DNA of 50,404 nt from Bacteroidota bacterium (GTDB taxonomy: Bacteria; Bacteroidota; Bacteroidia; Bacteroidales; F082), in assembly GCA_002686705.1 (NCBI GenBank), contig NYYH01000013.1:14175-64578 (forward strand), given 5' to 3'. Every line of letters starts with the position of its first letter. The first letter of the stretch is position 1. Positions 1-50,404 of this stretch are shown piece after piece. A model generated the notes under the pieces. It did not search any database and was not told where the DNA came from. It saw only the letters and a list, made by a program, of their open reading frames with translations. Both the position numbers and the translations under genes were made by a program.

Positions 1-501
1 CAGCTAATTACTATTGATAAATCTGCTGCGAATATTTCAAAGGATCATCTTTCAACTCTAATTATTCATGAATTATTGCATTTTCAGCAAGTACTTGCAA
101 TAGGATATCCACAACCTTATTTGGCTATTTATGGACCGGAAAAAAGTTTACTAGCTATAACAATACGGGAAGGTATAGCTGAATTTTTTGCTGATCTGGT
201 TACAGGTGAGTATACACAAGATCAAGCAAAGCAATTTGTTTTGGAAAACGAAAAAGAATTGTGGAAAAAATTCCAACGGGAAATGAATGGTAAAGAAACC
301 GGTGACTGGATGTGGGAAAAACCTGACAATCCAAATCAACCAAGGGATATTGGTTATGTTTTTGGTGCTCTTATTGTGGAATACTATTATAAACATGCTC
401 CGGATGTTTTCGAAACTACTAAAGATATACTTTCAGTAACAGATTATCCAGCCTTCCTTGAAAGAACTGAGTACCAACACAAGTTTGATAATGTGGAATG
501 A
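1..501 (+). CDS. HExxH zinc metallopeptidase-like protein (5' partial)
   Basis: The frame is open from the first base of the window, so the gene begins upstream and only its last 166 codons are seen. The first in-frame TTG (position 76) is not a credible start because it lies inside the metal-binding motif. The translation contains IIHELLHFQQ (nt 61-90), a gluzincin-type HExxH zinc site. About 35 residues later comes REGIAEFFADLV, whose Glu is a plausible third zinc ligand. This layout resembles DUF2268-type or GldB-related predicted proteases of Bacteroidota. The C-terminal part has a helix around GYVFGALIVEYYYK. Cell location cannot be judged without the N-terminus. The substrate is unknown, and the family assignment rests on motif layout only. 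Confidence 0.7.
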   Translation, partial: QLITIDKSAANISKDHLSTLIIHELLHFQQVLAIGYPQPYLAIYGPEKSLLAITIREGIAEFFADLVTGEYTQDQAKQFVLENEKELWKKFQREMNGKETGDWMWEKPDNPNQPRDIGYVFGALIVEYYYKHAPDVFETTKDILSVTDYPAFLERTEYQHKFDNVE

Positions 502-566
502 TTCAATTGAAGAAGAAATTTAAAAAAATCTATTGAAGTTACCTTACTAATTGTGATGTAAAAGTA

Positions 567-1382
567 TCAATTATAGGATTTATTGGCCAGACGTTTTTTC
601 ATAATAGGTACACTGACGAAAACAAATAGTAGTGTTATTGAGGCTGGCCCGAATATTGTCCACCACAAAGAAAGGTCTACTACTATTGCTACAAAATATA
701 AACCCCACCAAAAGAGAACTTCCCCTGCATAGTTTGGGTATTTTATAATTGCCCAAACATTTCTCTGCAATCGTTCAGTACTACTACGGCCCGATTTAAT
801 ATGTATTCTTAAAGTATCATCAGCAGTTTTCTCAAGGTATATTGCTCCCAGAATAAATAGAACCGCAATCACAGCAAACCATGATGTAGGAGATATGGCA
901 GTTGAATTAAACATATAATAAATAGGTACTAATCCCATAAATACTAATGCTGTTGGTATAAGATGAATACCAAAAAAACTTGCTAACCAATAAAATTTAC
1001 CTGTTTTCTTTTTAATATTGACATACCGCCAATCTTCATCCTCCATTCCATCCCATCGCAATATCCAATTCCATGTTAATCGTGTTCCCCAGATAACAAT
1101 TAACCCCCAAATAATTTTATAGTAAAAATCGGTTTGCCCTGAATTGAAAAGCCAGTAAATCACAATAATAACTGGAGCAGCACTCCAATATGGATCATAT
1201 ACACTGGAATTTTTATATCTCACACTAAAGATAAATACAATAACCATAGCTACAAAGTCGGCCAAAGCCGTTTTCCAAAGTATGTCATTAATAGGTACAT
1301 ACTTTAAGGTTATTACAGCTGCGAACATTGCTATAATATAAATAGCTAAAATTTTGAGTAGGTCTTTAACTTTTTGTTTCAT
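567..1382 (-). CDS. DUF1295 / steroid 5-alpha-reductase-like membrane protein
   Basis: A 271-residue, strongly hydrophobic protein with about six or seven predicted membrane segments. The C-terminal half carries the features of the DUF1295 branch of the steroid 5-alpha-reductase / isoprenylcysteine methyltransferase fold: WRYVNIKKKTGKFYW near the middle, then LRIHIKSGRSSTERLQ and WAIIKYPNYAGEVLFWWGLY. The charged residues before the KYPNYAGE motif are where relatives bind NADPH or AdoMet. The substrate is unknown; many bacterial members are simply called DUF1295. It stands alone on the minus strand and faces the zinc protease gene tail to tail with a 65-bp gap. The ATG start at 1382 gives a normal membrane-protein N-terminus. 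Confidence 0.8.
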   Translation of the reverse strand: MKQKVKDLLKILAIYIIAMFAAVITLKYVPINDILWKTALADFVAMVIVFIFSVRYKNSSVYDPYWSAAPVIIVIYWLFNSGQTDFYYKIIWGLIVIWGTRLTWNWILRWDGMEDEDWRYVNIKKKTGKFYWLASFFGIHLIPTALVFMGLVPIYYMFNSTAISPTSWFAVIAVLFILGAIYLEKTADDTLRIHIKSGRSSTERLQRNVWAIIKYPNYAGEVLFWWGLYFVAIVVDLSLWWTIFGPASITLLFVFVSVPIMKKRLANKSYN

Positions 1383-1532
1383 ACAATACCAGATTCATAT
1401 TATATTTTTACAAAGGTGGTAATTATATTGAAAGTAAAGAAGGATTTTTCTAAAAAATACTTTATTACAAAAGAAATTGTGAAATCTAAAATGAAGATGC
1501 ATGAGTAGCACAATGATTCTATTTAGGTTCAG

Positions 1533-2288
1533 TTACTTTTTGATTCTCACATAAATATGTTTAATACGTGTCTTTTCGACTTCTCGTTCATCAACATCAA
1601 AAATATCATCCATTGATTTGATCAACGGTGTTAATTTTGAGAATCCATAATTTCGTGGATCGAAATCTGGTTTCTTTTTGATGATTAATGCCCCAACCTC
1701 AGCTAAAAATGCCCAGCCATTATAATCAGCAATATCTTCAATCGAAGATTTTAATAATTGAATTAACTTGTTGTCAATCGAATCAATTTTCACTGCCTCT
1801 TCTTGAGTTTTGGCTGTAGAAGTTTCTGTCGTCTTTCTAATTACTTTAGTCCCTATTATTTCAATATAAATAAACTTATCACAAGCAACAATAAATGGAT
1901 TGGGAGTTTTCCTTTCCCCAATACCGATTACTAACATGCCTGATTCTCTTAATCTGGTAGCCAACCGAGTAAAGTCGCTATCACTGGAAACAAGACAAAA
2001 TCCGTCTACTTTTTGGCTATGTAGTATATCCATAGCATCAATAATCATTGCTGAATCTGTTGCATTTTTACCTGAAGTATAACTGTATTGTTGAATTGGT
2101 GTTATTGCATGTTCAAGCAAGGCTGGTTTCCAACCAGATACTGTAGGTTTTGTCCAATCTCCATATATTCGCTTAATTGTAGGAACGCCAAGTTTTGCAA
2201 TCTCATCCAGCATACCAGCAATATTTGAATAAGGTATATTATCTGCATCAATAAGGACGGCTAATTTTAATTCATTTTTTCCTGCCAT
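1533..2288 (-). CDS. NYN-domain (PIN-like) protein with C-terminal OST-HTH/LOTUS domain
   Basis: A 251-residue protein. The N-terminal half (residues 8-150) is a NYN domain of the LabA/PIN-like RNase fold. It shows LAVLIDADNIPY at the start, GKNATDSAMIIDAMD in the middle and CLVSSDSDFTRLATRLRE later, which supplies the set of Asp residues that coordinate metal in this family. The C-terminal part (about residues 170-251) looks like an OST-HTH/LOTUS RNA-binding module, with YNGWAFLAEVGALI and DPRNYGFSKLTPLIKS. The pairing is known in bacteria and suggests metal-dependent RNA cleavage or RNA surveillance in the cytoplasm. No target is suggested by the neighbours. A TATATTTG -7-like box lies on this strand about 105 bp upstream (2392-2399). 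Confidence 0.85.
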   Translation of the reverse strand: MAGKNELKLAVLIDADNIPYSNIAGMLDEIAKLGVPTIKRIYGDWTKPTVSGWKPALLEHAITPIQQYSYTSGKNATDSAMIIDAMDILHSQKVDGFCLVSSDSDFTRLATRLRESGMLVIGIGERKTPNPFIVACDKFIYIEIIGTKVIRKTTETSTAKTQEEAVKIDSIDNKLIQLLKSSIEDIADYNGWAFLAEVGALIIKKKPDFDPRNYGFSKLTPLIKSMDDIFDVDEREVEKTRIKHIYVRIKK

Positions 2289-2586
2289 GGTTGTATATTT
2301 TATAGTATGCCATATATTCTAATGGGTGAATAATCTTACCCTGATTTATTCATTTGATTTAAAAGTGTAAGTTGAGTAGTATATTATCATCCAAATATAT
2401 TAAAATTTTAGCTTAATGATATTTGTTGTGTGGTGTATAATATTTGCGTGAAATTTAATAGACCACAAGCAACAAACCGGCAATTATAACTTAAAAGTGT
2501 TATTGGAGCTTTTACGATAGGTTATAATCGTTGAGAAAATGAATGTTAGCTATAAAGTTGATGTAATTTTACAATGAATTGAGCAT
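2289..2586. other. Intergenic region without a recognised gene
   Basis: Nearly 300 bases of AT-rich DNA between the NYN gene and the SRPBCC-like gene, both on the minus strand. I see no ORF with coding character and no RNA gene. The only signal noted is a minus-strand TATATTTG box at 2392-2399 that could be the -7 element of the NYN gene promoter. It lacks a convincing -33 partner. Confidence 0.5.
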
Positions 2587-3342
2587 CTATGTGCCGTTAG
2601 TAAATTTATCAAATTGCCACTCACATAACTGCTTGAATCTTTTTCCTACATTACCGGTTACACGATTGTGAAAAGATTCCCAAATTCGACGAATAAATTT
2701 CATTTTTGATAAGGTTTTGCTCCCAAAGAAATCAAATCCAACCATCATAAATAATTGTGACATTTCCTTTTCACCCCTTTCCGGGATAGGGCTTCTTACA
2801 TACATACAAAATACACCAATCGGATATCCTCCCTTACACTCATAAAGAAGGTATCTCGCGTTATCAACGTCGGCAGAAGCTGGTGTACCATGAATTCTAA
2901 TTGCAGTCAAGTCAAATAAATGTAGAAATTTAAATCCAAATATTCCATTCTTCAGTCCTAATAAACTTTTAATACGGCCGAAAAGATATATTCGAATTTT
3001 TTCAAGACTTTTATCCTGAAGATAAACCTTAGCAATGTTATTAGGCCAACATGAAGAATCACCACTCCATTTAAGTAGTTCATCAAACACATAACTAGGT
3101 GGGGCTTCAATTCCTATTCTATGAATGTTGAATATTTTATATTTATCAACATCTATATCAATCCTTTGCAGAATGCTCTCTGTATATATCCTTTTTTCTT
3201 CCCCATTACCAAAATTAATAAAAGTATTAGCTGCTGGCGAGTCTAATAAGAAATATTTGATGTCAGTAAAAACGTTCCTGCTCCTTTTTGGGGGTTCTTT
3301 ACAGGTTTTTTCAGCTTTAATTAGTCTGGTTTGACCGTCCAT
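2587..3342 (-). CDS. Unassigned protein, possibly SRPBCC-fold
   Basis: A 251-residue protein I cannot assign with confidence. There is no signal peptide. The first 50 residues are basic (CKEPPKRSRNVF). From about residue 70 the pattern IHRIGIEAPPSYVFDELLKW followed by CWP resembles the start of polyketide-cyclase/START-like (SRPBCC) domains, where a strand is followed by a helix beginning P..VF. The last 50 residues (FIRRIWESFHNRVTGNVGKR) would be the long C-terminal helix of that fold. If right, it would bind a hydrophobic ligand. It lies upstream of the MerR/FAD oxidoreductase group on the same strand, with a 161-bp gap containing a TAATTTTG -7-like box (3402-3409), so it probably has its own promoter. 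Confidence 0.5.
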   Translation of the reverse strand: MDGQTRLIKAEKTCKEPPKRSRNVFTDIKYFLLDSPAANTFINFGNGEEKRIYTESILQRIDIDVDKYKIFNIHRIGIEAPPSYVFDELLKWSGDSSCWPNNIAKVYLQDKSLEKIRIYLFGRIKSLLGLKNGIFGFKFLHLFDLTAIRIHGTPASADVDNARYLLYECKGGYPIGVFCMYVRSPIPERGEKEMSQLFMMVGFDFFGSKTLSKMKFIRRIWESFHNRVTGNVGKRFKQLCEWQFDKFTNGT

Positions 3343-3503
3343 TCTTTGTACCTGTTTATCAAAGGAAATTAAATAGCTTTTTCATAGTAAAATTGACTGT
3401 ACAAAATTAATAAAATATGAGTTAAAAACTAATTAACAATCAGGGTTTTTTAAACTATTCTTTGTTAGCCAAACAATGTATCTCACTATCTAAATAGTGC
3501 TTA

Positions 3504-3947
3504 TCATGTCACCTCTTTTATGATGTCTTTTAAATCTTTACTATTCTCTGGAATTCTATATATTTCGCACTCCCTACAATCTGTATTCAAGCAAATAAAA
3601 CTTTTGTTTGAAGCTTCCCAGCATGGAGTGGCTATCGAACTATAAGCTCCACAATTATTCCTTTCGCTCAATGAACATTTCTTAATTGCCCAACATGGTA
3701 TAAGCGAGTATATTGCTTTTATACCGGCAATATTGAGACCATGATCATTTAGATAGTTTTTGATGGATTTCAACCGAGTAATATCGACTTCCGAAAATAA
3801 ATGACGACCAGTTTTAGTGACGAAAGGAAGGAGCAACCCCTTATCAATATATTGCCTAATGGAATGTGCCGGAGTTTCTGACAATCTGGATGCAATATTA
3901 AGTGTAAATACGGGATCTGTTGGTTTTGATAATTTTGCATTTTCCAT
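3504..3947 (-). CDS. MerR-family regulator with Cys-rich C-terminal domain
   Basis: A 147-residue protein. Residues 13-75 form a MerR winged helix-turn-helix: FTLNIASRLSETPAHSIRQY, then a GLLLPFVTKTGRHLFSE wing and DITRLKSIKNYL. The C-terminal half is not a usual effector domain. It holds seven cysteines at residues 85, 91, 99, 109, 119, 124 and 127, including two PCW motifs. Such clusters bind a metal or an Fe-S cluster, so a redox or metal signal is plausible, as for SoxR-like MerR proteins, although the spacing differs from SoxR. It lies just downstream (on the same strand) of the CNB remnant and FAD oxidoreductases and may control them. A minus-strand TAATTTTG -7-like box is at 3979-3986. 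Confidence 0.8.
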   Translation of the reverse strand: MENAKLSKPTDPVFTLNIASRLSETPAHSIRQYIDKGLLLPFVTKTGRHLFSEVDITRLKSIKNYLNDHGLNIAGIKAIYSLIPCWAIKKCSLSERNNCGAYSSIATPCWEASNKSFICLNTDCRECEIYRIPENSKDLKDIIKEVT

Positions 3948-3978
3948 TTAAACCACAATTAATCGATAAAAAAGATTG

Positions 3979-3986
3979 CAAAATTA
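3979..3986 (-). promoter_or_regulatory. Putative -7 box of the MerR gene
   Basis: Read on the minus strand this is TAATTTTG followed by C, which matches the Bacteroidota -7 consensus TAnnTTTG. It lies 32 bp upstream of the MerR start. No clear -33 element was seen at the expected distance. Confidence 0.4.
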
Positions 3987-4187
3987 CTTATATTTTACTT
4001 CAGTTTAAAAGTTTTTTTCTATTCGAAGTACCGTTTTTTGTTTCAAAGGAACAAGTACGTTTTTTCCATATTGAATTATCTCAACTTGCTTATTTTTTTA
4101 TTTATTAACGTCAAAGTAGTGTTTATTACAAACCTTACATTCATTAACACAAGTTCATTTTAAAAAAATAGTTAGAGAATCATTTTT

Positions 4188-4556
4188 CTATTTGTTCCAA
4201 AGTTTTTTATTCGTCTCCCGAAGTCGATGCGACATTTTTTCTAAAAGTCGATACACGATGGCAGGATCTTTTTGTATTGTTTTACAAAAATTCCTTTTAT
4301 CAATAGTTAATACTTTTGTATCCCCTAATCCTCAAACGGTGCAAGACCGAACATCCTTTTCAAACAGTCCCATTTCGCTAAAAAATTCCGATTTTCCAAG
4401 TTCAGCAAGTTTAATTTCTTTATCACCAGATTCATCAATAATCTCCACCTTTCCCTGTTGAATAACGAACAAGTAATCGCCTGAATCTCCTTGTTTAATG
4501 ATGTTTTCACCATTTGCATAAGGGCGGCCCAATGTGTTACTTTTTCTAAATTTCAT
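4188..4556 (-). pseudogene. Cyclic-nucleotide-binding domain protein with in-frame TGA
   Basis: Reading from ATG 4556 gives a stand-alone cNMP-binding domain that stops after 74 codons at TGA 4334-4332. The same frame then continues with typical domain sequence, GLGDTKVLTIDKRNFCK and VYRLLEKMSHRLRETNKKLW, to TAG at 4188-4190. The 123-codon frame therefore holds one complete domain with a single nonsense codon. The phosphate-binding cassette is intact just before the stop: FFSEMGLFEKDVRSCTV, with the conserved Glu and Arg. The residue lost is usually Arg or Lys, so CGA or AGA changed to TGA would explain it. The start overlaps the end of the upstream FAD oxidoreductase by 11 bp, which points to translational coupling. 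TGA recoding is unlikely, because Trp would not be expected there. Confidence 0.8.
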
Positions 4557-5910
4557 ATTTATTATATTTTATCATCCTAAGCATAGCTCGAATCGTATTC
4601 CATGATAGTATAACTATAACTCCCGGATTTAAGAACCTCAGGAAAATATCTTTATAAGGAGCACTACCGGTAAATGTATCCCAAAGGATAGAGCTCAATT
4701 TTCTTACATGTCTTTCTTTTAGTTGCTCATTAACAACCATCCTGAGCATTGCGCTTTTCAATACCGGCGATGCCTGGATAACAGTTGTTACCATGAAAAT
4801 AAACTTGCCAATAGTGTTATCTATTTCCAGATTATTACATGTTGGTTGAAAATGTTTTTTAAAGTTTTCTTTGGATATTCCTTGAAATATTGCAGTATTA
4901 GCGGCAGCCTTAGCTGTTATATAAGCAGCTCCGATTCCATTCTTATATAATTTAGATGCGGAAGAATCACCAATGAGCACAACCCGGTCAGAATAGGCAG
5001 ATTTAGCACTTCCAACATTAATATAAGGAAAACATCGACATGTTATGTTACTATCAAGATCGAAGTCTTTAGGAAAACACTTTCTAACTGGTTTGGAATC
5101 AAGAAATTTTCCTGCTATTTCTTTATCAATATTTGAACCTAACAATACAAGCGTAACATATTTAGATTTTGGTATTAAGGCTCCAAATTTAATATTGGGT
5201 AAACTAAGAAGAAAAACATGCATAGAATTGCCAAAATACTTATCAATTTGTGCTTCATCCATATGAATCTCACAAATAAAAGTGCACGTTGTTTTTGGAG
5301 GAACAAAAGAGGGACTAATTTTACTAAATAATTCAAAAGTTTTTTTATTAAGGCCTACAGCCCCAACAACAAGATCATATTTTTTTTCAAAGTTATTTTT
5401 AGTTTTAATTATAACTCCATTCTCATTTCTTTCCATGTTTAGTACCCTATCATGGATAATATTTGCCCCCTTCAATGCATATAATTCCATAAGGTGATCA
5501 TCGAAACTTTTGTGATCACCTAGGCTACATCCTTTTGGTCCCAGTCCTCGAAACATAGAGGCAATTCTTTGTTCATCAACAGGGGCTCCAATTTCAGTGA
5601 AGCCCTGCTCAAGATGAAGCGTATAGGTTTCTATCCCTTTCCTGATAACATCCGCAGGTAGAACAATTCCGTCAGCAGATAACATTTGGATTAATGATTC
5701 GGAAACAATCCCCCCGCAATTATTGCATCCGGCAGGCCCTGCGCAGTTGAAATCCTTCGCCTCAATGACATCAATATTAATATTCAAACCGTATCTCTCT
5801 GCAAAATTCAGAGCAAAATATGTAAAAAAACTACCTAATGGACCACCTCCAATAACGGCTATATTAGAGCCCTCTTTTAGTACAAGTTTATTTGCAGCAT
5901 TATCTTCCAC
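4546..5910 (-). CDS. FAD-dependent oxidoreductase, geranylgeranyl-reductase-like (copy 1)
   Basis: A 454-residue flavoprotein. It has an N-terminal Rossmann FAD site NIAVIGGGPLGSFF (glycines at 21-26), Asp/Glu at the end of the second strand (DVIEAKDF), a GAVGL motif near residue 190, and the second FAD motif VVLIGDSSASKLYKNGIGAA. This is the order seen in the PHBH/geranylgeranyl-reductase superfamily. Three cysteines (56, 62 and 65; C-x5-C-x2-CGG) follow the FAD-binding strand and are conserved in the neighbouring paralogue. The C-terminus carries a hydrophobic stretch (GVIVILSWNTIRAML), suggesting membrane contact. The substrate is unknown; reduction of a lipid or isoprenoid double bond is a family-based guess. 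It overlaps the CNB gene by 11 bp. Confidence 0.75.
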   Translation of the reverse strand: MEDNAANKLVLKEGSNIAVIGGGPLGSFFTYFALNFAERYGLNINIDVIEAKDFNCAGPAGCNNCGGIVSESLIQMLSADGIVLPADVIRKGIETYTLHLEQGFTEIGAPVDEQRIASMFRGLGPKGCSLGDHKSFDDHLMELYALKGANIIHDRVLNMERNENGVIIKTKNNFEKKYDLVVGAVGLNKKTFELFSKISPSFVPPKTTCTFICEIHMDEAQIDKYFGNSMHVFLLSLPNIKFGALIPKSKYVTLVLLGSNIDKEIAGKFLDSKPVRKCFPKDFDLDSNITCRCFPYINVGSAKSAYSDRVVLIGDSSASKLYKNGIGAAYITAKAAANTAIFQGISKENFKKHFQPTCNNLEIDNTIGKFIFMVTTVIQASPVLKSAMLRMVVNEQLKERHVRKLSSILWDTFTGSAPYKDIFLRFLNPGVIVILSWNTIRAMLRMIKYNKYEI

Positions 5911-6614
5911 AAAATTTTATTTCGTTAAAAGCTTCATGATTAAGTTTCCATATTCAATCCTAGCATATCTCAATTAGATTTGTTTTTGTTCTTTTATCCT
6001 TACAGTATTCTTATCAAATATAATTACTATTTTTAATATCACTTCTATGCAATTTTCTTTAAAAATTTGAAAAGCAATAATTATTTATTGAAGAAATTCA
6101 AAAATACTTCAAAAATTATCATAACATGATATTAGTAATGACCATGAGATTTCATCCAAATATAATTTGTATTTTTCTCATTTCAGTATTGATTTATTTA
6201 ATAAAAAAATATCGACAAGAGTATTTCTCAGGTTCTGTTTTATCCGATCATTTGTGCATTTCTAAAATAAATTACAATCAGATTAATTAATCCCAATATT
6301 TCTGTTGCTTTAGTTATTCAAATGACCATCTAAGTAAAGCCTATTTTGAACAAATGTAAAAAGTAATGATGAAAATATTGGGGGGAAGGTATACTGATAG
6401 CCGAATGATTGTTAATTAAGCCCTATGTTTGACCAACAATGCTTGATACTTTTTTTCATAAATCCGAAGATATTCTCCACTTTATCTCCAGCCTTTGACA
6501 AGTTTAATATTTTTTTTGGAAAACGGAAAAATAACAATCATCAAATTCGACAACATTTGTCATTTATTGATGACATCTAACGTCGTTATTGCTAATTTTG
6601 AAACTTCCAAATAA
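5911..6614. other. Long intergenic region between the two FAD oxidoreductase copies
   Basis: About 700 bases without a recognisable gene. The part nearest copy 1 (from about 6074 to 6215) matches the DNA upstream of copy 2 and belongs to the duplicated segment. Minus-strand TATATTTG boxes occur at 6015-6022 and 6157-6164 and could drive copy 1. The segment next to the end of copy 2 (6220-6614) shows no ORF with coding character and no obvious terminator hairpin. Confidence 0.5.
6074..6134. repeat. Duplicated upstream segment, copy 1
   Basis: This stretch aligns by eye with 7993-8056. Both begin with GCAATAATTATT and share GAAATTCAAA and a CATGAT block with a few small gaps. Weaker similarity continues to about 6215 (ATTGATTTA, then AAAAAATA). 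Each copy lies upstream of one FAD oxidoreductase paralogue, so the duplication took the 5' flank along with the gene. Confidence 0.65.
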
Positions 6615-7970
6615 TTAGATTTTATTTTTTATTGAGCGTTGAATTGCAAGCATCGTATTCCATATAAGTGTAAAGAGAATTCTTGGATTTAAAAACCTCC
6701 AGAAAATATCTTTATAAGGTGCGCTACCAGTAAACGTATCCCAAAGGATAGAACTCATTTTTCTCCTGTGTCTTTCATTTTGTTGCTCATCAATAACTAC
6801 CTGAAGCATAGAACTTTTTAATACGGCTGACTTTTGAATAATCGATGTAACCATGAAAATAAACTTGCCAATACTGTTATCAAATTCCAGGTTATTACAT
6901 ACTGGTTGAAAATACTTTTTAAAGTTTTCTTTTGATATTCCTTGAAATATTGCTGTATGAGCTACAGACTTAGCTGTTATGTAAGCTGCTCCAATACCAT
7001 TTTTATATAATTTTGAGGTAGAGGAATCACCAATAAGTACCACCCTGTTATCATACGCAGATTTTGATCCTTTTATATTAATGTGTGGATAACAACGGCA
7101 TGATATGTTACTTTCGAGATCGAATTTTGGAGGAAAACATTTTTTTACAGGATCGGAATTAAGAAATTTTCCTGCTATCTTTTTGTCAATATCTTTTCCT
7201 AACAATACAAGGGTTACATAATTAGCTTTTGGAATTAATGCTCCAAATTCGATATTAGGTAAATTAAGAAGAAAAACATGCATCGAATTACCAAAATATT
7301 CGTTGATAAGTCCGCTATCCATTTTAATTTCACAAATATGCGTACGAGTTGTTTTTGGATGTACAAAAGCTGGGCAAATTTTATGAAATAACCGAAATGC
7401 TTCCTGATTAAGCCCTACTGCCCCAACGACAAGGTCATACTCCTTTTTAATATTACTCTTGGTTTTAACGAGTATTCCATCCTTTTTTCTCTCCAATTCA
7501 ACAACCCTGTCGAGTATAACATTTGCACCTTTCGATATGCATAATTCCAATAAGTGATCATCGAAACTTTTGAGACCATTGGGAGCACAACCTGATGGAC
7601 CAAGTCCTCTGAACATAGAAGCGATTCTTTGTTCATCAATCGGTGCTTCAATTACTGCTCTGCCCTGCTCAAGATGAAGCGTATAGGTTTCAATACCTTT
7701 TCTGATAACTTCAGAAGGTAATATAATACCTTCTGCTGAAAGCATTTGGATTAAGGATTCGGAGACAATTCCTCCGCAGTTATTGCATCCGGCAGGACCT
7801 AGACAGTTGAAATTCTTTGCCTCAATGATATCAATATTAATTTCCAAACCCCTTTTCTCAGCATATTTCAGAGCGAAATAGGAAAAAAAACTACCTGATG
7901 GACCTCCACCAATTACAACTATATTGGAGCCATCTTTTAATAATACTTTATTTGTATTCGTAGCTATCAC
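6615..7970 (-). CDS. FAD-dependent oxidoreductase, geranylgeranyl-reductase-like (copy 2)
   Basis: A 451-residue paralogue of the gene at 4546-5910, alignable end to end with very few gaps and identical at most positions by eye. It keeps the FAD site NIVVIGGGPSGSFF, the C-x5-C-x2-CGG cysteines, the VVLIGDSSTSKLYKNGIG motif and the C-terminal hydrophobic segment. The glycine-rich motif reads GGGPSG here and GGGPLG in copy 1, so copy 2 is closer to the consensus. Differences are spread along the whole length with the frame intact, which suggests that both copies are under selection. It is probably transcribed from its own upstream region. Unlike copy 1 it has no CNB gene attached at its 3' end. 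The substrate is unknown. Confidence 0.75.
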   Translation of the reverse strand: MIATNTNKVLLKDGSNIVVIGGGPSGSFFSYFALKYAEKRGLEINIDIIEAKNFNCLGPAGCNNCGGIVSESLIQMLSAEGIILPSEVIRKGIETYTLHLEQGRAVIEAPIDEQRIASMFRGLGPSGCAPNGLKSFDDHLLELCISKGANVILDRVVELERKKDGILVKTKSNIKKEYDLVVGAVGLNQEAFRLFHKICPAFVHPKTTRTHICEIKMDSGLINEYFGNSMHVFLLNLPNIEFGALIPKANYVTLVLLGKDIDKKIAGKFLNSDPVKKCFPPKFDLESNISCRCYPHINIKGSKSAYDNRVVLIGDSSTSKLYKNGIGAAYITAKSVAHTAIFQGISKENFKKYFQPVCNNLEFDNSIGKFIFMVTSIIQKSAVLKSSMLQVVIDEQQNERHRRKMSSILWDTFTGSAPYKDIFWRFLNPRILFTLIWNTMLAIQRSIKNKI

Positions 7971-8522
7971 AAATTCGATTTCCTTAAACTGTGCAATAAT
8001 TATTAACTATTGAGAAATTCAAACTATCTTAATCAATTTTCATAGCATGATTCAAGTATAGCAAAACAACGTATCTCGTTCGTGTATTTTATGTTATTTC
8101 CCATTATATTATTGATTTAAATCATTAAAAATACATAATATATCAATCTGATAATTTTATCAAAAGTCGTGGAATTAGATTTTTACGAATTAATTAATAG
8201 CATATGTACATGAATATCAGTAATTAATAAATAATCTAATTATGGAATTAGCGTAATGTTAAATGGATATTTATTTATTTCAATCCTGTGGCAAGGACGA
8301 CAAACTATGTACTTCAACTACACCTTTTGTGACAAAAAGAAGAGATTACATATTTATCATTAGATCATTGAGGATTACATGATAATAAAGCCTCTATAAC
8401 AATCTTATACTTATTATAAACGAAAACATATTCTAAGTGTATAAATCTAGAGTAAATGCAGTTATCAACAATAAACAAGGCAATACTAAGTTCAAATATA
8501 AAAGCAGTACAGCTGTACTATG
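7971..8522. other. Intergenic region upstream of FAD oxidoreductase copy 2
   Basis: About 550 bases of very AT-rich DNA between the CDGSH gene and FAD copy 2, both on the minus strand. The right-hand portion near 7993-8135 matches the flank of copy 1. The rest (8140-8520) shows no gene. An open plus-strand frame at 8437-8703 is only the complement of the CDGSH gene, whose Cys and His codons leave that frame open. Confidence 0.5.
7993..8056. repeat. Duplicated upstream segment, copy 2
   Basis: Partner of 6074-6134: the same order of blocks (GCAATAATTATT, GAAATTCAAA, CATGAT) at nearly the same spacing. It lies about 25 bp upstream of the start of FAD copy 2, whereas copy 1 lies about 165 bp upstream of its gene. 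An extra segment of roughly 140 bp has therefore been gained in copy 1 or lost in copy 2. Confidence 0.65.
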
Positions 8523-9020
8523 TTATACTATATTGTTGTGTGAACCATCACAATGCGGAGAATTTGCAGTTTGCTTGCACATGCACATTGCTACTTTTTT
8601 ATTTTCATCTAATTTGAAGACAACAGGTGTTATTCCACTTCCTTTATGTGAGCCATCACACCAAGGCTGGTTTGAAGAGTGTCCGCATGCACACCAGGCA
8701 TAATTTATTCCCACTTCCAAGTCCACCATCATAGGTGATTTGCCTGCTACTTTTGAATTTTCCATAGTTCTATTTTTAGTAACTGCAATCTCTTTTTCAT
8801 CTGATAATTTGTATGATAAAGCACCTGATGGACATGTGTTAATTTGGTTGATAAGTTCTTCGGTAGTTGCATTTTCAACCATAATCCAAGGACTTTTATC
8901 TGGCTGGTAAACATGAGGTAATGAATTAAGGCAATTGGCTGCGTGTATACATATCCCAGGTTTCCACACAACAGTTATTTCTTTTGTCCTATATTCTTTT
9001 ACTATATCTTTATTATCCAT
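8523..9020 (-). CDS. Mono-cluster (4Fe-4S) plus double CDGSH iron-sulfur protein
   Basis: A 165-residue protein with three iron-sulfur modules. Residues 8-72 match the YjdI/Fer4_19 divergent ferredoxin domain, with Cys 24, 30 and 63 and the NTCPSGAL motif. Two CDGSH domains follow: CACGHSSNQPWCDGSH at 110-125 and CMCKQTANSPHCDGSH at 146-161. Each has the three Cys and one His that hold a 2Fe-2S cluster. Proteins of this type are cytoplasmic and are linked to redox or oxidative-stress handling; the exact reaction is unknown. It is the last gene of the MarR-pirin-YceI group, 33 bp after YceI on the same strand. Confidence 0.88.
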   Translation of the reverse strand: MDNKDIVKEYRTKEITVVWKPGICIHAANCLNSLPHVYQPDKSPWIMVENATTEELINQINTCPSGALSYKLSDEKEIAVTKNRTMENSKVAGKSPMMVDLEVGINYAWCACGHSSNQPWCDGSHKGSGITPVVFKLDENKKVAMCMCKQTANSPHCDGSHNNIV

Positions 9021-9053
9021 ATTAATTCTTTTTAGAATTTCATTTAATAAACG

Positions 9054-9638
9054 CTATAATTTTTTCAACTCTAAGTTGCAAACTATATCTATTTCTTCAC
9101 CAATCACTAACCCCCCCGAATCCATAGTTGAGTTGTAATTTAGGTCCCACAAAGTTCTGTCAATAGTTCCAGTAACTTTAAATCCGGCCTTTGTGTTACC
9201 CCATGGATCCTTGATAGTTCCACCGTATTTTGCACCCAAAATAATTTCTTTTGTTACGCCGTGCATTGTAAGATCACCTGTCAATTCAAATTTGTTTTCA
9301 CCTACATTTTTCATGGATTTGCTTCTAAAATCTATGGTTGGATATTTAGCAACGTCAAAAAAGTCTTCATTAAGTAGATGTTCATCTCGGCTTTCGCTAT
9401 CTGTATCAATACTACTTACGTCAATAGTAAATGTAATTTCAGCATCAGAAAAGTCGGCTTTGCTACTTACAACAGATCCTTCAAAAATACTGAAGTTGCC
9501 TTCCACTTCTGAAATTACCATATGTGAAACCGCAAATCGCACATTTGAATGCGACTTATCAAATCCCCAAGTAGTAACTTGTGCATTAGAAATAATTGCC
9601 AATAAAACTGTCGCTATTAATAATTTTAATTTTTTCAT
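9054..9638 (-). CDS. YceI-family periplasmic lipid-binding protein
   Basis: A 194-residue protein with a cleavable signal peptide (KKLKLLIATVLLAIISNAQ) and then a full YceI lipocalin-like domain. Family signs are WGFDKSHSNVRFAVSHMVIS at the start, VEGNFSIFEG, SRDEHLLNEDFFDVAKYPTI and ELTGDLTMHGVTKEI. YceI proteins are periplasmic barrels that bind polyisoprenoid or other amphiphilic lipids and are often induced by stress. The length is usual for the family. It lies 67 bp after pirin and 33 bp before the CDGSH gene, so all three probably share a transcript with the MarR regulator. Confidence 0.92.
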   Translation of the reverse strand: MKKLKLLIATVLLAIISNAQVTTWGFDKSHSNVRFAVSHMVISEVEGNFSIFEGSVVSSKADFSDAEITFTIDVSSIDTDSESRDEHLLNEDFFDVAKYPTIDFRSKSMKNVGENKFELTGDLTMHGVTKEIILGAKYGGTIKDPWGNTKAGFKVTGTIDRTLWDLNYNSTMDSGGLVIGEEIDIVCNLELKKL

Positions 9639-9706
9639 TGTTTATGTGTTAGGTTATATAATTATGTTTTTAAAAATTCATGATAGTATATTTTTGAAAA
9701 ACAAGG

Positions 9707-10576
9707 TCAATCAAACTCCTCAACTAGAACTCCCATAGCACCCTTTTGATAATCGGCCATTGCTTGCATGATTTCACTTTGAGTATTCATTACAAATGGA
9801 CCATATGAAATTACTTTCTCGTTTATTGGTTCACCGCCCAATAATATTGCTCGTGTGTCTTCAATCCCTTCAATTTCAATATACTTCCCATCGTTGTTAA
9901 ACCAGGTAAGATCCTTTGCAAAAGTTTTGTTGCCACCTGCAATTTTTAAACTCCCATCAAGTTGGTATAAGAAAGCATTATAATTATCTGGGACAGGAAT
10001 TTTAATTTTACCTCCTTTTTCAATATTGAGACGCATAGCCAAAAGTGAAGTATATGGTTTAATCTTTCCTTTAATACCATTAAATTCGCCAGCCACAATG
10101 CTAATTTCAATTTTATCATCATCACTCATTACAGATGGCGTATCTTCTTTTGTTAACGACTGATAAGATGGAGGATCCATTTTGTTTTTTGCTGGAGCAT
10201 TAACCCACAACTGAATAATTTCAAATTCACCTCCATTTTCAGCAATCTCTTTTGTTGGTCGTTCACTATGAACGATTCCCATTCCACTGTTCATCCATTG
10301 GGTTCCACCAGCTTCTACAATACTATTATTACCTCGTGAATCCTGATGATGAACTCCTCCATTAAAAATGAAAGTGACTGGTGCAAAACCACGATGAGGA
10401 TGTGGACCTACTCCCAGGTCACGTTGATGCTGACCACCTCTGTGAGTGTGCTTCCAATGATGCACCAGCAGAAAAGGATCGATCTGTTCAACTCCCCTCA
10501 CTGGTAATGGTTGGTCCAATATTATTCCTCCCATATTTACTTTTGGAGCACCTATTACTCTTTTAATCGTTCTCAT
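9707..10576 (-). CDS. Pirin-family protein
   Basis: A 289-residue bicupin. The N-terminal cupin has the typical pirin sequence DPFLLVHHWKHT, then GVGPHPHRGFAPVTFIFNGG and VHHQDSRGNN, which supplies the His ligands for the active-site metal. The motif MNSGMGIVHSERP follows, and the C-terminal pirin_C cupin starts around residue 175. Bacterial pirins include quercetin 2,3-dioxygenases and redox regulators; the substrate is not clear from the sequence. The start is separated from the MarR stop by a single base, so the two genes are translated from one message. The length is usual for the family. Confidence 0.92.
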   Translation of the reverse strand: MRTIKRVIGAPKVNMGGIILDQPLPVRGVEQIDPFLLVHHWKHTHRGGQHQRDLGVGPHPHRGFAPVTFIFNGGVHHQDSRGNNSIVEAGGTQWMNSGMGIVHSERPTKEIAENGGEFEIIQLWVNAPAKNKMDPPSYQSLTKEDTPSVMSDDDKIEISIVAGEFNGIKGKIKPYTSLLAMRLNIEKGGKIKIPVPDNYNAFLYQLDGSLKIAGGNKTFAKDLTWFNNDGKYIEIEGIEDTRAILLGGEPINEKVISYGPFVMNTQSEIMQAMADYQKGAMGVLVEEFD

Positions 10577-10577
10577 A

Positions 10578-11027
10578 TTATTGTCTAATTCTCCTTAGTA
10601 TTTCAGAAGTTTTTAGTGCATCTTCCAACGATACCTTTGTTTCAAAAAAATTGTTAAATGTTTTTTTTAATTCAGGTAAAATCTGATCTAACATATCTAC
10701 ACCTTTCTCTGTTATTGAAACATCCATTTTTCTTCTGTTTTCAGGACAAGTATCTCTGCATAATAATTCCTTTTTTACTAGTCGGTCAACAAGTCGAGTT
10801 ACATCAGAATTAGTAAACATAATGGTGTCCTTAATTTCCTTAACGGATAGAGGTTCAGGATGTGCAGCCTGGATATTTTTCAAGATATTAAATTGTGGAT
10901 GAGTTATTCCGAAACCTTTAAGAACTTTTGATATCCTCTCATCCAACCAATTCGCAGTATGAATAATATCAATTACCATTCGTTGTTGCTTAGTGACAGT
11001 AGGATCCTTTTTAATTTTAGATACCAT
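10578..11027 (-). CDS. MarR-family transcriptional regulator
   Basis: A 149-residue winged-helix protein. The DNA-binding region runs from about residue 45 to 110: GITHPQFNILKNI, then PLSVKEIKDTI, the recognition helix TNSDVTRLVDRLVKKELL, and the wing CPENRRKMDVSITEKG. It contains one Cys in the wing, which could respond to oxidants as in OhrR/DUF24-like proteins, but this is only a possibility. It is the first gene of an operon with pirin, YceI and a CDGSH protein, and a perfect palindrome lies 20 bp upstream of its start. Autorepression of a stress-response operon is the simplest reading. Confidence 0.9.
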   Translation of the reverse strand: MVSKIKKDPTVTKQQRMVIDIIHTANWLDERISKVLKGFGITHPQFNILKNIQAAHPEPLSVKEIKDTIMFTNSDVTRLVDRLVKKELLCRDTCPENRRKMDVSITEKGVDMLDQILPELKKTFNNFFETKVSLEDALKTSEILRRIRQ

Positions 11028-11040
11028 ATTAGATGTTTAT

Positions 11041-11060
11041 AACAATTGTTGTTTACAACA
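11041..11060. promoter_or_regulatory. Palindromic operator candidate for the MarR regulator
   Basis: Two overlapping perfect palindromes lie just upstream of the MarR start: AACAATTGTT at 11041-11050 and TGTTGTTTACAACA (6-bp arms, 2-bp centre) at 11047-11060. MarR dimers bind such short inverted repeats, often in their own promoter. The position, 14-33 bp before the start codon, would block transcription or initiation. The assignment rests on symmetry and location alone. Confidence 0.55.
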
Positions 11061-11201
11061 GTAAAATTAAATATTTATCTGAATATGCTTGGATTATTGC
11101 AGATCAATTGTAGTTAAAAAGATGTTAAAAGTTAATTGATAATAGCTTTTTTGGTATAGTAGATTGTATTATCATCTAAGAATAATCTACATGCAAATAG
11201 A

Positions 11202-11717
11202 CTACTTGATTTTTCGTTTTGTGAACAACAATACTGCTATAAGCATAATAAAAGTACTTAAAGCCGTACTTAGCACCACTTTGTAAAGTGTAATAAAAAA
11301 ATGACTGATGCTTAGCACTTCTAGATAAAACAATAATAACTGATGTGCAAAAACAAGCACGAGGGCATACTTTAAAAAGCCTCTAACTCCAATTGCTGCT
11401 GGCCCGGGTTCTTCTCCAGGGTTAAATTCATAATAACGGAACATCAAATTAATTGTTCCAGGTCGTAGAAATGCCAGTAACACGCATGCTGCCGCATGAA
11501 GTCCTAATGTATTTCCAAAAAAATCAACAGTAAGTCCAGTAACGAATGCTATTATCAGTAGTAGACTTCTGTTAATATTTGATGGTAGCAATAATAAAAA
11601 GAGAACATAAATATAAGGATTCATATATCCGCCAAGGTTCATATTGTTAAGAACCAATACCTGAATAAGCATTAGAATTACAAACCTGATTATATTTCTC
11701 AATACAACATTATTCAT
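11202..11717 (-). CDS. mreD: Rod shape-determining protein MreD
   Basis: A 171-residue integral membrane protein with about five hydrophobic segments. It begins VVLRNIIRFVILMLIQVLVL and has GLTVDFFGNTLGLHAAACVL in the middle, the usual MreD pattern of an Asp-Phe-x-Gly motif followed by a GxHA-type segment. It acts with MreC and MreB in the elongasome that guides lateral wall synthesis. Its start overlaps the end of mreC by 8 bp. The assignment relies on order and topology as much as on sequence, since MreD is weakly conserved. In many Bacteroidota mrdA (PBP2) and rodA follow; here a MarR operon follows instead. Confidence 0.88.
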   Translation of the reverse strand: MNNVVLRNIIRFVILMLIQVLVLNNMNLGGYMNPYIYVLFLLLLPSNINRSLLLIIAFVTGLTVDFFGNTLGLHAAACVLLAFLRPGTINLMFRYYEFNPGEEPGPAAIGVRGFLKYALVLVFAHQLLLFYLEVLSISHFFITLYKVVLSTALSTFIMLIAVLLFTKRKIK

Positions 11718-12531
11718 CTTGTTTAACTATCTGTTTAAGAAGTGAATCCTGCTCCATGCTCATTAAATTATTAATAATATAGATATGGCTAAGGCTTGTA
11801 AAGTCTGTTGTGTACCTAAGTTTAGCAACACTTAGTTTTTTATTGTTATCTTGCTCATGGGAATCGATAGTACCAATAATAATTCCCTCTGAAAAAATTA
11901 AAGAATTCCCACTAGTAATAATTGTATCGCCCGACAGAAGTCTTATATGTGATGGAATATCAATTACAGTACCAAACAAATAATCATTATTATCCCAAAT
12001 AACATTCACAAGTTGACCGCTTTTTTTAATACGTCCGCTTATACGCATATTTTGGTGTAACATCGACATAATGGTCGAATAATTTTTTGATACACCAATA
12101 ACAACTCCCACAATTCCATTAGGTGACACAACTCCCATTTCTTTTTTAATACCATGTTTTCTGCCTTTGTTAACCATGATGAAATTGTTTCTTCTGGATA
12201 CACTATTGCTTACAACTTTAACAGGAATGTATTGGAATAAGCTATCGCGATATACATAATTAGTGTCTGTTACCAAAAACGACGACTTCAACCTGTTTTT
12301 GAGCATTGCATTCTCTTCTGCAAGTATTGAATTTTCTTTTTTCAAAGAAAAATAATCTGTTACACCACTATAAACAGAGAATATATTGCCACTTATATCA
12401 CTTGTAGCATTATAAGTTATTGAGCCATGATAAGAATAACTACGGCTAAGTAATATTAATGAAAAAACTTCAAGGAGGACAAACAGGACTAAAAATTGAT
12501 TTTTCCATATTAAGCTAAAAAGATTCCGCAT
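11710..12531 (-). CDS. mreC: Rod shape-determining protein MreC
   Basis: A 273-residue protein with one N-terminal membrane anchor (residues 10-30) and a short coiled coil (residues 60-85, KKENSILAEENAMLKNRL). The periplasmic beta domains that follow include NNFIMVNKGRKHGIKKEMGV and GIVGVVIGVSKNYSTIMSML, typical of MreC. It links cytoplasmic MreB filaments to periplasmic wall enzymes. It is located 102 bp after mreB and overlaps mreD, so the three form one transcription unit. The length is usual for Bacteroidota. Confidence 0.93.
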   Translation of the reverse strand: MRNLFSLIWKNQFLVLFVLLEVFSLILLSRSYSYHGSITYNATSDISGNIFSVYSGVTDYFSLKKENSILAEENAMLKNRLKSSFLVTDTNYVYRDSLFQYIPVKVVSNSVSRRNNFIMVNKGRKHGIKKEMGVVSPNGIVGVVIGVSKNYSTIMSMLHQNMRISGRIKKSGQLVNVIWDNNDYLFGTVIDIPSHIRLLSGDTIITSGNSLIFSEGIIIGTIDSHEQDNNKKLSVAKLRYTTDFTSLSHIYIINNLMSMEQDSLLKQIVKQDE

Positions 12532-12633
12532 CCTGCCAGATTAGATTATCGTATTAATTAGCATCCAAACTTTATTAGCCAGATTAATAACTTTTGGTTC
12601 TACAAACTCGAGATTACGTTTAGTACTTATAAA

Positions 12634-13656
12634 CTATTTAATAAGAAAAGGAAACTTATCAAAATTCTTTAAAGCTATCCCTGTGCCTCGGGCAACAGCT
12701 CTCAATGGATCTTCAGCAACGTGAACAGATAATTTTGTTTTATGATGCAATCTTTTATCGAGACCCCTTAACATTGATCCGCCACCTGCAACATAAATTC
12801 CAGTACGATAAATATCGGCAGAAAGTTCTGGAGGCGTTTTTTCAAGTGCATTAAGGACAGCAGCTTCAATCTTTGATATTGATTTATCTAAACAAATAGC
12901 AATTTCCTTGTAGTTTACCATTATCTCTTTTGGAATACCTGTAAGCATATCACGACCATGAACAGCATAATTATCAGGAGGATTCTCTAACTCAGTAATA
13001 GCAGCACCCACTTCAATTTTAATACGCTCCGCTGTTCTTTCTCCAATAATAATATTGTGCTGTTTACGCATATATTCCTCAATATCATGGTTAAAATCAT
13101 CTCCAGCTATTCTTATCGATGTGTTATTTACGATTCCGCCAAGTGCAATAACAGCAATTTCAGAGGTTCCACCACCAACGTCAATAATCATGTTCCCGGT
13201 AGGCTCAAGCACGTCAATGCCTATTCCTATTGCAGCTGCCATTGGTTCATGGATTAACTTAATTTCTTTTGCTCCAGCCTGTTCAGCAGAATCTTTTACA
13301 GCTCGTTCTTCCACTTCAGTAATGCCAGATGGGATACAAATTACCATACGCAGAGCAGGAGGAAATAGTGTGCTTTTCATCCCGATCATTTTTATCATCT
13401 CTCGTATCATGTATTCAGCACTCTGAAAATCTGCAATAACCCCATCACGCAATGGTCGTATGGTCTTTATGTTTTCATGAGTTTTGCCATGCATCATCAT
13501 AGCTTTCTTTCCAACTGCGATAATTTTTCCAGTATTACGTTCCAAAGCTACTATTGATGGCTCATCAACAATGACCTTATCATTGTAAATAATTATTGTA
13601 TTTGCTGTGCCAAGGTCAATTGCAATTTCCTTAGTGAGAAATGAAAACAGTCCCAT
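12634..13656 (-). CDS. mreB: Rod shape-determining protein MreB (actin homologue)
   Basis: A 340-residue actin-fold ATPase. Visible motifs are the phosphate-1 loop IDLGTANTIIIYND near the N-terminus, ICIPSGITEVEERAVKDSAE, LIHEPMAAAIGIGID, the phosphate-2 loop MIIDVGGGTSEIAVIALGG, and the adenosine motif YVAGGGSMLRGLDKRL. It begins with an amphipathic GLFSFLTKE segment that contacts the membrane. Filaments position the cell-wall elongation machinery. It lies 57 bp after purH on the same strand, the gene order seen across Bacteroidota, and is followed by mreC and mreD. Confidence 0.96.
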   Translation of the reverse strand: MGLFSFLTKEIAIDLGTANTIIIYNDKVIVDEPSIVALERNTGKIIAVGKKAMMMHGKTHENIKTIRPLRDGVIADFQSAEYMIREMIKMIGMKSTLFPPALRMVICIPSGITEVEERAVKDSAEQAGAKEIKLIHEPMAAAIGIGIDVLEPTGNMIIDVGGGTSEIAVIALGGIVNNTSIRIAGDDFNHDIEEYMRKQHNIIIGERTAERIKIEVGAAITELENPPDNYAVHGRDMLTGIPKEIMVNYKEIAICLDKSISKIEAAVLNALEKTPPELSADIYRTGIYVAGGGSMLRGLDKRLHHKTKLSVHVAEDPLRAVARGTGIALKNFDKFPFLIK

Positions 13657-13713
13657 ATTTATTTACGTTTTGTTATTTAATCCTTTTCCTAAAACTTTCC
13701 TTCTACATTCAAT

Positions 13714-15228
13714 CTAATGTTTAAAATGACGAACACCTGTCATTACCATCGACATGCCATGTTCGTCGCAATAATCAATAGATTCCTGATCCCTGATCGA
13801 GCCTCCTGGCTGAATCACAGCTGTAATTCCTGCTTTGTCAGCAATTTCAACACAGTCGGCGAACGGAAAGAAAGCATCCGAAGCCATTACAGCACCTACT
13901 ATAGGAAGTCCAAAGTTACATGTTTTTTCAATAGCTTGCTTTAATGCATCCACTCTTGATGTTTGGCCTGTTCCAGAGCCCACAAGTTGTTTGTCTTTTG
14001 CAAGTACAATAGTATTTGATTTGGTGTGCTTTACAAGCTTATTGGCAAAAAGTAAATCTTCTTCCTCACTTGCGGTTGGACTTTTTTTAGTTACTGTTTT
14101 CAGGTTGGAGGCATTTTCCGTGATTTGATCTTTATCCTGAACTAGTGTTCCAACTAACAACGACCTATATTGAATTTTTGAAAATGCTGATTGTTTGTGG
14201 ATAAGAATTATCCTGTTCTTCTTTGATTTCAAAATTGCCAGTGCATCTTCATCATAGGATGGAGCAAGAATAATTTCGAAAAATATCTTATTAATTTCTT
14301 TTGCAGTTGAAATATCAATATTCTTGTTTGTAACTAATACACCACCAAATGCCGAAACCGGGTCGCCAGCTAACGCTTTACACCAGGCATCCGTCAGGTT
14401 ATCTCGACAAGCGAGCCCACAGGCATTGTTGTGTTTTATCACCGCAAATGTTGTTTCATCAAAATCGTTTATCAAATTGATTGCTGCATCAAGGTCCAAC
14501 AAGTTATTATAAGAAATGGCTTTACCATGGATTTGACTAAAAATATCATCTAATTTACCATAAAATCGTCCTTGTTGATGAGGATTCTCACCATAACGTA
14601 GGCTAACACAACCGAGGATACTTTCTTTAAAAGCATCAATATTTCCAGGATTTATCCAGTTAAAAATCGCAGTATCATAATGTGAGCTCACATTAAATGC
14701 TTCAGCAGCAAAATACTTGCGGTCGTCAATATCAGTATTTCCTTTTTTGCTTTCGAGCAGCTCAATAAAATTATTGTAAAGTTTAGAAGAAGGTACAACA
14801 AGCACCTCTTTAAAGTTTTTGGCCGCAGCTCTTATTAATGATATTCCACCAATGTCAATTTTTTCAATTATTTCTCCTTCATCATCAGTTAGGTTTAATG
14901 TATCTTCAAACGGATAAAGATCAACAATCACTAAGTCGATAGGGATAATATCATAGTCGGTAAGATTTTGATTATCGGTTTCATTATCCAATCTGGCAAG
15001 AATACCTCCAAAAATTTTGGGGTGTAATGTTTTTACTCTGCCTCCTAAAATTGAAGGATAAGAAGTAAGGGATTCAACAGTATTTGCTTCATATCCAAGC
15101 TTTTTTATATGATTAAAAGTGCCCCCTGTGGAAATAAACTTAACATCGAGTTCGTTTAGCTTTTCCAGAATAATATCAAGACCATCTTTGTTATAAACAG
15201 ATATTAAAGCTGTTTCAATTTTTTTCAT
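13714..15228 (-). CDS. purH: Bifunctional AICAR formyltransferase / IMP cyclohydrolase
   Basis: Catalyses the last two steps of de novo IMP synthesis. I place the start at ATG 15228 (KKIETALISVYNKDGLD); the frame is open to 15285, but the extra 19 codons are not family-like. This gives 504 residues, the usual PurH length. The N-terminal MGS-like IMP cyclohydrolase domain has STGGTFNHIKKLGYE and GGRVKTLHPKIFGGIL. The C-terminal transformylase domain has LRYGENPHQQGRFYG, the conserved KHNNACGLA motif and ASDAFFPFADCVEIADKAG. The gene ends with MTGVRHFKH, the classic PurH C-terminus. It leads the transcription unit with mreBCD. Confidence 0.97.
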   Translation of the reverse strand: MKKIETALISVYNKDGLDIILEKLNELDVKFISTGGTFNHIKKLGYEANTVESLTSYPSILGGRVKTLHPKIFGGILARLDNETDNQNLTDYDIIPIDLVIVDLYPFEDTLNLTDDEGEIIEKIDIGGISLIRAAAKNFKEVLVVPSSKLYNNFIELLESKKGNTDIDDRKYFAAEAFNVSSHYDTAIFNWINPGNIDAFKESILGCVSLRYGENPHQQGRFYGKLDDIFSQIHGKAISYNNLLDLDAAINLINDFDETTFAVIKHNNACGLACRDNLTDAWCKALAGDPVSAFGGVLVTNKNIDISTAKEINKIFFEIILAPSYDEDALAILKSKKNRIILIHKQSAFSKIQYRSLLVGTLVQDKDQITENASNLKTVTKKSPTASEEEDLLFANKLVKHTKSNTIVLAKDKQLVGSGTGQTSRVDALKQAIEKTCNFGLPIVGAVMASDAFFPFADCVEIADKAGITAVIQPGGSIRDQESIDYCDEHGMSMVMTGVRHFKH

Positions 15229-15347
15229 TACAAATAATTTTTTGGTTAATATTGTTAAAATGAATACTGAGTTGCAAAATAACAAGATTTAATTAAAACT
15301 TATTATACTTTTACATACATATTTTTACGAAAATTGAATTTAAATTT

Positions 15348-16589
15348 ATGAAAATAATAAAGCTCATTTTTGAAAGCTTCCTTTTTGCCATTAATGCCCT
15401 AACAATTAACAAGGTAAGAACATTTTTATCGTTACTTGGAATTACTATTGGTATATTTTCGATAATATCTGTTTTTACCGTATTTGATAGTATGGAAAAT
15501 GCCATTAAAAGTGAAATTAATTCTCTTGGAAATAATGTGATTTTTATTCAAAAATGGCCATGGTCAATGGGTGGAAGTTATCCCTGGTGGAAATATTACC
15601 GTCGCCCTGAACCAAAACTCAAAGAAATGGATGAGTTGATGAAAAGGAGTAACACAGTTGAGGCAGCAGCATTTATGGTAAGCGTTTCCCGGACCGTATA
15701 TGCCGGTAACAACTCGATGGAAAACATTCCTATAGTCGCTGTTTCACAGGATTACACTAACGTTATGCCTTTCGATCTACAAAGTGGAAGATATTTTACT
15801 ACGAGCGAATCACATAGTGGTAGAAACATTGCAATTATTGGTGCTGATATTGCCGAAAATCTTTTTGAAGGAACTGAGGCCGTTGGCCGGAAAATAAAAG
15901 TTTTTGGAAGAAAGCTTGATGTTATTGGGGTAACAAAAAAAGAAGGGGAAGGTGTTTTTGGTGATTCAAAAGACGATTGGATAATGATTCCGGCTAAATA
16001 CGCTCAGAAAGTATTGGATTTCAGGCGACTCGGGGCTACGATTATTGTTATGGCAAAACCACATGTTACTAATCCTCAAATGATAGATGAACTAACCGGA
16101 ATAATGCGTTCGATTAGAAAGCTACCACCATCGGCCGATGATAGTTTCGCTCTTAACGAAACCGATATTATTAACAAAGGTTTTGAGCAATTGTTTGCCG
16201 TAATAGCATTGGTGGGATGGATTATTGGAGGATTCTCTTTGCTCGTTGGCGGATTCGGTGTTGCAAATATTATGTTTGTTTCAGTAAAGGAAAGAACGAA
16301 CCAAATCGGAATTCAAAAATCATTAGGAGCAAAAAACTATTTTATACTTCTTCAGTTTTTATTTGAAGCCGTTTTTCTTTCAATAATAGGCGGAATAGTG
16401 GGTTTATTTATAGTTTTCATTCTTACGTTTGTTGTTAGCTCAATGTTCAATTTTGAGTTAATACTTACATTGGGTAATATTGCCCTAGGTATTATTGTTT
16501 CAGCAATGATCGGCCTTATTTCTGGGTTTATTCCTTCATGGTCTGCGTCAAGGCTTAATCCAGTTGAAGCAATGAGGGCTAATTTTTAA
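15348..16589 (+). CDS. MacB/FtsX-type ABC transporter permease
   Basis: A 413-residue permease of the MacB/LolC class. An N-terminal membrane helix (INALTINKVRTFLSLLGITI) is followed by a periplasmic MacB_PCD core domain of about 220 residues. A C-terminal FtsX domain with three helices carries VGGFGVANIMFVSVKERTNQ and IGIQKSLGAK, the coupling segment. The C-terminus SRLNPVEAMRANF is also typical. Such permeases use ATP hydrolysis by a separate subunit to drive periplasmic movements, for example in lipoprotein or drug transfer. No ATPase or membrane-fusion partner is adjacent, so the partner is encoded elsewhere. It is divergent from purH with a 119-bp shared upstream region and is followed after 22 bp by a small membrane protein. 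Confidence 0.92.
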   Translation: MKIIKLIFESFLFAINALTINKVRTFLSLLGITIGIFSIISVFTVFDSMENAIKSEINSLGNNVIFIQKWPWSMGGSYPWWKYYRRPEPKLKEMDELMKRSNTVEAAAFMVSVSRTVYAGNNSMENIPIVAVSQDYTNVMPFDLQSGRYFTTSESHSGRNIAIIGADIAENLFEGTEAVGRKIKVFGRKLDVIGVTKKEGEGVFGDSKDDWIMIPAKYAQKVLDFRRLGATIIVMAKPHVTNPQMIDELTGIMRSIRKLPPSADDSFALNETDIINKGFEQLFAVIALVGWIIGGFSLLVGGFGVANIMFVSVKERTNQIGIQKSLGAKNYFILLQFLFEAVFLSIIGGIVGLFIVFILTFVVSSMFNFELILTLGNIALGIIVSAMIGLISGFIPSWSASRLNPVEAMRANF

Positions 16590-16611
16590 TTATTTATAAC
16601 AAGATTTTATT

Positions 16612-17040
16612 ATGTATAATATTATACAACATTCACATTCAGGACTCATGTACCTAATAGTATTCACTCTTTTTTTAAGCGCTTTAATCAGTTTTATAAA
16701 GTTTATAAAAAAAGATGAATCAACTCCAACTAATTGGCACAAACTATATCAATTCACAAAATGGTTAATGTATTTTCAGTTTATTTTGGGAGTAGTATTG
16801 CTTTTTATTAGTCCCAGAAATTATTTCGGGGGAGGAACTATGAAGTCCGAAGTACTTAGGTTTTATAGTATTGAACATCCATTGATGATGCTAATTGCAA
16901 TTGGGTTGGTGTCAATAGGTTTATTTCAATCAAAAAAGAAAACAAACGCAATTCAAAAAAACAAATTGGTTTTTATTTATTATGCCATAGCGTTGCTAAT
17001 CGTAGTGGTAATGATTCCTTGGAAAGCAGTACTGTCTTAG
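16612..17040 (+). CDS. Small four-helix membrane protein (cytochrome b-like annotation group)
   Basis: A 142-residue protein with four hydrophobic segments: about residues 12-30, 50-66, 88-105 and 120-138. Histidines occur at HSHSG near the N-terminus, in NWHKLYQ before helix 2 and in IEHPLMMLIAI at helix 3. Homologues in Bacteroidota are often labelled cytochrome b because of such histidines, but heme binding is not proven by the sequence. It follows the MacB-type permease after 22 bp and may be co-transcribed, without an obvious functional link. Confidence 0.65.
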   Translation: MYNIIQHSHSGLMYLIVFTLFLSALISFIKFIKKDESTPTNWHKLYQFTKWLMYFQFILGVVLLFISPRNYFGGGTMKSEVLRFYSIEHPLMMLIAIGLVSIGLFQSKKKTNAIQKNKLVFIYYAIALLIVVVMIPWKAVLS

Positions 17041-17041
17041 C

Positions 17042-17073
17042 ATTACACTATAATTTTATTAGTGCAATCTTTT
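17042..17073 (+). terminator. Putative intrinsic terminator
   Basis: A hairpin with a 9-position stem (one mismatch: ATTACACTA against TAGTGCAAT) and a 9-base AT-rich loop is followed by a short T run (17070-17073). It lies directly after the stop codon of the four-helix membrane protein and before a convergent gene. The stem is AT-rich, so strength is uncertain. Confidence 0.5.
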
Positions 17074-17140
17074 CCATTAAAGTTATTCTAAAAAATTAGA
17101 ATAATAATCACAGCTATTTAGAACACAAAATACTTAACAA

Positions 17141-17659
17141 TTAATACATTGTTGTCTTAAACTTCTGGCCACCTACTGATGCCTCATACATCAAACCTCC
17201 TATTGCCTTTGTAATTACCAACATTCCGTCGGTGTAGTCGGCATCCAATGACACTCCTGCTTTTAAGGCAACAGCAGATACCTGTGCAGCAAATTCAAAT
17301 TTGTTACCTACAAAACGTTCATAAGCTTCTGCATTTTCAAAAAATATGACTTCAGCATACTTTTGTCCACCAGCTTGAAATCCAATAGTTACCTGCGTCA
17401 TTTTTGTATCAGCAACAGGAGTACCTCCTTTAAATACAGTTCCTTTACCACCAGCACCACCAACACCTAGGCCACCTTTTCCAATACCTGGAAATACAGC
17501 ATAACCATAAGCTGTGTTAAAGAACTTATTGATTTTCGTATTTGTTTCCTTAAATTCTTTAATTGCTTCTTTTGCTTCGCCAACATCATTTTTTTGCGTC
17601 ATGCCTGTAAATGAAAATACGACAACTAGAAACGAAATAAGTGTAATTTAAGTTTTCAT
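17141..17659 (-). pseudogene. SYLF/Ysc84-type lipid-binding protein with stop codon in the signal peptide
   Basis: The body of the protein (ATG 17602 to 17141, 153 residues) matches secreted SYLF-domain proteins: INKFFNTAYGYAVFPGIGKG, GGAGGKGTVFKGG and MTQVTIGFQAGGQKYAEVIF. These proteins bind lipids at the envelope. Upstream in the same frame lies an ATG at 17659, then Lys-Thr, then TAA (17650-17648), then ITLISFLVVVFSFTGMTQ. That is a complete signal peptide broken at codon 4, most simply by AAA to TAA. Starting at 17602 would leave the protein without its export signal. The rest of the frame is intact, so the lesion is recent, an assembly error, or bypassed by an unusual start. Confidence 0.75.
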
Positions 17660-17698
17660 GAGATAAATTTTAATTATTGTTATTTGAAAAGGTTGATA

Positions 17699-18903
17699 CT
17701 ATTTGATAATGAATTTTCCAGTAAAGATATTATTTTCTTCTGATAACCTATAAAAATATAAACCACTGTTCAGTCCTTTTCTATTTAACTCAACTTTATT
17801 ACTACTAATATTAGTGATATTACCTACCTCCTTACCATGCATATCATAAACACTTAATATGGCATCGTTTATTTGAATATTATCATTAATTCTAAGAATT
17901 GCTGACGTTGTAAAAGGATTAGGATAAACTGTAAAACTTTATTATTAAGATTTAATAATTTATCATTGGTCCCCGTTATGTCTCCATATTTCAAAATAGT
18001 TCCGTTATCGCCTACAGCATATCCGGTACTGGCGTTTGGGAAACAAACAGCCGTAAGCGTATACGAAGTTCCGCTGTTTTGGGTATTCCAACTATTTCCT
18101 GCATTTGTGGTATTGAGGATTGTACCATTGTCTCCTACTATCCACCCAATGCTGGCATCAGTAAAATAAACAGAATTCAACCTTGAATATCCACTTGATT
18201 GTATATACCAATTACTTCCTCCATCTGTTGTGTTAATTATCTTACCTCCAACACTAACAGCCCAACCAGTAGACGTGCTAACAAAAAAGGTAGACAACAA
18301 AGCATAAACATCAGGCAGTTGCGATTGTAAACTCCATGTGTTGCCTCCATCGGTTGTGTTGACTATTACACCATAATCGCCAACCGCCCATCCTGTACTA
18401 GCATTTACAAAGTGTACTGAAAACAATTTATCTGAAGTTGCACTTGATTGTGTGTTCCATGTATTTCCACCATCAGTTGTATTAACAACTATGCCATTCC
18501 AACCAACAGCCCAGCCGGTATTGGAATCAACAAAGTAAACTGAAAATAAATGTTCTGTAGTTCCACTTGTTTGTTCTAACCATGTACTTCCGCCGTCGGT
18601 TGTTTTGGCGATAATACCACCTCCTCCAACAGCATAACCTAGGGAAGAATTAATGAATTTGATACTGTTAAACCCAATTGTAGGACCGAGTCCAATTGTC
18701 TGCGTAGTCCAGTCATTTCCACCATTTATTGTATGAAGCATCGAATCCCACCCATTAGGTATCCAACCAACATTGGAGTCAACAGAGTAGAGTGAGGCCA
18801 AATTGTTTGTAGTTCCACTGATTTGTTGAGTCCAGTTCTGAGCAATTGCTGTTTGGCTAGCCAGCAGAGCTACTAGCATTAAGTAAGTAATTAGTTTTTT
18901 CAT
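17699..18903 (-). pseudogene. YCF48/BNR-repeat protein with T9SS sorting domain, frameshifted
   Basis: From ATG 18903 the protein has a signal peptide (LITYLMLVALLASQTAIAQ) and about seven repeats of roughly 42 residues with the core TTDGGNTWNTQSS then GWAVGDYGVIVN. This is the YCF48/photosystem-assembly-like beta-propeller blade. After LLNLNNKVLQ the frame runs into unlike sequence and stops at 17869. In the neighbouring frame the sequence continues perfectly as VYPNPFTTSAILRIND to GLNSGLYFYRLSEENN and KFIIK, then TAG at 17699-17701. That is a type A T9SS C-terminal sorting domain. One base is missing near 17932, in a run of A on the coding strand. Intact, this would be a secreted or surface protein of about 400 residues. 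Confidence 0.8.
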
Positions 18904-19029
18904 TGTGTTTTAGATTTGATTTGTATAGAAACATGCCATACGGCATTCTGATAATTTGCCTATTTCAAAGAGCGTAATTTTTGTAACTATTTGAACTCTA
19001 ATGCCCAAAGATATATTATTAAAATAGAA

Positions 19030-20394
19030 ATGTCAAGTGAACAAGAAAGTAAAAAGACTATCGAAAATTCTTTTATACCGTCAAGCATTCCAAATACAAT
19101 ATATTTGCATACGATGATTCAACATACTACCAACTCTAAGCTTTTGTCCAGATGGTTAACTATTTTCTCCCTCGTATTCGCCGGAGAAATGATTTTTAGT
19201 CTTCCTTTTCATGTGGCAAGGTTCTTCCGTCCTACCATGTTGGATGTATTTCAGCTAACTAATACACAGTTGGGAGATAGCATTGCTGTTTATGGAATTA
19301 TGGCAATGTTAGCTTATTTTCCAGGTGGCGCATTGGCTGATCGGTATTCGGCAAGAAAACTGATGACAATATCACTTTTAGCAACCGGATTAGGAGGTAT
19401 TTATTTTGCTCAAATTCCCAGCCAGATTGGGTTGTTTTTCCTCTTTGGATATTGGGGAATAACTACTATTTTTCTTTTTTGGGCAGCCATGATTAAAGCA
19501 ACCCGAATCTGGGGTGGCCACCTGGCTCAAGGAAAAGCATTTGGTATACTTGATGGTGGAAGAGGATTGGTAGCAGCAGGTGCTGCAACACTTGCGGTCT
19601 ATATCCTTAGCAACTTCATGCCTGACAACGTTGAAAACGCAAGTGACCTGGAAAGGAGAAAAGCATTAGAAGCAGTAATATACTTTTATTCTTTCCTCAC
19701 AATTGCAGCTTCAATTCTGGTATGGTTTCTAATTGGAGACACAAATATTAAAACCTCCCAGGAAAATAGTAAACTATGGAAGGGAATTAACAAGGTACTA
19801 CGCAACCGAACAGTATGGTTGCAAGCAATAATTGTTGTGTGTGCCTATAGTGCTTATAAAGGATTAGATTATTACTCATTGTACGCTGTTGATCTGCTGG
19901 GCATGAACGAGGTAGATGCCGCTTATTTTGTTTCAGGAGCTTCTTACCTAAGGGCTGTTTCAGCCATCGTTGCCGGATTGCTTGTCGACCGGCTTTCAGC
20001 AAGTAAAGTGATCAGTTTTCTCTTCGAATTTTTAGTGATTGGTTACATTATTCTTTCATTTCTTACTCCAAATGCAAATGTTTCAGTAATAATGTTTACC
20101 GATATAATAGTTACCTTTATTGCTGTATATGGCTTACGAGGTGTTTATTTCGCCTTGCTTGAGGAATCGCGAATTTCTGGTGCTCTTACAGGAACAGCAG
20201 TGGGATTAATTTCTGTTGTAGGTTACGCTCCTGATGCGTTTTTTAATTCTATTGCGGGTCGTATCCTGGATGCCAATCCCGGTTTGAAAGGGCATCAGCA
20301 ATTTTATATGATGCTGACGTTATTTGCTATTGTTGGGTTGTTAGCGACATTATTTTTGGCTTATTTTAATAAAAAGAAACGGACGTCTAATTGA
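19030..20394 (+). CDS. MFS transporter
   Basis: A 454-residue major facilitator from ATG 19030; the frame is open further upstream to a TTG at 18991, but the added residues are polar and not needed. It has about twelve membrane segments and a long cytoplasmic N-terminal tail. The MFS motif A-like loop is FPGGALADRYSARKLMTIS between helices 2 and 3, and LLVDRLSASKVISF is its repeat in the second half. DGGRGLVAAGAATLAVYIL is the helix-5 region. Relatives are annotated as nitrate/sugar-type MFS permeases, but the substrate cannot be read from the sequence. It stands alone, convergent with the AlkD-like gene. Confidence 0.88.
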   Translation: MSSEQESKKTIENSFIPSSIPNTIYLHTMIQHTTNSKLLSRWLTIFSLVFAGEMIFSLPFHVARFFRPTMLDVFQLTNTQLGDSIAVYGIMAMLAYFPGGALADRYSARKLMTISLLATGLGGIYFAQIPSQIGLFFLFGYWGITTIFLFWAAMIKATRIWGGHLAQGKAFGILDGGRGLVAAGAATLAVYILSNFMPDNVENASDLERRKALEAVIYFYSFLTIAASILVWFLIGDTNIKTSQENSKLWKGINKVLRNRTVWLQAIIVVCAYSAYKGLDYYSLYAVDLLGMNEVDAAYFVSGASYLRAVSAIVAGLLVDRLSASKVISFLFEFLVIGYIILSFLTPNANVSVIMFTDIIVTFIAVYGLRGVYFALLEESRISGALTGTAVGLISVVGYAPDAFFNSIAGRILDANPGLKGHQQFYMMLTLFAIVGLLATLFLAYFNKKKRTSN

Positions 20395-20430
20395 TATAGA
20401 ATAAATTAACCGCTAGATTTATTTATTTCC

Positions 20431-21138
20431 TTAACAACGGGCGGCTTTCCGTTTTTTACCCACACTACCTCTGTCTACAACCTTTTTAATATAATCAGTA
20501 GCTAAAGGAACTTTGCATGCAGTTCCGCCAACATCAACATTCACTTTTCCAATCTTTTTTGAAACTTTTTTTGCTTTTTCTGTCAATTCTTCTATGTGAC
20601 TTCCAATTGCAATTACAAAGCCGTTCATCGTATATCGAACTCTGTTTTTGGCATTATGGATGTTCATTTCAACTCTATCCAGTAGTTCACTATAACGAAC
20701 AATATCGAGTTCTTCATTTGGCACTATTGATGCATAATTTGAAAGGGTTGCCCATCCAGATGATGCAATGTTTTCTTTATCAGATTCAGTCCACATTAAT
20801 CCTAATTCGTATCCATATTTGCTTTCAGCTGCTATCCATGGTACTGTATACTCACTTATCATATACCAATATGCTTCTTTGGCCCACCGAATAAGATCGC
20901 TTTTCGAAATTTTGTTTTCATCAGCAATAAGACCAGCCAGATACATAGCATCCGAATTTCCTGTTGCGTAAAGTTCAAGAGATAATTCATGATTCTTTTT
21001 TACTCTTTTTACAATTTTCTTAAGGTCTTGGACTTTAACGCCGTAAAATGGTTCTCTAGCTCCATGTCTAAGAAATATCTTTTTTGTTCCTTCATTTCCA
21101 TAGCTTTCCAGCTCTTTTAATATCTCATTTGTTGTCAT
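20431..21138 (-). CDS. AlkD-like DNA alkylation repair protein
   Basis: A 235-residue all-helical protein of the ALK/HEAT-repeat glycosylase family, which removes alkylated purines such as 3- and 7-methyl adducts. The sequence shows IFLRHGAREPFYGVKVQDLK near the start, YATGNSDAMYLAGLIADE, WTESDKENIASSGWATLSNY and NRVRYTMNGFVIAIGSHI, then the basic tail GSVGKKRKAARC. The C-terminal VDVGGTACKVPLATDYIKKV is usual in Bacteroidota members. It is cytoplasmic and stands alone on the minus strand. The window also holds a remnant of a second alkyl-base glycosylase gene (tag, 48190). Confidence 0.9.
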   Translation of the reverse strand: MTTNEILKELESYGNEGTKKIFLRHGAREPFYGVKVQDLKKIVKRVKKNHELSLELYATGNSDAMYLAGLIADENKISKSDLIRWAKEAYWYMISEYTVPWIAAESKYGYELGLMWTESDKENIASSGWATLSNYASIVPNEELDIVRYSELLDRVEMNIHNAKNRVRYTMNGFVIAIGSHIEELTEKAKKVSKKIGKVNVDVGGTACKVPLATDYIKKVVDRGSVGKKRKAARC

Positions 21139-21345
21139 CGTATTGTCTTTCTCAATTATTACATTTTTAATTTCTCAGATAAAGCAAGCCAGATTAAATA
21201 TTTCTACTAAGGGTTTGAATAAATGTCGTGTTTAATGCATTTTAGGTCTTGTTGTGAATAGCTCTATTTTTCAATGAGAACCGCTTTGTCAATAAAGTTT
21301 ACCTTTACGATTGGGCCATCAATATACTGTGGTTGTTCTCTATGA

Positions 21346-22176
21346 TTATTCACTCAATCTGTAATATGGTATTTGTATTGATACGTCAAACCCAAGTTTT
21401 TCTGCTAAATGATATGACCCAGTATTTTCCAATCGACAAGCCCATATAGGTTCATAATCATTCTCTAAACAATAATCTATAAGTTTGCTACAGGTATATT
21501 GGGCAAAACCTCTTCCACGAAACTTTGGAATTGTTTCCATTCCCAATTCCAAAAAATTGTCCACTATAAATGAGGTGAATGTAGTGCAAGCCAATTCATT
21601 TCCTGAATACGTACTGAATCCGATTCCATTTATAAGAAAGTCATTGGCATTATTCCAGAAATTTGATGGTATTACAGAGCCTCGCATAGATTTAAATTCT
21701 TTCTCGGTTGTCCTAATTACAGAACTTTCGGTTGTCTTTATTTTCTTTTTAAGTTCTGTGTATTTTACGTGGTTGAATTTAAAATTTACCCTAGTGTTTA
21801 GTTCTACGATATTGGTTGTTTGGTTGGTCTTATTTTCTGACGATTTAATAGAGATATTCGAAAACAATGTTTTCAATTCCACATTCCATTGTTCAGGGTA
21901 AGCCTGCATCCATACGTGGGCATTCTGTGTTTTATTCTTGTTTAAAGCGTGGTATTTAAAGGCTTTGTTAAAATCTTGATTATCGTGTTTGCCGGATAGC
22001 AAGGACATTCCATATGGGTGTACTACATAGAAAGTTGTGGGATTATCAGGGTTATCCACATAAACTTTTCCTGATACATGATTTTCAACTACAGCACGGG
22101 CGAATAAATTATTTATCTGCACTTTTTTCAATGCTTCAACGGCTTTTGAATAATCTTTAATTTCTAATTCTATCAT
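21346..22176 (-). CDS. GNAT-family acetyltransferase (PF12746-like)
   Basis: A 276-residue two-part protein. The N-terminal 120 residues (NNLFARAVVENHVSGKVYVD, FYVVHPYGMSLLSG) resemble the GNAT_acetyltran family that includes ZmaR-like resistance proteins. The C-terminal part is a GNAT fold with the CoA-binding segment TIPKFRGRGFAQYTCSKLID and the final strand ENTGSYHLAEKLGFDV. It probably acetylates a small amine; the substrate is not known. It stands alone, with a perfect hairpin 15 bp upstream of its start (22191-22213). Confidence 0.85.
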   Translation of the reverse strand: MIELEIKDYSKAVEALKKVQINNLFARAVVENHVSGKVYVDNPDNPTTFYVVHPYGMSLLSGKHDNQDFNKAFKYHALNKNKTQNAHVWMQAYPEQWNVELKTLFSNISIKSSENKTNQTTNIVELNTRVNFKFNHVKYTELKKKIKTTESSVIRTTEKEFKSMRGSVIPSNFWNNANDFLINGIGFSTYSGNELACTTFTSFIVDNFLELGMETIPKFRGRGFAQYTCSKLIDYCLENDYEPIWACRLENTGSYHLAEKLGFDVSIQIPYYRLSE

Positions 22177-22190
22177 TTATGTTTAATTCA

Positions 22191-22213
22191 AATAACACAC
22201 AACGAGTGTTATT
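22191..22213. repeat. Perfect inverted repeat upstream of the GNAT gene
   Basis: AATAACAC at 22191-22198 is mirrored exactly by GTGTTATT at 22206-22213, with a 7-base loop. It lies 15 bp upstream of the GNAT start codon. It could be an operator, a leader hairpin, or a dispersed palindromic repeat. No T run follows that would make it a terminator. Confidence 0.6.
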
Positions 22214-22318
22214 ATAATATTGTCGTTATTTCTTAATACTGATCAAAGATTAATCTGTAGTTGCTCAGACATTTAATCTTGAAATAGCAGCAATTAAAAT
22301 AAGCCTTATGCAATAACC

Positions 22319-23935
22319 CTATTTAATAATCAACTTACTACTTACGTCAAGTTCCAGTATTTGTACGCTATAAGCACCTGGGACCAAATCCGTTTTTATT
22401 TCAATTCGATTTTGAGGATCGGCAACTTGTTTTTCAACTACTAATCTACCATCAGCAGAGAAGATTTTAACTGTAATGCTTTTGTGTTGCTCATTTAAAT
22501 TGATCTCAAACGTTCCATCAGATGGATTAGGATATATACTCAAACCTCCGCTATTAAATTCGTTCACAAAATCGCTTTCATAATCCAGCCGTGCAATAAA
22601 CATATCAAATGCCCCCCAGCCCGTAATTTCATGATCATCAAAATTAGCGTCTTCCTGAAAGTTCCCACAAATGTACAGCGACTGAGGGTTTCCGGGTGAG
22701 ATACCATAACCATAGTCCAGATAATTACCACCGGCTCGTTTTGCCCACACAACCTCACCTGTCCAGTTATATTTTGCAATAAAAATATCTGATTTGCCAA
22801 CGCTTTCTAGAACTTTATCACCAAACTCCGCTTCATTGCTAAAAAATCCCGTCGTGAATGTGTTTCCATTTGCATCTGTAAACATATCCCTACCCTGGTC
22901 CATTCCATAACCACCAGCTTTACGAATCCATTTAAAAGCACCTTCATGATTATACCTCACTAAATAAGCATCAAAGTCATATTGTCCTCCCGTGGACTCA
23001 ACTGTTTCTTCACTAAAAGTAAGCCTTCCCGAAAAAGTGCCATTGCCATAAACATATCCTTCATTGTCCATACTGATACCAAATCCGCGGGCATAATCGT
23101 TAGCCCCACCAGTTCCTCTGCGCACCCATAAGAAGTTGCCACCTCCATCCATTTTGGCAATATAGGTACTCAAAAATGAGTTGCTCATTATATCGTGTTC
23201 TCCAAAGAAAGCCTTACCATTAAAAACACCGGTAAAATAAGTTGCCCCTTCATCATTACAGATTATACCATAAGCCCTGTCTTCGCCCTCACCACCAGCT
23301 TTTTTAACCCAATGAAAATTGCCCGTATTAGAATAGTTAGCAATAAAAATATCTCTGTTACCTTCGCTGGTTATTGTAGTTTCTTCTCCAAAGTGAGCGG
23401 TATACCTAAAGCTCCCCGAAACAATTACATCGTGTTCAAAATTTGTGGTTAACCTATTTCCGTAATCATCACCTTCACCACCAGCACTTCTGGCCCATAT
23501 AACATGTCCTTCGCTGCTATATCTTGCAACAAACATGTCATAACTTCCATGGCTTTCAAGGATTATGTCATCAAAATGAATTGCTTCTGCAAACCACCCT
23601 GTTATTATGGGAAAATCATCCCAGTCGAGGGTAATACCAGCTGCAGAATTATTTGCTGGTCCATAGGCTTTTACTGCCCAAAGCGCCTCGCCATTATCAT
23701 TATACTTTGCCAGGAAAACATCTTGATCGCCAGTGCTAGTAAGTACTATATCACCAAAATGTGCGCTTCCTGAAAACCATCCTGTTACATAACTATTTCC
23801 ATCATTGTCAGTAGCTATTGCATATGCTTGGTCAGAGCCTCCTCCTCCGGCCGATCTAGCCCAATCAAATGTTTGACTGTTACTCATGCTTACAAAAAAG
23901 AAAATTGCAAGGGTTAGTGTAATAAGTTTCTTCAT
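22319..23935 (-). CDS. Secreted SBBP-type repeat protein with T9SS type A sorting domain
   Basis: A 538-residue protein. A signal peptide (KKLITLTLAIFFFVSMSNSQ) is followed by about eight tandem repeats of roughly 50-55 residues with the core FIAKYN..G...W.KRAGG and an HFG-type turn, for example DMFVARYSSEGHVIWARSAG. This is the SBBP (beta-propeller) repeat found in secreted Bacteroidota proteins. The last 75 residues form a T9SS sorting domain: LSIYPNPSDGTFEINLNE, then VKIFSADGRLV and a final SSKLIIK. The mature protein should be exported through the Por/Sor apparatus and anchored or released at the cell surface. The function is not known. It is divergent from the AbgT transporter gene. Confidence 0.9.
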   Translation of the reverse strand: MKKLITLTLAIFFFVSMSNSQTFDWARSAGGGGSDQAYAIATDNDGNSYVTGWFSGSAHFGDIVLTSTGDQDVFLAKYNDNGEALWAVKAYGPANNSAAGITLDWDDFPIITGWFAEAIHFDDIILESHGSYDMFVARYSSEGHVIWARSAGGEGDDYGNRLTTNFEHDVIVSGSFRYTAHFGEETTITSEGNRDIFIANYSNTGNFHWVKKAGGEGEDRAYGIICNDEGATYFTGVFNGKAFFGEHDIMSNSFLSTYIAKMDGGGNFLWVRRGTGGANDYARGFGISMDNEGYVYGNGTFSGRLTFSEETVESTGGQYDFDAYLVRYNHEGAFKWIRKAGGYGMDQGRDMFTDANGNTFTTGFFSNEAEFGDKVLESVGKSDIFIAKYNWTGEVVWAKRAGGNYLDYGYGISPGNPQSLYICGNFQEDANFDDHEITGWGAFDMFIARLDYESDFVNEFNSGGLSIYPNPSDGTFEINLNEQHKSITVKIFSADGRLVVEKQVADPQNRIEIKTDLVPGAYSVQILELDVSSKLIIK

Positions 23936-24089
23936 GTCTTTAGATTTTTAGTTAGTTATTATTAGTTGTCAGATTCTATTTTGGAAAAACGTGCTTGTAA
24001 AACTAACAAATTGTTTTAATCAATAATAATTTATAAATATAGCCTTTGAATAAGGACTAATTAATAAATTAAATAGTTGCAACAAATTT

Positions 24090-24097
24090 TATCTTTG
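24090..24097 (+). promoter_or_regulatory. Putative -7 box of the AbgT transporter gene
   Basis: TATCTTTG matches the Bacteroidota -7 consensus exactly and is followed by C, as is common. It lies 17 bp upstream of ATG 24115, which would leave a very short leader. No clear -33 TTTG is seen at 19-21 bp. Confidence 0.5.
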
Positions 24098-24114
24098 CAC
24101 TTTATTTTTTGTTT

Positions 24115-25653
24115 ATGGATGAATTAAAAAAGAGAACAGGTCTTCTACAGAAGATGTTGAATTGGACCGAAAGAATTGGTAATGCATTGCCACATCCAGG
24201 TACTCTTTTCGCATTATTTGCATTAGGAACACTGGTATTGTCCGCTATTGGATATGCTTTAGGTTGGGAAGTTATTCATCCTGGCACAAAAGAAGTTGTA
24301 AAAACCGTTAATCTATTGTCACACGATGGTATTCACCGAATTCTATTGGATATGGTGGATAATTTTACAGGCTTTGCTCCTTTAGGGATTGTAATGGTAG
24401 CGATGCTTGGGATTGGTATAGCAGAACAGAGTGGATTGATCAGCGCAATAATTCGGTTGTTGGTTTTGAATGCTCACAGACATCTGTTGACATTTATAAT
24501 TGTTCTTGCAGGTATATTATCTAATGTTGCTTCTGATGTTGGATATGTATTGTTGATTCCACTTGCTGGGGTAATATTTGTTGCGGTTGGCAGAAATCCT
24601 ATTGCTGGAATGGCTGCAGCTTTTGCGGGCGTTTCAGGAGGGTTTAGTGCAAATCTCGTACTTGGAACCGTTGATCCTTTGTTGGCTGGATTATCAACTG
24701 AAGCAGCCCAAATCCTAGACCCCGGCTATGAAGTAAATCCAACTGCCAATTATTATTTTATGGTGGCTTCTACATTTGTAATAGCATTTGCCGGCACATT
24801 TGTTACTGAAAAAATTGTAGAACCGAGACTAGGAAAATACACTGGCACGATTCCGGAAAGTGAAAGTTCATTTGGTAAACTTACCAAGGTGGAGAAAAAA
24901 GGTTTGTGGATGGCTCTACTTACCCTTATAATTATTGTAGGCATTTCGCTTATAGGCATAATTCCTGTAGATGGTTTTTTGAGAGGGGGTGATGGAACAA
25001 TACTTAATTCACCATTGATAAGAGGTGTGGTTGCAATGTTATTTGTTACGGCAAGTGCAATGGGTATTGCCTATGGTGTTACTACGCATGCTTTTAAAAA
25101 TGATTCTGATGTTATGAACGGCATGGCATCGTCGATGAAAACACTTGCAACTTATTTTGTTCTTGTATTTTTTGCAGCTCAGTTTGTAGCTTATTTCAAA
25201 TGGAGTAATCTAGGAATTATCTTAGCTGTTGAAGGAGCGAATCTCCTAATGTCAGCAAACATTGGCCTCATACCTTTGATGATCCTTTTCGTATTGCTTG
25301 CAGCCTCCATAAATATGCTTATGGGAAGTGCATCTGCAAAGTGGGCTATACTCGCTCCAATTTTTATTCCTATGTTTATGATAATGGGTTACTCTCCTGA
25401 GTTATCTCAGGTTGTGTATAGAATTGGTGATAGTGTTACAAATGTAATTTCTCCAATGATGAGTTTCTTTGCTCTAATTATTGCTTTTGTTCAGAAATAC
25501 GAACCAAAAGCAGGTATTGGAACTATTATTGCTACAATGTTACCATATTCAATTGCTTTCTTATTTGTGTGGATAATACTTTTAGTTGCATGGCTATTAT
25601 TGGGTATTCCGCTTGGCCCTGATGCAGGGATTTACTATACATTACCTAAATAG
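24115..25653 (+). CDS. AbgT-family transporter
   Basis: A 512-residue transporter starting at ATG 24115; a TTG two codons upstream is less likely. It shows the AbgT family pattern: a short cytoplasmic start with LNWTERIGNALPHPGTLFAL, the hairpin region NVASDVGYVLLIPLAGVIFV, and AAFAGVSGGFSANLVLGTVD. The second half has SINMLMGSASAKWAILAPIF and DSVTNVISPMMSFFALI. Family members take up p-aminobenzoyl-glutamate or export antimetabolites such as sulfonamides (MtrF/YdaH), probably driven by protons. Length and about twelve membrane segments are normal. It is convergent with the ABC-2 permease at the end of the large export locus. Confidence 0.94.
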   Translation: MDELKKRTGLLQKMLNWTERIGNALPHPGTLFALFALGTLVLSAIGYALGWEVIHPGTKEVVKTVNLLSHDGIHRILLDMVDNFTGFAPLGIVMVAMLGIGIAEQSGLISAIIRLLVLNAHRHLLTFIIVLAGILSNVASDVGYVLLIPLAGVIFVAVGRNPIAGMAAAFAGVSGGFSANLVLGTVDPLLAGLSTEAAQILDPGYEVNPTANYYFMVASTFVIAFAGTFVTEKIVEPRLGKYTGTIPESESSFGKLTKVEKKGLWMALLTLIIIVGISLIGIIPVDGFLRGGDGTILNSPLIRGVVAMLFVTASAMGIAYGVTTHAFKNDSDVMNGMASSMKTLATYFVLVFFAAQFVAYFKWSNLGIILAVEGANLLMSANIGLIPLMILFVLLAASINMLMGSASAKWAILAPIFIPMFMIMGYSPELSQVVYRIGDSVTNVISPMMSFFALIIAFVQKYEPKAGIGTIIATMLPYSIAFLFVWIILLVAWLLLGIPLGPDAGIYYTLPK

Positions 25654-25679
25654 TGTTATCCTAAAAAATGATAGGAAAT

Positions 25680-26384
25680 TTAGACAAACTTCTCTCGTTT
25701 TTGAAGGTTTATCAATGTCCACAGTATTGAAATTACGGACCCTGTTACCAACATAAGGCGATTTTGAAAAACTATGTTTGTCCAGATTGTATAGCTAATA
25801 TCTGAGGGGATATTAAAAGGGTTTAAAAACAGGTTCCATTTGCTGTATTCTAAAGGTTCGGCCATTATCCAAAAGAACAATCCAATTATAACCATTATTA
25901 CTGCTGCACCACTAGCATTTTTAACAAGTGTTGTAAACAAAAACGATACACAAGCTAGAAAAAACAAAGGATACATTACTTGATAAACCATATAAAAGAC
26001 TGGAACCTGAATAATAGTAAAAACTGTAAAGAGAGTCATAAAAAGGAGAACAACTGCTAATAATAGCATGCTGATAAAAAACCGAAGAAGGTATATTTTA
26101 TATCTGTAATTCGGAATACTAAAAATTATTTCGAGCATTCGTGAATCTTTGTCATTTTGTATATTGAATATTACAGGATAAAATAGTATTAACAATCCCG
26201 GAAAAATAAGAGTATTGTATATATCTTCCTCTGTTGCCGTTTCTTCTGAAAAGAGCATGATTCCTATTATAAGCAAAAAAAATGCAGCTGCAGCTATCAT
26301 AAAATAGACAAACCTGTTTGCAAAAATTATTTTCAGGTTATACCGAACCATACTTATTGCGAGATGTATTTTGTTCCCTGTCAT
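25680..26384 (-). CDS. ABC-2 type permease subunit
   Basis: A 234-residue membrane protein with six predicted helices. It starts with a cytoplasmic segment and the helix FVYFMIAAAAFFLLIIGIML. A cytosolic loop holds NIQNDKDSRMLEIIFSIPNY, the usual coupling region of ABC-2 permeases, and three further helices are followed by LQKREKF. It has no ATPase domain of its own. It is the last gene of the export locus, 135 bp after the RND-ABC fusion gene, so the ATPase domain at the end of that fusion is its most likely partner. The transported substrate is unknown. Confidence 0.82.
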   Translation of the reverse strand: MTGNKIHLAISMVRYNLKIIFANRFVYFMIAAAAFFLLIIGIMLFSEETATEEDIYNTLIFPGLLILFYPVIFNIQNDKDSRMLEIIFSIPNYRYKIYLLRFFISMLLLAVVLLFMTLFTVFTIIQVPVFYMVYQVMYPLFFLACVSFLFTTLVKNASGAAVIMVIIGLFFWIMAEPLEYSKWNLFLNPFNIPSDISYTIWTNIVFQNRLMLVTGSVISILWTLINLQKREKFV

Positions 26385-26445
26385 TTATTATAAATTAACT
26401 TATGATAATTTAGTAATTTGAAATCTTTCCAATCCTCTTTTTGTT

Positions 26446-26467
26446 ATCCTGAGCGATAGCGAAGGAT
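26446..26467. repeat. Dispersed palindromic repeat type (CCTGAGCGATAGCGAAGGAT)
   Basis: ATCCT at 26446-26450 pairs with AGGAT at 26463-26467 around GAGCGATAGCGA. Variants of CTGAGCGA..GCGAAGGATCT are familiar as short dispersed intergenic repeats in many bacterial genomes. It sits in the 135-bp gap between the RND-ABC fusion and the final permease. Only one copy is in this window. Confidence 0.45.
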
Positions 26468-26519
26468 CTCTATTTTTTATAATTAAATCTTTAAGATTCT
26501 TCCCACAGCTATTCACTGA

Positions 26520-29500
26520 TCACAATCCCACTTTTCCATTCTTCTTTAGCAAATACAAATAGGCATCTTCTAAATTAGCCTTGACTGATTGAGCTCCTTC
26601 AACAGGTGGCTCATCCGCCAAGCATCTAACTTTTATTATGTCCTTTTCGCGAATGTGATAAATAATTGTTAATCTGTTTCTTATTTTTTCAAATTCAGAA
26701 ACGGGCATATTAAGTGTCCAAATTTTACCTTTAGCAATATCTGCCATGTCAATAGGCTTGCCAAGATAAACAACTCCTCCTGTTTTCATTACGGCAACCC
26801 TGTTACATGAACTTGCTACATCTTCTATAATATGAGTTGAAAATATAACAATCCGTTCTTTGCTAAGCTCAACCAACAGGTTCCTGAATCGTATACGTTC
26901 TCTTGGATCCAATCCGGCGGTGGGCTCATCAACAACTAAAATTCGTGGTAGATGTAATAATATTTGAGCAATGCCTATACGTTGTTTCATGCCACCTGAA
27001 AATGAACCGATTTTTTCATCTTTATTTTCGTACATATGAACAGCTTTCAAAACGTATTCAACCCTGCTGTTTCTGTTATCTTTATCGTAGAGCTTTTTAA
27101 GAATGCCTATGTAATTAAGGAAATCCCATGCAGTCATGTTTTCGTACATTCCAAACTCCTGCGGAAGGTATCCGATAAGGCCTTGAAGTTCTTCACGTTT
27201 CTCTTTCAGATCTATCCCATTTATTGTGATTTGTCCGTAACTGGGTTCCAATATTCCACAAATTACTCGCATTAAAGTAGACTTACCTGCACCATTTGGA
27301 CCCAATAAACCAAACATTCCATTTTCAATATGGAATCTAACACCGGTTACTGCTTTAAATGGTGTCTTTTTCTTTCCAAGCAAGGGTATCACTAAAACAA
27401 ATCTGTAGAATATTTTTCTAATACCCTTGAATAATCCTTTTACCCGATTTACATCAACTTTATTTTTGCGCAAGTTAGTAGCTGTATTTTTTATTGCTAC
27501 TGCAAGATACCAGATAAGACCCATAGGAATAACTAGTCCGGATAATGAATAAATATCATAGAAACTATACATTGCAACAGCAGGAAATCCCCAATAAAAA
27601 ACAGCAAATACAAATCGGTTAATTATTCTTAACCACCTGCTAATATGTTTCGAAGAAAAATAAGTAACTATCGGAGACCAAAAAACCAGAACAAGAATGT
27701 AAAAAACGATCTGTAATATAAAATACCAAAATCCACTTTCGAGATGGTAATAAATAAAGTAATATGAGAATGCTATTACAGGTAGTTGCCATAAAAGTTG
27801 AGCAAATATATTTGTAGTAGTTGTAGAATTTTGAATACCAAGCCGCTTTCTAATATTTAATCCTGATTTCCATTCACGCATAAAACGATTATCCCAGTCG
27901 TAAATTTTTACAATATTGCGTATCTCTATTCGCAGAGGTTGATTATCACCAATGAGCTTTTCGTTTGCTTTTCTCAGACTTGTTTTTATGAAGTATATTG
28001 ATGCAGGAACAGTTATTATTAATAAGAGAAAATAGATTAACTGCCATACCTTACTGTCAACCTCCATATAAATAATGTATGTGCCAACAATCCAAAGTAT
28101 AGCTTGTATTATCTTAATTAAAATATTCTGCTCCTTCATCCAGCTAATGGACGATTTAAGGCCTGAATAAAATGTTGGAATGAAAACAAGTGTTAGTATT
28201 GTACTTAAGGCTAAACCTCCAATAACAGTTATTGCAAAAGGAACACCTATTTGAGTAACATATTCAGCCTTTCCCATTGCCAATGGTATTAATGCAATAA
28301 TTGTGGTAATTGCTGTAATCAGAATTGGTCTTACTCTTGCCAATCCTGCTGTCATTAAAGCTCTTGATTCACGGTAACCCCGTTTCTGAAGTATCCGTGT
28401 ATAATCGATCATAATTATGCCATTATTAACTACAATTCCAAGCAATATTAAGAAACCGGTAAACACATTGGCATTCATTATTGAAGTACCGGTAAGTATA
28501 AGCAATATCAGTGAACCAATTGCTGCAAGTGGAATTGAAAACATCATTACAATCGGCATTGTAAACGATTCGAAAACAGAAGCAAGGATCATGTATATTA
28601 ACAATACAGCCATTAACAATAAAAAGCCAAATTCTCCAAGTGCACTATCCTCGTGTATAACTTCAACAATCTCATCTGAACTCATGCTAATACTGGCAAT
28701 AAGATCATCCACTTCTGCTCTAGAAGCTTCAAGAATATCCTTCTCATCATTAACTTCATCCAAGAATTCATAAACAATCTCAATTCGCTTTTCCTGATTA
28801 GTACGCTTGATTGTTGAGAGTCCCGTGGTGAAGTTAAAATTGCTGATATTTTGTAGTTCAAATACTGAGCCACTAGCACCCTTTACATTGAGTGTCTTCA
28901 GGTCGTGAATATTTCTGCTAGTGATATTTTCGTCAATATTTGGCATTTTGATTTGAATATCATAGTCCTGATTTCCTTGTTTAAAGAATACACCACTTGA
29001 AAATTCAGGCTGAAATGAATTAAGTTCTGATAATACAGATGTTACCGGAATATCGTATAATGACATGAGTTGTTTGTCGAAAATTAACTGTACTTCAGGT
29101 CGTTTAGCAGGCTGCCTAATATTGATGTTTTTGATGGAAGAAAGCTGTCCCAGAAAATACTCAATGTCCTGTGCTTTATTAAGCATTTGATCAAAGTCCT
29201 GTCCTTTGACAATAACTTTTTCCTGCTGTAAACCGATTCCCAATATTCTTGCCATGCCGTCATCATCATCAAAACCGCCACTTCCAAATCTTCTACCAGT
29301 TGCCGGTGGATCCCAGTCAAATCTTGCTTGTTTGAAATCTTCCAAACTTTCAATTATATCATCTTTAATACCAGGAACATCCATGTTTCTAATATCCCTG
29401 TAATCATCTGACAGAGTAACAGTTATTACAGCCTCCTCCTCATAAATCTGGCTTAGGATATCTTTCTTTTCCTTTAGACTGTCGAGTTTATTCTCTACAT

Positions 29501-31232
29501 CAGCAATTAACAGATCGGTATTTTCCAAAGTTGTTCCACTCGGCATTGTGACATAAAGTTTGAGATCCTTTATTTCCGGTTCTTCAGAAGAAAAAGTACT
29601 TATGCCCAAGCTTATTAGTAGTGCTATGAAAAATACACCCAGCGCTCCTGGAATTACTCTGGCGGGATTACGCATACTCGTTTTCAGAAAGACCAGATAT
29701 ATTTGAATTAACCTGTTGTGATGTGATATACGTTGGAAAATAGCTGTATTTGAAACTTTCTTCAAACTAAGGAAAACATAAGTTATCATTGGAATAAAAA
29801 GCAGTGCAACTGCAAGTGAAACCAATAGAGTTGAAATTATTGAGACCCCAATATGTTTACCCAACAATCCGATAAAGAAATTTGTTGAAAATACAAAAGG
29901 AAGAAATACAGTAACCGTAGTTAAAGTGGCAGCGATTATTGAACGTGCAACTTCTTTTGTTCCTTGAATAACCGCTGTGGCTGTGTCAACATTTTTCGCC
30001 GCCAAACGATATATATTTTCAAGTACTACAACACTATTATCTAACAACATTCCTATAGCGAGTGCCATACCAAGAAGAGTTAAGCTGTTGATAGTAACAT
30101 CGTATGCATAAAAGAAGTTAAATGCTGTAAATACAGAAATAGGGATTGCCAATGCTACAGCAATTACAAGTTTGAGATTTCTCAGAAAAACCCAAAGGAT
30201 AAATATTGCTAACAAACCTCCAATAAGAGCTAGCTGCATGATTAGATCGATGTTTTTCTCCATTATGTCAGCAGAATTATTTTGAATAACTAATTCAATA
30301 TCCTTTCTGCCAAACTCTTCGTTAATCAGGGCAATTTGTTTCTTAACAATTTCAGCGAGTTCTATTTGGTTTACCTGTGAATCACGGGTTAGCTGAATAG
30401 TTACTGATTCTTTACCATTCACCCTGCTATAAGAATCCTGTTCTTTTAACCCAAAGTGGATTGTTGCAATATCTTTTAGTTTGATGTTGTCGGCTTCATT
30501 AACAACAACTTCATATAGTTCGTTAAGGTTCACAAATTCCGAAACAACATTTACCGAATGTAACTGGTTATTTTCAGTGACTTTTCCAACAAAGGTTCTT
30601 GCAAGACTGTTATTATTTAAGGCTGTACGAACATTAGCAGGTGTAATATTATAACTATTGCAAACATCTTCTTTTAATATTATGTCGACAGATTTTTCTC
30701 TGCCTCCAAAAATCTCAGCATTTGAAATACCGTTAATATTTTTAAACTTGCTAATTATTTCTCGTTCAACAACATTTCTTACCCGATCAACGCCACCACT
30801 ACCACGTGCCTGAATCGTCATAAACATATTGTTAAGCATCTCCAAATCGAATTTGAAAACTTGTACCATAAATTCTTCAGGTAAGTTTTTTTTGACCCCA
30901 TCGATTTTTTCAATTAGCTTCAAATAAGCAAACTTTATGTTTGTTGATTTATCATAAGAAATTCTAATTGTACCCTGCCGTTGCCCAGCTGATGATTCAA
31001 TCTTTTCAACACCTTTAAGTGTGCCAATAGCCCCTTCGATTGGGATAATGGCTTGCTTCTCCATGTATAGAGGATCAACTTCTATTATGCTTCCAACATT
31101 TACAAAAAGGAAAGGAATTTGCGCGTTTGGATAGAGCTCAACTGAAAGTTGCTTATATGAAAACCAGCCCAGCATAGTAAGTCCTGTAAAGAGCATGGTA
31201 ATAAGTACTTTCCTTTTGATTAAGAAGCTCAT
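26520..31232 (-). CDS. RND efflux permease fused to ABC ATPase
   Basis: A single uninterrupted frame of 1570 residues. Residues 1 to about 1025 are a complete AcrB-class RND permease: N-terminal helix, two porter/docking regions and twelve helices, with the proton-relay segments GMLLDNSVVVLENIY (about 390-405) and GIVVNNGIIMIDYT (about 933-945). Residues about 1030-1270 add roughly six more hydrophobic segments of unassigned type. Residues about 1280-1570 are a complete ABC ATPase: Walker A GLLGPNGAGKST (about 1307-1318), signature FSGGMKQR (about 1410), Walker B ILVVDEPTAGLDP (about 1430), H-loop IFSTHI, and a C-terminal extension. The ATPase resembles the free ATPase at 40983-41867. It would couple to the small ABC-2 permease next door and to the MFP/TolC genes upstream. 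RND proteins normally end near residue 1040, so the fusion is exceptional. Confidence 0.93.
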   Translation of the reverse strand: MSFLIKRKVLITMLFTGLTMLGWFSYKQLSVELYPNAQIPFLFVNVGSIIEVDPLYMEKQAIIPIEGAIGTLKGVEKIESSAGQRQGTIRISYDKSTNIKFAYLKLIEKIDGVKKNLPEEFMVQVFKFDLEMLNNMFMTIQARGSGGVDRVRNVVEREIISKFKNINGISNAEIFGGREKSVDIILKEDVCNSYNITPANVRTALNNNSLARTFVGKVTENNQLHSVNVVSEFVNLNELYEVVVNEADNIKLKDIATIHFGLKEQDSYSRVNGKESVTIQLTRDSQVNQIELAEIVKKQIALINEEFGRKDIELVIQNNSADIMEKNIDLIMQLALIGGLLAIFILWVFLRNLKLVIAVALAIPISVFTAFNFFYAYDVTINSLTLLGMALAIGMLLDNSVVVLENIYRLAAKNVDTATAVIQGTKEVARSIIAATLTTVTVFLPFVFSTNFFIGLLGKHIGVSIISTLLVSLAVALLFIPMITYVFLSLKKVSNTAIFQRISHHNRLIQIYLVFLKTSMRNPARVIPGALGVFFIALLISLGISTFSSEEPEIKDLKLYVTMPSGTTLENTDLLIADVENKLDSLKEKKDILSQIYEEEAVITVTLSDDYRDIRNMDVPGIKDDIIESLEDFKQARFDWDPPATGRRFGSGGFDDDDGMARILGIGLQQEKVIVKGQDFDQMLNKAQDIEYFLGQLSSIKNINIRQPAKRPEVQLIFDKQLMSLYDIPVTSVLSELNSFQPEFSSGVFFKQGNQDYDIQIKMPNIDENITSRNIHDLKTLNVKGASGSVFELQNISNFNFTTGLSTIKRTNQEKRIEIVYEFLDEVNDEKDILEASRAEVDDLIASISMSSDEIVEVIHEDSALGEFGFLLLMAVLLIYMILASVFESFTMPIVMMFSIPLAAIGSLILLILTGTSIMNANVFTGFLILLGIVVNNGIIMIDYTRILQKRGYRESRALMTAGLARVRPILITAITTIIALIPLAMGKAEYVTQIGVPFAITVIGGLALSTILTLVFIPTFYSGLKSSISWMKEQNILIKIIQAILWIVGTYIIYMEVDSKVWQLIYFLLLIITVPASIYFIKTSLRKANEKLIGDNQPLRIEIRNIVKIYDWDNRFMREWKSGLNIRKRLGIQNSTTTTNIFAQLLWQLPVIAFSYYFIYYHLESGFWYFILQIVFYILVLVFWSPIVTYFSSKHISRWLRIINRFVFAVFYWGFPAVAMYSFYDIYSLSGLVIPMGLIWYLAVAIKNTATNLRKNKVDVNRVKGLFKGIRKIFYRFVLVIPLLGKKKTPFKAVTGVRFHIENGMFGLLGPNGAGKSTLMRVICGILEPSYGQITINGIDLKEKREELQGLIGYLPQEFGMYENMTAWDFLNYIGILKKLYDKDNRNSRVEYVLKAVHMYENKDEKIGSFSGGMKQRIGIAQILLHLPRILVVDEPTAGLDPRERIRFRNLLVELSKERIVIFSTHIIEDVASSCNRVAVMKTGGVVYLGKPIDMADIAKGKIWTLNMPVSEFEKIRNRLTIIYHIREKDIIKVRCLADEPPVEGAQSVKANLEDAYLYLLKKNGKVGL

Positions 31233-31377
31233 GGTTATTAAATGGTTGTAGTTGTTAACATGGTTGTCATTGTTGTCTGGTTATCGTTGTTGTCATATGT
31301 TGTTATTGATGGTCATTTGCTTTGCGTCATTAAAATTCATTTAGTTGTCAATAATATGTCCTGATTCCTATTATCAA
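31233..31377. repeat. Low-complexity GTTGT-rich spacer
   Basis: The gap between ORF6N and the RND-ABC fusion contains a run of irregular GGTTGT/GTTGTC units on the plus strand (about 31233-31315; ACAAC on the coding strand) immediately upstream of the fusion start. No gene or hairpin terminator is visible. It might be slippage-prone DNA or the scar of an insertion. Confidence 0.45.
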
Positions 31378-31913
31378 CTATAATTCATTTTTTCTTTGAT
31401 ACCCGATTTTCTTTTTTGGTAGTGGGTTTTCTTGCTTTTCTATGAGTTCATCAAGATAGCTGAATACCAGTTCAATATTTTTATCCTGATTTTCAAGTTT
31501 CTTTTTAATTTCTTCAATTTCAAGTTTTACATTTAAGTTATCAGTAAGAACTTGACGAACTTTTGTGAATATTCGCATAATTTGGATATTTACATTTATC
31601 GCTTGCTCACTATTTAAAACACTTGACAACATTAATACACCATGTTCAGTAAATACAAAAGGCAACTTTCTTCGTCCACCCCAACTTGATGTCGCAATTT
31701 GCGATTCAAGTTTGTAAATTCAGGCTCTGACAACTGGAACATAAAATCTTCAGGGAACCTTGAAAGATTGCGCTTCACCTGTTCATTTAATCTTCGAGTT
31801 TCAACTCCATAAAGCTCAGCCAAATCTCTGTCTATCATCACCTTTTGCTTCCTAATAAAATAAATTTTCGTTAATATTATTTCTTCCGGTATTGTAATTT
31901 TATTATCTGTCAT
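31378..31913 (-). pseudogene. ORF6N-domain protein, frameshifted
   Basis: The N-terminal piece from ATG 31913 has the ORF6N/KilA-N type start: [37 protein letters not shown] and [14 protein letters not shown]. The expected continuation, [20 protein letters not shown] then [16 protein letters not shown] and a C-terminal coiled coil ending PKKKIGYQRK, is in the neighbouring frame. Restoring one A in TTGAATCGC (about 31704-31708) joins both parts into a normal protein of about 178 residues. ORF6N domains come from phage/virus Bro-type DNA-binding proteins and are common in Bacteroidota as stand-alone genes. The ATG lies 2 bp after the RND stop codon, inside an efflux operon, which is an odd place for it. 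Confidence 0.85.
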
Positions 31914-31915
31914 TT

Positions 31916-34900
31916 TTATTGCTTTTTACCAAATAAATATTCTTTCCCTGTTTCAAAAACATAATAAACACAAGGTATTACGACTAGTGTTAACAGGGTT
32001 GAACTTATTAATCCAGCAATTACCGCAATTGCCATTGGTGAGCGGAGAGCAGCACTCTCTCCCATGCCAATTGTAAGTGGCAACAAGGCCAAAATAGTTG
32101 TTATACTGGTCATAATAATTGGTCTGATACGATTTTCTCCGGCACTTACAATTGAATCGTGTATTGATTTGCCAGCTGCTCGAAATCTGTTTATTGCATC
32201 TACAAGTATGATTGAATCATTAACAGCAATTCCAGCTAACATTATTATTCCTATGAAAGCCATTATACTCAATGGTTTACCTAGAAAATAAAATGCCCAA
32301 ATAGCACCAACACCCGCCAATGGTATTGTAAGCAGAATGGTGAAAGGGTGAATTAATGATTCAAATTGAGATGCCATAACCATATAAACCAGAATTATTG
32401 ATAGCATTAATGCAAAACTCAAATTCGACATGGCCTCTTTACGTTTTTCTTCCTCACCAATTATACTTATTTCATATTCGGGAGGATAATCGGCTTCATT
32501 TATAAGAACTTCTACATCATTAATAACCATATCAAATGGAACTGATCTGTCGATATCAGCACTTATTTTACCAATTCTGTTTTGGTTTCGACGAATAAGT
32601 TGTTTTGGAGATACGGATTCTTTAATCTCAGCTATCTCATATAATGGCACTTCACCATCATTAGTTTTAAGCGTTATTGAGTTGAACTCATACTTACTAA
32701 TGTCAGGCATTTTAACAGTAATATTACTCATCTCACCCTTGTTTTCATATTTACCTGCGCTTTTACCCAGCAGGATATCTGTCAGTTGTGAGCTGATATT
32801 ATCAACTGTTAGGTCATTAATTCCAGCTTTGTACCTGTCAATAATGACATCTATTTCAGGAGCGCCCTCTTCAATGCTTGTTTTGGCATTGGCTACAAGC
32901 GGTAATCTTCCAAGATTGTCTTTTATATCAAGAGATATCCTGTTGATTTCCTGGAGGTCATCGCCCTTTACTTCAATTACAAGAGATGCTGTTTCAGCTC
33001 CCATGGTTGACATTAGGGCTGTTTCATCACGAATAATAGAAATTTCGGCATCCGGAATTTTACTAAGTAAATCGCTAGTTGTATTAATAATTCCTTCTGA
33101 TTGCTCAAATGCACTTTCTGCAATTCTAATTTTAATAACTGCAGTATTCTCGTTTTTAAAAACAGATTTGTCTGTTTCTGTCGAAGCTTTTCCAATTGTA
33201 GTATAAATTGTTTCAATTTTATCTAAAAAAGTTTCTTTTATTAGTAATTCTATTGCTTCGACAGTTTTTGATGTCCTTTCGAGTTCTGTACCTTCTTTCA
33301 GTTTTATGTCAATACTAAATTCATTGGTTCCTCCCCTAGGCAGATATTCGCTTCCTACGAATGGTAGTATCATTATGGTGCCTATAACAATTATCGCAGC
33401 AACTATTATAACTACAAACCTAAATTTAAGGATATTGGATAGAGTCTTTCCATACCAAATAAAACGTACAGATTTTATTACTTTTTTTGTTGATTTTTTT
33501 GCATGAGTAAAATTAAATAGCATAGGTATAACCAGAATGGCAACAAAAAGTGAGGCCAATAATGAAAATGCAACAGTCCATGCCTGATCTTTAAACAGTT
33601 CTCCGGACGCTCCGTGTAGGTAAACGATGGGCAAAAACACAACAATTGTAGTTAATGTAGAGGCAACAATAGCACCGCCAACCTCAGCCGTACCGTTTAT
33701 AGCAGCTTCTTTTACAGTCATTCCTGTTTCCATATTTCTGAAAATATTCTCAACAACAACAATTGCATTATCCACTAACATCCCAGCTCCTAAAGCTAAA
33801 CCACCAAGTGTCATTATATTTAGGCTTAATCCATTAAAATACATGAGGTTAAAAGTGGCTATAACTGATATTGGGATTACAAAACTGATAATCGCTGTTA
33901 CCCTTAGTCTTCTCAGAAATATATATAGAATAAATACAGCCATTAATGCACCCAATAATGCAGTTTCCTCAACCTCATCGATTGCAGTACGGATAAATTG
34001 TCCCTGATTTTGAATCACAATGAAATCATAACCCGGTAATGCCTTTTTGATTGTTTTAAATGATTCCAACAGTTCATCAGCAGCCGAAACAGTGTTATAG
34101 CCAGTTTCCTTGTAAATTGATAAGCCGAGACAACGTTGTCCATTAATGCGTACAATATTAATCGGTTTTTTATTTATAAAACTAACTTTGGCAACATCTT
34201 TAAGAAATACAGGTATTTTCTCATAACTAGTTTCATTATTTGATTGAAAAGAGTTTTCATCTGGATTTGATTGACTGTAACCAATTATAACCTCCTTTAG
34301 TTCGTCTATATTATCAATGAGAGAAACACCCTTAATAATATATTTCTTTCCCATTTCAACAATAGTACCTCCTGATACATTTCTATTTATATTTTGTATT
34401 TGTTGCACTATCTGTCCGGCCGTTATTCCATATGCATCTAATAAGTAATTGTTTGTTTCAATCAACACTTCCTTTTCTTCAGCACCGGTTATCACAACAT
34501 CAGCAATACCATCTAGCCGTATAAGTTCGTTACGAATATAATTTTCTCCAATTAGCCTTAATTCATCCATATCTGTAATCTCAGAGTTAAGCATTCCAAC
34601 AATCATTATTGGAGTTGCGTTTGGATTGTGTTGGCTAATAGTGAAGTCATCTATATCTGAATTCTGGCTGTAGGAGGTAAGGGCTTTCTGCAGGTCAAGG
34701 AATGCTTCATCCATGTCTTGCCCCCAATTATATTCAACAGTTATTTGTGCAGAGCCTACCATGCATACAGAACTTACTTGCTTTACACCTTTTTGTCGAA
34801 TACTTTGCGCCTCAATATTCTCAATATATTGTTTTTCAATTTCTTCGGGAGGCTTTTCTCCCGCAGTAATTTCGATGAATATTCGCGGAGCATTTATATC

Positions 34901-35017
34901 TGGTAACAGATCAATACCAAGTCTGCTAAATGAGATATACCCCAGAAGGATAATCGCCACCACCATCATCGAAACAGTAACAGGATAATTTACCGAAAAC
35001 TGAGTTAGTTTTTTCAT
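31916..35017 (-). CDS. RND efflux permease (HAE-1/AcrB-type)
   Basis: A 1033-residue inner-membrane pump of normal RND length, beginning [20 protein letters not shown] and ending after the twelfth helix. Visible features are [19 protein letters not shown] in the first porter segment, the proton-relay helix [16 protein letters not shown] (about residue 410), and [17 protein letters not shown] (about 928). The AcrB Lys of the relay is replaced by Asn, as in other Gram-negative and Bacillus relatives of this subgroup. It works as a trimer with the membrane-fusion lipoprotein (43 bp upstream) and the TolC-like channel. Together with the RND part of the fusion protein it might form a mixed trimer, as MdtB and MdtC do. 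The substrate is unknown. Confidence 0.95.
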
Positions 35018-35060
35018 AGTCCTTGCTGTTGATTTCTTAATCTTGGTTCGTAATTGATAA

Positions 35061-36110
35061 TCATTTTACTACCTTAACTTTAGATCTATTACGTAAAGTC
35101 TCAAACCCTTTGGTCACTAGTTTTTCTTTTGGCTCGAGTCCTGAAATAACTTCCACATACTCCGGGTTTTCAAGTCCGAAGGATATAATACGTTCTTGTG
35201 CAAGTCCTTTATCAATAACAAATACGGTATTGCCTCTTTGTTTAGAAAGGATGATATTTTTTGGTATGACGATTATGCTGTCTTTCGATGCTACAATTAT
35301 TTCCCCTTTTGCAAACATTCCGGGCCGTAATAATAAATCAGAATTGCTAATACTTACAACCGCCTTAAATGAACGTGACTGAGGATCGATGGCTGGTGAC
35401 AATTGCGAGATTATTCCGGTAAGTGTATCATCAGGAATTGTATAATTCATTATTCTTACTTTTTGACCAACGTTTACAACATCAATACTTTTCACGGCCA
35501 GGTTCAGGTCCATTAGCAAACTACTATAATCCATTATTTTTACCATCTCAGTACCAGGATCTATTCTTGTTCCCGAAGTAATATATGGCAACTCCACTAT
35601 TATCCCAGAAAATGGTGTCACAATTTTCATTTTTCGTAATCTTATGAGAGCATCATCATAGGAGTATTTTGAGTTTATATATTCGATTTCTGAATTTTTG
35701 AGTTCACTTAGTGTAACGCCCCCTTTTTTGTAAAGAGATTTTTGTTTATCAAAAATTTGTTTTGATATTTCTAGATGAAGTTCAAGGGAGGAAATTTTAA
35801 TATTATTTTCGTATTCATCATCCTCAATTTGAATTATCGCGGTGCCAGTCTTAACATAATCACCTAGTACATATGGTTTACGTGTTGAAGGATTTTTCAG
35901 CAACTTGTATTTACCTCCAATTTCCGATTTAAGGATAACCTCCTTAAGCGGGTTTACTGTTCCGGTTGTTGATATGTATTCTTCAAGTGAACCAGGAACT
36001 AATTCCGTTACAGAAACAGGTACACTAATGTCTTTGTTCAAATCCTTGGTCACATCATCGCATGATGTCAATACAATGGATATCAATAATATAATAGCAA
36101 TTCGTTTCAT
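35061..36110 (-). CDS. Membrane-fusion (periplasmic adaptor) lipoprotein of RND system
   Basis: A 349-residue HlyD/AcrA-type adaptor. The N-terminus is a lipoprotein signal (IAIILLISIVLTSC), so it is anchored by acylated Cys. The biotinyl-lipoyl half-motifs flank a short helical hairpin: ISTTGTVNPLKEVILKSEIG on one side and MKIVTPFSGIIVELPYITSG on the other. The hairpin (about residues 95-140) is short. A beta-barrel follows (VGQKVRIMNYT, LRPGMFAKGEIIV) and the membrane-proximal domain ends the chain (GLEPKEKLVTKGFETLRNRS). It bridges the RND pump and the TolC-like channel, whose genes flank it within 11 and 43 bp. Confidence 0.93.
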   Translation of the reverse strand: MKRIAIILLISIVLTSCDDVTKDLNKDISVPVSVTELVPGSLEEYISTTGTVNPLKEVILKSEIGGKYKLLKNPSTRKPYVLGDYVKTGTAIIQIEDDEYENNIKISSLELHLEISKQIFDKQKSLYKKGGVTLSELKNSEIEYINSKYSYDDALIRLRKMKIVTPFSGIIVELPYITSGTRIDPGTEMVKIMDYSSLLMDLNLAVKSIDVVNVGQKVRIMNYTIPDDTLTGIISQLSPAIDPQSRSFKAVVSISNSDLLLRPGMFAKGEIIVASKDSIIVIPKNIILSKQRGNTVFVIDKGLAQERIISFGLENPEYVEVISGLEPKEKLVTKGFETLRNRSKVKVVK

Positions 36111-36121
36111 ACAAGTATATT

Positions 36122-37654
36122 TTAATTTTCAATTGATAAATTTTCCTGAAGCTCTTTTGGGATAAATGAAGTATTATTCTCAAAATCCCATAGTGACTGA
36201 ACTTTCATATTTATAATTTCGAGTTTGTAATTTATGAGAGCATTAACCAGACTCGTTTTTTTGTCTGATAACTGATTCTGAAACCGCTGAAGATCAATGC
36301 TCGTTAGATCACCATTCTGATATCTCTCCAGGTTAATTTCGTATGTGAGCTGTGCGTTTTTTTCGTTTTGCCTTGCGATTTCAATTTGATTGACAAGGTT
36401 TTGTAGGTTGCGATACGTTTGTCGGATATTAATGATAATATTATTTTTCTGATCTTCAAGGTCAATTTGCTTCGATTGTATTTCAATTTCCGCAGCTTTA
36501 ATATTTGCTTTTCTTTCGCCCCAGTCGTAAAGAGGAATTTTAAATGTAATACCAAACGCAGGACTTGGTGTTGTTTTATCATAAATACTTGTAAAAGACT
36601 CATTATAACCATCTATACCAACCGAAAGTCTTATGTCGCCACGAAACTCATTTTGAGATGACGTTTCGGTTAGACTAAACTCTGCCATTTTAAGATCAAT
36701 ATTTCTTTGCGTTAGCTCAAGTCGTTGGCTTAGTCCGTTTTCTATGGCTTTTTCAAGATTTACATAAATTAGTTTAAAATCTATATCCGATTTAACACTA
36801 ACCTTATCAAAGAGAGACATTCCTATTAGTAGCTTAAACTGATCCTGTGAATTCTCTAGATCTACTTTACTGTTATCAAGGCTGGATTGACTTGTTGCGT
36901 AATTTAACTCTCCTTGTAACAGCTCTTCTTTTGCAGATAATCCGGCCTCAACCTTACTTTGAATTATTTCTAAACTAACCTTCTGGTTTTCAAATTCTTC
37001 TTTTGCGATCTGAACGGCAGTTTCTTTTTGATAAACTGAGTAAAATGCCTGATTTACTCTATACTCCATATTTAGCATTTCAATTGCATAAGCCATAGTT
37101 GCTGTTTCCAAGTTTAGCCTTATTCTATCCAAGTTAAGTTTTAATCGGTTATATGTGAAAATGGGCTGGTCATAGTTAACAAAGAGAGAGTTATTAAAGG
37201 ACTTAGTAACATTTGTTGAAGATGATTCTGAATAGTTGTCCTTATATCCAAAAACATTTTGAATTGTAATCAGCCCATCAGTAAATTTAACTGGTTGCGA
37301 AATGCTAAGGCTGGCCTCTGCCTCTTTCCTTTCAGTAGTATACCATTTTGATGTTATTTCATCATAAACATCTCCTTTAGAGTAGCTTGCCGGTGTAATG
37401 TTGAGAAAGAAATTAGATTTCAGAGAAGCAAGCTGTGCATTCAGATACTCCTTGTTTTTTTCCATATTGTACCTCGATTTTTGAATAGCAGGACTATTCT
37501 GCCCGGCTATTTCCATCGATTGATCAAGAGTTAAAAGTCTCTCTTCGCTGGTAGGCAGGGGTTGTGAAAACAAATATCCCTGGCTAATTAACAAACATGT
37601 TAATATTATTGGTTTAACAATTTGCATAATCATTATTTTTAATTTTCTATCCAT
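36122..37654 (-). CDS. TolC-family outer membrane efflux protein
   Basis: A 510-residue outer membrane channel subunit with two OEP repeats. It has a signal peptide (IVKPIILTCLLISQGYLFSQ) followed by LLTLDQSMEIAGQNSPAI. The first helical repeat holds YRVNQAFYSVYQKETAVQIA and GLSAKEELLQGELNYATSQS. The second holds IRQTYRNLQNLVNQIEIARQ and RYQNGDLTSIDLQRFQNQLS. The chosen ATG at 37654 overlaps the upstream permease gene by 16 bp; ATG 37633, just after that gene's stop, would drop seven residues and is equally possible. It forms the exit duct shared by the RND pumps and possibly by the ABC parts of this locus. Confidence 0.93.
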   Translation of the reverse strand: MDRKLKIMIMQIVKPIILTCLLISQGYLFSQPLPTSEERLLTLDQSMEIAGQNSPAIQKSRYNMEKNKEYLNAQLASLKSNFFLNITPASYSKGDVYDEITSKWYTTERKEAEASLSISQPVKFTDGLITIQNVFGYKDNYSESSSTNVTKSFNNSLFVNYDQPIFTYNRLKLNLDRIRLNLETATMAYAIEMLNMEYRVNQAFYSVYQKETAVQIAKEEFENQKVSLEIIQSKVEAGLSAKEELLQGELNYATSQSSLDNSKVDLENSQDQFKLLIGMSLFDKVSVKSDIDFKLIYVNLEKAIENGLSQRLELTQRNIDLKMAEFSLTETSSQNEFRGDIRLSVGIDGYNESFTSIYDKTTPSPAFGITFKIPLYDWGERKANIKAAEIEIQSKQIDLEDQKNNIIINIRQTYRNLQNLVNQIEIARQNEKNAQLTYEINLERYQNGDLTSIDLQRFQNQLSDKKTSLVNALINYKLEIINMKVQSLWDFENNTSFIPKELQENLSIEN

Positions 37655-40600
37655 TTAATTGCATCGGCAAAAATCATTGGGCCAACTGAACTATTGCTTA
37701 ATTCAACCTTTGCTGTTGATGGTGTAATAAAGAATGTTCCAAGATAATTCCAACCGTCCTCAAGATCGCTGTCGGTCAAATGTATTTTTTCAACACCTCC
37801 TTCATGATACACCTTAAAATTGTAGTCAGATTTTTTTGAACGTCTTCCCATGTTTGAAAAATTTACATTTATTTTCTCAACATGACAATAAACATCATAA
37901 TATCCATTATTTTTTATTGGTGCTGTCCAGGTAGCGGTCCGGTCGTCTTGACCACTACGAGTATACATTGCAGAACGTACATATTTGCCATAAAAACCAG
38001 ACCTTAGTACCCTCTGCCATTCTGATGGCGGTCTCCACCACCTTATTCTTGAGAATCCGTATCCAGGATCCTTTTTATCATCTATAAGAGTCTTTAAATA
38101 GCTCTTTTTGATTTCATGAAAATAATTGAATGTACTGTCATCATTATCAACAATGATTTCACCTTCAACTAACATGTTATCAAAAGGTTCGCCATTAGCC
38201 AAACTATCAATAACCGTAACTTTTTTGGTTTCATTAAATGCGCCAAAATCATAAATGATGTTATTGGGAAGGTTTAGTGAAATATGTGTAAAAATATTCA
38301 TTCTAACAGGCTCTGTAGAAAATACAAAACCAACCTCTTTTGCTGACTCTGCCGGAATATAGACTTTTTTCGAGAAATCGGGTGGGCTATCTCTATTACT
38401 GCCACGATCGTTCGGATCATAAAGATCGATGTTTATGGTAATAATGCCGTCAGTTTCTTCAGGATTTGATATTTTAAACTTAATTTGATATTTAGTATGC
38501 TCTCCTACCATAACCTTATAGGTTTCTACATCTTTTACAAGAAAACCGGGTAAACTAGGTTCATAATACCAGTTGTTAACTTTATCAATAATAGTCTCGT
38601 TAAAGTTGCTTATCATGGCAGAATCGAAAGAGGAAAGGCTAATAGATTTTTGTTTATTGGAAATAACAAGTTCGTCGAGAAGCGAATTAAATTCTTCATC
38701 ACCATAGCGAGCTCGTAAAACTGAAAATAAGTAATTGCCTTTTGCAATTATTAGTTCATAATTAGAAATACTCTCATTGTCATTGTCAGACGTTTTATGC
38801 AATTTGGAATGTTCAGCAAGAGAGTTTCGTTTTAATTCAAGATTTATTCGTTCACTTTTACTTAGATCGGTAAAATACCAACGGTAGGAGGAAATAGGAT
38901 TTGAATATCTATCTTTCAAATAAGTTTGTAATGACAAGCTTAGGGCAGGCCATTTTTCTGAGTCTAAGGATGTAACAAAAGTAAGGTAGTTTGGAAACAG
39001 CGACAGAGTATTTCTGTCCATGCCACGGAACATATACCATTCGCTATGAGGAGCCATGAAATTACCTCTTGTAAATCGTTTAAATATTCTTGATTGCAAC
39101 TCAAGTGGTCCTACTTCTTCATTGTTTCTGTTCATATTCCTTTCTGTTCTTCTCAATCGTTTTTTGAAATCAGTTTCTTCCAATACGACACCTTTTTCAA
39201 TGTAGAAAGTTATTTCAGGTTGAACTGCATCGCTTGTTAGTGACCAAATATGTTTATCGAGGGCAAATTGAACCGGTACTTCGGCAAGCGAAAAACGTTT
39301 AAACGGATATTCAAATCCTATTTGTGTTTCATACTCATTTTTCAGGTCCCTAATAATTCCGGGAAGGCTATCGTTTATATCGTTGAAATACTCTTTGTAG
39401 TAATCGTTACCAGCAATTGTAAATAAGTTATAATCAATTGAGTCAACATTAACTGAATAGTTAATATAATCGCCAATAAGTAAGCTAATTTGGGGTAATG
39501 GAACATCAGTGTAGAACTGAAAAACGCCTGGTTCAGGTTGTGTGCTAGTACCCTGTGAAATAGCATATAAATTTGAATCGGTAGTAACGGTTAATGAATA
39601 ATTGGTAAATCCTGGTGTATAACTTGAAGGACTTTCTGATGCATATCCCACTCCTGCAATTGGATACCAAAGTGCTTCACGTGTTAACAAAACAAAATCA
39701 TTATCAAGATAAGCATATCGCTTTTTAATCCTGAAAATCTCAAATGAAAAGTTGTCCTTGAAATCCTCCAGGTTTTGATCCAGAAAGCATGTATTTTCAT
39801 TAATTGTACCTGCGTAATTTAAAGTAATCTGTTGCTTCTCATTAGGTGTTATTCCTCCTGGGACAACTATTTTTAGTAGTTGTAATTCTCTGATTACTGG
39901 CACATTTAGGCTGTCAACTTTCACATTATTAACTTTTAAAGATGGGTTAAGGCTAAAGATGAGAGTATCTATTGTTTGCTTGTGATTATTTGTGACAGTA
40001 AGTTTCGCTTTTGCTTCGATTTGGGTACCAACGTGTGATAAGTTGATATTGCAAGAATCAACGTTAACTTTTGCATAGTTAAAATATTGGTTGTTTAAAT
40101 CTATGAGCTGCTTTTTGAATCTTATTATACTTTTCTTATTGTCAATATAGCTATAAGTAGTATATGCACCTGCTAATAGAAAGAAAAGTGATATATAAAT
40201 TGGAAATGATGTGAATTTTTTTGATTGGGGAAGCCTGTCGAGTTTTGTTATAGTGAAAAAAATTAAAGCAATACCAATAAATAAATAAATACCTCTATGG
40301 ATTAGTACTTCATTAAAATTTCCAAAACCCCCTATTGTTGAATTCATCATTGGGACCTGGTATGCAATAAAGTCGAAAACATGATAGAATTTAGTATTAA
40401 GATAGAATACCGAAACGGCAATATATCCTAATAGTAGTATAAAAGTTACAGCCTGATTTTTAGTGATTATCATCACAAAAAATGATAGGCCAAGAATGTA
40501 AACCAAAGTAGGGATACTTATAAGAAGTGGGTAATATAAATATTCAAAAATTCCCTGAGAAGCATCACTACTTAGAAACGAAAAACCTATTCCTTCTATA

Positions 40601-40977
40601 AGGATAATGAGGTTTAAAATTAGAAATACAGTTAATATTCCAAATGCTTTACCAAGGATATATTCAGCATTCGTCATCGATCGTGCATAAATAACCTCGA
40701 TAGTATCGTTTTTTCTGTCTTGTTTTAAAAACTCAGATGCAAGAAACACAGCAACAATAGCCTGGCCCAGATTTAGTAGTAGCAGATTTGTATAGGGTAA
40801 TGAAGCAGGTAATGCTCTGTAAATGAACGGAGCTCCACTTTGTGCTATGTTAGCGGCTATGTTAAAGATACCAATGAAAAAAATAGATAGTCCTGCAAAA
40901 ATTCTAAAAAACCAACCACGTAGCAAAGTACGCATCTCGTAATGAGCAATCGTTAGTAATTTATGAATTGATATCAT
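37639..40977 (-). CDS. ABC-2 permease fused to degenerate M1-like and golvesin-like domains
   Basis: An 1112-residue protein in three parts. Residues 1 to about 275 form an ABC-2 permease: N-terminal IAHYEMRTLLRGWFFRIFAG, then FLASEFLKQDRKNDTIEVIY and helices up to FPIYISLFFLLAGAYTTY. Residues about 300-880 resemble the extracytoplasmic gluzincin (M1 aminopeptidase-like) region of Bacteroidota ABC permease/M1 fusions, but no HExxH motif exists, so it should not be a peptidase. Residues about 960-1112 look like a golvesin C-terminal carbohydrate-binding-like domain: TATWTAPIKNNGYYDVYCHV, then DGWNYLGTFFI and FADAIKWIEN. It lies 5 bp after its ATPase gene and overlaps the TolC gene. It may push or gate substrate in the periplasm. 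The function is inferred only. Confidence 0.8.
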   Translation of the reverse strand: MISIHKLLTIAHYEMRTLLRGWFFRIFAGLSIFFIGIFNIAANIAQSGAPFIYRALPASLPYTNLLLLNLGQAIVAVFLASEFLKQDRKNDTIEVIYARSMTNAEYILGKAFGILTVFLILNLIILIEGIGFSFLSSDASQGIFEYLYYPLLISIPTLVYILGLSFFVMIITKNQAVTFILLLGYIAVSVFYLNTKFYHVFDFIAYQVPMMNSTIGGFGNFNEVLIHRGIYLFIGIALIFFTITKLDRLPQSKKFTSFPIYISLFFLLAGAYTTYSYIDNKKSIIRFKKQLIDLNNQYFNYAKVNVDSCNINLSHVGTQIEAKAKLTVTNNHKQTIDTLIFSLNPSLKVNNVKVDSLNVPVIRELQLLKIVVPGGITPNEKQQITLNYAGTINENTCFLDQNLEDFKDNFSFEIFRIKKRYAYLDNDFVLLTREALWYPIAGVGYASESPSSYTPGFTNYSLTVTTDSNLYAISQGTSTQPEPGVFQFYTDVPLPQISLLIGDYINYSVNVDSIDYNLFTIAGNDYYKEYFNDINDSLPGIIRDLKNEYETQIGFEYPFKRFSLAEVPVQFALDKHIWSLTSDAVQPEITFYIEKGVVLEETDFKKRLRRTERNMNRNNEEVGPLELQSRIFKRFTRGNFMAPHSEWYMFRGMDRNTLSLFPNYLTFVTSLDSEKWPALSLSLQTYLKDRYSNPISSYRWYFTDLSKSERINLELKRNSLAEHSKLHKTSDNDNESISNYELIIAKGNYLFSVLRARYGDEEFNSLLDELVISNKQKSISLSSFDSAMISNFNETIIDKVNNWYYEPSLPGFLVKDVETYKVMVGEHTKYQIKFKISNPEETDGIITINIDLYDPNDRGSNRDSPPDFSKKVYIPAESAKEVGFVFSTEPVRMNIFTHISLNLPNNIIYDFGAFNETKKVTVIDSLANGEPFDNMLVEGEIIVDNDDSTFNYFHEIKKSYLKTLIDDKKDPGYGFSRIRWWRPPSEWQRVLRSGFYGKYVRSAMYTRSGQDDRTATWTAPIKNNGYYDVYCHVEKINVNFSNMGRRSKKSDYNFKVYHEGGVEKIHLTDSDLEDGWNYLGTFFITPSTAKVELSNSSVGPMIFADAIKWIEN

Positions 40978-40982
40978 CTATG

Positions 40983-41867
40983 TTAGTTTTTGTTACTCAA
41001 ATATTCCATAAAATATACATATGCATGCTCAAGTGTAGGCTCAATCTCTTCAGCATAAAAATCTGTAACACTATCAGCAACAAACTGAACATCCCATCCT
41101 GCATCAGTTGGTATAGTAGAGATAACTGGATATTTGTGTTTTAAAATATCGTACTCGGTACCTGATGTATTTATGCGCCAAACATGTCCTTTGGCTTTAT
41201 CGATAAGTTCTTCAGGAGATCCATTAAAACTAAGTATTCCATTATCTAACAGAGCCATTCCCTGACAAATGCTTGATATATCTCCAACAATATGGGTTGA
41301 CAGAACAATTATTGCATCATGCCTGCTAATGTCAGACATTATATTTCTAAACCTGATTCTTTCTTCTGGATCAAGACCAGTGGTTGGTTCATCTACTACA
41401 AGTATTTTTGGATCACCAATTAGCGCCTGGGCAATTCCAAGTCGACGCTTCATCCCTCCCGAAAGTTGATCTGCATTACGTTCGCGTACATCGAATAATC
41501 CAACTTTTTCTAACCACAAATCAACTTTTTGAAGGCGTTGTTTTTTGTTTTTCATTCCAGAAAGTCGTGCTGCGTAATCAAGAAATTCCCATGTACGAAG
41601 TTTTGTGAAAAATCTGAAGTCCTGTGGAAGGTATCCTAGCATTTCTCTTATTTCGCCTCTGCTTTTTCCCAGGTCAAGTTCATTGATATACACCTCGCCA
41701 TTTGTAGGCTTCATCAGTGTAACTAATATTCGCATAAGCGTTGATTTCCCTGCACCATTTGGACCTAGTAAACCAAACATGCCGCTTTCAATCTCAAGGT
41801 TTATGTCATTGAGGGCATGTTTACCGTTATCATATACTTTGTTCAGTTTTTGTATAGATATATTCAT
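40983..41867 (-). CDS. ABC transporter ATP-binding protein
   Basis: A 294-residue ATPase of the CcmA/DrrA class. It shows Walker A GLLGPNGAGKSTLMRI (about residues 33-48), Q-loop GYLPQDFRFF, signature LSGGMKRRLGIAQ (about 132), Walker B ILVVDEPTTGLDP (about 154-166) and the switch His in VLSTHIVGDI. A C-terminal extension of about 80 residues ends in LEHAYVYFMEYL, like the LEDAYLYLLKK end of the ATPase part of the RND-ABC fusion; the two domains are clearly related. It energises the ABC-2/M1-like permease encoded 5 bp downstream. It is the first gene of the export locus. Confidence 0.95.
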   Translation of the reverse strand: MNISIQKLNKVYDNGKHALNDINLEIESGMFGLLGPNGAGKSTLMRILVTLMKPTNGEVYINELDLGKSRGEIREMLGYLPQDFRFFTKLRTWEFLDYAARLSGMKNKKQRLQKVDLWLEKVGLFDVRERNADQLSGGMKRRLGIAQALIGDPKILVVDEPTTGLDPEERIRFRNIMSDISRHDAIIVLSTHIVGDISSICQGMALLDNGILSFNGSPEELIDKAKGHVWRINTSGTEYDILKHKYPVISTIPTDAGWDVQFVADSVTDFYAEEIEPTLEHAYVYFMEYLSNKN

Positions 41868-41957
41868 ACGGTAGTTTTATTCAGTTCGAATCCGTCTAAT
41901 ATTCTCATTAGTTGCTTTTAAATAACTATTTGCTAATCATTTTGTTGTAATAATTGG

Positions 41958-41965
41958 CAAAATTA
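41958..41965 (-). promoter_or_regulatory. Putative -7 box of the export operon
   Basis: On the minus strand this reads TAATTTTG followed by CC, fitting TAnnTTTG, 91 bp upstream of the first gene of the ABC/RND locus. A TTG (complement of CAA at 41990-41992) lies 24 bp further upstream, slightly too far for a typical -33 element. Confidence 0.4.
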
Positions 41966-42037
41966 TAATGCTGTACTATTCTCATATTCCAATAAACAAT
42001 TATAGTTATTTATTATTCGTGTTCTTAATCAATAACC

Positions 42038-42445
42038 TTAAATTTTCATGTCATCAATAGTTCCTTCTTCTTCAAAATCAAAATCTATTAACATAGCTTT
42101 TTGATATAAACAATCTGAAGAAATACATTCAGTGTCAAAAGGTATATCATCAATATATCTGTCTTCGTCAAGTTGAAAATCAATAGAAACAGCTTGTTTG
42201 TATAGACAATCACTGGTTACACATTCTGTATTAAACGGAATATCTTCAATATACTCTTCATCTTCAAAATTAAATTCTGCGAGATTTTGTTCTGATATAA
42301 TATTAGTAAAAACTTCATTTGTGTTAAAAGGAATATCATCAATATATTTTTCTTCTGTAAAGTTAAATACTGAAGCGTTGAGATTTAATGAAAATAGTAT
42401 TGTTAGTGTAACAATTAGCGAGGTGGTTTTTACTAGAGTTTTCAT
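42038..42445 (-). CDS. Small secreted protein with YIDDIPFNT repeats
   Basis: A 135-residue protein starting at ATG 42445 (KTLVKTTSLIVTLTILFSL); the frame is open to 42478, but the signal peptide begins here and a good promoter lies just upstream. After the signal peptide come three full repeats of 31-32 residues and one worn copy. Their cores are FNFTEEKYIDDIPFNT, FNFEDEEYIEDIPFNT, FQLDEDRYIDDIPFDT and FDFEEEGTIDDMKI. Repeats 2 and 3 also share a C-[IV]-[TS]-S-D-C-L-Y segment, so a disulfide is likely. The mature protein is very acidic. It has no T9SS domain. A relative lies at 47688-48047. I do not recognise a function. Confidence 0.8.
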   Translation of the reverse strand: MKTLVKTTSLIVTLTILFSLNLNASVFNFTEEKYIDDIPFNTNEVFTNIISEQNLAEFNFEDEEYIEDIPFNTECVTSDCLYKQAVSIDFQLDEDRYIDDIPFDTECISSDCLYQKAMLIDFDFEEEGTIDDMKI

Positions 42446-42475
42446 TTTCTTAATTTTAAAGTAATTAATTATCAG

Positions 42476-42506
42476 CAAAAATAAATGTAGATATACTATC
42501 TGGAAA
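42476..42506 (-). promoter_or_regulatory. Promoter of the YIDDIPFNT-repeat gene
   Basis: On the minus strand a -7 box TATTTTTG (42483-42476) follows a -33 element TTTC (42506-42503) with a 19-bp spacer. This agrees with the Bacteroidota sigma-A consensus TTTG-N19-TAnnTTTG apart from one base in the -33 element. It supports the start at 42445, with a leader of about 25 bases. Confidence 0.6.
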
Positions 42507-42604
42507 TGATTATTAGGTGAATGGCGTTGATTATTCGGTGAGTGGTGGATTTTTACTATTCACCCAATTATTAATGATTACTTTTGTTATCAAATTGATT
42601 GCGG

Positions 42605-43081
42605 ATGTCAAAAAAGTTATCGAAGAATATTGATTATTTTGAAGAATATCACATTCTTGCCATTGTAAGTCATTTAAAGGATTACAATTTGTGCTATCAC
42701 ATAAACCTCGACCTAGCACTTGATTTAGTCAAATATGAAGACTTGATTTTTGCTCTTCCTTCTGTTGAAGAAAGTAGCTTTTCGTGGTACTATTTTGCAG
42801 ATAAGGTAAGTCGTACATTCTATTATTTAATCGGTAATAAAGGAGAAAATAGCAACTTAATATCATCACAAAAGACTGTTGATTATTTTTTTCTTATTAA
42901 AAATCCTGTAAATTATCAGTTAATAAAATCTATTGCAAGCAGGCTTAGGACAATACCAAACATTACTGCTGTTTTTGATTTTAATATTAGGCAATTCAAG
43001 GATATGGACCTCCTGCTCGAAACCAATGAACTACATGAATTGGAGTATATTAATAGACGTCTCTCTAAAGATAGTTTGTAG
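42605..43081 (+). CDS. IPExxxVDY-family protein
   Basis: A 158-residue protein from ATG 42605; an in-frame TTG two codons earlier is less likely. The N-terminal part YHILAIVSHLKDYNLCYHIN and the later SSQKTVDYFFLIKNPVN match the small Bacteroidota family named after its IPExxxVDY motif, although here the motif is altered to ISSQKTVDY. The C-terminal TAVFDFNIRQFKDMDLLLE is also usual. It is cytoplasmic with no known activity. It is divergent from the repeat-protein gene and is followed after 39 bp by a DUF1232 gene. The usual neighbour of this family, pyruvate kinase, is not present here. Confidence 0.65.
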   Translation: MSKKLSKNIDYFEEYHILAIVSHLKDYNLCYHINLDLALDLVKYEDLIFALPSVEESSFSWYYFADKVSRTFYYLIGNKGENSNLISSQKTVDYFFLIKNPVNYQLIKSIASRLRTIPNITAVFDFNIRQFKDMDLLLETNELHELEYINRRLSKDSL

Positions 43082-43120
43082 TGAAAGAAACAAATCAAAT
43101 CAAAATTCGTTAACGTTTAA

Positions 43121-43504
43121 ATGAAACTATTATCTAATCTTCAGCACTACATTGGGTATTATGATGAGGTACAACTTTTCAATAAACTCAGAGTTATTGG
43201 TAAAAAAATAGGGTCGCAAGTTATCTACTATGTGCTCATTATGTATATGTTGATAAGCGATTCAAAGATACCTATAAAGATAAGGTTAGTATTTATGGCA
43301 GCTTTAGGATATTTGATACTTCCTACGGATTTGGTTGCAGATTTAATTCCTGCTATTGGATTTACTGATGATATTGCATTTTTAACCTATGCTATAAGTA
43401 ATGCCCAGGAATATATTACTCCCGAAGTTAGAAATCGCGCAAAAGAAAAATTAGGGCAATGGATTAGTGATGATGCAGAAGATGCCGATATTGTTGATGT
43501 ATAG
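43121..43504 (+). CDS. YkvA/DUF1232 membrane protein
   Basis: A 127-residue protein with the DUF1232 core IPIKIRLVFMAALGYLILPT then DLVADLIPAIGFTDDIAFLT, a helix-turn-helix membrane motif around LPxDLxPDxIP. The C-terminal tail is acidic (SDDAEDADIVDV). The family is widespread and its role is unknown. It lies 39 bp after the IPExxxVDY gene, likely on one transcript, and converges on pheS with only 3 bp between the stops. Confidence 0.87.
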   Translation: MKLLSNLQHYIGYYDEVQLFNKLRVIGKKIGSQVIYYVLIMYMLISDSKIPIKIRLVFMAALGYLILPTDLVADLIPAIGFTDDIAFLTYAISNAQEYITPEVRNRAKEKLGQWISDDAEDADIVDV

Positions 43505-43507
43505 ATT

Positions 43508-44530
43508 CTATATCGATGATTTGAACTGCTCAAGAAATCGTACATCATTTTCAAAAAATAAACGTAGGTCGCTTATTTGATATTTGAGCATTGTTATTCG
43601 TTCTATACCCATTCCAAAGGCAAACCCCGTATATTCTTTACTATTTATTTTACAAGAATCAAGAACGTTAGGATCAACCATACCACAGCCCAATATTTCA
43701 ACCCAGCCTGTATATTTACAAATATTGCAACCTTTGCCACCACAAATATTGCAAGATATATCCATTTCGGCTGAAGGTTCAGTAAATGGAAAGTAAGAAG
43801 GGCGAAACCTTGTTTTTGTTTCCTCGCCAAACAGTTCTTTTGCAAAATAGTAAAGGGTTTGTTTAAGATCGACAAATGATACATCTGTGTCAATATATAA
43901 TCCTTCCACCTGATGAAAAATACAGTGGGCTCTTGCAGAGATAGCCTCATTACGGAAAACCCGCCCAGGAGAAATGGTACGTATTGGGGGATCAGTGTTT
44001 TCCATAACCCTTACTTGAACAGAAGAAGTATGAGTACGAAGGGCAATATCAGGATCCTTTTCGATAAAAAATGTGTCCTGCATATCACGTGCTGGATGGT
44101 CCAAAGGGAAGTTAAGTGCTGAAAAATTATGGAAGTCATCCTCTATTTCAGGTCCTTCACTTACGGTAAACCCAATGCGTGCAAATATGTCGATTATGTT
44201 ATTTCGTACAATTGATAAAGGGTGCCTGGCTCCTAACGGTGAATCTGAAGGAAGTGTAAGATCAGGTTTATCTTTACTTTCGTTAGTATTTTCAAACCCC
44301 TTTTTTAATGAGACAATTTTCTCTTGAACTGTGATTTTTAAACCATTTATCAATTGTCCTATTTCTTTTCTTTGCTCGGGAGGAACGTTTTTGAAGTCGG
44401 AAAATAAGGCTGTGATTACACCTTTCTTGCTTAAATATTTTATTCTGAAATCTTCTAATTGTTCAATATTATTCGCATTAAATGCCTTCACATCTTTAAG
44501 TAGGTTTCCTATTCTTTCTTTCATTTTCAC
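43508..44530 (-). CDS. pheS: Phenylalanyl-tRNA synthetase alpha subunit
   Basis: A 340-residue class II aminoacyl-tRNA synthetase subunit. The N-terminal coiled coil (residues 1-90) contains RIKYLSKKGVITALFSDFKN. The catalytic core has HPLSIVRNNIIDIFARIGF, motif 2 RTHTSSVQVRVM with GRVFRNEAISARAHCIFHQV, and motif 3 GFAFGMGIERITMLKY. A CxxC pair region (CNICGGKGCNICKYTG) binds metal in Bacteroidota members. It joins Phe to tRNA-Phe together with PheT, which is not in this window. Length and domain order are normal. Confidence 0.97.
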   Translation of the reverse strand: MKMKERIGNLLKDVKAFNANNIEQLEDFRIKYLSKKGVITALFSDFKNVPPEQRKEIGQLINGLKITVQEKIVSLKKGFENTNESKDKPDLTLPSDSPLGARHPLSIVRNNIIDIFARIGFTVSEGPEIEDDFHNFSALNFPLDHPARDMQDTFFIEKDPDIALRTHTSSVQVRVMENTDPPIRTISPGRVFRNEAISARAHCIFHQVEGLYIDTDVSFVDLKQTLYYFAKELFGEETKTRFRPSYFPFTEPSAEMDISCNICGGKGCNICKYTGWVEILGCGMVDPNVLDSCKINSKEYTGFAFGMGIERITMLKYQISDLRLFFENDVRFLEQFKSSI

Positions 44531-44572
44531 TCCTTATTTATAACCGTAATTTACAGTTATTATAGAAAGTTA

Positions 44573-45115
44573 TTAATCTTCTATTTCTATTTTCATTGTA
44601 ACTGTTTCAACAGGAACATCTCCTCTTCCTGTTTGAACAGCAGCAATTTTGTCAACAACATCTAATCCCATAATAACCTCTCCAAAAATAGTATATCCAC
44701 CATCAAGATGTGGAGTACCTCTTTGGTTTTGTACAATGTAAAACTGACATCCTGAGGAATTTCTTTCTGGATTTACCTGATCACCCATACGTGCTGCAGC
44801 TAGTACCCCTTTTTTGTGAGAGTGGTTGGGAAGAATCTCAGCCTTAATAGTATATCCTGGATCAACTTTACCGTCTTTGTTATGACCACCCTGAATCATA
44901 AAGTTATTAATAACCCTGTGAAAAGGTGAATCTTCGTACCATCCTTCATTAACAAGTTTGATAAAATTATCACGGTGAAGAGGTGTATCGTTATTAAGTT
45001 TAACCGTAATATCGCCTAATGTTGTATGTATAACCGCAATGGTCTCAGGTTTTTCAGTTTGACCTACAAGTTGTATACTTAATATTAATCCGAGTATAAA
45101 AAAGATTTTCTTCAT
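44573..45115 (-). CDS. Cyclophilin-type peptidyl-prolyl isomerase, secreted
   Basis: A 180-residue protein from ATG 45115 (KKIFFILGLILSIQLVGQ), which gives a clean signal peptide; the frame is open to 45190 but the extra residues are unlike the family. The cyclophilin core shows IAVIHTTLGDITVKLNNDT, SPFHRVINNFMIQGG (catalytic Arg), ERNSSGCQFYIVQNQ and HLDGGYTIFGEVIMGLDVVD. It catalyses cis-trans isomerisation of proline bonds, here most likely in the periplasm. It lies between tdk and pheS, with short gaps and the same orientation. Confidence 0.94.
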   Translation of the reverse strand: MKKIFFILGLILSIQLVGQTEKPETIAVIHTTLGDITVKLNNDTPLHRDNFIKLVNEGWYEDSPFHRVINNFMIQGGHNKDGKVDPGYTIKAEILPNHSHKKGVLAAARMGDQVNPERNSSGCQFYIVQNQRGTPHLDGGYTIFGEVIMGLDVVDKIAAVQTGRGDVPVETVTMKIEIED

Positions 45116-45208
45116 GCAATTATTTTTTTTAATGAGAAGCAAAATTAATAAAATTGGTAAATGAAAAAATATGGGTCTTGGGAGAAACAAATAAGTAAAT
45201 CTGCTTTG

Positions 45209-45790
45209 CTACTTTTCCTTAAGAGCTTCTTGAAAACAACTACGGCATAAAGGTTCATACGCATCGTTTTCTCCAAGGACTACAAGTTTATCATTCTTAA
45301 TAATTCGATGCGAATAGTTAGCCAGGTTACCACAACGCATACAAATAGCATGTACTTTGGTAATATACTCGGCAGTTGCCATTAGATTTGGTATAGGGCC
45401 AAAAGGGTTGCCTAAATAATCCATATCGAGGCCAGCTACTATCACTCTTTTACCTTTGGCAGCTAGTTCAATACAAACATTCACAAGCTCGTTTCCGAAA
45501 AACTGTGCCTCATCGATACCAACTACTTCAAAATCTTCTGCGTAAAACAATATTTGAGTAGCATTTTCAACTGGCGTAGAAGATACAGAATTGGAATCAT
45601 GCGACACGACTTGTTCTTCATCATATCTTGTATCAACCGTTGGTTTAAAAATTTCAACCTTCTGTTTTGCTATTCTTGCACGGTTCAATCTTCTTATCAG
45701 TTCTTCAGTCTTGCCTGAAAACATAGATCCGCAAACTACCTCAATCCATCCTGATTTTACAGAATAATTCTTGTCTTTTTCAAGAAACAT
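45209..45790 (-). CDS. tdk: Thymidine kinase (type II)
   Basis: A 193-residue enzyme of the TK1-like family that phosphorylates thymidine for salvage. It has the P-loop [20 protein letters not shown] near residue 21, the Walker B segment [10 protein letters not shown], and the lasso loop [20 protein letters not shown]. The structural zinc site uses CMRCGNLA and CRSCF. The motif [12 protein letters not shown] lies in the substrate loop region. The length is normal. It is divergent from the acidic protein gene that follows. Confidence 0.97.
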
Positions 45791-45905
45791 CAGCTAATTA
45801 TTGATATTCTTTTTACTTTTGAGCATTATACCAAATAAAAATGCGTTTATTTTATTTATTGTTCAAAAATTTATTTGGCTTACAAAAATAAGGAACTTTT
45901 TACCA

Positions 45906-46727
45906 ATGGATAAAGAAAAAATAATTATCAGGTTAAGCACGCAAATTGATACTTTAAATGCACATATTAATAGGCTTAAAAGGAGCGGGTATAATATTCA
46001 CTCGTTAGATATTGATATGCTCAAGCAGAAAACTATTGAATTTTATGAAATGATTTTTGATCTTGAGCCATTAGTTAATAAAAATGCTGATTTAAAGAAA
46101 GACAACATAATTATTCCTGAACCCAAAACTAATGAGAAATTAAAGGAAGAAGATGAAGTTACTATTGAAGAAACTGTAGAAGAAGAAATTGTGACACCAT
46201 CATCTGAGGTTAATGAAACAGAAGAAGTAATTGAGGAATCAAAGATTGCTAAACCTGTTATAACAACTCAACCAATTGCAGCGGAACCTAAGACAAAACA
46301 GGCTCCACCTCCGATAGTGGAAGAAATAGGAACAGTAAATAAAGAGGAGGATGAATTAGAAGAACCAGATGTAATTCAAAATTCTATACAACAAACTGCA
46401 TACGAATTATTTTCTGCCAGCACCGATAATCCAGTTGCAGAAAAATACCAAATAAAAGATGAGCAAAGTATCGCTGATAAAATTCAAAAATCAAATATAT
46501 CGAATATAAGAGAGGCCATTGGAATTAACGAAAAGTTTCTTTTTATCAACGAATTATTTAATGGTGATTTGGGCAGATATAATAAAATACTAGACGATAT
46601 TAATGAACTTCCAACCAAAAAGGGTGTTGATACTTATCTTTTTGAACTTAAAATTGAGTTTCAATGGACCGATGAAAATGAGGCTTATATTATACTGAAA
46701 GAGATTCTTGAAAGGAAAATTAACTAA
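45906..46727 (+). CDS. Acidic-linker protein of unnamed Bacteroidota family
   Basis: A 273-residue protein from ATG 45906 (DKEKIIIRLSTQID). The frame is open from 45801, but the upstream part overlaps the tdk promoter region and is unlike the family. It has three parts: an N-terminal helix/coiled coil (residues 1-60), a long Glu-rich low-complexity linker (about 65-150, EEDEVTIEETVEEEIVT), and a folded C-terminal segment with SNISNIREAIGINEKFLFIN and ELFNGDLGRYNKILDDIN. The C-terminal segment recurs in Bacteroidota proteins of unknown role. It has no signal peptide or membrane helix. It may be a cytoplasmic scaffold; this is only an inference. Confidence 0.7.
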   Translation: MDKEKIIIRLSTQIDTLNAHINRLKRSGYNIHSLDIDMLKQKTIEFYEMIFDLEPLVNKNADLKKDNIIIPEPKTNEKLKEEDEVTIEETVEEEIVTPSSEVNETEEVIEESKIAKPVITTQPIAAEPKTKQAPPPIVEEIGTVNKEEDELEEPDVIQNSIQQTAYELFSASTDNPVAEKYQIKDEQSIADKIQKSNISNIREAIGINEKFLFINELFNGDLGRYNKILDDINELPTKKGVDTYLFELKIEFQWTDENEAYIILKEILERKIN

Positions 46728-46739
46728 CGCCTATATTTG
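46707..46739 (+). promoter_or_regulatory. Promoter of rsmI
   Basis: A -7 box TATATTTG (46732-46739) is preceded, after a 21-bp spacer, by CTTG (46707-46710) as a -33 element. It fits the Bacteroidota consensus and overlaps the end of the preceding gene, so rsmI has its own promoter 45 bp before the ATG. Confidence 0.6.
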
Positions 46740-46784
46740 AAAACTTAAATAACCACCGTATATACATCAGATAATAATTTTAAT

Positions 46785-47450
46785 ATGTCAAAATTAATCA
46801 TTGTCCCAACTCCAATTGGTAACCTCGATGATATTACGTTTAGAGCTATTAAGGTATTACAATCAGTTGATCTTATACTTACTGAGGATACACGCAATAG
46901 TGGAAAACTACTCAAACATTTTGACATTGAAACAAGAATGAGCCCTTATCACCAGCATAACGAACATAAAGTGGTTGATAATATAGCCAAACGTATTGCC
47001 AACGGTGAAACAATGGCACTTATTACTGATGCAGGCACACCTGCAATTTCTGATCCCGGTTTTTTATTAATCCGTAAATGTATAATTGAAAATATTGAAA
47101 TTGAGTGTCTTCCGGGTGCAACAGCTTTCGTTCCAGCACTCGTTAATTCTGGCCTCCCATCAGATAAATTTTTCTTTGAAGGTTTCCTTCCACACAAAAA
47201 GGGAAGACAAACCAGACTCAAAACTTTAGCCCAACTTCCATGTACTGTCGTTTTGTACGAATCCCCTCACAGGCTCCTAAAAACGTTAATGCAGCTAAGT
47301 GAGTTTTTTGGTGCTGACAGGAAGGTGTCAGTTTCTCGAGAATTAACCAAGCTTCATGAAGAAACAATACGTGGGACGCTAACTGAAGTTATCAAACATT
47401 TCACTAATAATACTATAAAAGGTGAAATAGTAATAGTGTTAGGGCACTAA
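46785..47450 (+). CDS. rsmI: 16S rRNA (cytidine(1402)-2'-O)-methyltransferase
   Basis: A 221-residue enzyme that adds the 2'-O-methyl group to C1402 of 16S rRNA with AdoMet. The tetrapyrrole-methylase fold is shown by LIIVPTPIGNLDDITFRAIK, LILTEDTRNSGKLLKHF, ALITDAGTPAISDPGF, CLPGATAFVPALVNSGLPSD and FEGFLPHKKGRQTRL, then VLYESPHRL and VSRELTKLHEET. The protein ends shortly after KGEIVIVLGH without the extra C-terminal domain of some proteobacterial forms. This is normal for Bacteroidota. Confidence 0.96.
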   Translation: MSKLIIVPTPIGNLDDITFRAIKVLQSVDLILTEDTRNSGKLLKHFDIETRMSPYHQHNEHKVVDNIAKRIANGETMALITDAGTPAISDPGFLLIRKCIIENIEIECLPGATAFVPALVNSGLPSDKFFFEGFLPHKKGRQTRLKTLAQLPCTVVLYESPHRLLKTLMQLSEFFGADRKVSVSRELTKLHEETIRGTLTEVIKHFTNNTIKGEIVIVLGH

Positions 47451-47687
47451 TTATCACCTGTCAGCTATGATAACAGTATTACTCAAATTAATTTTAGTGA
47501 TCAGCTAACTATCCATAATGAACAACGAAAAGGTGTTCGTTTACGCACAAAATATGTTCGAAAAATAGCACTAATTAGTCTCACATCATTTCCAGTTAGC
47601 ACTCATTATATTCTCATTTAGTGCGTATTAGAAACTTTGGCACGAATATGGCTAACTATGAATCAGAATCTCAAAAGTGTATTAAAC

Positions 47688-48047
47688 ATGAAAACACTAA
47701 TAACAATATCAACACTAGTCTTAACTATAACAATTGTATTATCATCACATATTTTTACAGTGGCAACTGACTTTTTAGAATCAGAAAAATGTGAGATATA
47801 CGAAACGCCTACTTGTTCTAATAGCTTAGCTTCTAACAACAAACTAGCGACAATGGTAAACTATTATTTTGACGAAGAAGAATATATAAATGATATACCA
47901 TTTAATACCAACAACATATCAGCAGAAGCAAACTATTTGAAAGCTATTGAAAAAGATTTTGACTTTGAACAAGAATCATTCATTGATGATATCCCTTTCA
48001 ACACTATATATCTGGTTCAGAATTTGAATAATGCTACGAGTAAATAA
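47688..48047 (+). CDS. Small secreted protein with YINDIPFNT repeats
   Basis: A 119-residue protein starting at ATG 47688 (KTLITISTLVLTITIVLSS); the open frame begins at 47637, but only this Met gives a proper signal peptide. After a Cys-containing spacer come two repeats of the family seen at 42038-42445: YYFDEEEYINDIPFNT and, 32 residues on, FDFEQESFIDDIPFNT. The segment between them (AEANYLKAIEKD) corresponds to the CLYKQAVSID segment of the other protein. The signal peptides start alike (KTL). The two genes are thus paralogues 5 kb apart with different repeat numbers. The function is unknown. Confidence 0.75.
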   Translation: MKTLITISTLVLTITIVLSSHIFTVATDFLESEKCEIYETPTCSNSLASNNKLATMVNYYFDEEEYINDIPFNTNNISAEANYLKAIEKDFDFEQESFIDDIPFNTIYLVQNLNNATSK

Positions 48048-48107
48048 ATAAATTATGCCAGCAAATTTGTAATTTAGAAATACATGTTAGTAATTGTGTG
48101 AACCATT

Positions 48108-48136
48108 AAAATCCCGGTTATGCCGGGATTTTTTTT
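48108..48136 (+). terminator. Strong intrinsic terminator
   Basis: A perfect hairpin AAAATCCCGG / CCGGGATTTT with a 5-base loop, followed by a T run (48129-48136). It lies about 60 bp after the stop of the YINDIPFNT-repeat gene and before the tag fragment, so it separates the two units. It is the clearest terminator in the window. Confidence 0.9.
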
Positions 48137-48147
48137 ATAAAGTATTT

Positions 48148-48155
48148 TATATTTG
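48148..48155 (+). promoter_or_regulatory. Putative -7 box upstream of the tag fragment
   Basis: TATATTTG is an exact match to TAnnTTTG, placed 34 bp before ATG 48190 and right after the terminator. The upstream T-rich stretch gives no clear -33 element. An AGGGGG ribosome-binding site lies 5 bp before the ATG. Confidence 0.5.
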
Positions 48156-48189
48156 TAACATTAAAGCTAATAATAAATAAAGGGGGATT

Positions 48190-48408
48190 ATGATTGAATC
48201 AAAACAAAAAAGATGTCCATGGCCAGGCGACAGGCATCTTGATACTATATATCACGATGAAGAATGGGGAGTTCCAGTTCATAATGACCAAAAGTTACTA
48301 TCTATACTGCTAAAGAAATCATTACTCTCGATCCCGATAAACCGAAAGCCTCAGCAGTGGCCGTTGTTGGAAATAAGATACTTGCAGTTGGATCACTGGA
48401 GGAACTAA
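48190..48408 (+). pseudogene. 5' fragment of DNA-3-methyladenine glycosylase I
   Basis: The first ~40 residues match Tag: KRCPWPGD, then YHDEEWGVPVHNDQKLLSIL, including the conserved Cys and the YHDEEWGVP motif. After that (about nt 48300) similarity ends. The frame runs on for 36 unrelated codons, which are the amidohydrolase gene read in the wrong frame, and stops at 48408. A complete Tag is about 190 residues, so roughly four fifths of the gene is missing. Promoter, ribosome-binding site (AGGGGG) and start look intact. The fragment would be inactive, since the helix-hairpin-helix and catalytic region are absent. Confidence 0.85.
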
Positions 48409-50108
48409 AAGCTGCTGTAGGAGACCAGCAATATACCATTAATAATACTTTTGATGACAAAGTAATTATACCCGGCTTAATTGCACAACACGACCACCCG
48501 TTATTAAGCAGTTTAGCTATGATGTCTGAAATTATTGCTATTGAAGACTGGGTATTGCCCAACAAAACCTCGCTTGCTGCCAATAATCAAGAAGAATATC
48601 GACAACGCTTAAAGGAAGCAAATAAGCAATTAAAAACAGAAGACGAACTACTTTTTAGCTGGGGATATCATCCATCTTTTCATGGTCCATTAACTCGCTC
48701 TGACTTAGATAAACTAAGCTCTACCCGTCCAATCATTATATGGCATCGGTCATGTCACGAATTTTTTTTGAATTCATACGCATTAAATACTTTAGGTATT
48801 GATGAGGATTTTGTAAGTAAATTTTCAAAGGCAGCTAAAGAACAATCTAATTTATCGGAAGGTCATTTTTGGGAACAAGGACTGTTTGCTATTGTGCCTA
48901 AAACAATACCTTATTTAGCCACCCCCGAAAGACTTCATGAAGGACTGGAACTTACTCAGAAATTTTACCATACCAATGGAGTAACCTTGGCTTGTGAGCC
49001 AGGAGGACTATACTCTGAGAAACTTCAAGAAGCAGAAAATGCAGTATTATCAAAACCATCTAGCCCTTTTCGCTTTTATTTTATTCCTGATGGTAAATCT
49101 ATCTTCGGCCTTTACCCTGAAAATACAATTTTGGAAACAGAAAAAACCTTAGACTGGTGTCATGGTATGACTACCATGCTTCCGAAAAAAGTAAAATTAT
49201 TTGCCGATGGAGCTATTTACTCCTTAGCCATTCAACTTCGTGATCCATACATAAATGGTAATTTTAAAGGCGAATGGATTATGGACCCTGATATATTTGC
49301 ACAAGCTTTTCAGGTTTACTGGGATGCAGAATATCAGATTCATATTCACGTAAATGGTGATGCAGGACTAGATATGCTTTTAAATAATTTAGAAGCTAAT
49401 ATGCGAAGAAACCCTCGTTACGACCACCGTATGGTAGTAGTTCATTTCGCAGTATCGGATAAAGATCAGGTAAAACGAATTAAAAGATTAGGAGCTATTG
49501 TTAGCGGTAACCCGTATTATGTTACAGCTTTAGCCGATATGTATAGCAAGGAAGGTTTAGGACCGGAGCGAGCTGACAATATGGTAAGGATGGCCGATGT
49601 AGAGAAAGCACATATTTCTTTTTCTTATCACTCAGATATGCCGATGGCTCCAGGGCAACCATTATTTTTAATGGATTGTGGGGTAAATCGTACAACAAGA
49701 TCAGGTAGGGTTGCAGGAAAAGAACAAAGGGTGAGCCGTGAAGGTGCTTTAAAAGCGGTTACTATTGAAGCAGCCTATTCGCTAGGACTAGAAGAAGAAG
49801 TAGGAAGTATTGAGACTGGTAAACTAGCCAACTTTACCATTTTGGCTGATAACCCCATTAGCTGTAAGGCTTCTGAAATTAAAAACATTCCTATTTGGGG
49901 TACAATTCATGAAGGCAGATTATTTCCTATTGACCATTCAAACAATGTTACCGGCTCAACGGGTTGTATAGCAAATGAAAATTCATACACAGTAATGATG
50001 GAAATGGAAGAACATAAAGACCATAACCACGAGCATGGTAGCGGAAGCTGTGTATGTACTTTAAACCGCAGATTCTCACATGCTCTGGCTGATAAATTAG
50101 AACAATAA
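48288..50108 (+). CDS. YtcJ-like amidohydrolase (PF07969-type), 5' end replaced
   Basis: An amidohydrolase_3-family protein. Sequence similarity begins at about 48288 (KVTIYTAKEIITLDPDKPKA), straight after an in-frame TGA (48285-48287), so the true start codon is gone. The first available start is a GTG at 48357, inside the N-terminal beta domain and without a ribosome-binding site. The catalytic barrel is otherwise complete: metal motif QHDHP, KVKLFADGAIYSL, HIHVNGDAGLDM, VVHFAVSDKDQV and SYHSDMPMAP, then EAAYSLGLEEEVGSIETGKL. It would hydrolyse an amide or similar bond of unknown type. The C-terminus has an unusual metal-binding-like tail (HKDHNHEHGSGSCVC). It may be unexpressed. Confidence 0.8.
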   Translation, partial: PKVTIYTAKEIITLDPDKPKASAVAVVGNKILAVGSLEELKAAVGDQQYTINNTFDDKVIIPGLIAQHDHPLLSSLAMMSEIIAIEDWVLPNKTSLAANNQEEYRQRLKEANKQLKTEDELLFSWGYHPSFHGPLTRSDLDKLSSTRPIIIWHRSCHEFFLNSYALNTLGIDEDFVSKFSKAAKEQSNLSEGHFWEQGLFAIVPKTIPYLATPERLHEGLELTQKFYHTNGVTLACEPGGLYSEKLQEAENAVLSKPSSPFRFYFIPDGKSIFGLYPENTILETEKTLDWCHGMTTMLPKKVKLFADGAIYSLAIQLRDPYINGNFKGEWIMDPDIFAQAFQVYWDAEYQIHIHVNGDAGLDMLLNNLEANMRRNPRYDHRMVVVHFAVSDKDQVKRIKRLGAIVSGNPYYVTALADMYSKEGLGPERADNMVRMADVEKAHISFSYHSDMPMAPGQPLFLMDCGVNRTTRSGRVAGKEQRVSREGALKAVTIEAAYSLGLEEEVGSIETGKLANFTILADNPISCKASEIKNIPIWGTIHEGRLFPIDHSNNVTGSTGCIANENSYTVMMEMEEHKDHNHEHGSGSCVCTLNRRFSHALADKLEQ

Positions 50109-50404
50109 TATAAAATCTTTCTTTTCCCTTTGTTTTTCTTTATAAAATAATTCCGCAGCTACGGCTATGCAATAATTTTCTTCATCAAACAAAGAAAAAA
50201 TAACTCATTTTCTAAATACAAGTTAACAGAGGCTTAGTATAATTGAAGGTTGTATCTACAACACTGATTAATAATAATAATTCCTTGTAGATTTAAAAAA
50301 AAAAGTATCGTAATTATTTAGCACCCGATATTTCCGTTATGAAATTATGACCATCAAATGTAGTGAAAAGCTCGTTAAAAATATTCTTGTTATTTTTCCT
50401 TGCA
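50109..50404. other. Intergenic end of window
   Basis: Almost 300 bases of AT-rich DNA after the amidohydrolase stop. I see no coding frame of note, no RNA gene and no clear terminator hairpin. The next gene lies beyond the window. Confidence 0.5.

Follow-up and report, generated by a model that had tools for sequence, protein, structure and literature searches.

Loss of either the RND protein MmpL7 or the ABC exporter DrrABC stops lipid export, and the authors suppose a scaffold while stating that there is no direct evidence for one joint complex (PMC11539658). Different RND permeases can be combined in a single pump, MdtABC having two MdtB and one MdtC per pump (PMC4462101). In MacB, the ATPase is fused to its own permease (PMC8277102). 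Here we describe a bacterial locus in which an ABC ATPase is fused to an RND permease. Among the matches listed for the open-access literature (titles and abstract beginnings, with subscription journals mostly outside the scope), we found no description of an RND-ABC ATPase fusion, in agreement with the initial annotation of this DNA, which knew of no described family of this build.

The window is the whole 50,404-nucleotide stretch of Bacteroidota DNA that was analysed. We observed that positions 26520-31232 on its minus strand form a single open frame of 1570 codons that starts with ATG and runs without interruption, as first annotated. Pfam places an AcrB-type RND permease (PF00873, E 4.7e-148) ahead of an ABC ATPase (PF00005, E 2.4e-30), the two domains that the initial annotation had expected from a domain search, in that order. 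The permease match is near full-length, spanning positions 3-1018 of the 1021-position profile with a score of 495 bits (cut-off 28). The ATPase contains Walker A (GPNGAGKST from residue 1311), the signature S-F-S-G-G-M-K-Q-R (at about residues 1410-1418), a Walker B stretch (ILVVDEP from residue 1431) and the H-loop (STH at residue 1465). Together with the Q-loop and the Walker B glutamate, all of these are invariant across 35 aligned homologues. These results confirm the full AcrB-class permease and the full ATPase, with Walker A, signature, Walker B and H-loop, that had been read from the letters alone.

The approximately 240 extra residues with hydrophobic segments that had been noted between the two domains correspond to residues ~1030-1290 and are modelled as six membrane helices. 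In the structure model (residues 1024-1296, input of 81 sequences), six long helices are accompanied by shorter ones, with a mean pLDDT of 85.8 and a pTM of 0.61. Mean numbers of lysine plus arginine per linker loop were 13.0, 3.4 and 12.1 for the predicted-inside loops versus 0.2, 0.3 and 1.0 for the outside loops, an assignment that presumes that the RND part ends on the cytosolic side. Since the K/R-rich loops are those that would be cytosolic if the RND part ends inside, the fused ATPase is predicted to face the cytosol. The linker gave no profile match to the operon's genes 2 and 7 or to M1-type permeases, and no confident match to PDB folds.

The best solved match of the fused RND is MdtB, and the best of the NCBIfam multidrug subfamilies is RND_permease_2, at 421.9 bits against a cut-off of 1250. 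We describe the proton relay in AcrB numbering (D407, D408, K940, R971, T978), the alignment being made to MdtB. All 81 fused RNDs retain the equivalents of D407, R971 and T978; D408 is replaced by N in 80 and by S in one, and K940 is replaced by N in all 81. Six further fusions have N (five) or T (one) at D408 and N at K940 in all six. Judged from the alignment, the relay of the fused RND is of a non-AcrB type, which does not exclude the protein from PF00873. Among 14 unfused control RNDs from six of the genomes (one RND per locus; L107 holds two), the same D-N / N-N pattern was present in three (L099, L107, L108) and the canonical D-D / K-N in four (L095, L096, L105, L106), with other patterns in seven. 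Because the pattern also occurs outside the fusion, it decides nothing on proton use, and we rejected the relay residues as proof that ATP replaces the proton drive.

A homologue search with residues 1030-1570 as the query scored 7996 candidates, of which 4495 at E 1e-20 may take in other ABC proteins. The best 120 of these 4495 are 63-100% identical over the query region; PF00873 and PF00005 are present in all 120, and 112 of the 120 are 1530-1600 aa long. Proteins of more than 1500 residues with both domains, which the initial annotation had proposed to look for, were therefore readily found. The observations that it had named as speaking against a fusion, a missed stop or frameshift or homologues that always occur as separate proteins, were not borne out, as the best 120 homologues all carry both domains fused. 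Several homologues have the NCBI product name 'efflux RND transporter permease subunit', and some have the JGI product name 'multidrug efflux pump subunit AcrB/ABC-type multidrug transport system ATPase subunit'. To call the protein the best candidate for a new system in this DNA was fair, with the reservation that the JGI product name already gives both of its halves, so that the protein as such has been seen before.

To describe the spread of the family, we scanned species genomes and found 333 stretches that encode a relative; the best 80 of the 333 were analysed, and the remaining 253 need not all be fusions. The fusion frame exceeds 1400 aa in 80/80 of these best loci, isolates included. 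Bacteroidota carriers among the 80 include isolates of Prolixibacter, Marinifilum, Labilibaculum, Ancylomarina, Mangrovibacterium and Parabacteroides (Prolixibacter, Marinifilum, Labilibaculum and Parabacteroides being examples of cultured carriers), and further carrier records are titled Chlorobiota, Melioribacteraceae, KSB1, Calditrichaeota and Krumholzibacteriia. One locus, L062 (G008), has a record titled Actinomycetota and a genome that groups with the KSB1/Calditrichaeota phylum sample; the title may be wrong. With a linker profile, the fusion was detected in 6 of 395 genomes of a Bacteroidota sample (two of the six being previously known carriers), 40 of 295 from the order of Prolixibacter, 41 of 82 from the phylum holding the KSB1 and Calditrichaeota records and 13 of 80 from the phylum of the Krumholzibacteriia record. 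This amounts to 98 different carrier genomes, two genomes common to the Bacteroidota and Prolixibacter-order samples being counted once; six of the 98 (G001-G005, G008) had been recognised as carriers beforehand, which slightly raises the rates. In viral contigs, one stretch matched a pattern and encoded no relative. The fusion is a real gene family, common to many Bacteroidota and their relatives.

The frame is at least 1489 aa long in 77 of the 98 carrier genomes and shorter in 21. Five short frames end at a contig end (L081, L082, L083, L085, L088), and eleven lie near a contig end or over two contigs, where truncation fits, as judged from coordinates alone. Four of the 98 genomes have in-gene breaks (L084, L086, L087, L089), and the remaining short frame (G792) is 1403 aa long. 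The ATPase part is a separate frame in two genomes. In L086, ~215 bases (5507-5723) with a 41-base inverted repeat, whose arms are 80% complementary, split the fusion between residues 1094 and 1096; this stretch lies in the first cytosolic loop of the linker and leaves a 483-aa frame with the remaining linker and the ATPase. In L087 (5931-10831, minus strand), which belongs to a distant branch, the fusion is divided over two frames of 1206 and 372 aa, of which the shorter contains the ATPase and has an ATG of its own; either a frameshift or a naturally unfused form could account for this. Because the ATPase part is separate in L086 and L087, the covalent link is perhaps not a strict requirement.

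The fusion is the sixth of seven genes, in the order ABC ATPase, large ABC-2 permease, TolC, adaptor, RND, fusion and small ABC-2 permease (Table 1). The initial annotation had not remarked on this operon context.

Table 1 Genes of the export operon, with the fusion gene divided into its three parts; positions are those of the window.
Feature	Position	Strand	Evidence
Gene 1: free ABC ATPase, 294 aa	40983..41867	-	PF00005 E 2.2e-31; Walker A, LSGGMKRR signature, Walker B and H-loop intact
Gene 2: large ABC-2 permease, 1112 aa	37639..40977	-	six-segment membrane part, M1-aminopeptidase fold without HExxH, C-terminal Golvesin domain
Gene 3: TolC-type outer-membrane channel, 510 aa	36122..37654	-	PF02321 E 2.3e-41
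Gene 4: RND-type periplasmic adaptor, 349 aa	35061..36110	-	TIGR01730 RND_mfp 168.3 bits, cut-off 94.9
Gene 5: second, unfused RND permease, 1033 aa	31916..35017	-	PF00873 E 2.2e-203
Gene 6, part a: RND permease (residues 1-1029)	28146..31232	-	PF00873 residues 2-1023; best solved match MdtB, E 1.1e-61
Gene 6, part b: membrane linker (residues 1030-1290)	27363..28145	-	six helices in model; loop charges
Gene 6, part c: ABC ATPase (residues 1291-1570 and stop)	26520..27362	-	PF00005 residues 1298-1439; best solved sequence matches ABCA-type lipid transporters
Gene 7: small ABC-2 permease, 234 aa	25680..26384	-	PF12698 E 2.7e-6 (below gathering score); six hydrophobic segments

This neighbourhood is conserved. 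Among the best 80 of the 333 loci, gene order is identical as far as each contig reaches. In the loci with enough contig, gene 5 was present in 68/68, gene 4 in 65/65, gene 3 in 62/62 and gene 2 in 58/58, so that the adaptor and TolC of a tripartite RND pump are encoded together with the permease wherever there is room. For L067, genes 2-5 were counted from reading the locus, where an antisense frame hides them from the gene walk. Gene 7 follows the fusion in all 71 loci with room (67 by gene walk, 4 by tblastn), and in 62 of these 71 its start overlaps the end of the fusion or is at most 100 bases past it; the gap in the window is 135 bases. Gene 1 was found by gene walk in 52 of the 80, a denominator that is not restricted to loci with room. 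Broken operon genes or an extra frame between them occur in L014, L047 and L059. Genes 2, 7 and 1 and the fused ATPase together encode two ABC-2 membrane domains and two ATPase domains, the gene set of an ABC-2 exporter, with Pfam ABC-2 scores for both permeases that fall below gathering in the window. The nearly constant seven-gene export operon suggests one export machine wired to two energy sources.

Five further loci had room for the neighbours. Three of these (L091, L092, L094) keep the order from gene 2 to gene 7 as far as fetched. The distant relative L090 (3501-15656) has its TolC, large permease and ATPase genes on the strand opposite to the fusion and the small permease. In distant L093 (362-7281), enzyme genes (PALP, esterase, NAD-binding and others) directly precede the fusion, and the adaptor and TolC genes are not beside it; farther up the contig, a large permease (26%) lies ~22 kb and a 43% identical RND ~13 kb before the fusion.

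Several other frames lie within or next to the operon. Between gene 5 and the fusion in the window (31378-31913, minus strand), there are two overlapping short frames in different phases, the first of which matches the ORF6N domain; this ORF6N gene appears disrupted. At the equivalent place, L001 has an ORF6N-like frame of 178 aa. At 22319-23935 (minus strand), the window encodes a protein that combines a beta-propeller repeat (PF06739) with a sorting tail for type IX secretion (PF18962), and at 24109-25653 (plus strand) an AbgT-family transporter that is convergent with the operon end.

The membrane part of gene 2 has six hydrophobic segments and, in the model, seven long helices. The zinc motif HExxH of M1 aminopeptidases (PF01433) was present in 0/58 of the gene 2 products. 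The alignment of gene 2 with P0121, an M1-type ABC-2 permease, covers residues 319-1199 of the latter (probability 99.6, E 1.9e-24), a region comprising the second membrane domain and the M1 domain. The best alignment of gene 7 is to the first P0121 membrane domain (14-273); it is weak, with a probability of 65.9 (E 5.7e-5) for 120 sequences and only 12 for four sequences. Because the two align to the first and second domains of P0121, genes 7 and 2 look like one M1-type permease cut in two. The gene 2 membrane domain matches the first P0121 domain nearly as well as the second (94.6 vs 97.2), and 12 of 52 gene 7 relatives match PF12698. One genome holds four ABC-2/M1-aminopeptidase permease systems (L102, L110, L111, L112), each with one ATPase gene. 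No title among the open-access literature matches listed names such a system.

Over 276 columns, the fused ATPase shares 39% identity with the gene 1 product. An ATPase tree with 33 rows places the 15 fused ATPases in one group (support 99/99) and groups the nine gene-1 rows weakly (79/78). The branches are very long and the root was placed only for drawing; the tree fits a single origin of the fusion, with the root not fixed. In NCBIfam, drrA is the top ATPase match of gene 1, and the fused ATPase matches GldA first and drrA second, all below the cut-offs.

We propose, giving it about even chances, that the operon encodes one trans-envelope export machine in which an ABC-2 exporter is tethered through the fusion to an RND-adaptor-TolC pump. 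Genes 7 and 2 would form the two membrane halves of one ABC-2 exporter, with gene 1 and the C-terminal domain of gene 6 as its two ATPases. The six-helix membrane anchor would tie one ATPase to the RND permease of gene 6, which may work with the second RND (gene 5), the adaptor (gene 4) and TolC (gene 3). Hydrolysis of ATP would drive a substrate, which may resemble a lipid or a peptide, across the inner membrane or out of it; on the periplasmic side, the tethered RND pump would then receive this substrate and hand it out through TolC. The substrate is weakly hinted at by the ABCA/Drr-like ATPases, which point to a lipid, and by the M1-like domain, which points to a peptide; this domain, without its catalytic motif, might bind or guide the substrate. 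A mixed trimer of genes 5 and 6, as in MdtBC, could carry a single tethered ATPase rather than three, which is possible because the operon has two RND genes. The initial annotation, which had an RND trimer carrying three ATPases, is unsupported as stated, since with the second RND permease a mixed trimer with fewer fusions is possible.

A single machine is favoured by the frame of at least 1489 aa in 77/98 carrier genomes, by the one group that the fused ATPases form in the tree (99/99), by neighbours that are present wherever the contig has room (best 80 of 333), by the resemblance of genes 7 and 2 to a divided M1-type permease, by the loop charges of the linker, by the analogy with MmpL7 and DrrABC and by the spread-out distant genome, which still has the large permease and the 43% identical RND on the contig of the fusion. 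Against it stand the weak match of gene 7 to the first membrane domain of P0121, the nearly equal fit of the gene 2 membrane domain to that domain, the two genomes with a separate ATPase frame, the linker without a recognisable fold match, the neighbourhood that is not universal (L090 is rearranged and L093 is preceded by unrelated enzymes) and the fused RND without two of the AcrB proton-relay residues. Still more tentatively, and on balance doubtful, ATP might load, and the proton gradient unload, one and the same substrate at a fixed ratio over both membranes, in a covalently joined ABC-2 and RND-TolC unit that would go back to a single origin and have persisted in Bacteroidota, Ignavibacteria/Chlorobiota, Calditrichota/KSB1 and Krumholzibacteriota.

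The same genes could instead encode two homodimeric ABC-2 exporters, gene 1 with gene 2 and the fused ATPase with gene 7, either within one RND-adaptor-TolC complex or next to it; the fusion would then only keep the second exporter close and in fixed ratio. Each ATPase gene directly precedes a permease gene in the window, gene 7 is behind the fusion in 71/71 loci with room (best 80 of 333), the gene 2 membrane domain also matches the first domain of M1-type permeases, and the fused ATPases form a separate group (99/99) next to a weakly supported gene 1 group (79/78). However, the better fit of gene 7 is to the first membrane domain and that of gene 2 is to the second, as for one split permease, and we consider two homodimers rather unlikely. 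The initial annotation had suggested that the ATPase directly drives one RND trimer, with two energy sources acting on one pump. Such direct action, in which ATP drives or gates the trimer in addition to or in place of the proton drive, would agree with a covalent link kept in several phyla, with the complete motifs of the fused ATPase and with the non-AcrB relay residues in 81/81 fused RNDs. Unfused RNDs show the same relay pattern, however, and the ABC-2 permease behind the fusion (71/71 loci with room, best 80 of 333) is an ordinary partner for the ATPase. Because the operon also supplies another ATPase and two ABC-2 permeases, the fused domain would more naturally serve an ordinary two-plus-two ABC exporter; the claim is unsupported as stated, and we regard direct action on the RND as improbable.

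The chance that the fused ATPase is regulatory or structural, for example in ATP-dependent pump assembly, and moves no substrate appears lower still. ABC ATPases such as FtsE do have a regulatory or structural role, but the ABC-2 permeases within the operon and the lipid transporters among the best solved ATPase matches speak against it here. That the fusion is an assembly or annotation artefact merging two genes is a negligible prospect: apart from the in-gene breaks in 4/98 genomes, the evidence goes the other way, with 112/120 best homologues at 1530-1600 aa with both domains and a frame of more than 1400 aa in 80/80 loci (best 80 of 333), isolates among these. The homologues rule out assembly error, chance or a missed stop as the source of the fusion.

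In the single export machine that we favour, RND and ABC exporters would be physically tied together, by a link that several phyla have retained. As a stable connection, the fusion lends itself to testing whether ATP and proton energy act on one substrate and how a mixed RND trimer is built, and its operon also bears on the role of an aminopeptidase fold without catalytic motif beside a pump. As far as we have seen, its parts are of known kinds, and their covalent and operonic union is undescribed in the open-access literature searched.

The ABC-2 permease/M1-aminopeptidase systems of Bacteroidota resemble the locus in having an ATPase gene, one per system, beside a large permease with an M1 domain, of which gene 2 is a relative. 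They have about twelve hydrophobic segments in one chain, whereas here gene 2 has about half of these and gene 7 forms a chain of its own; the four that we inspected have an intact HExxH, which gene 2 has lost. Like the operon, MacAB-TolC has an ABC transporter working with an adaptor and TolC; to our knowledge, it has no RND part. MdtABC-TolC shares two different RND permeases, an adaptor and TolC, and no solved protein matches the fused RND better than MdtB. The relay residues of the fused RND differ from those of MdtB, and we know of no ATPase or ABC-2 permease in MdtABC. In mycobacterial PDIM lipid export, MmpL7 and DrrABC place an RND protein and an ABC exporter on one export route, and the SGGM-type signature reported there (PMC11539658) recurs here as FSGGM in the fused ATPase and LSGGM in gene 1. 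There the proteins are separate and their coupling is unproven, whereas here the two are one chain, accompanied by adaptor and TolC genes for a two-membrane envelope. By analogy, MmpL7 with DrrABC is the nearest functional parallel of this locus, with the difference that the link is covalent here.
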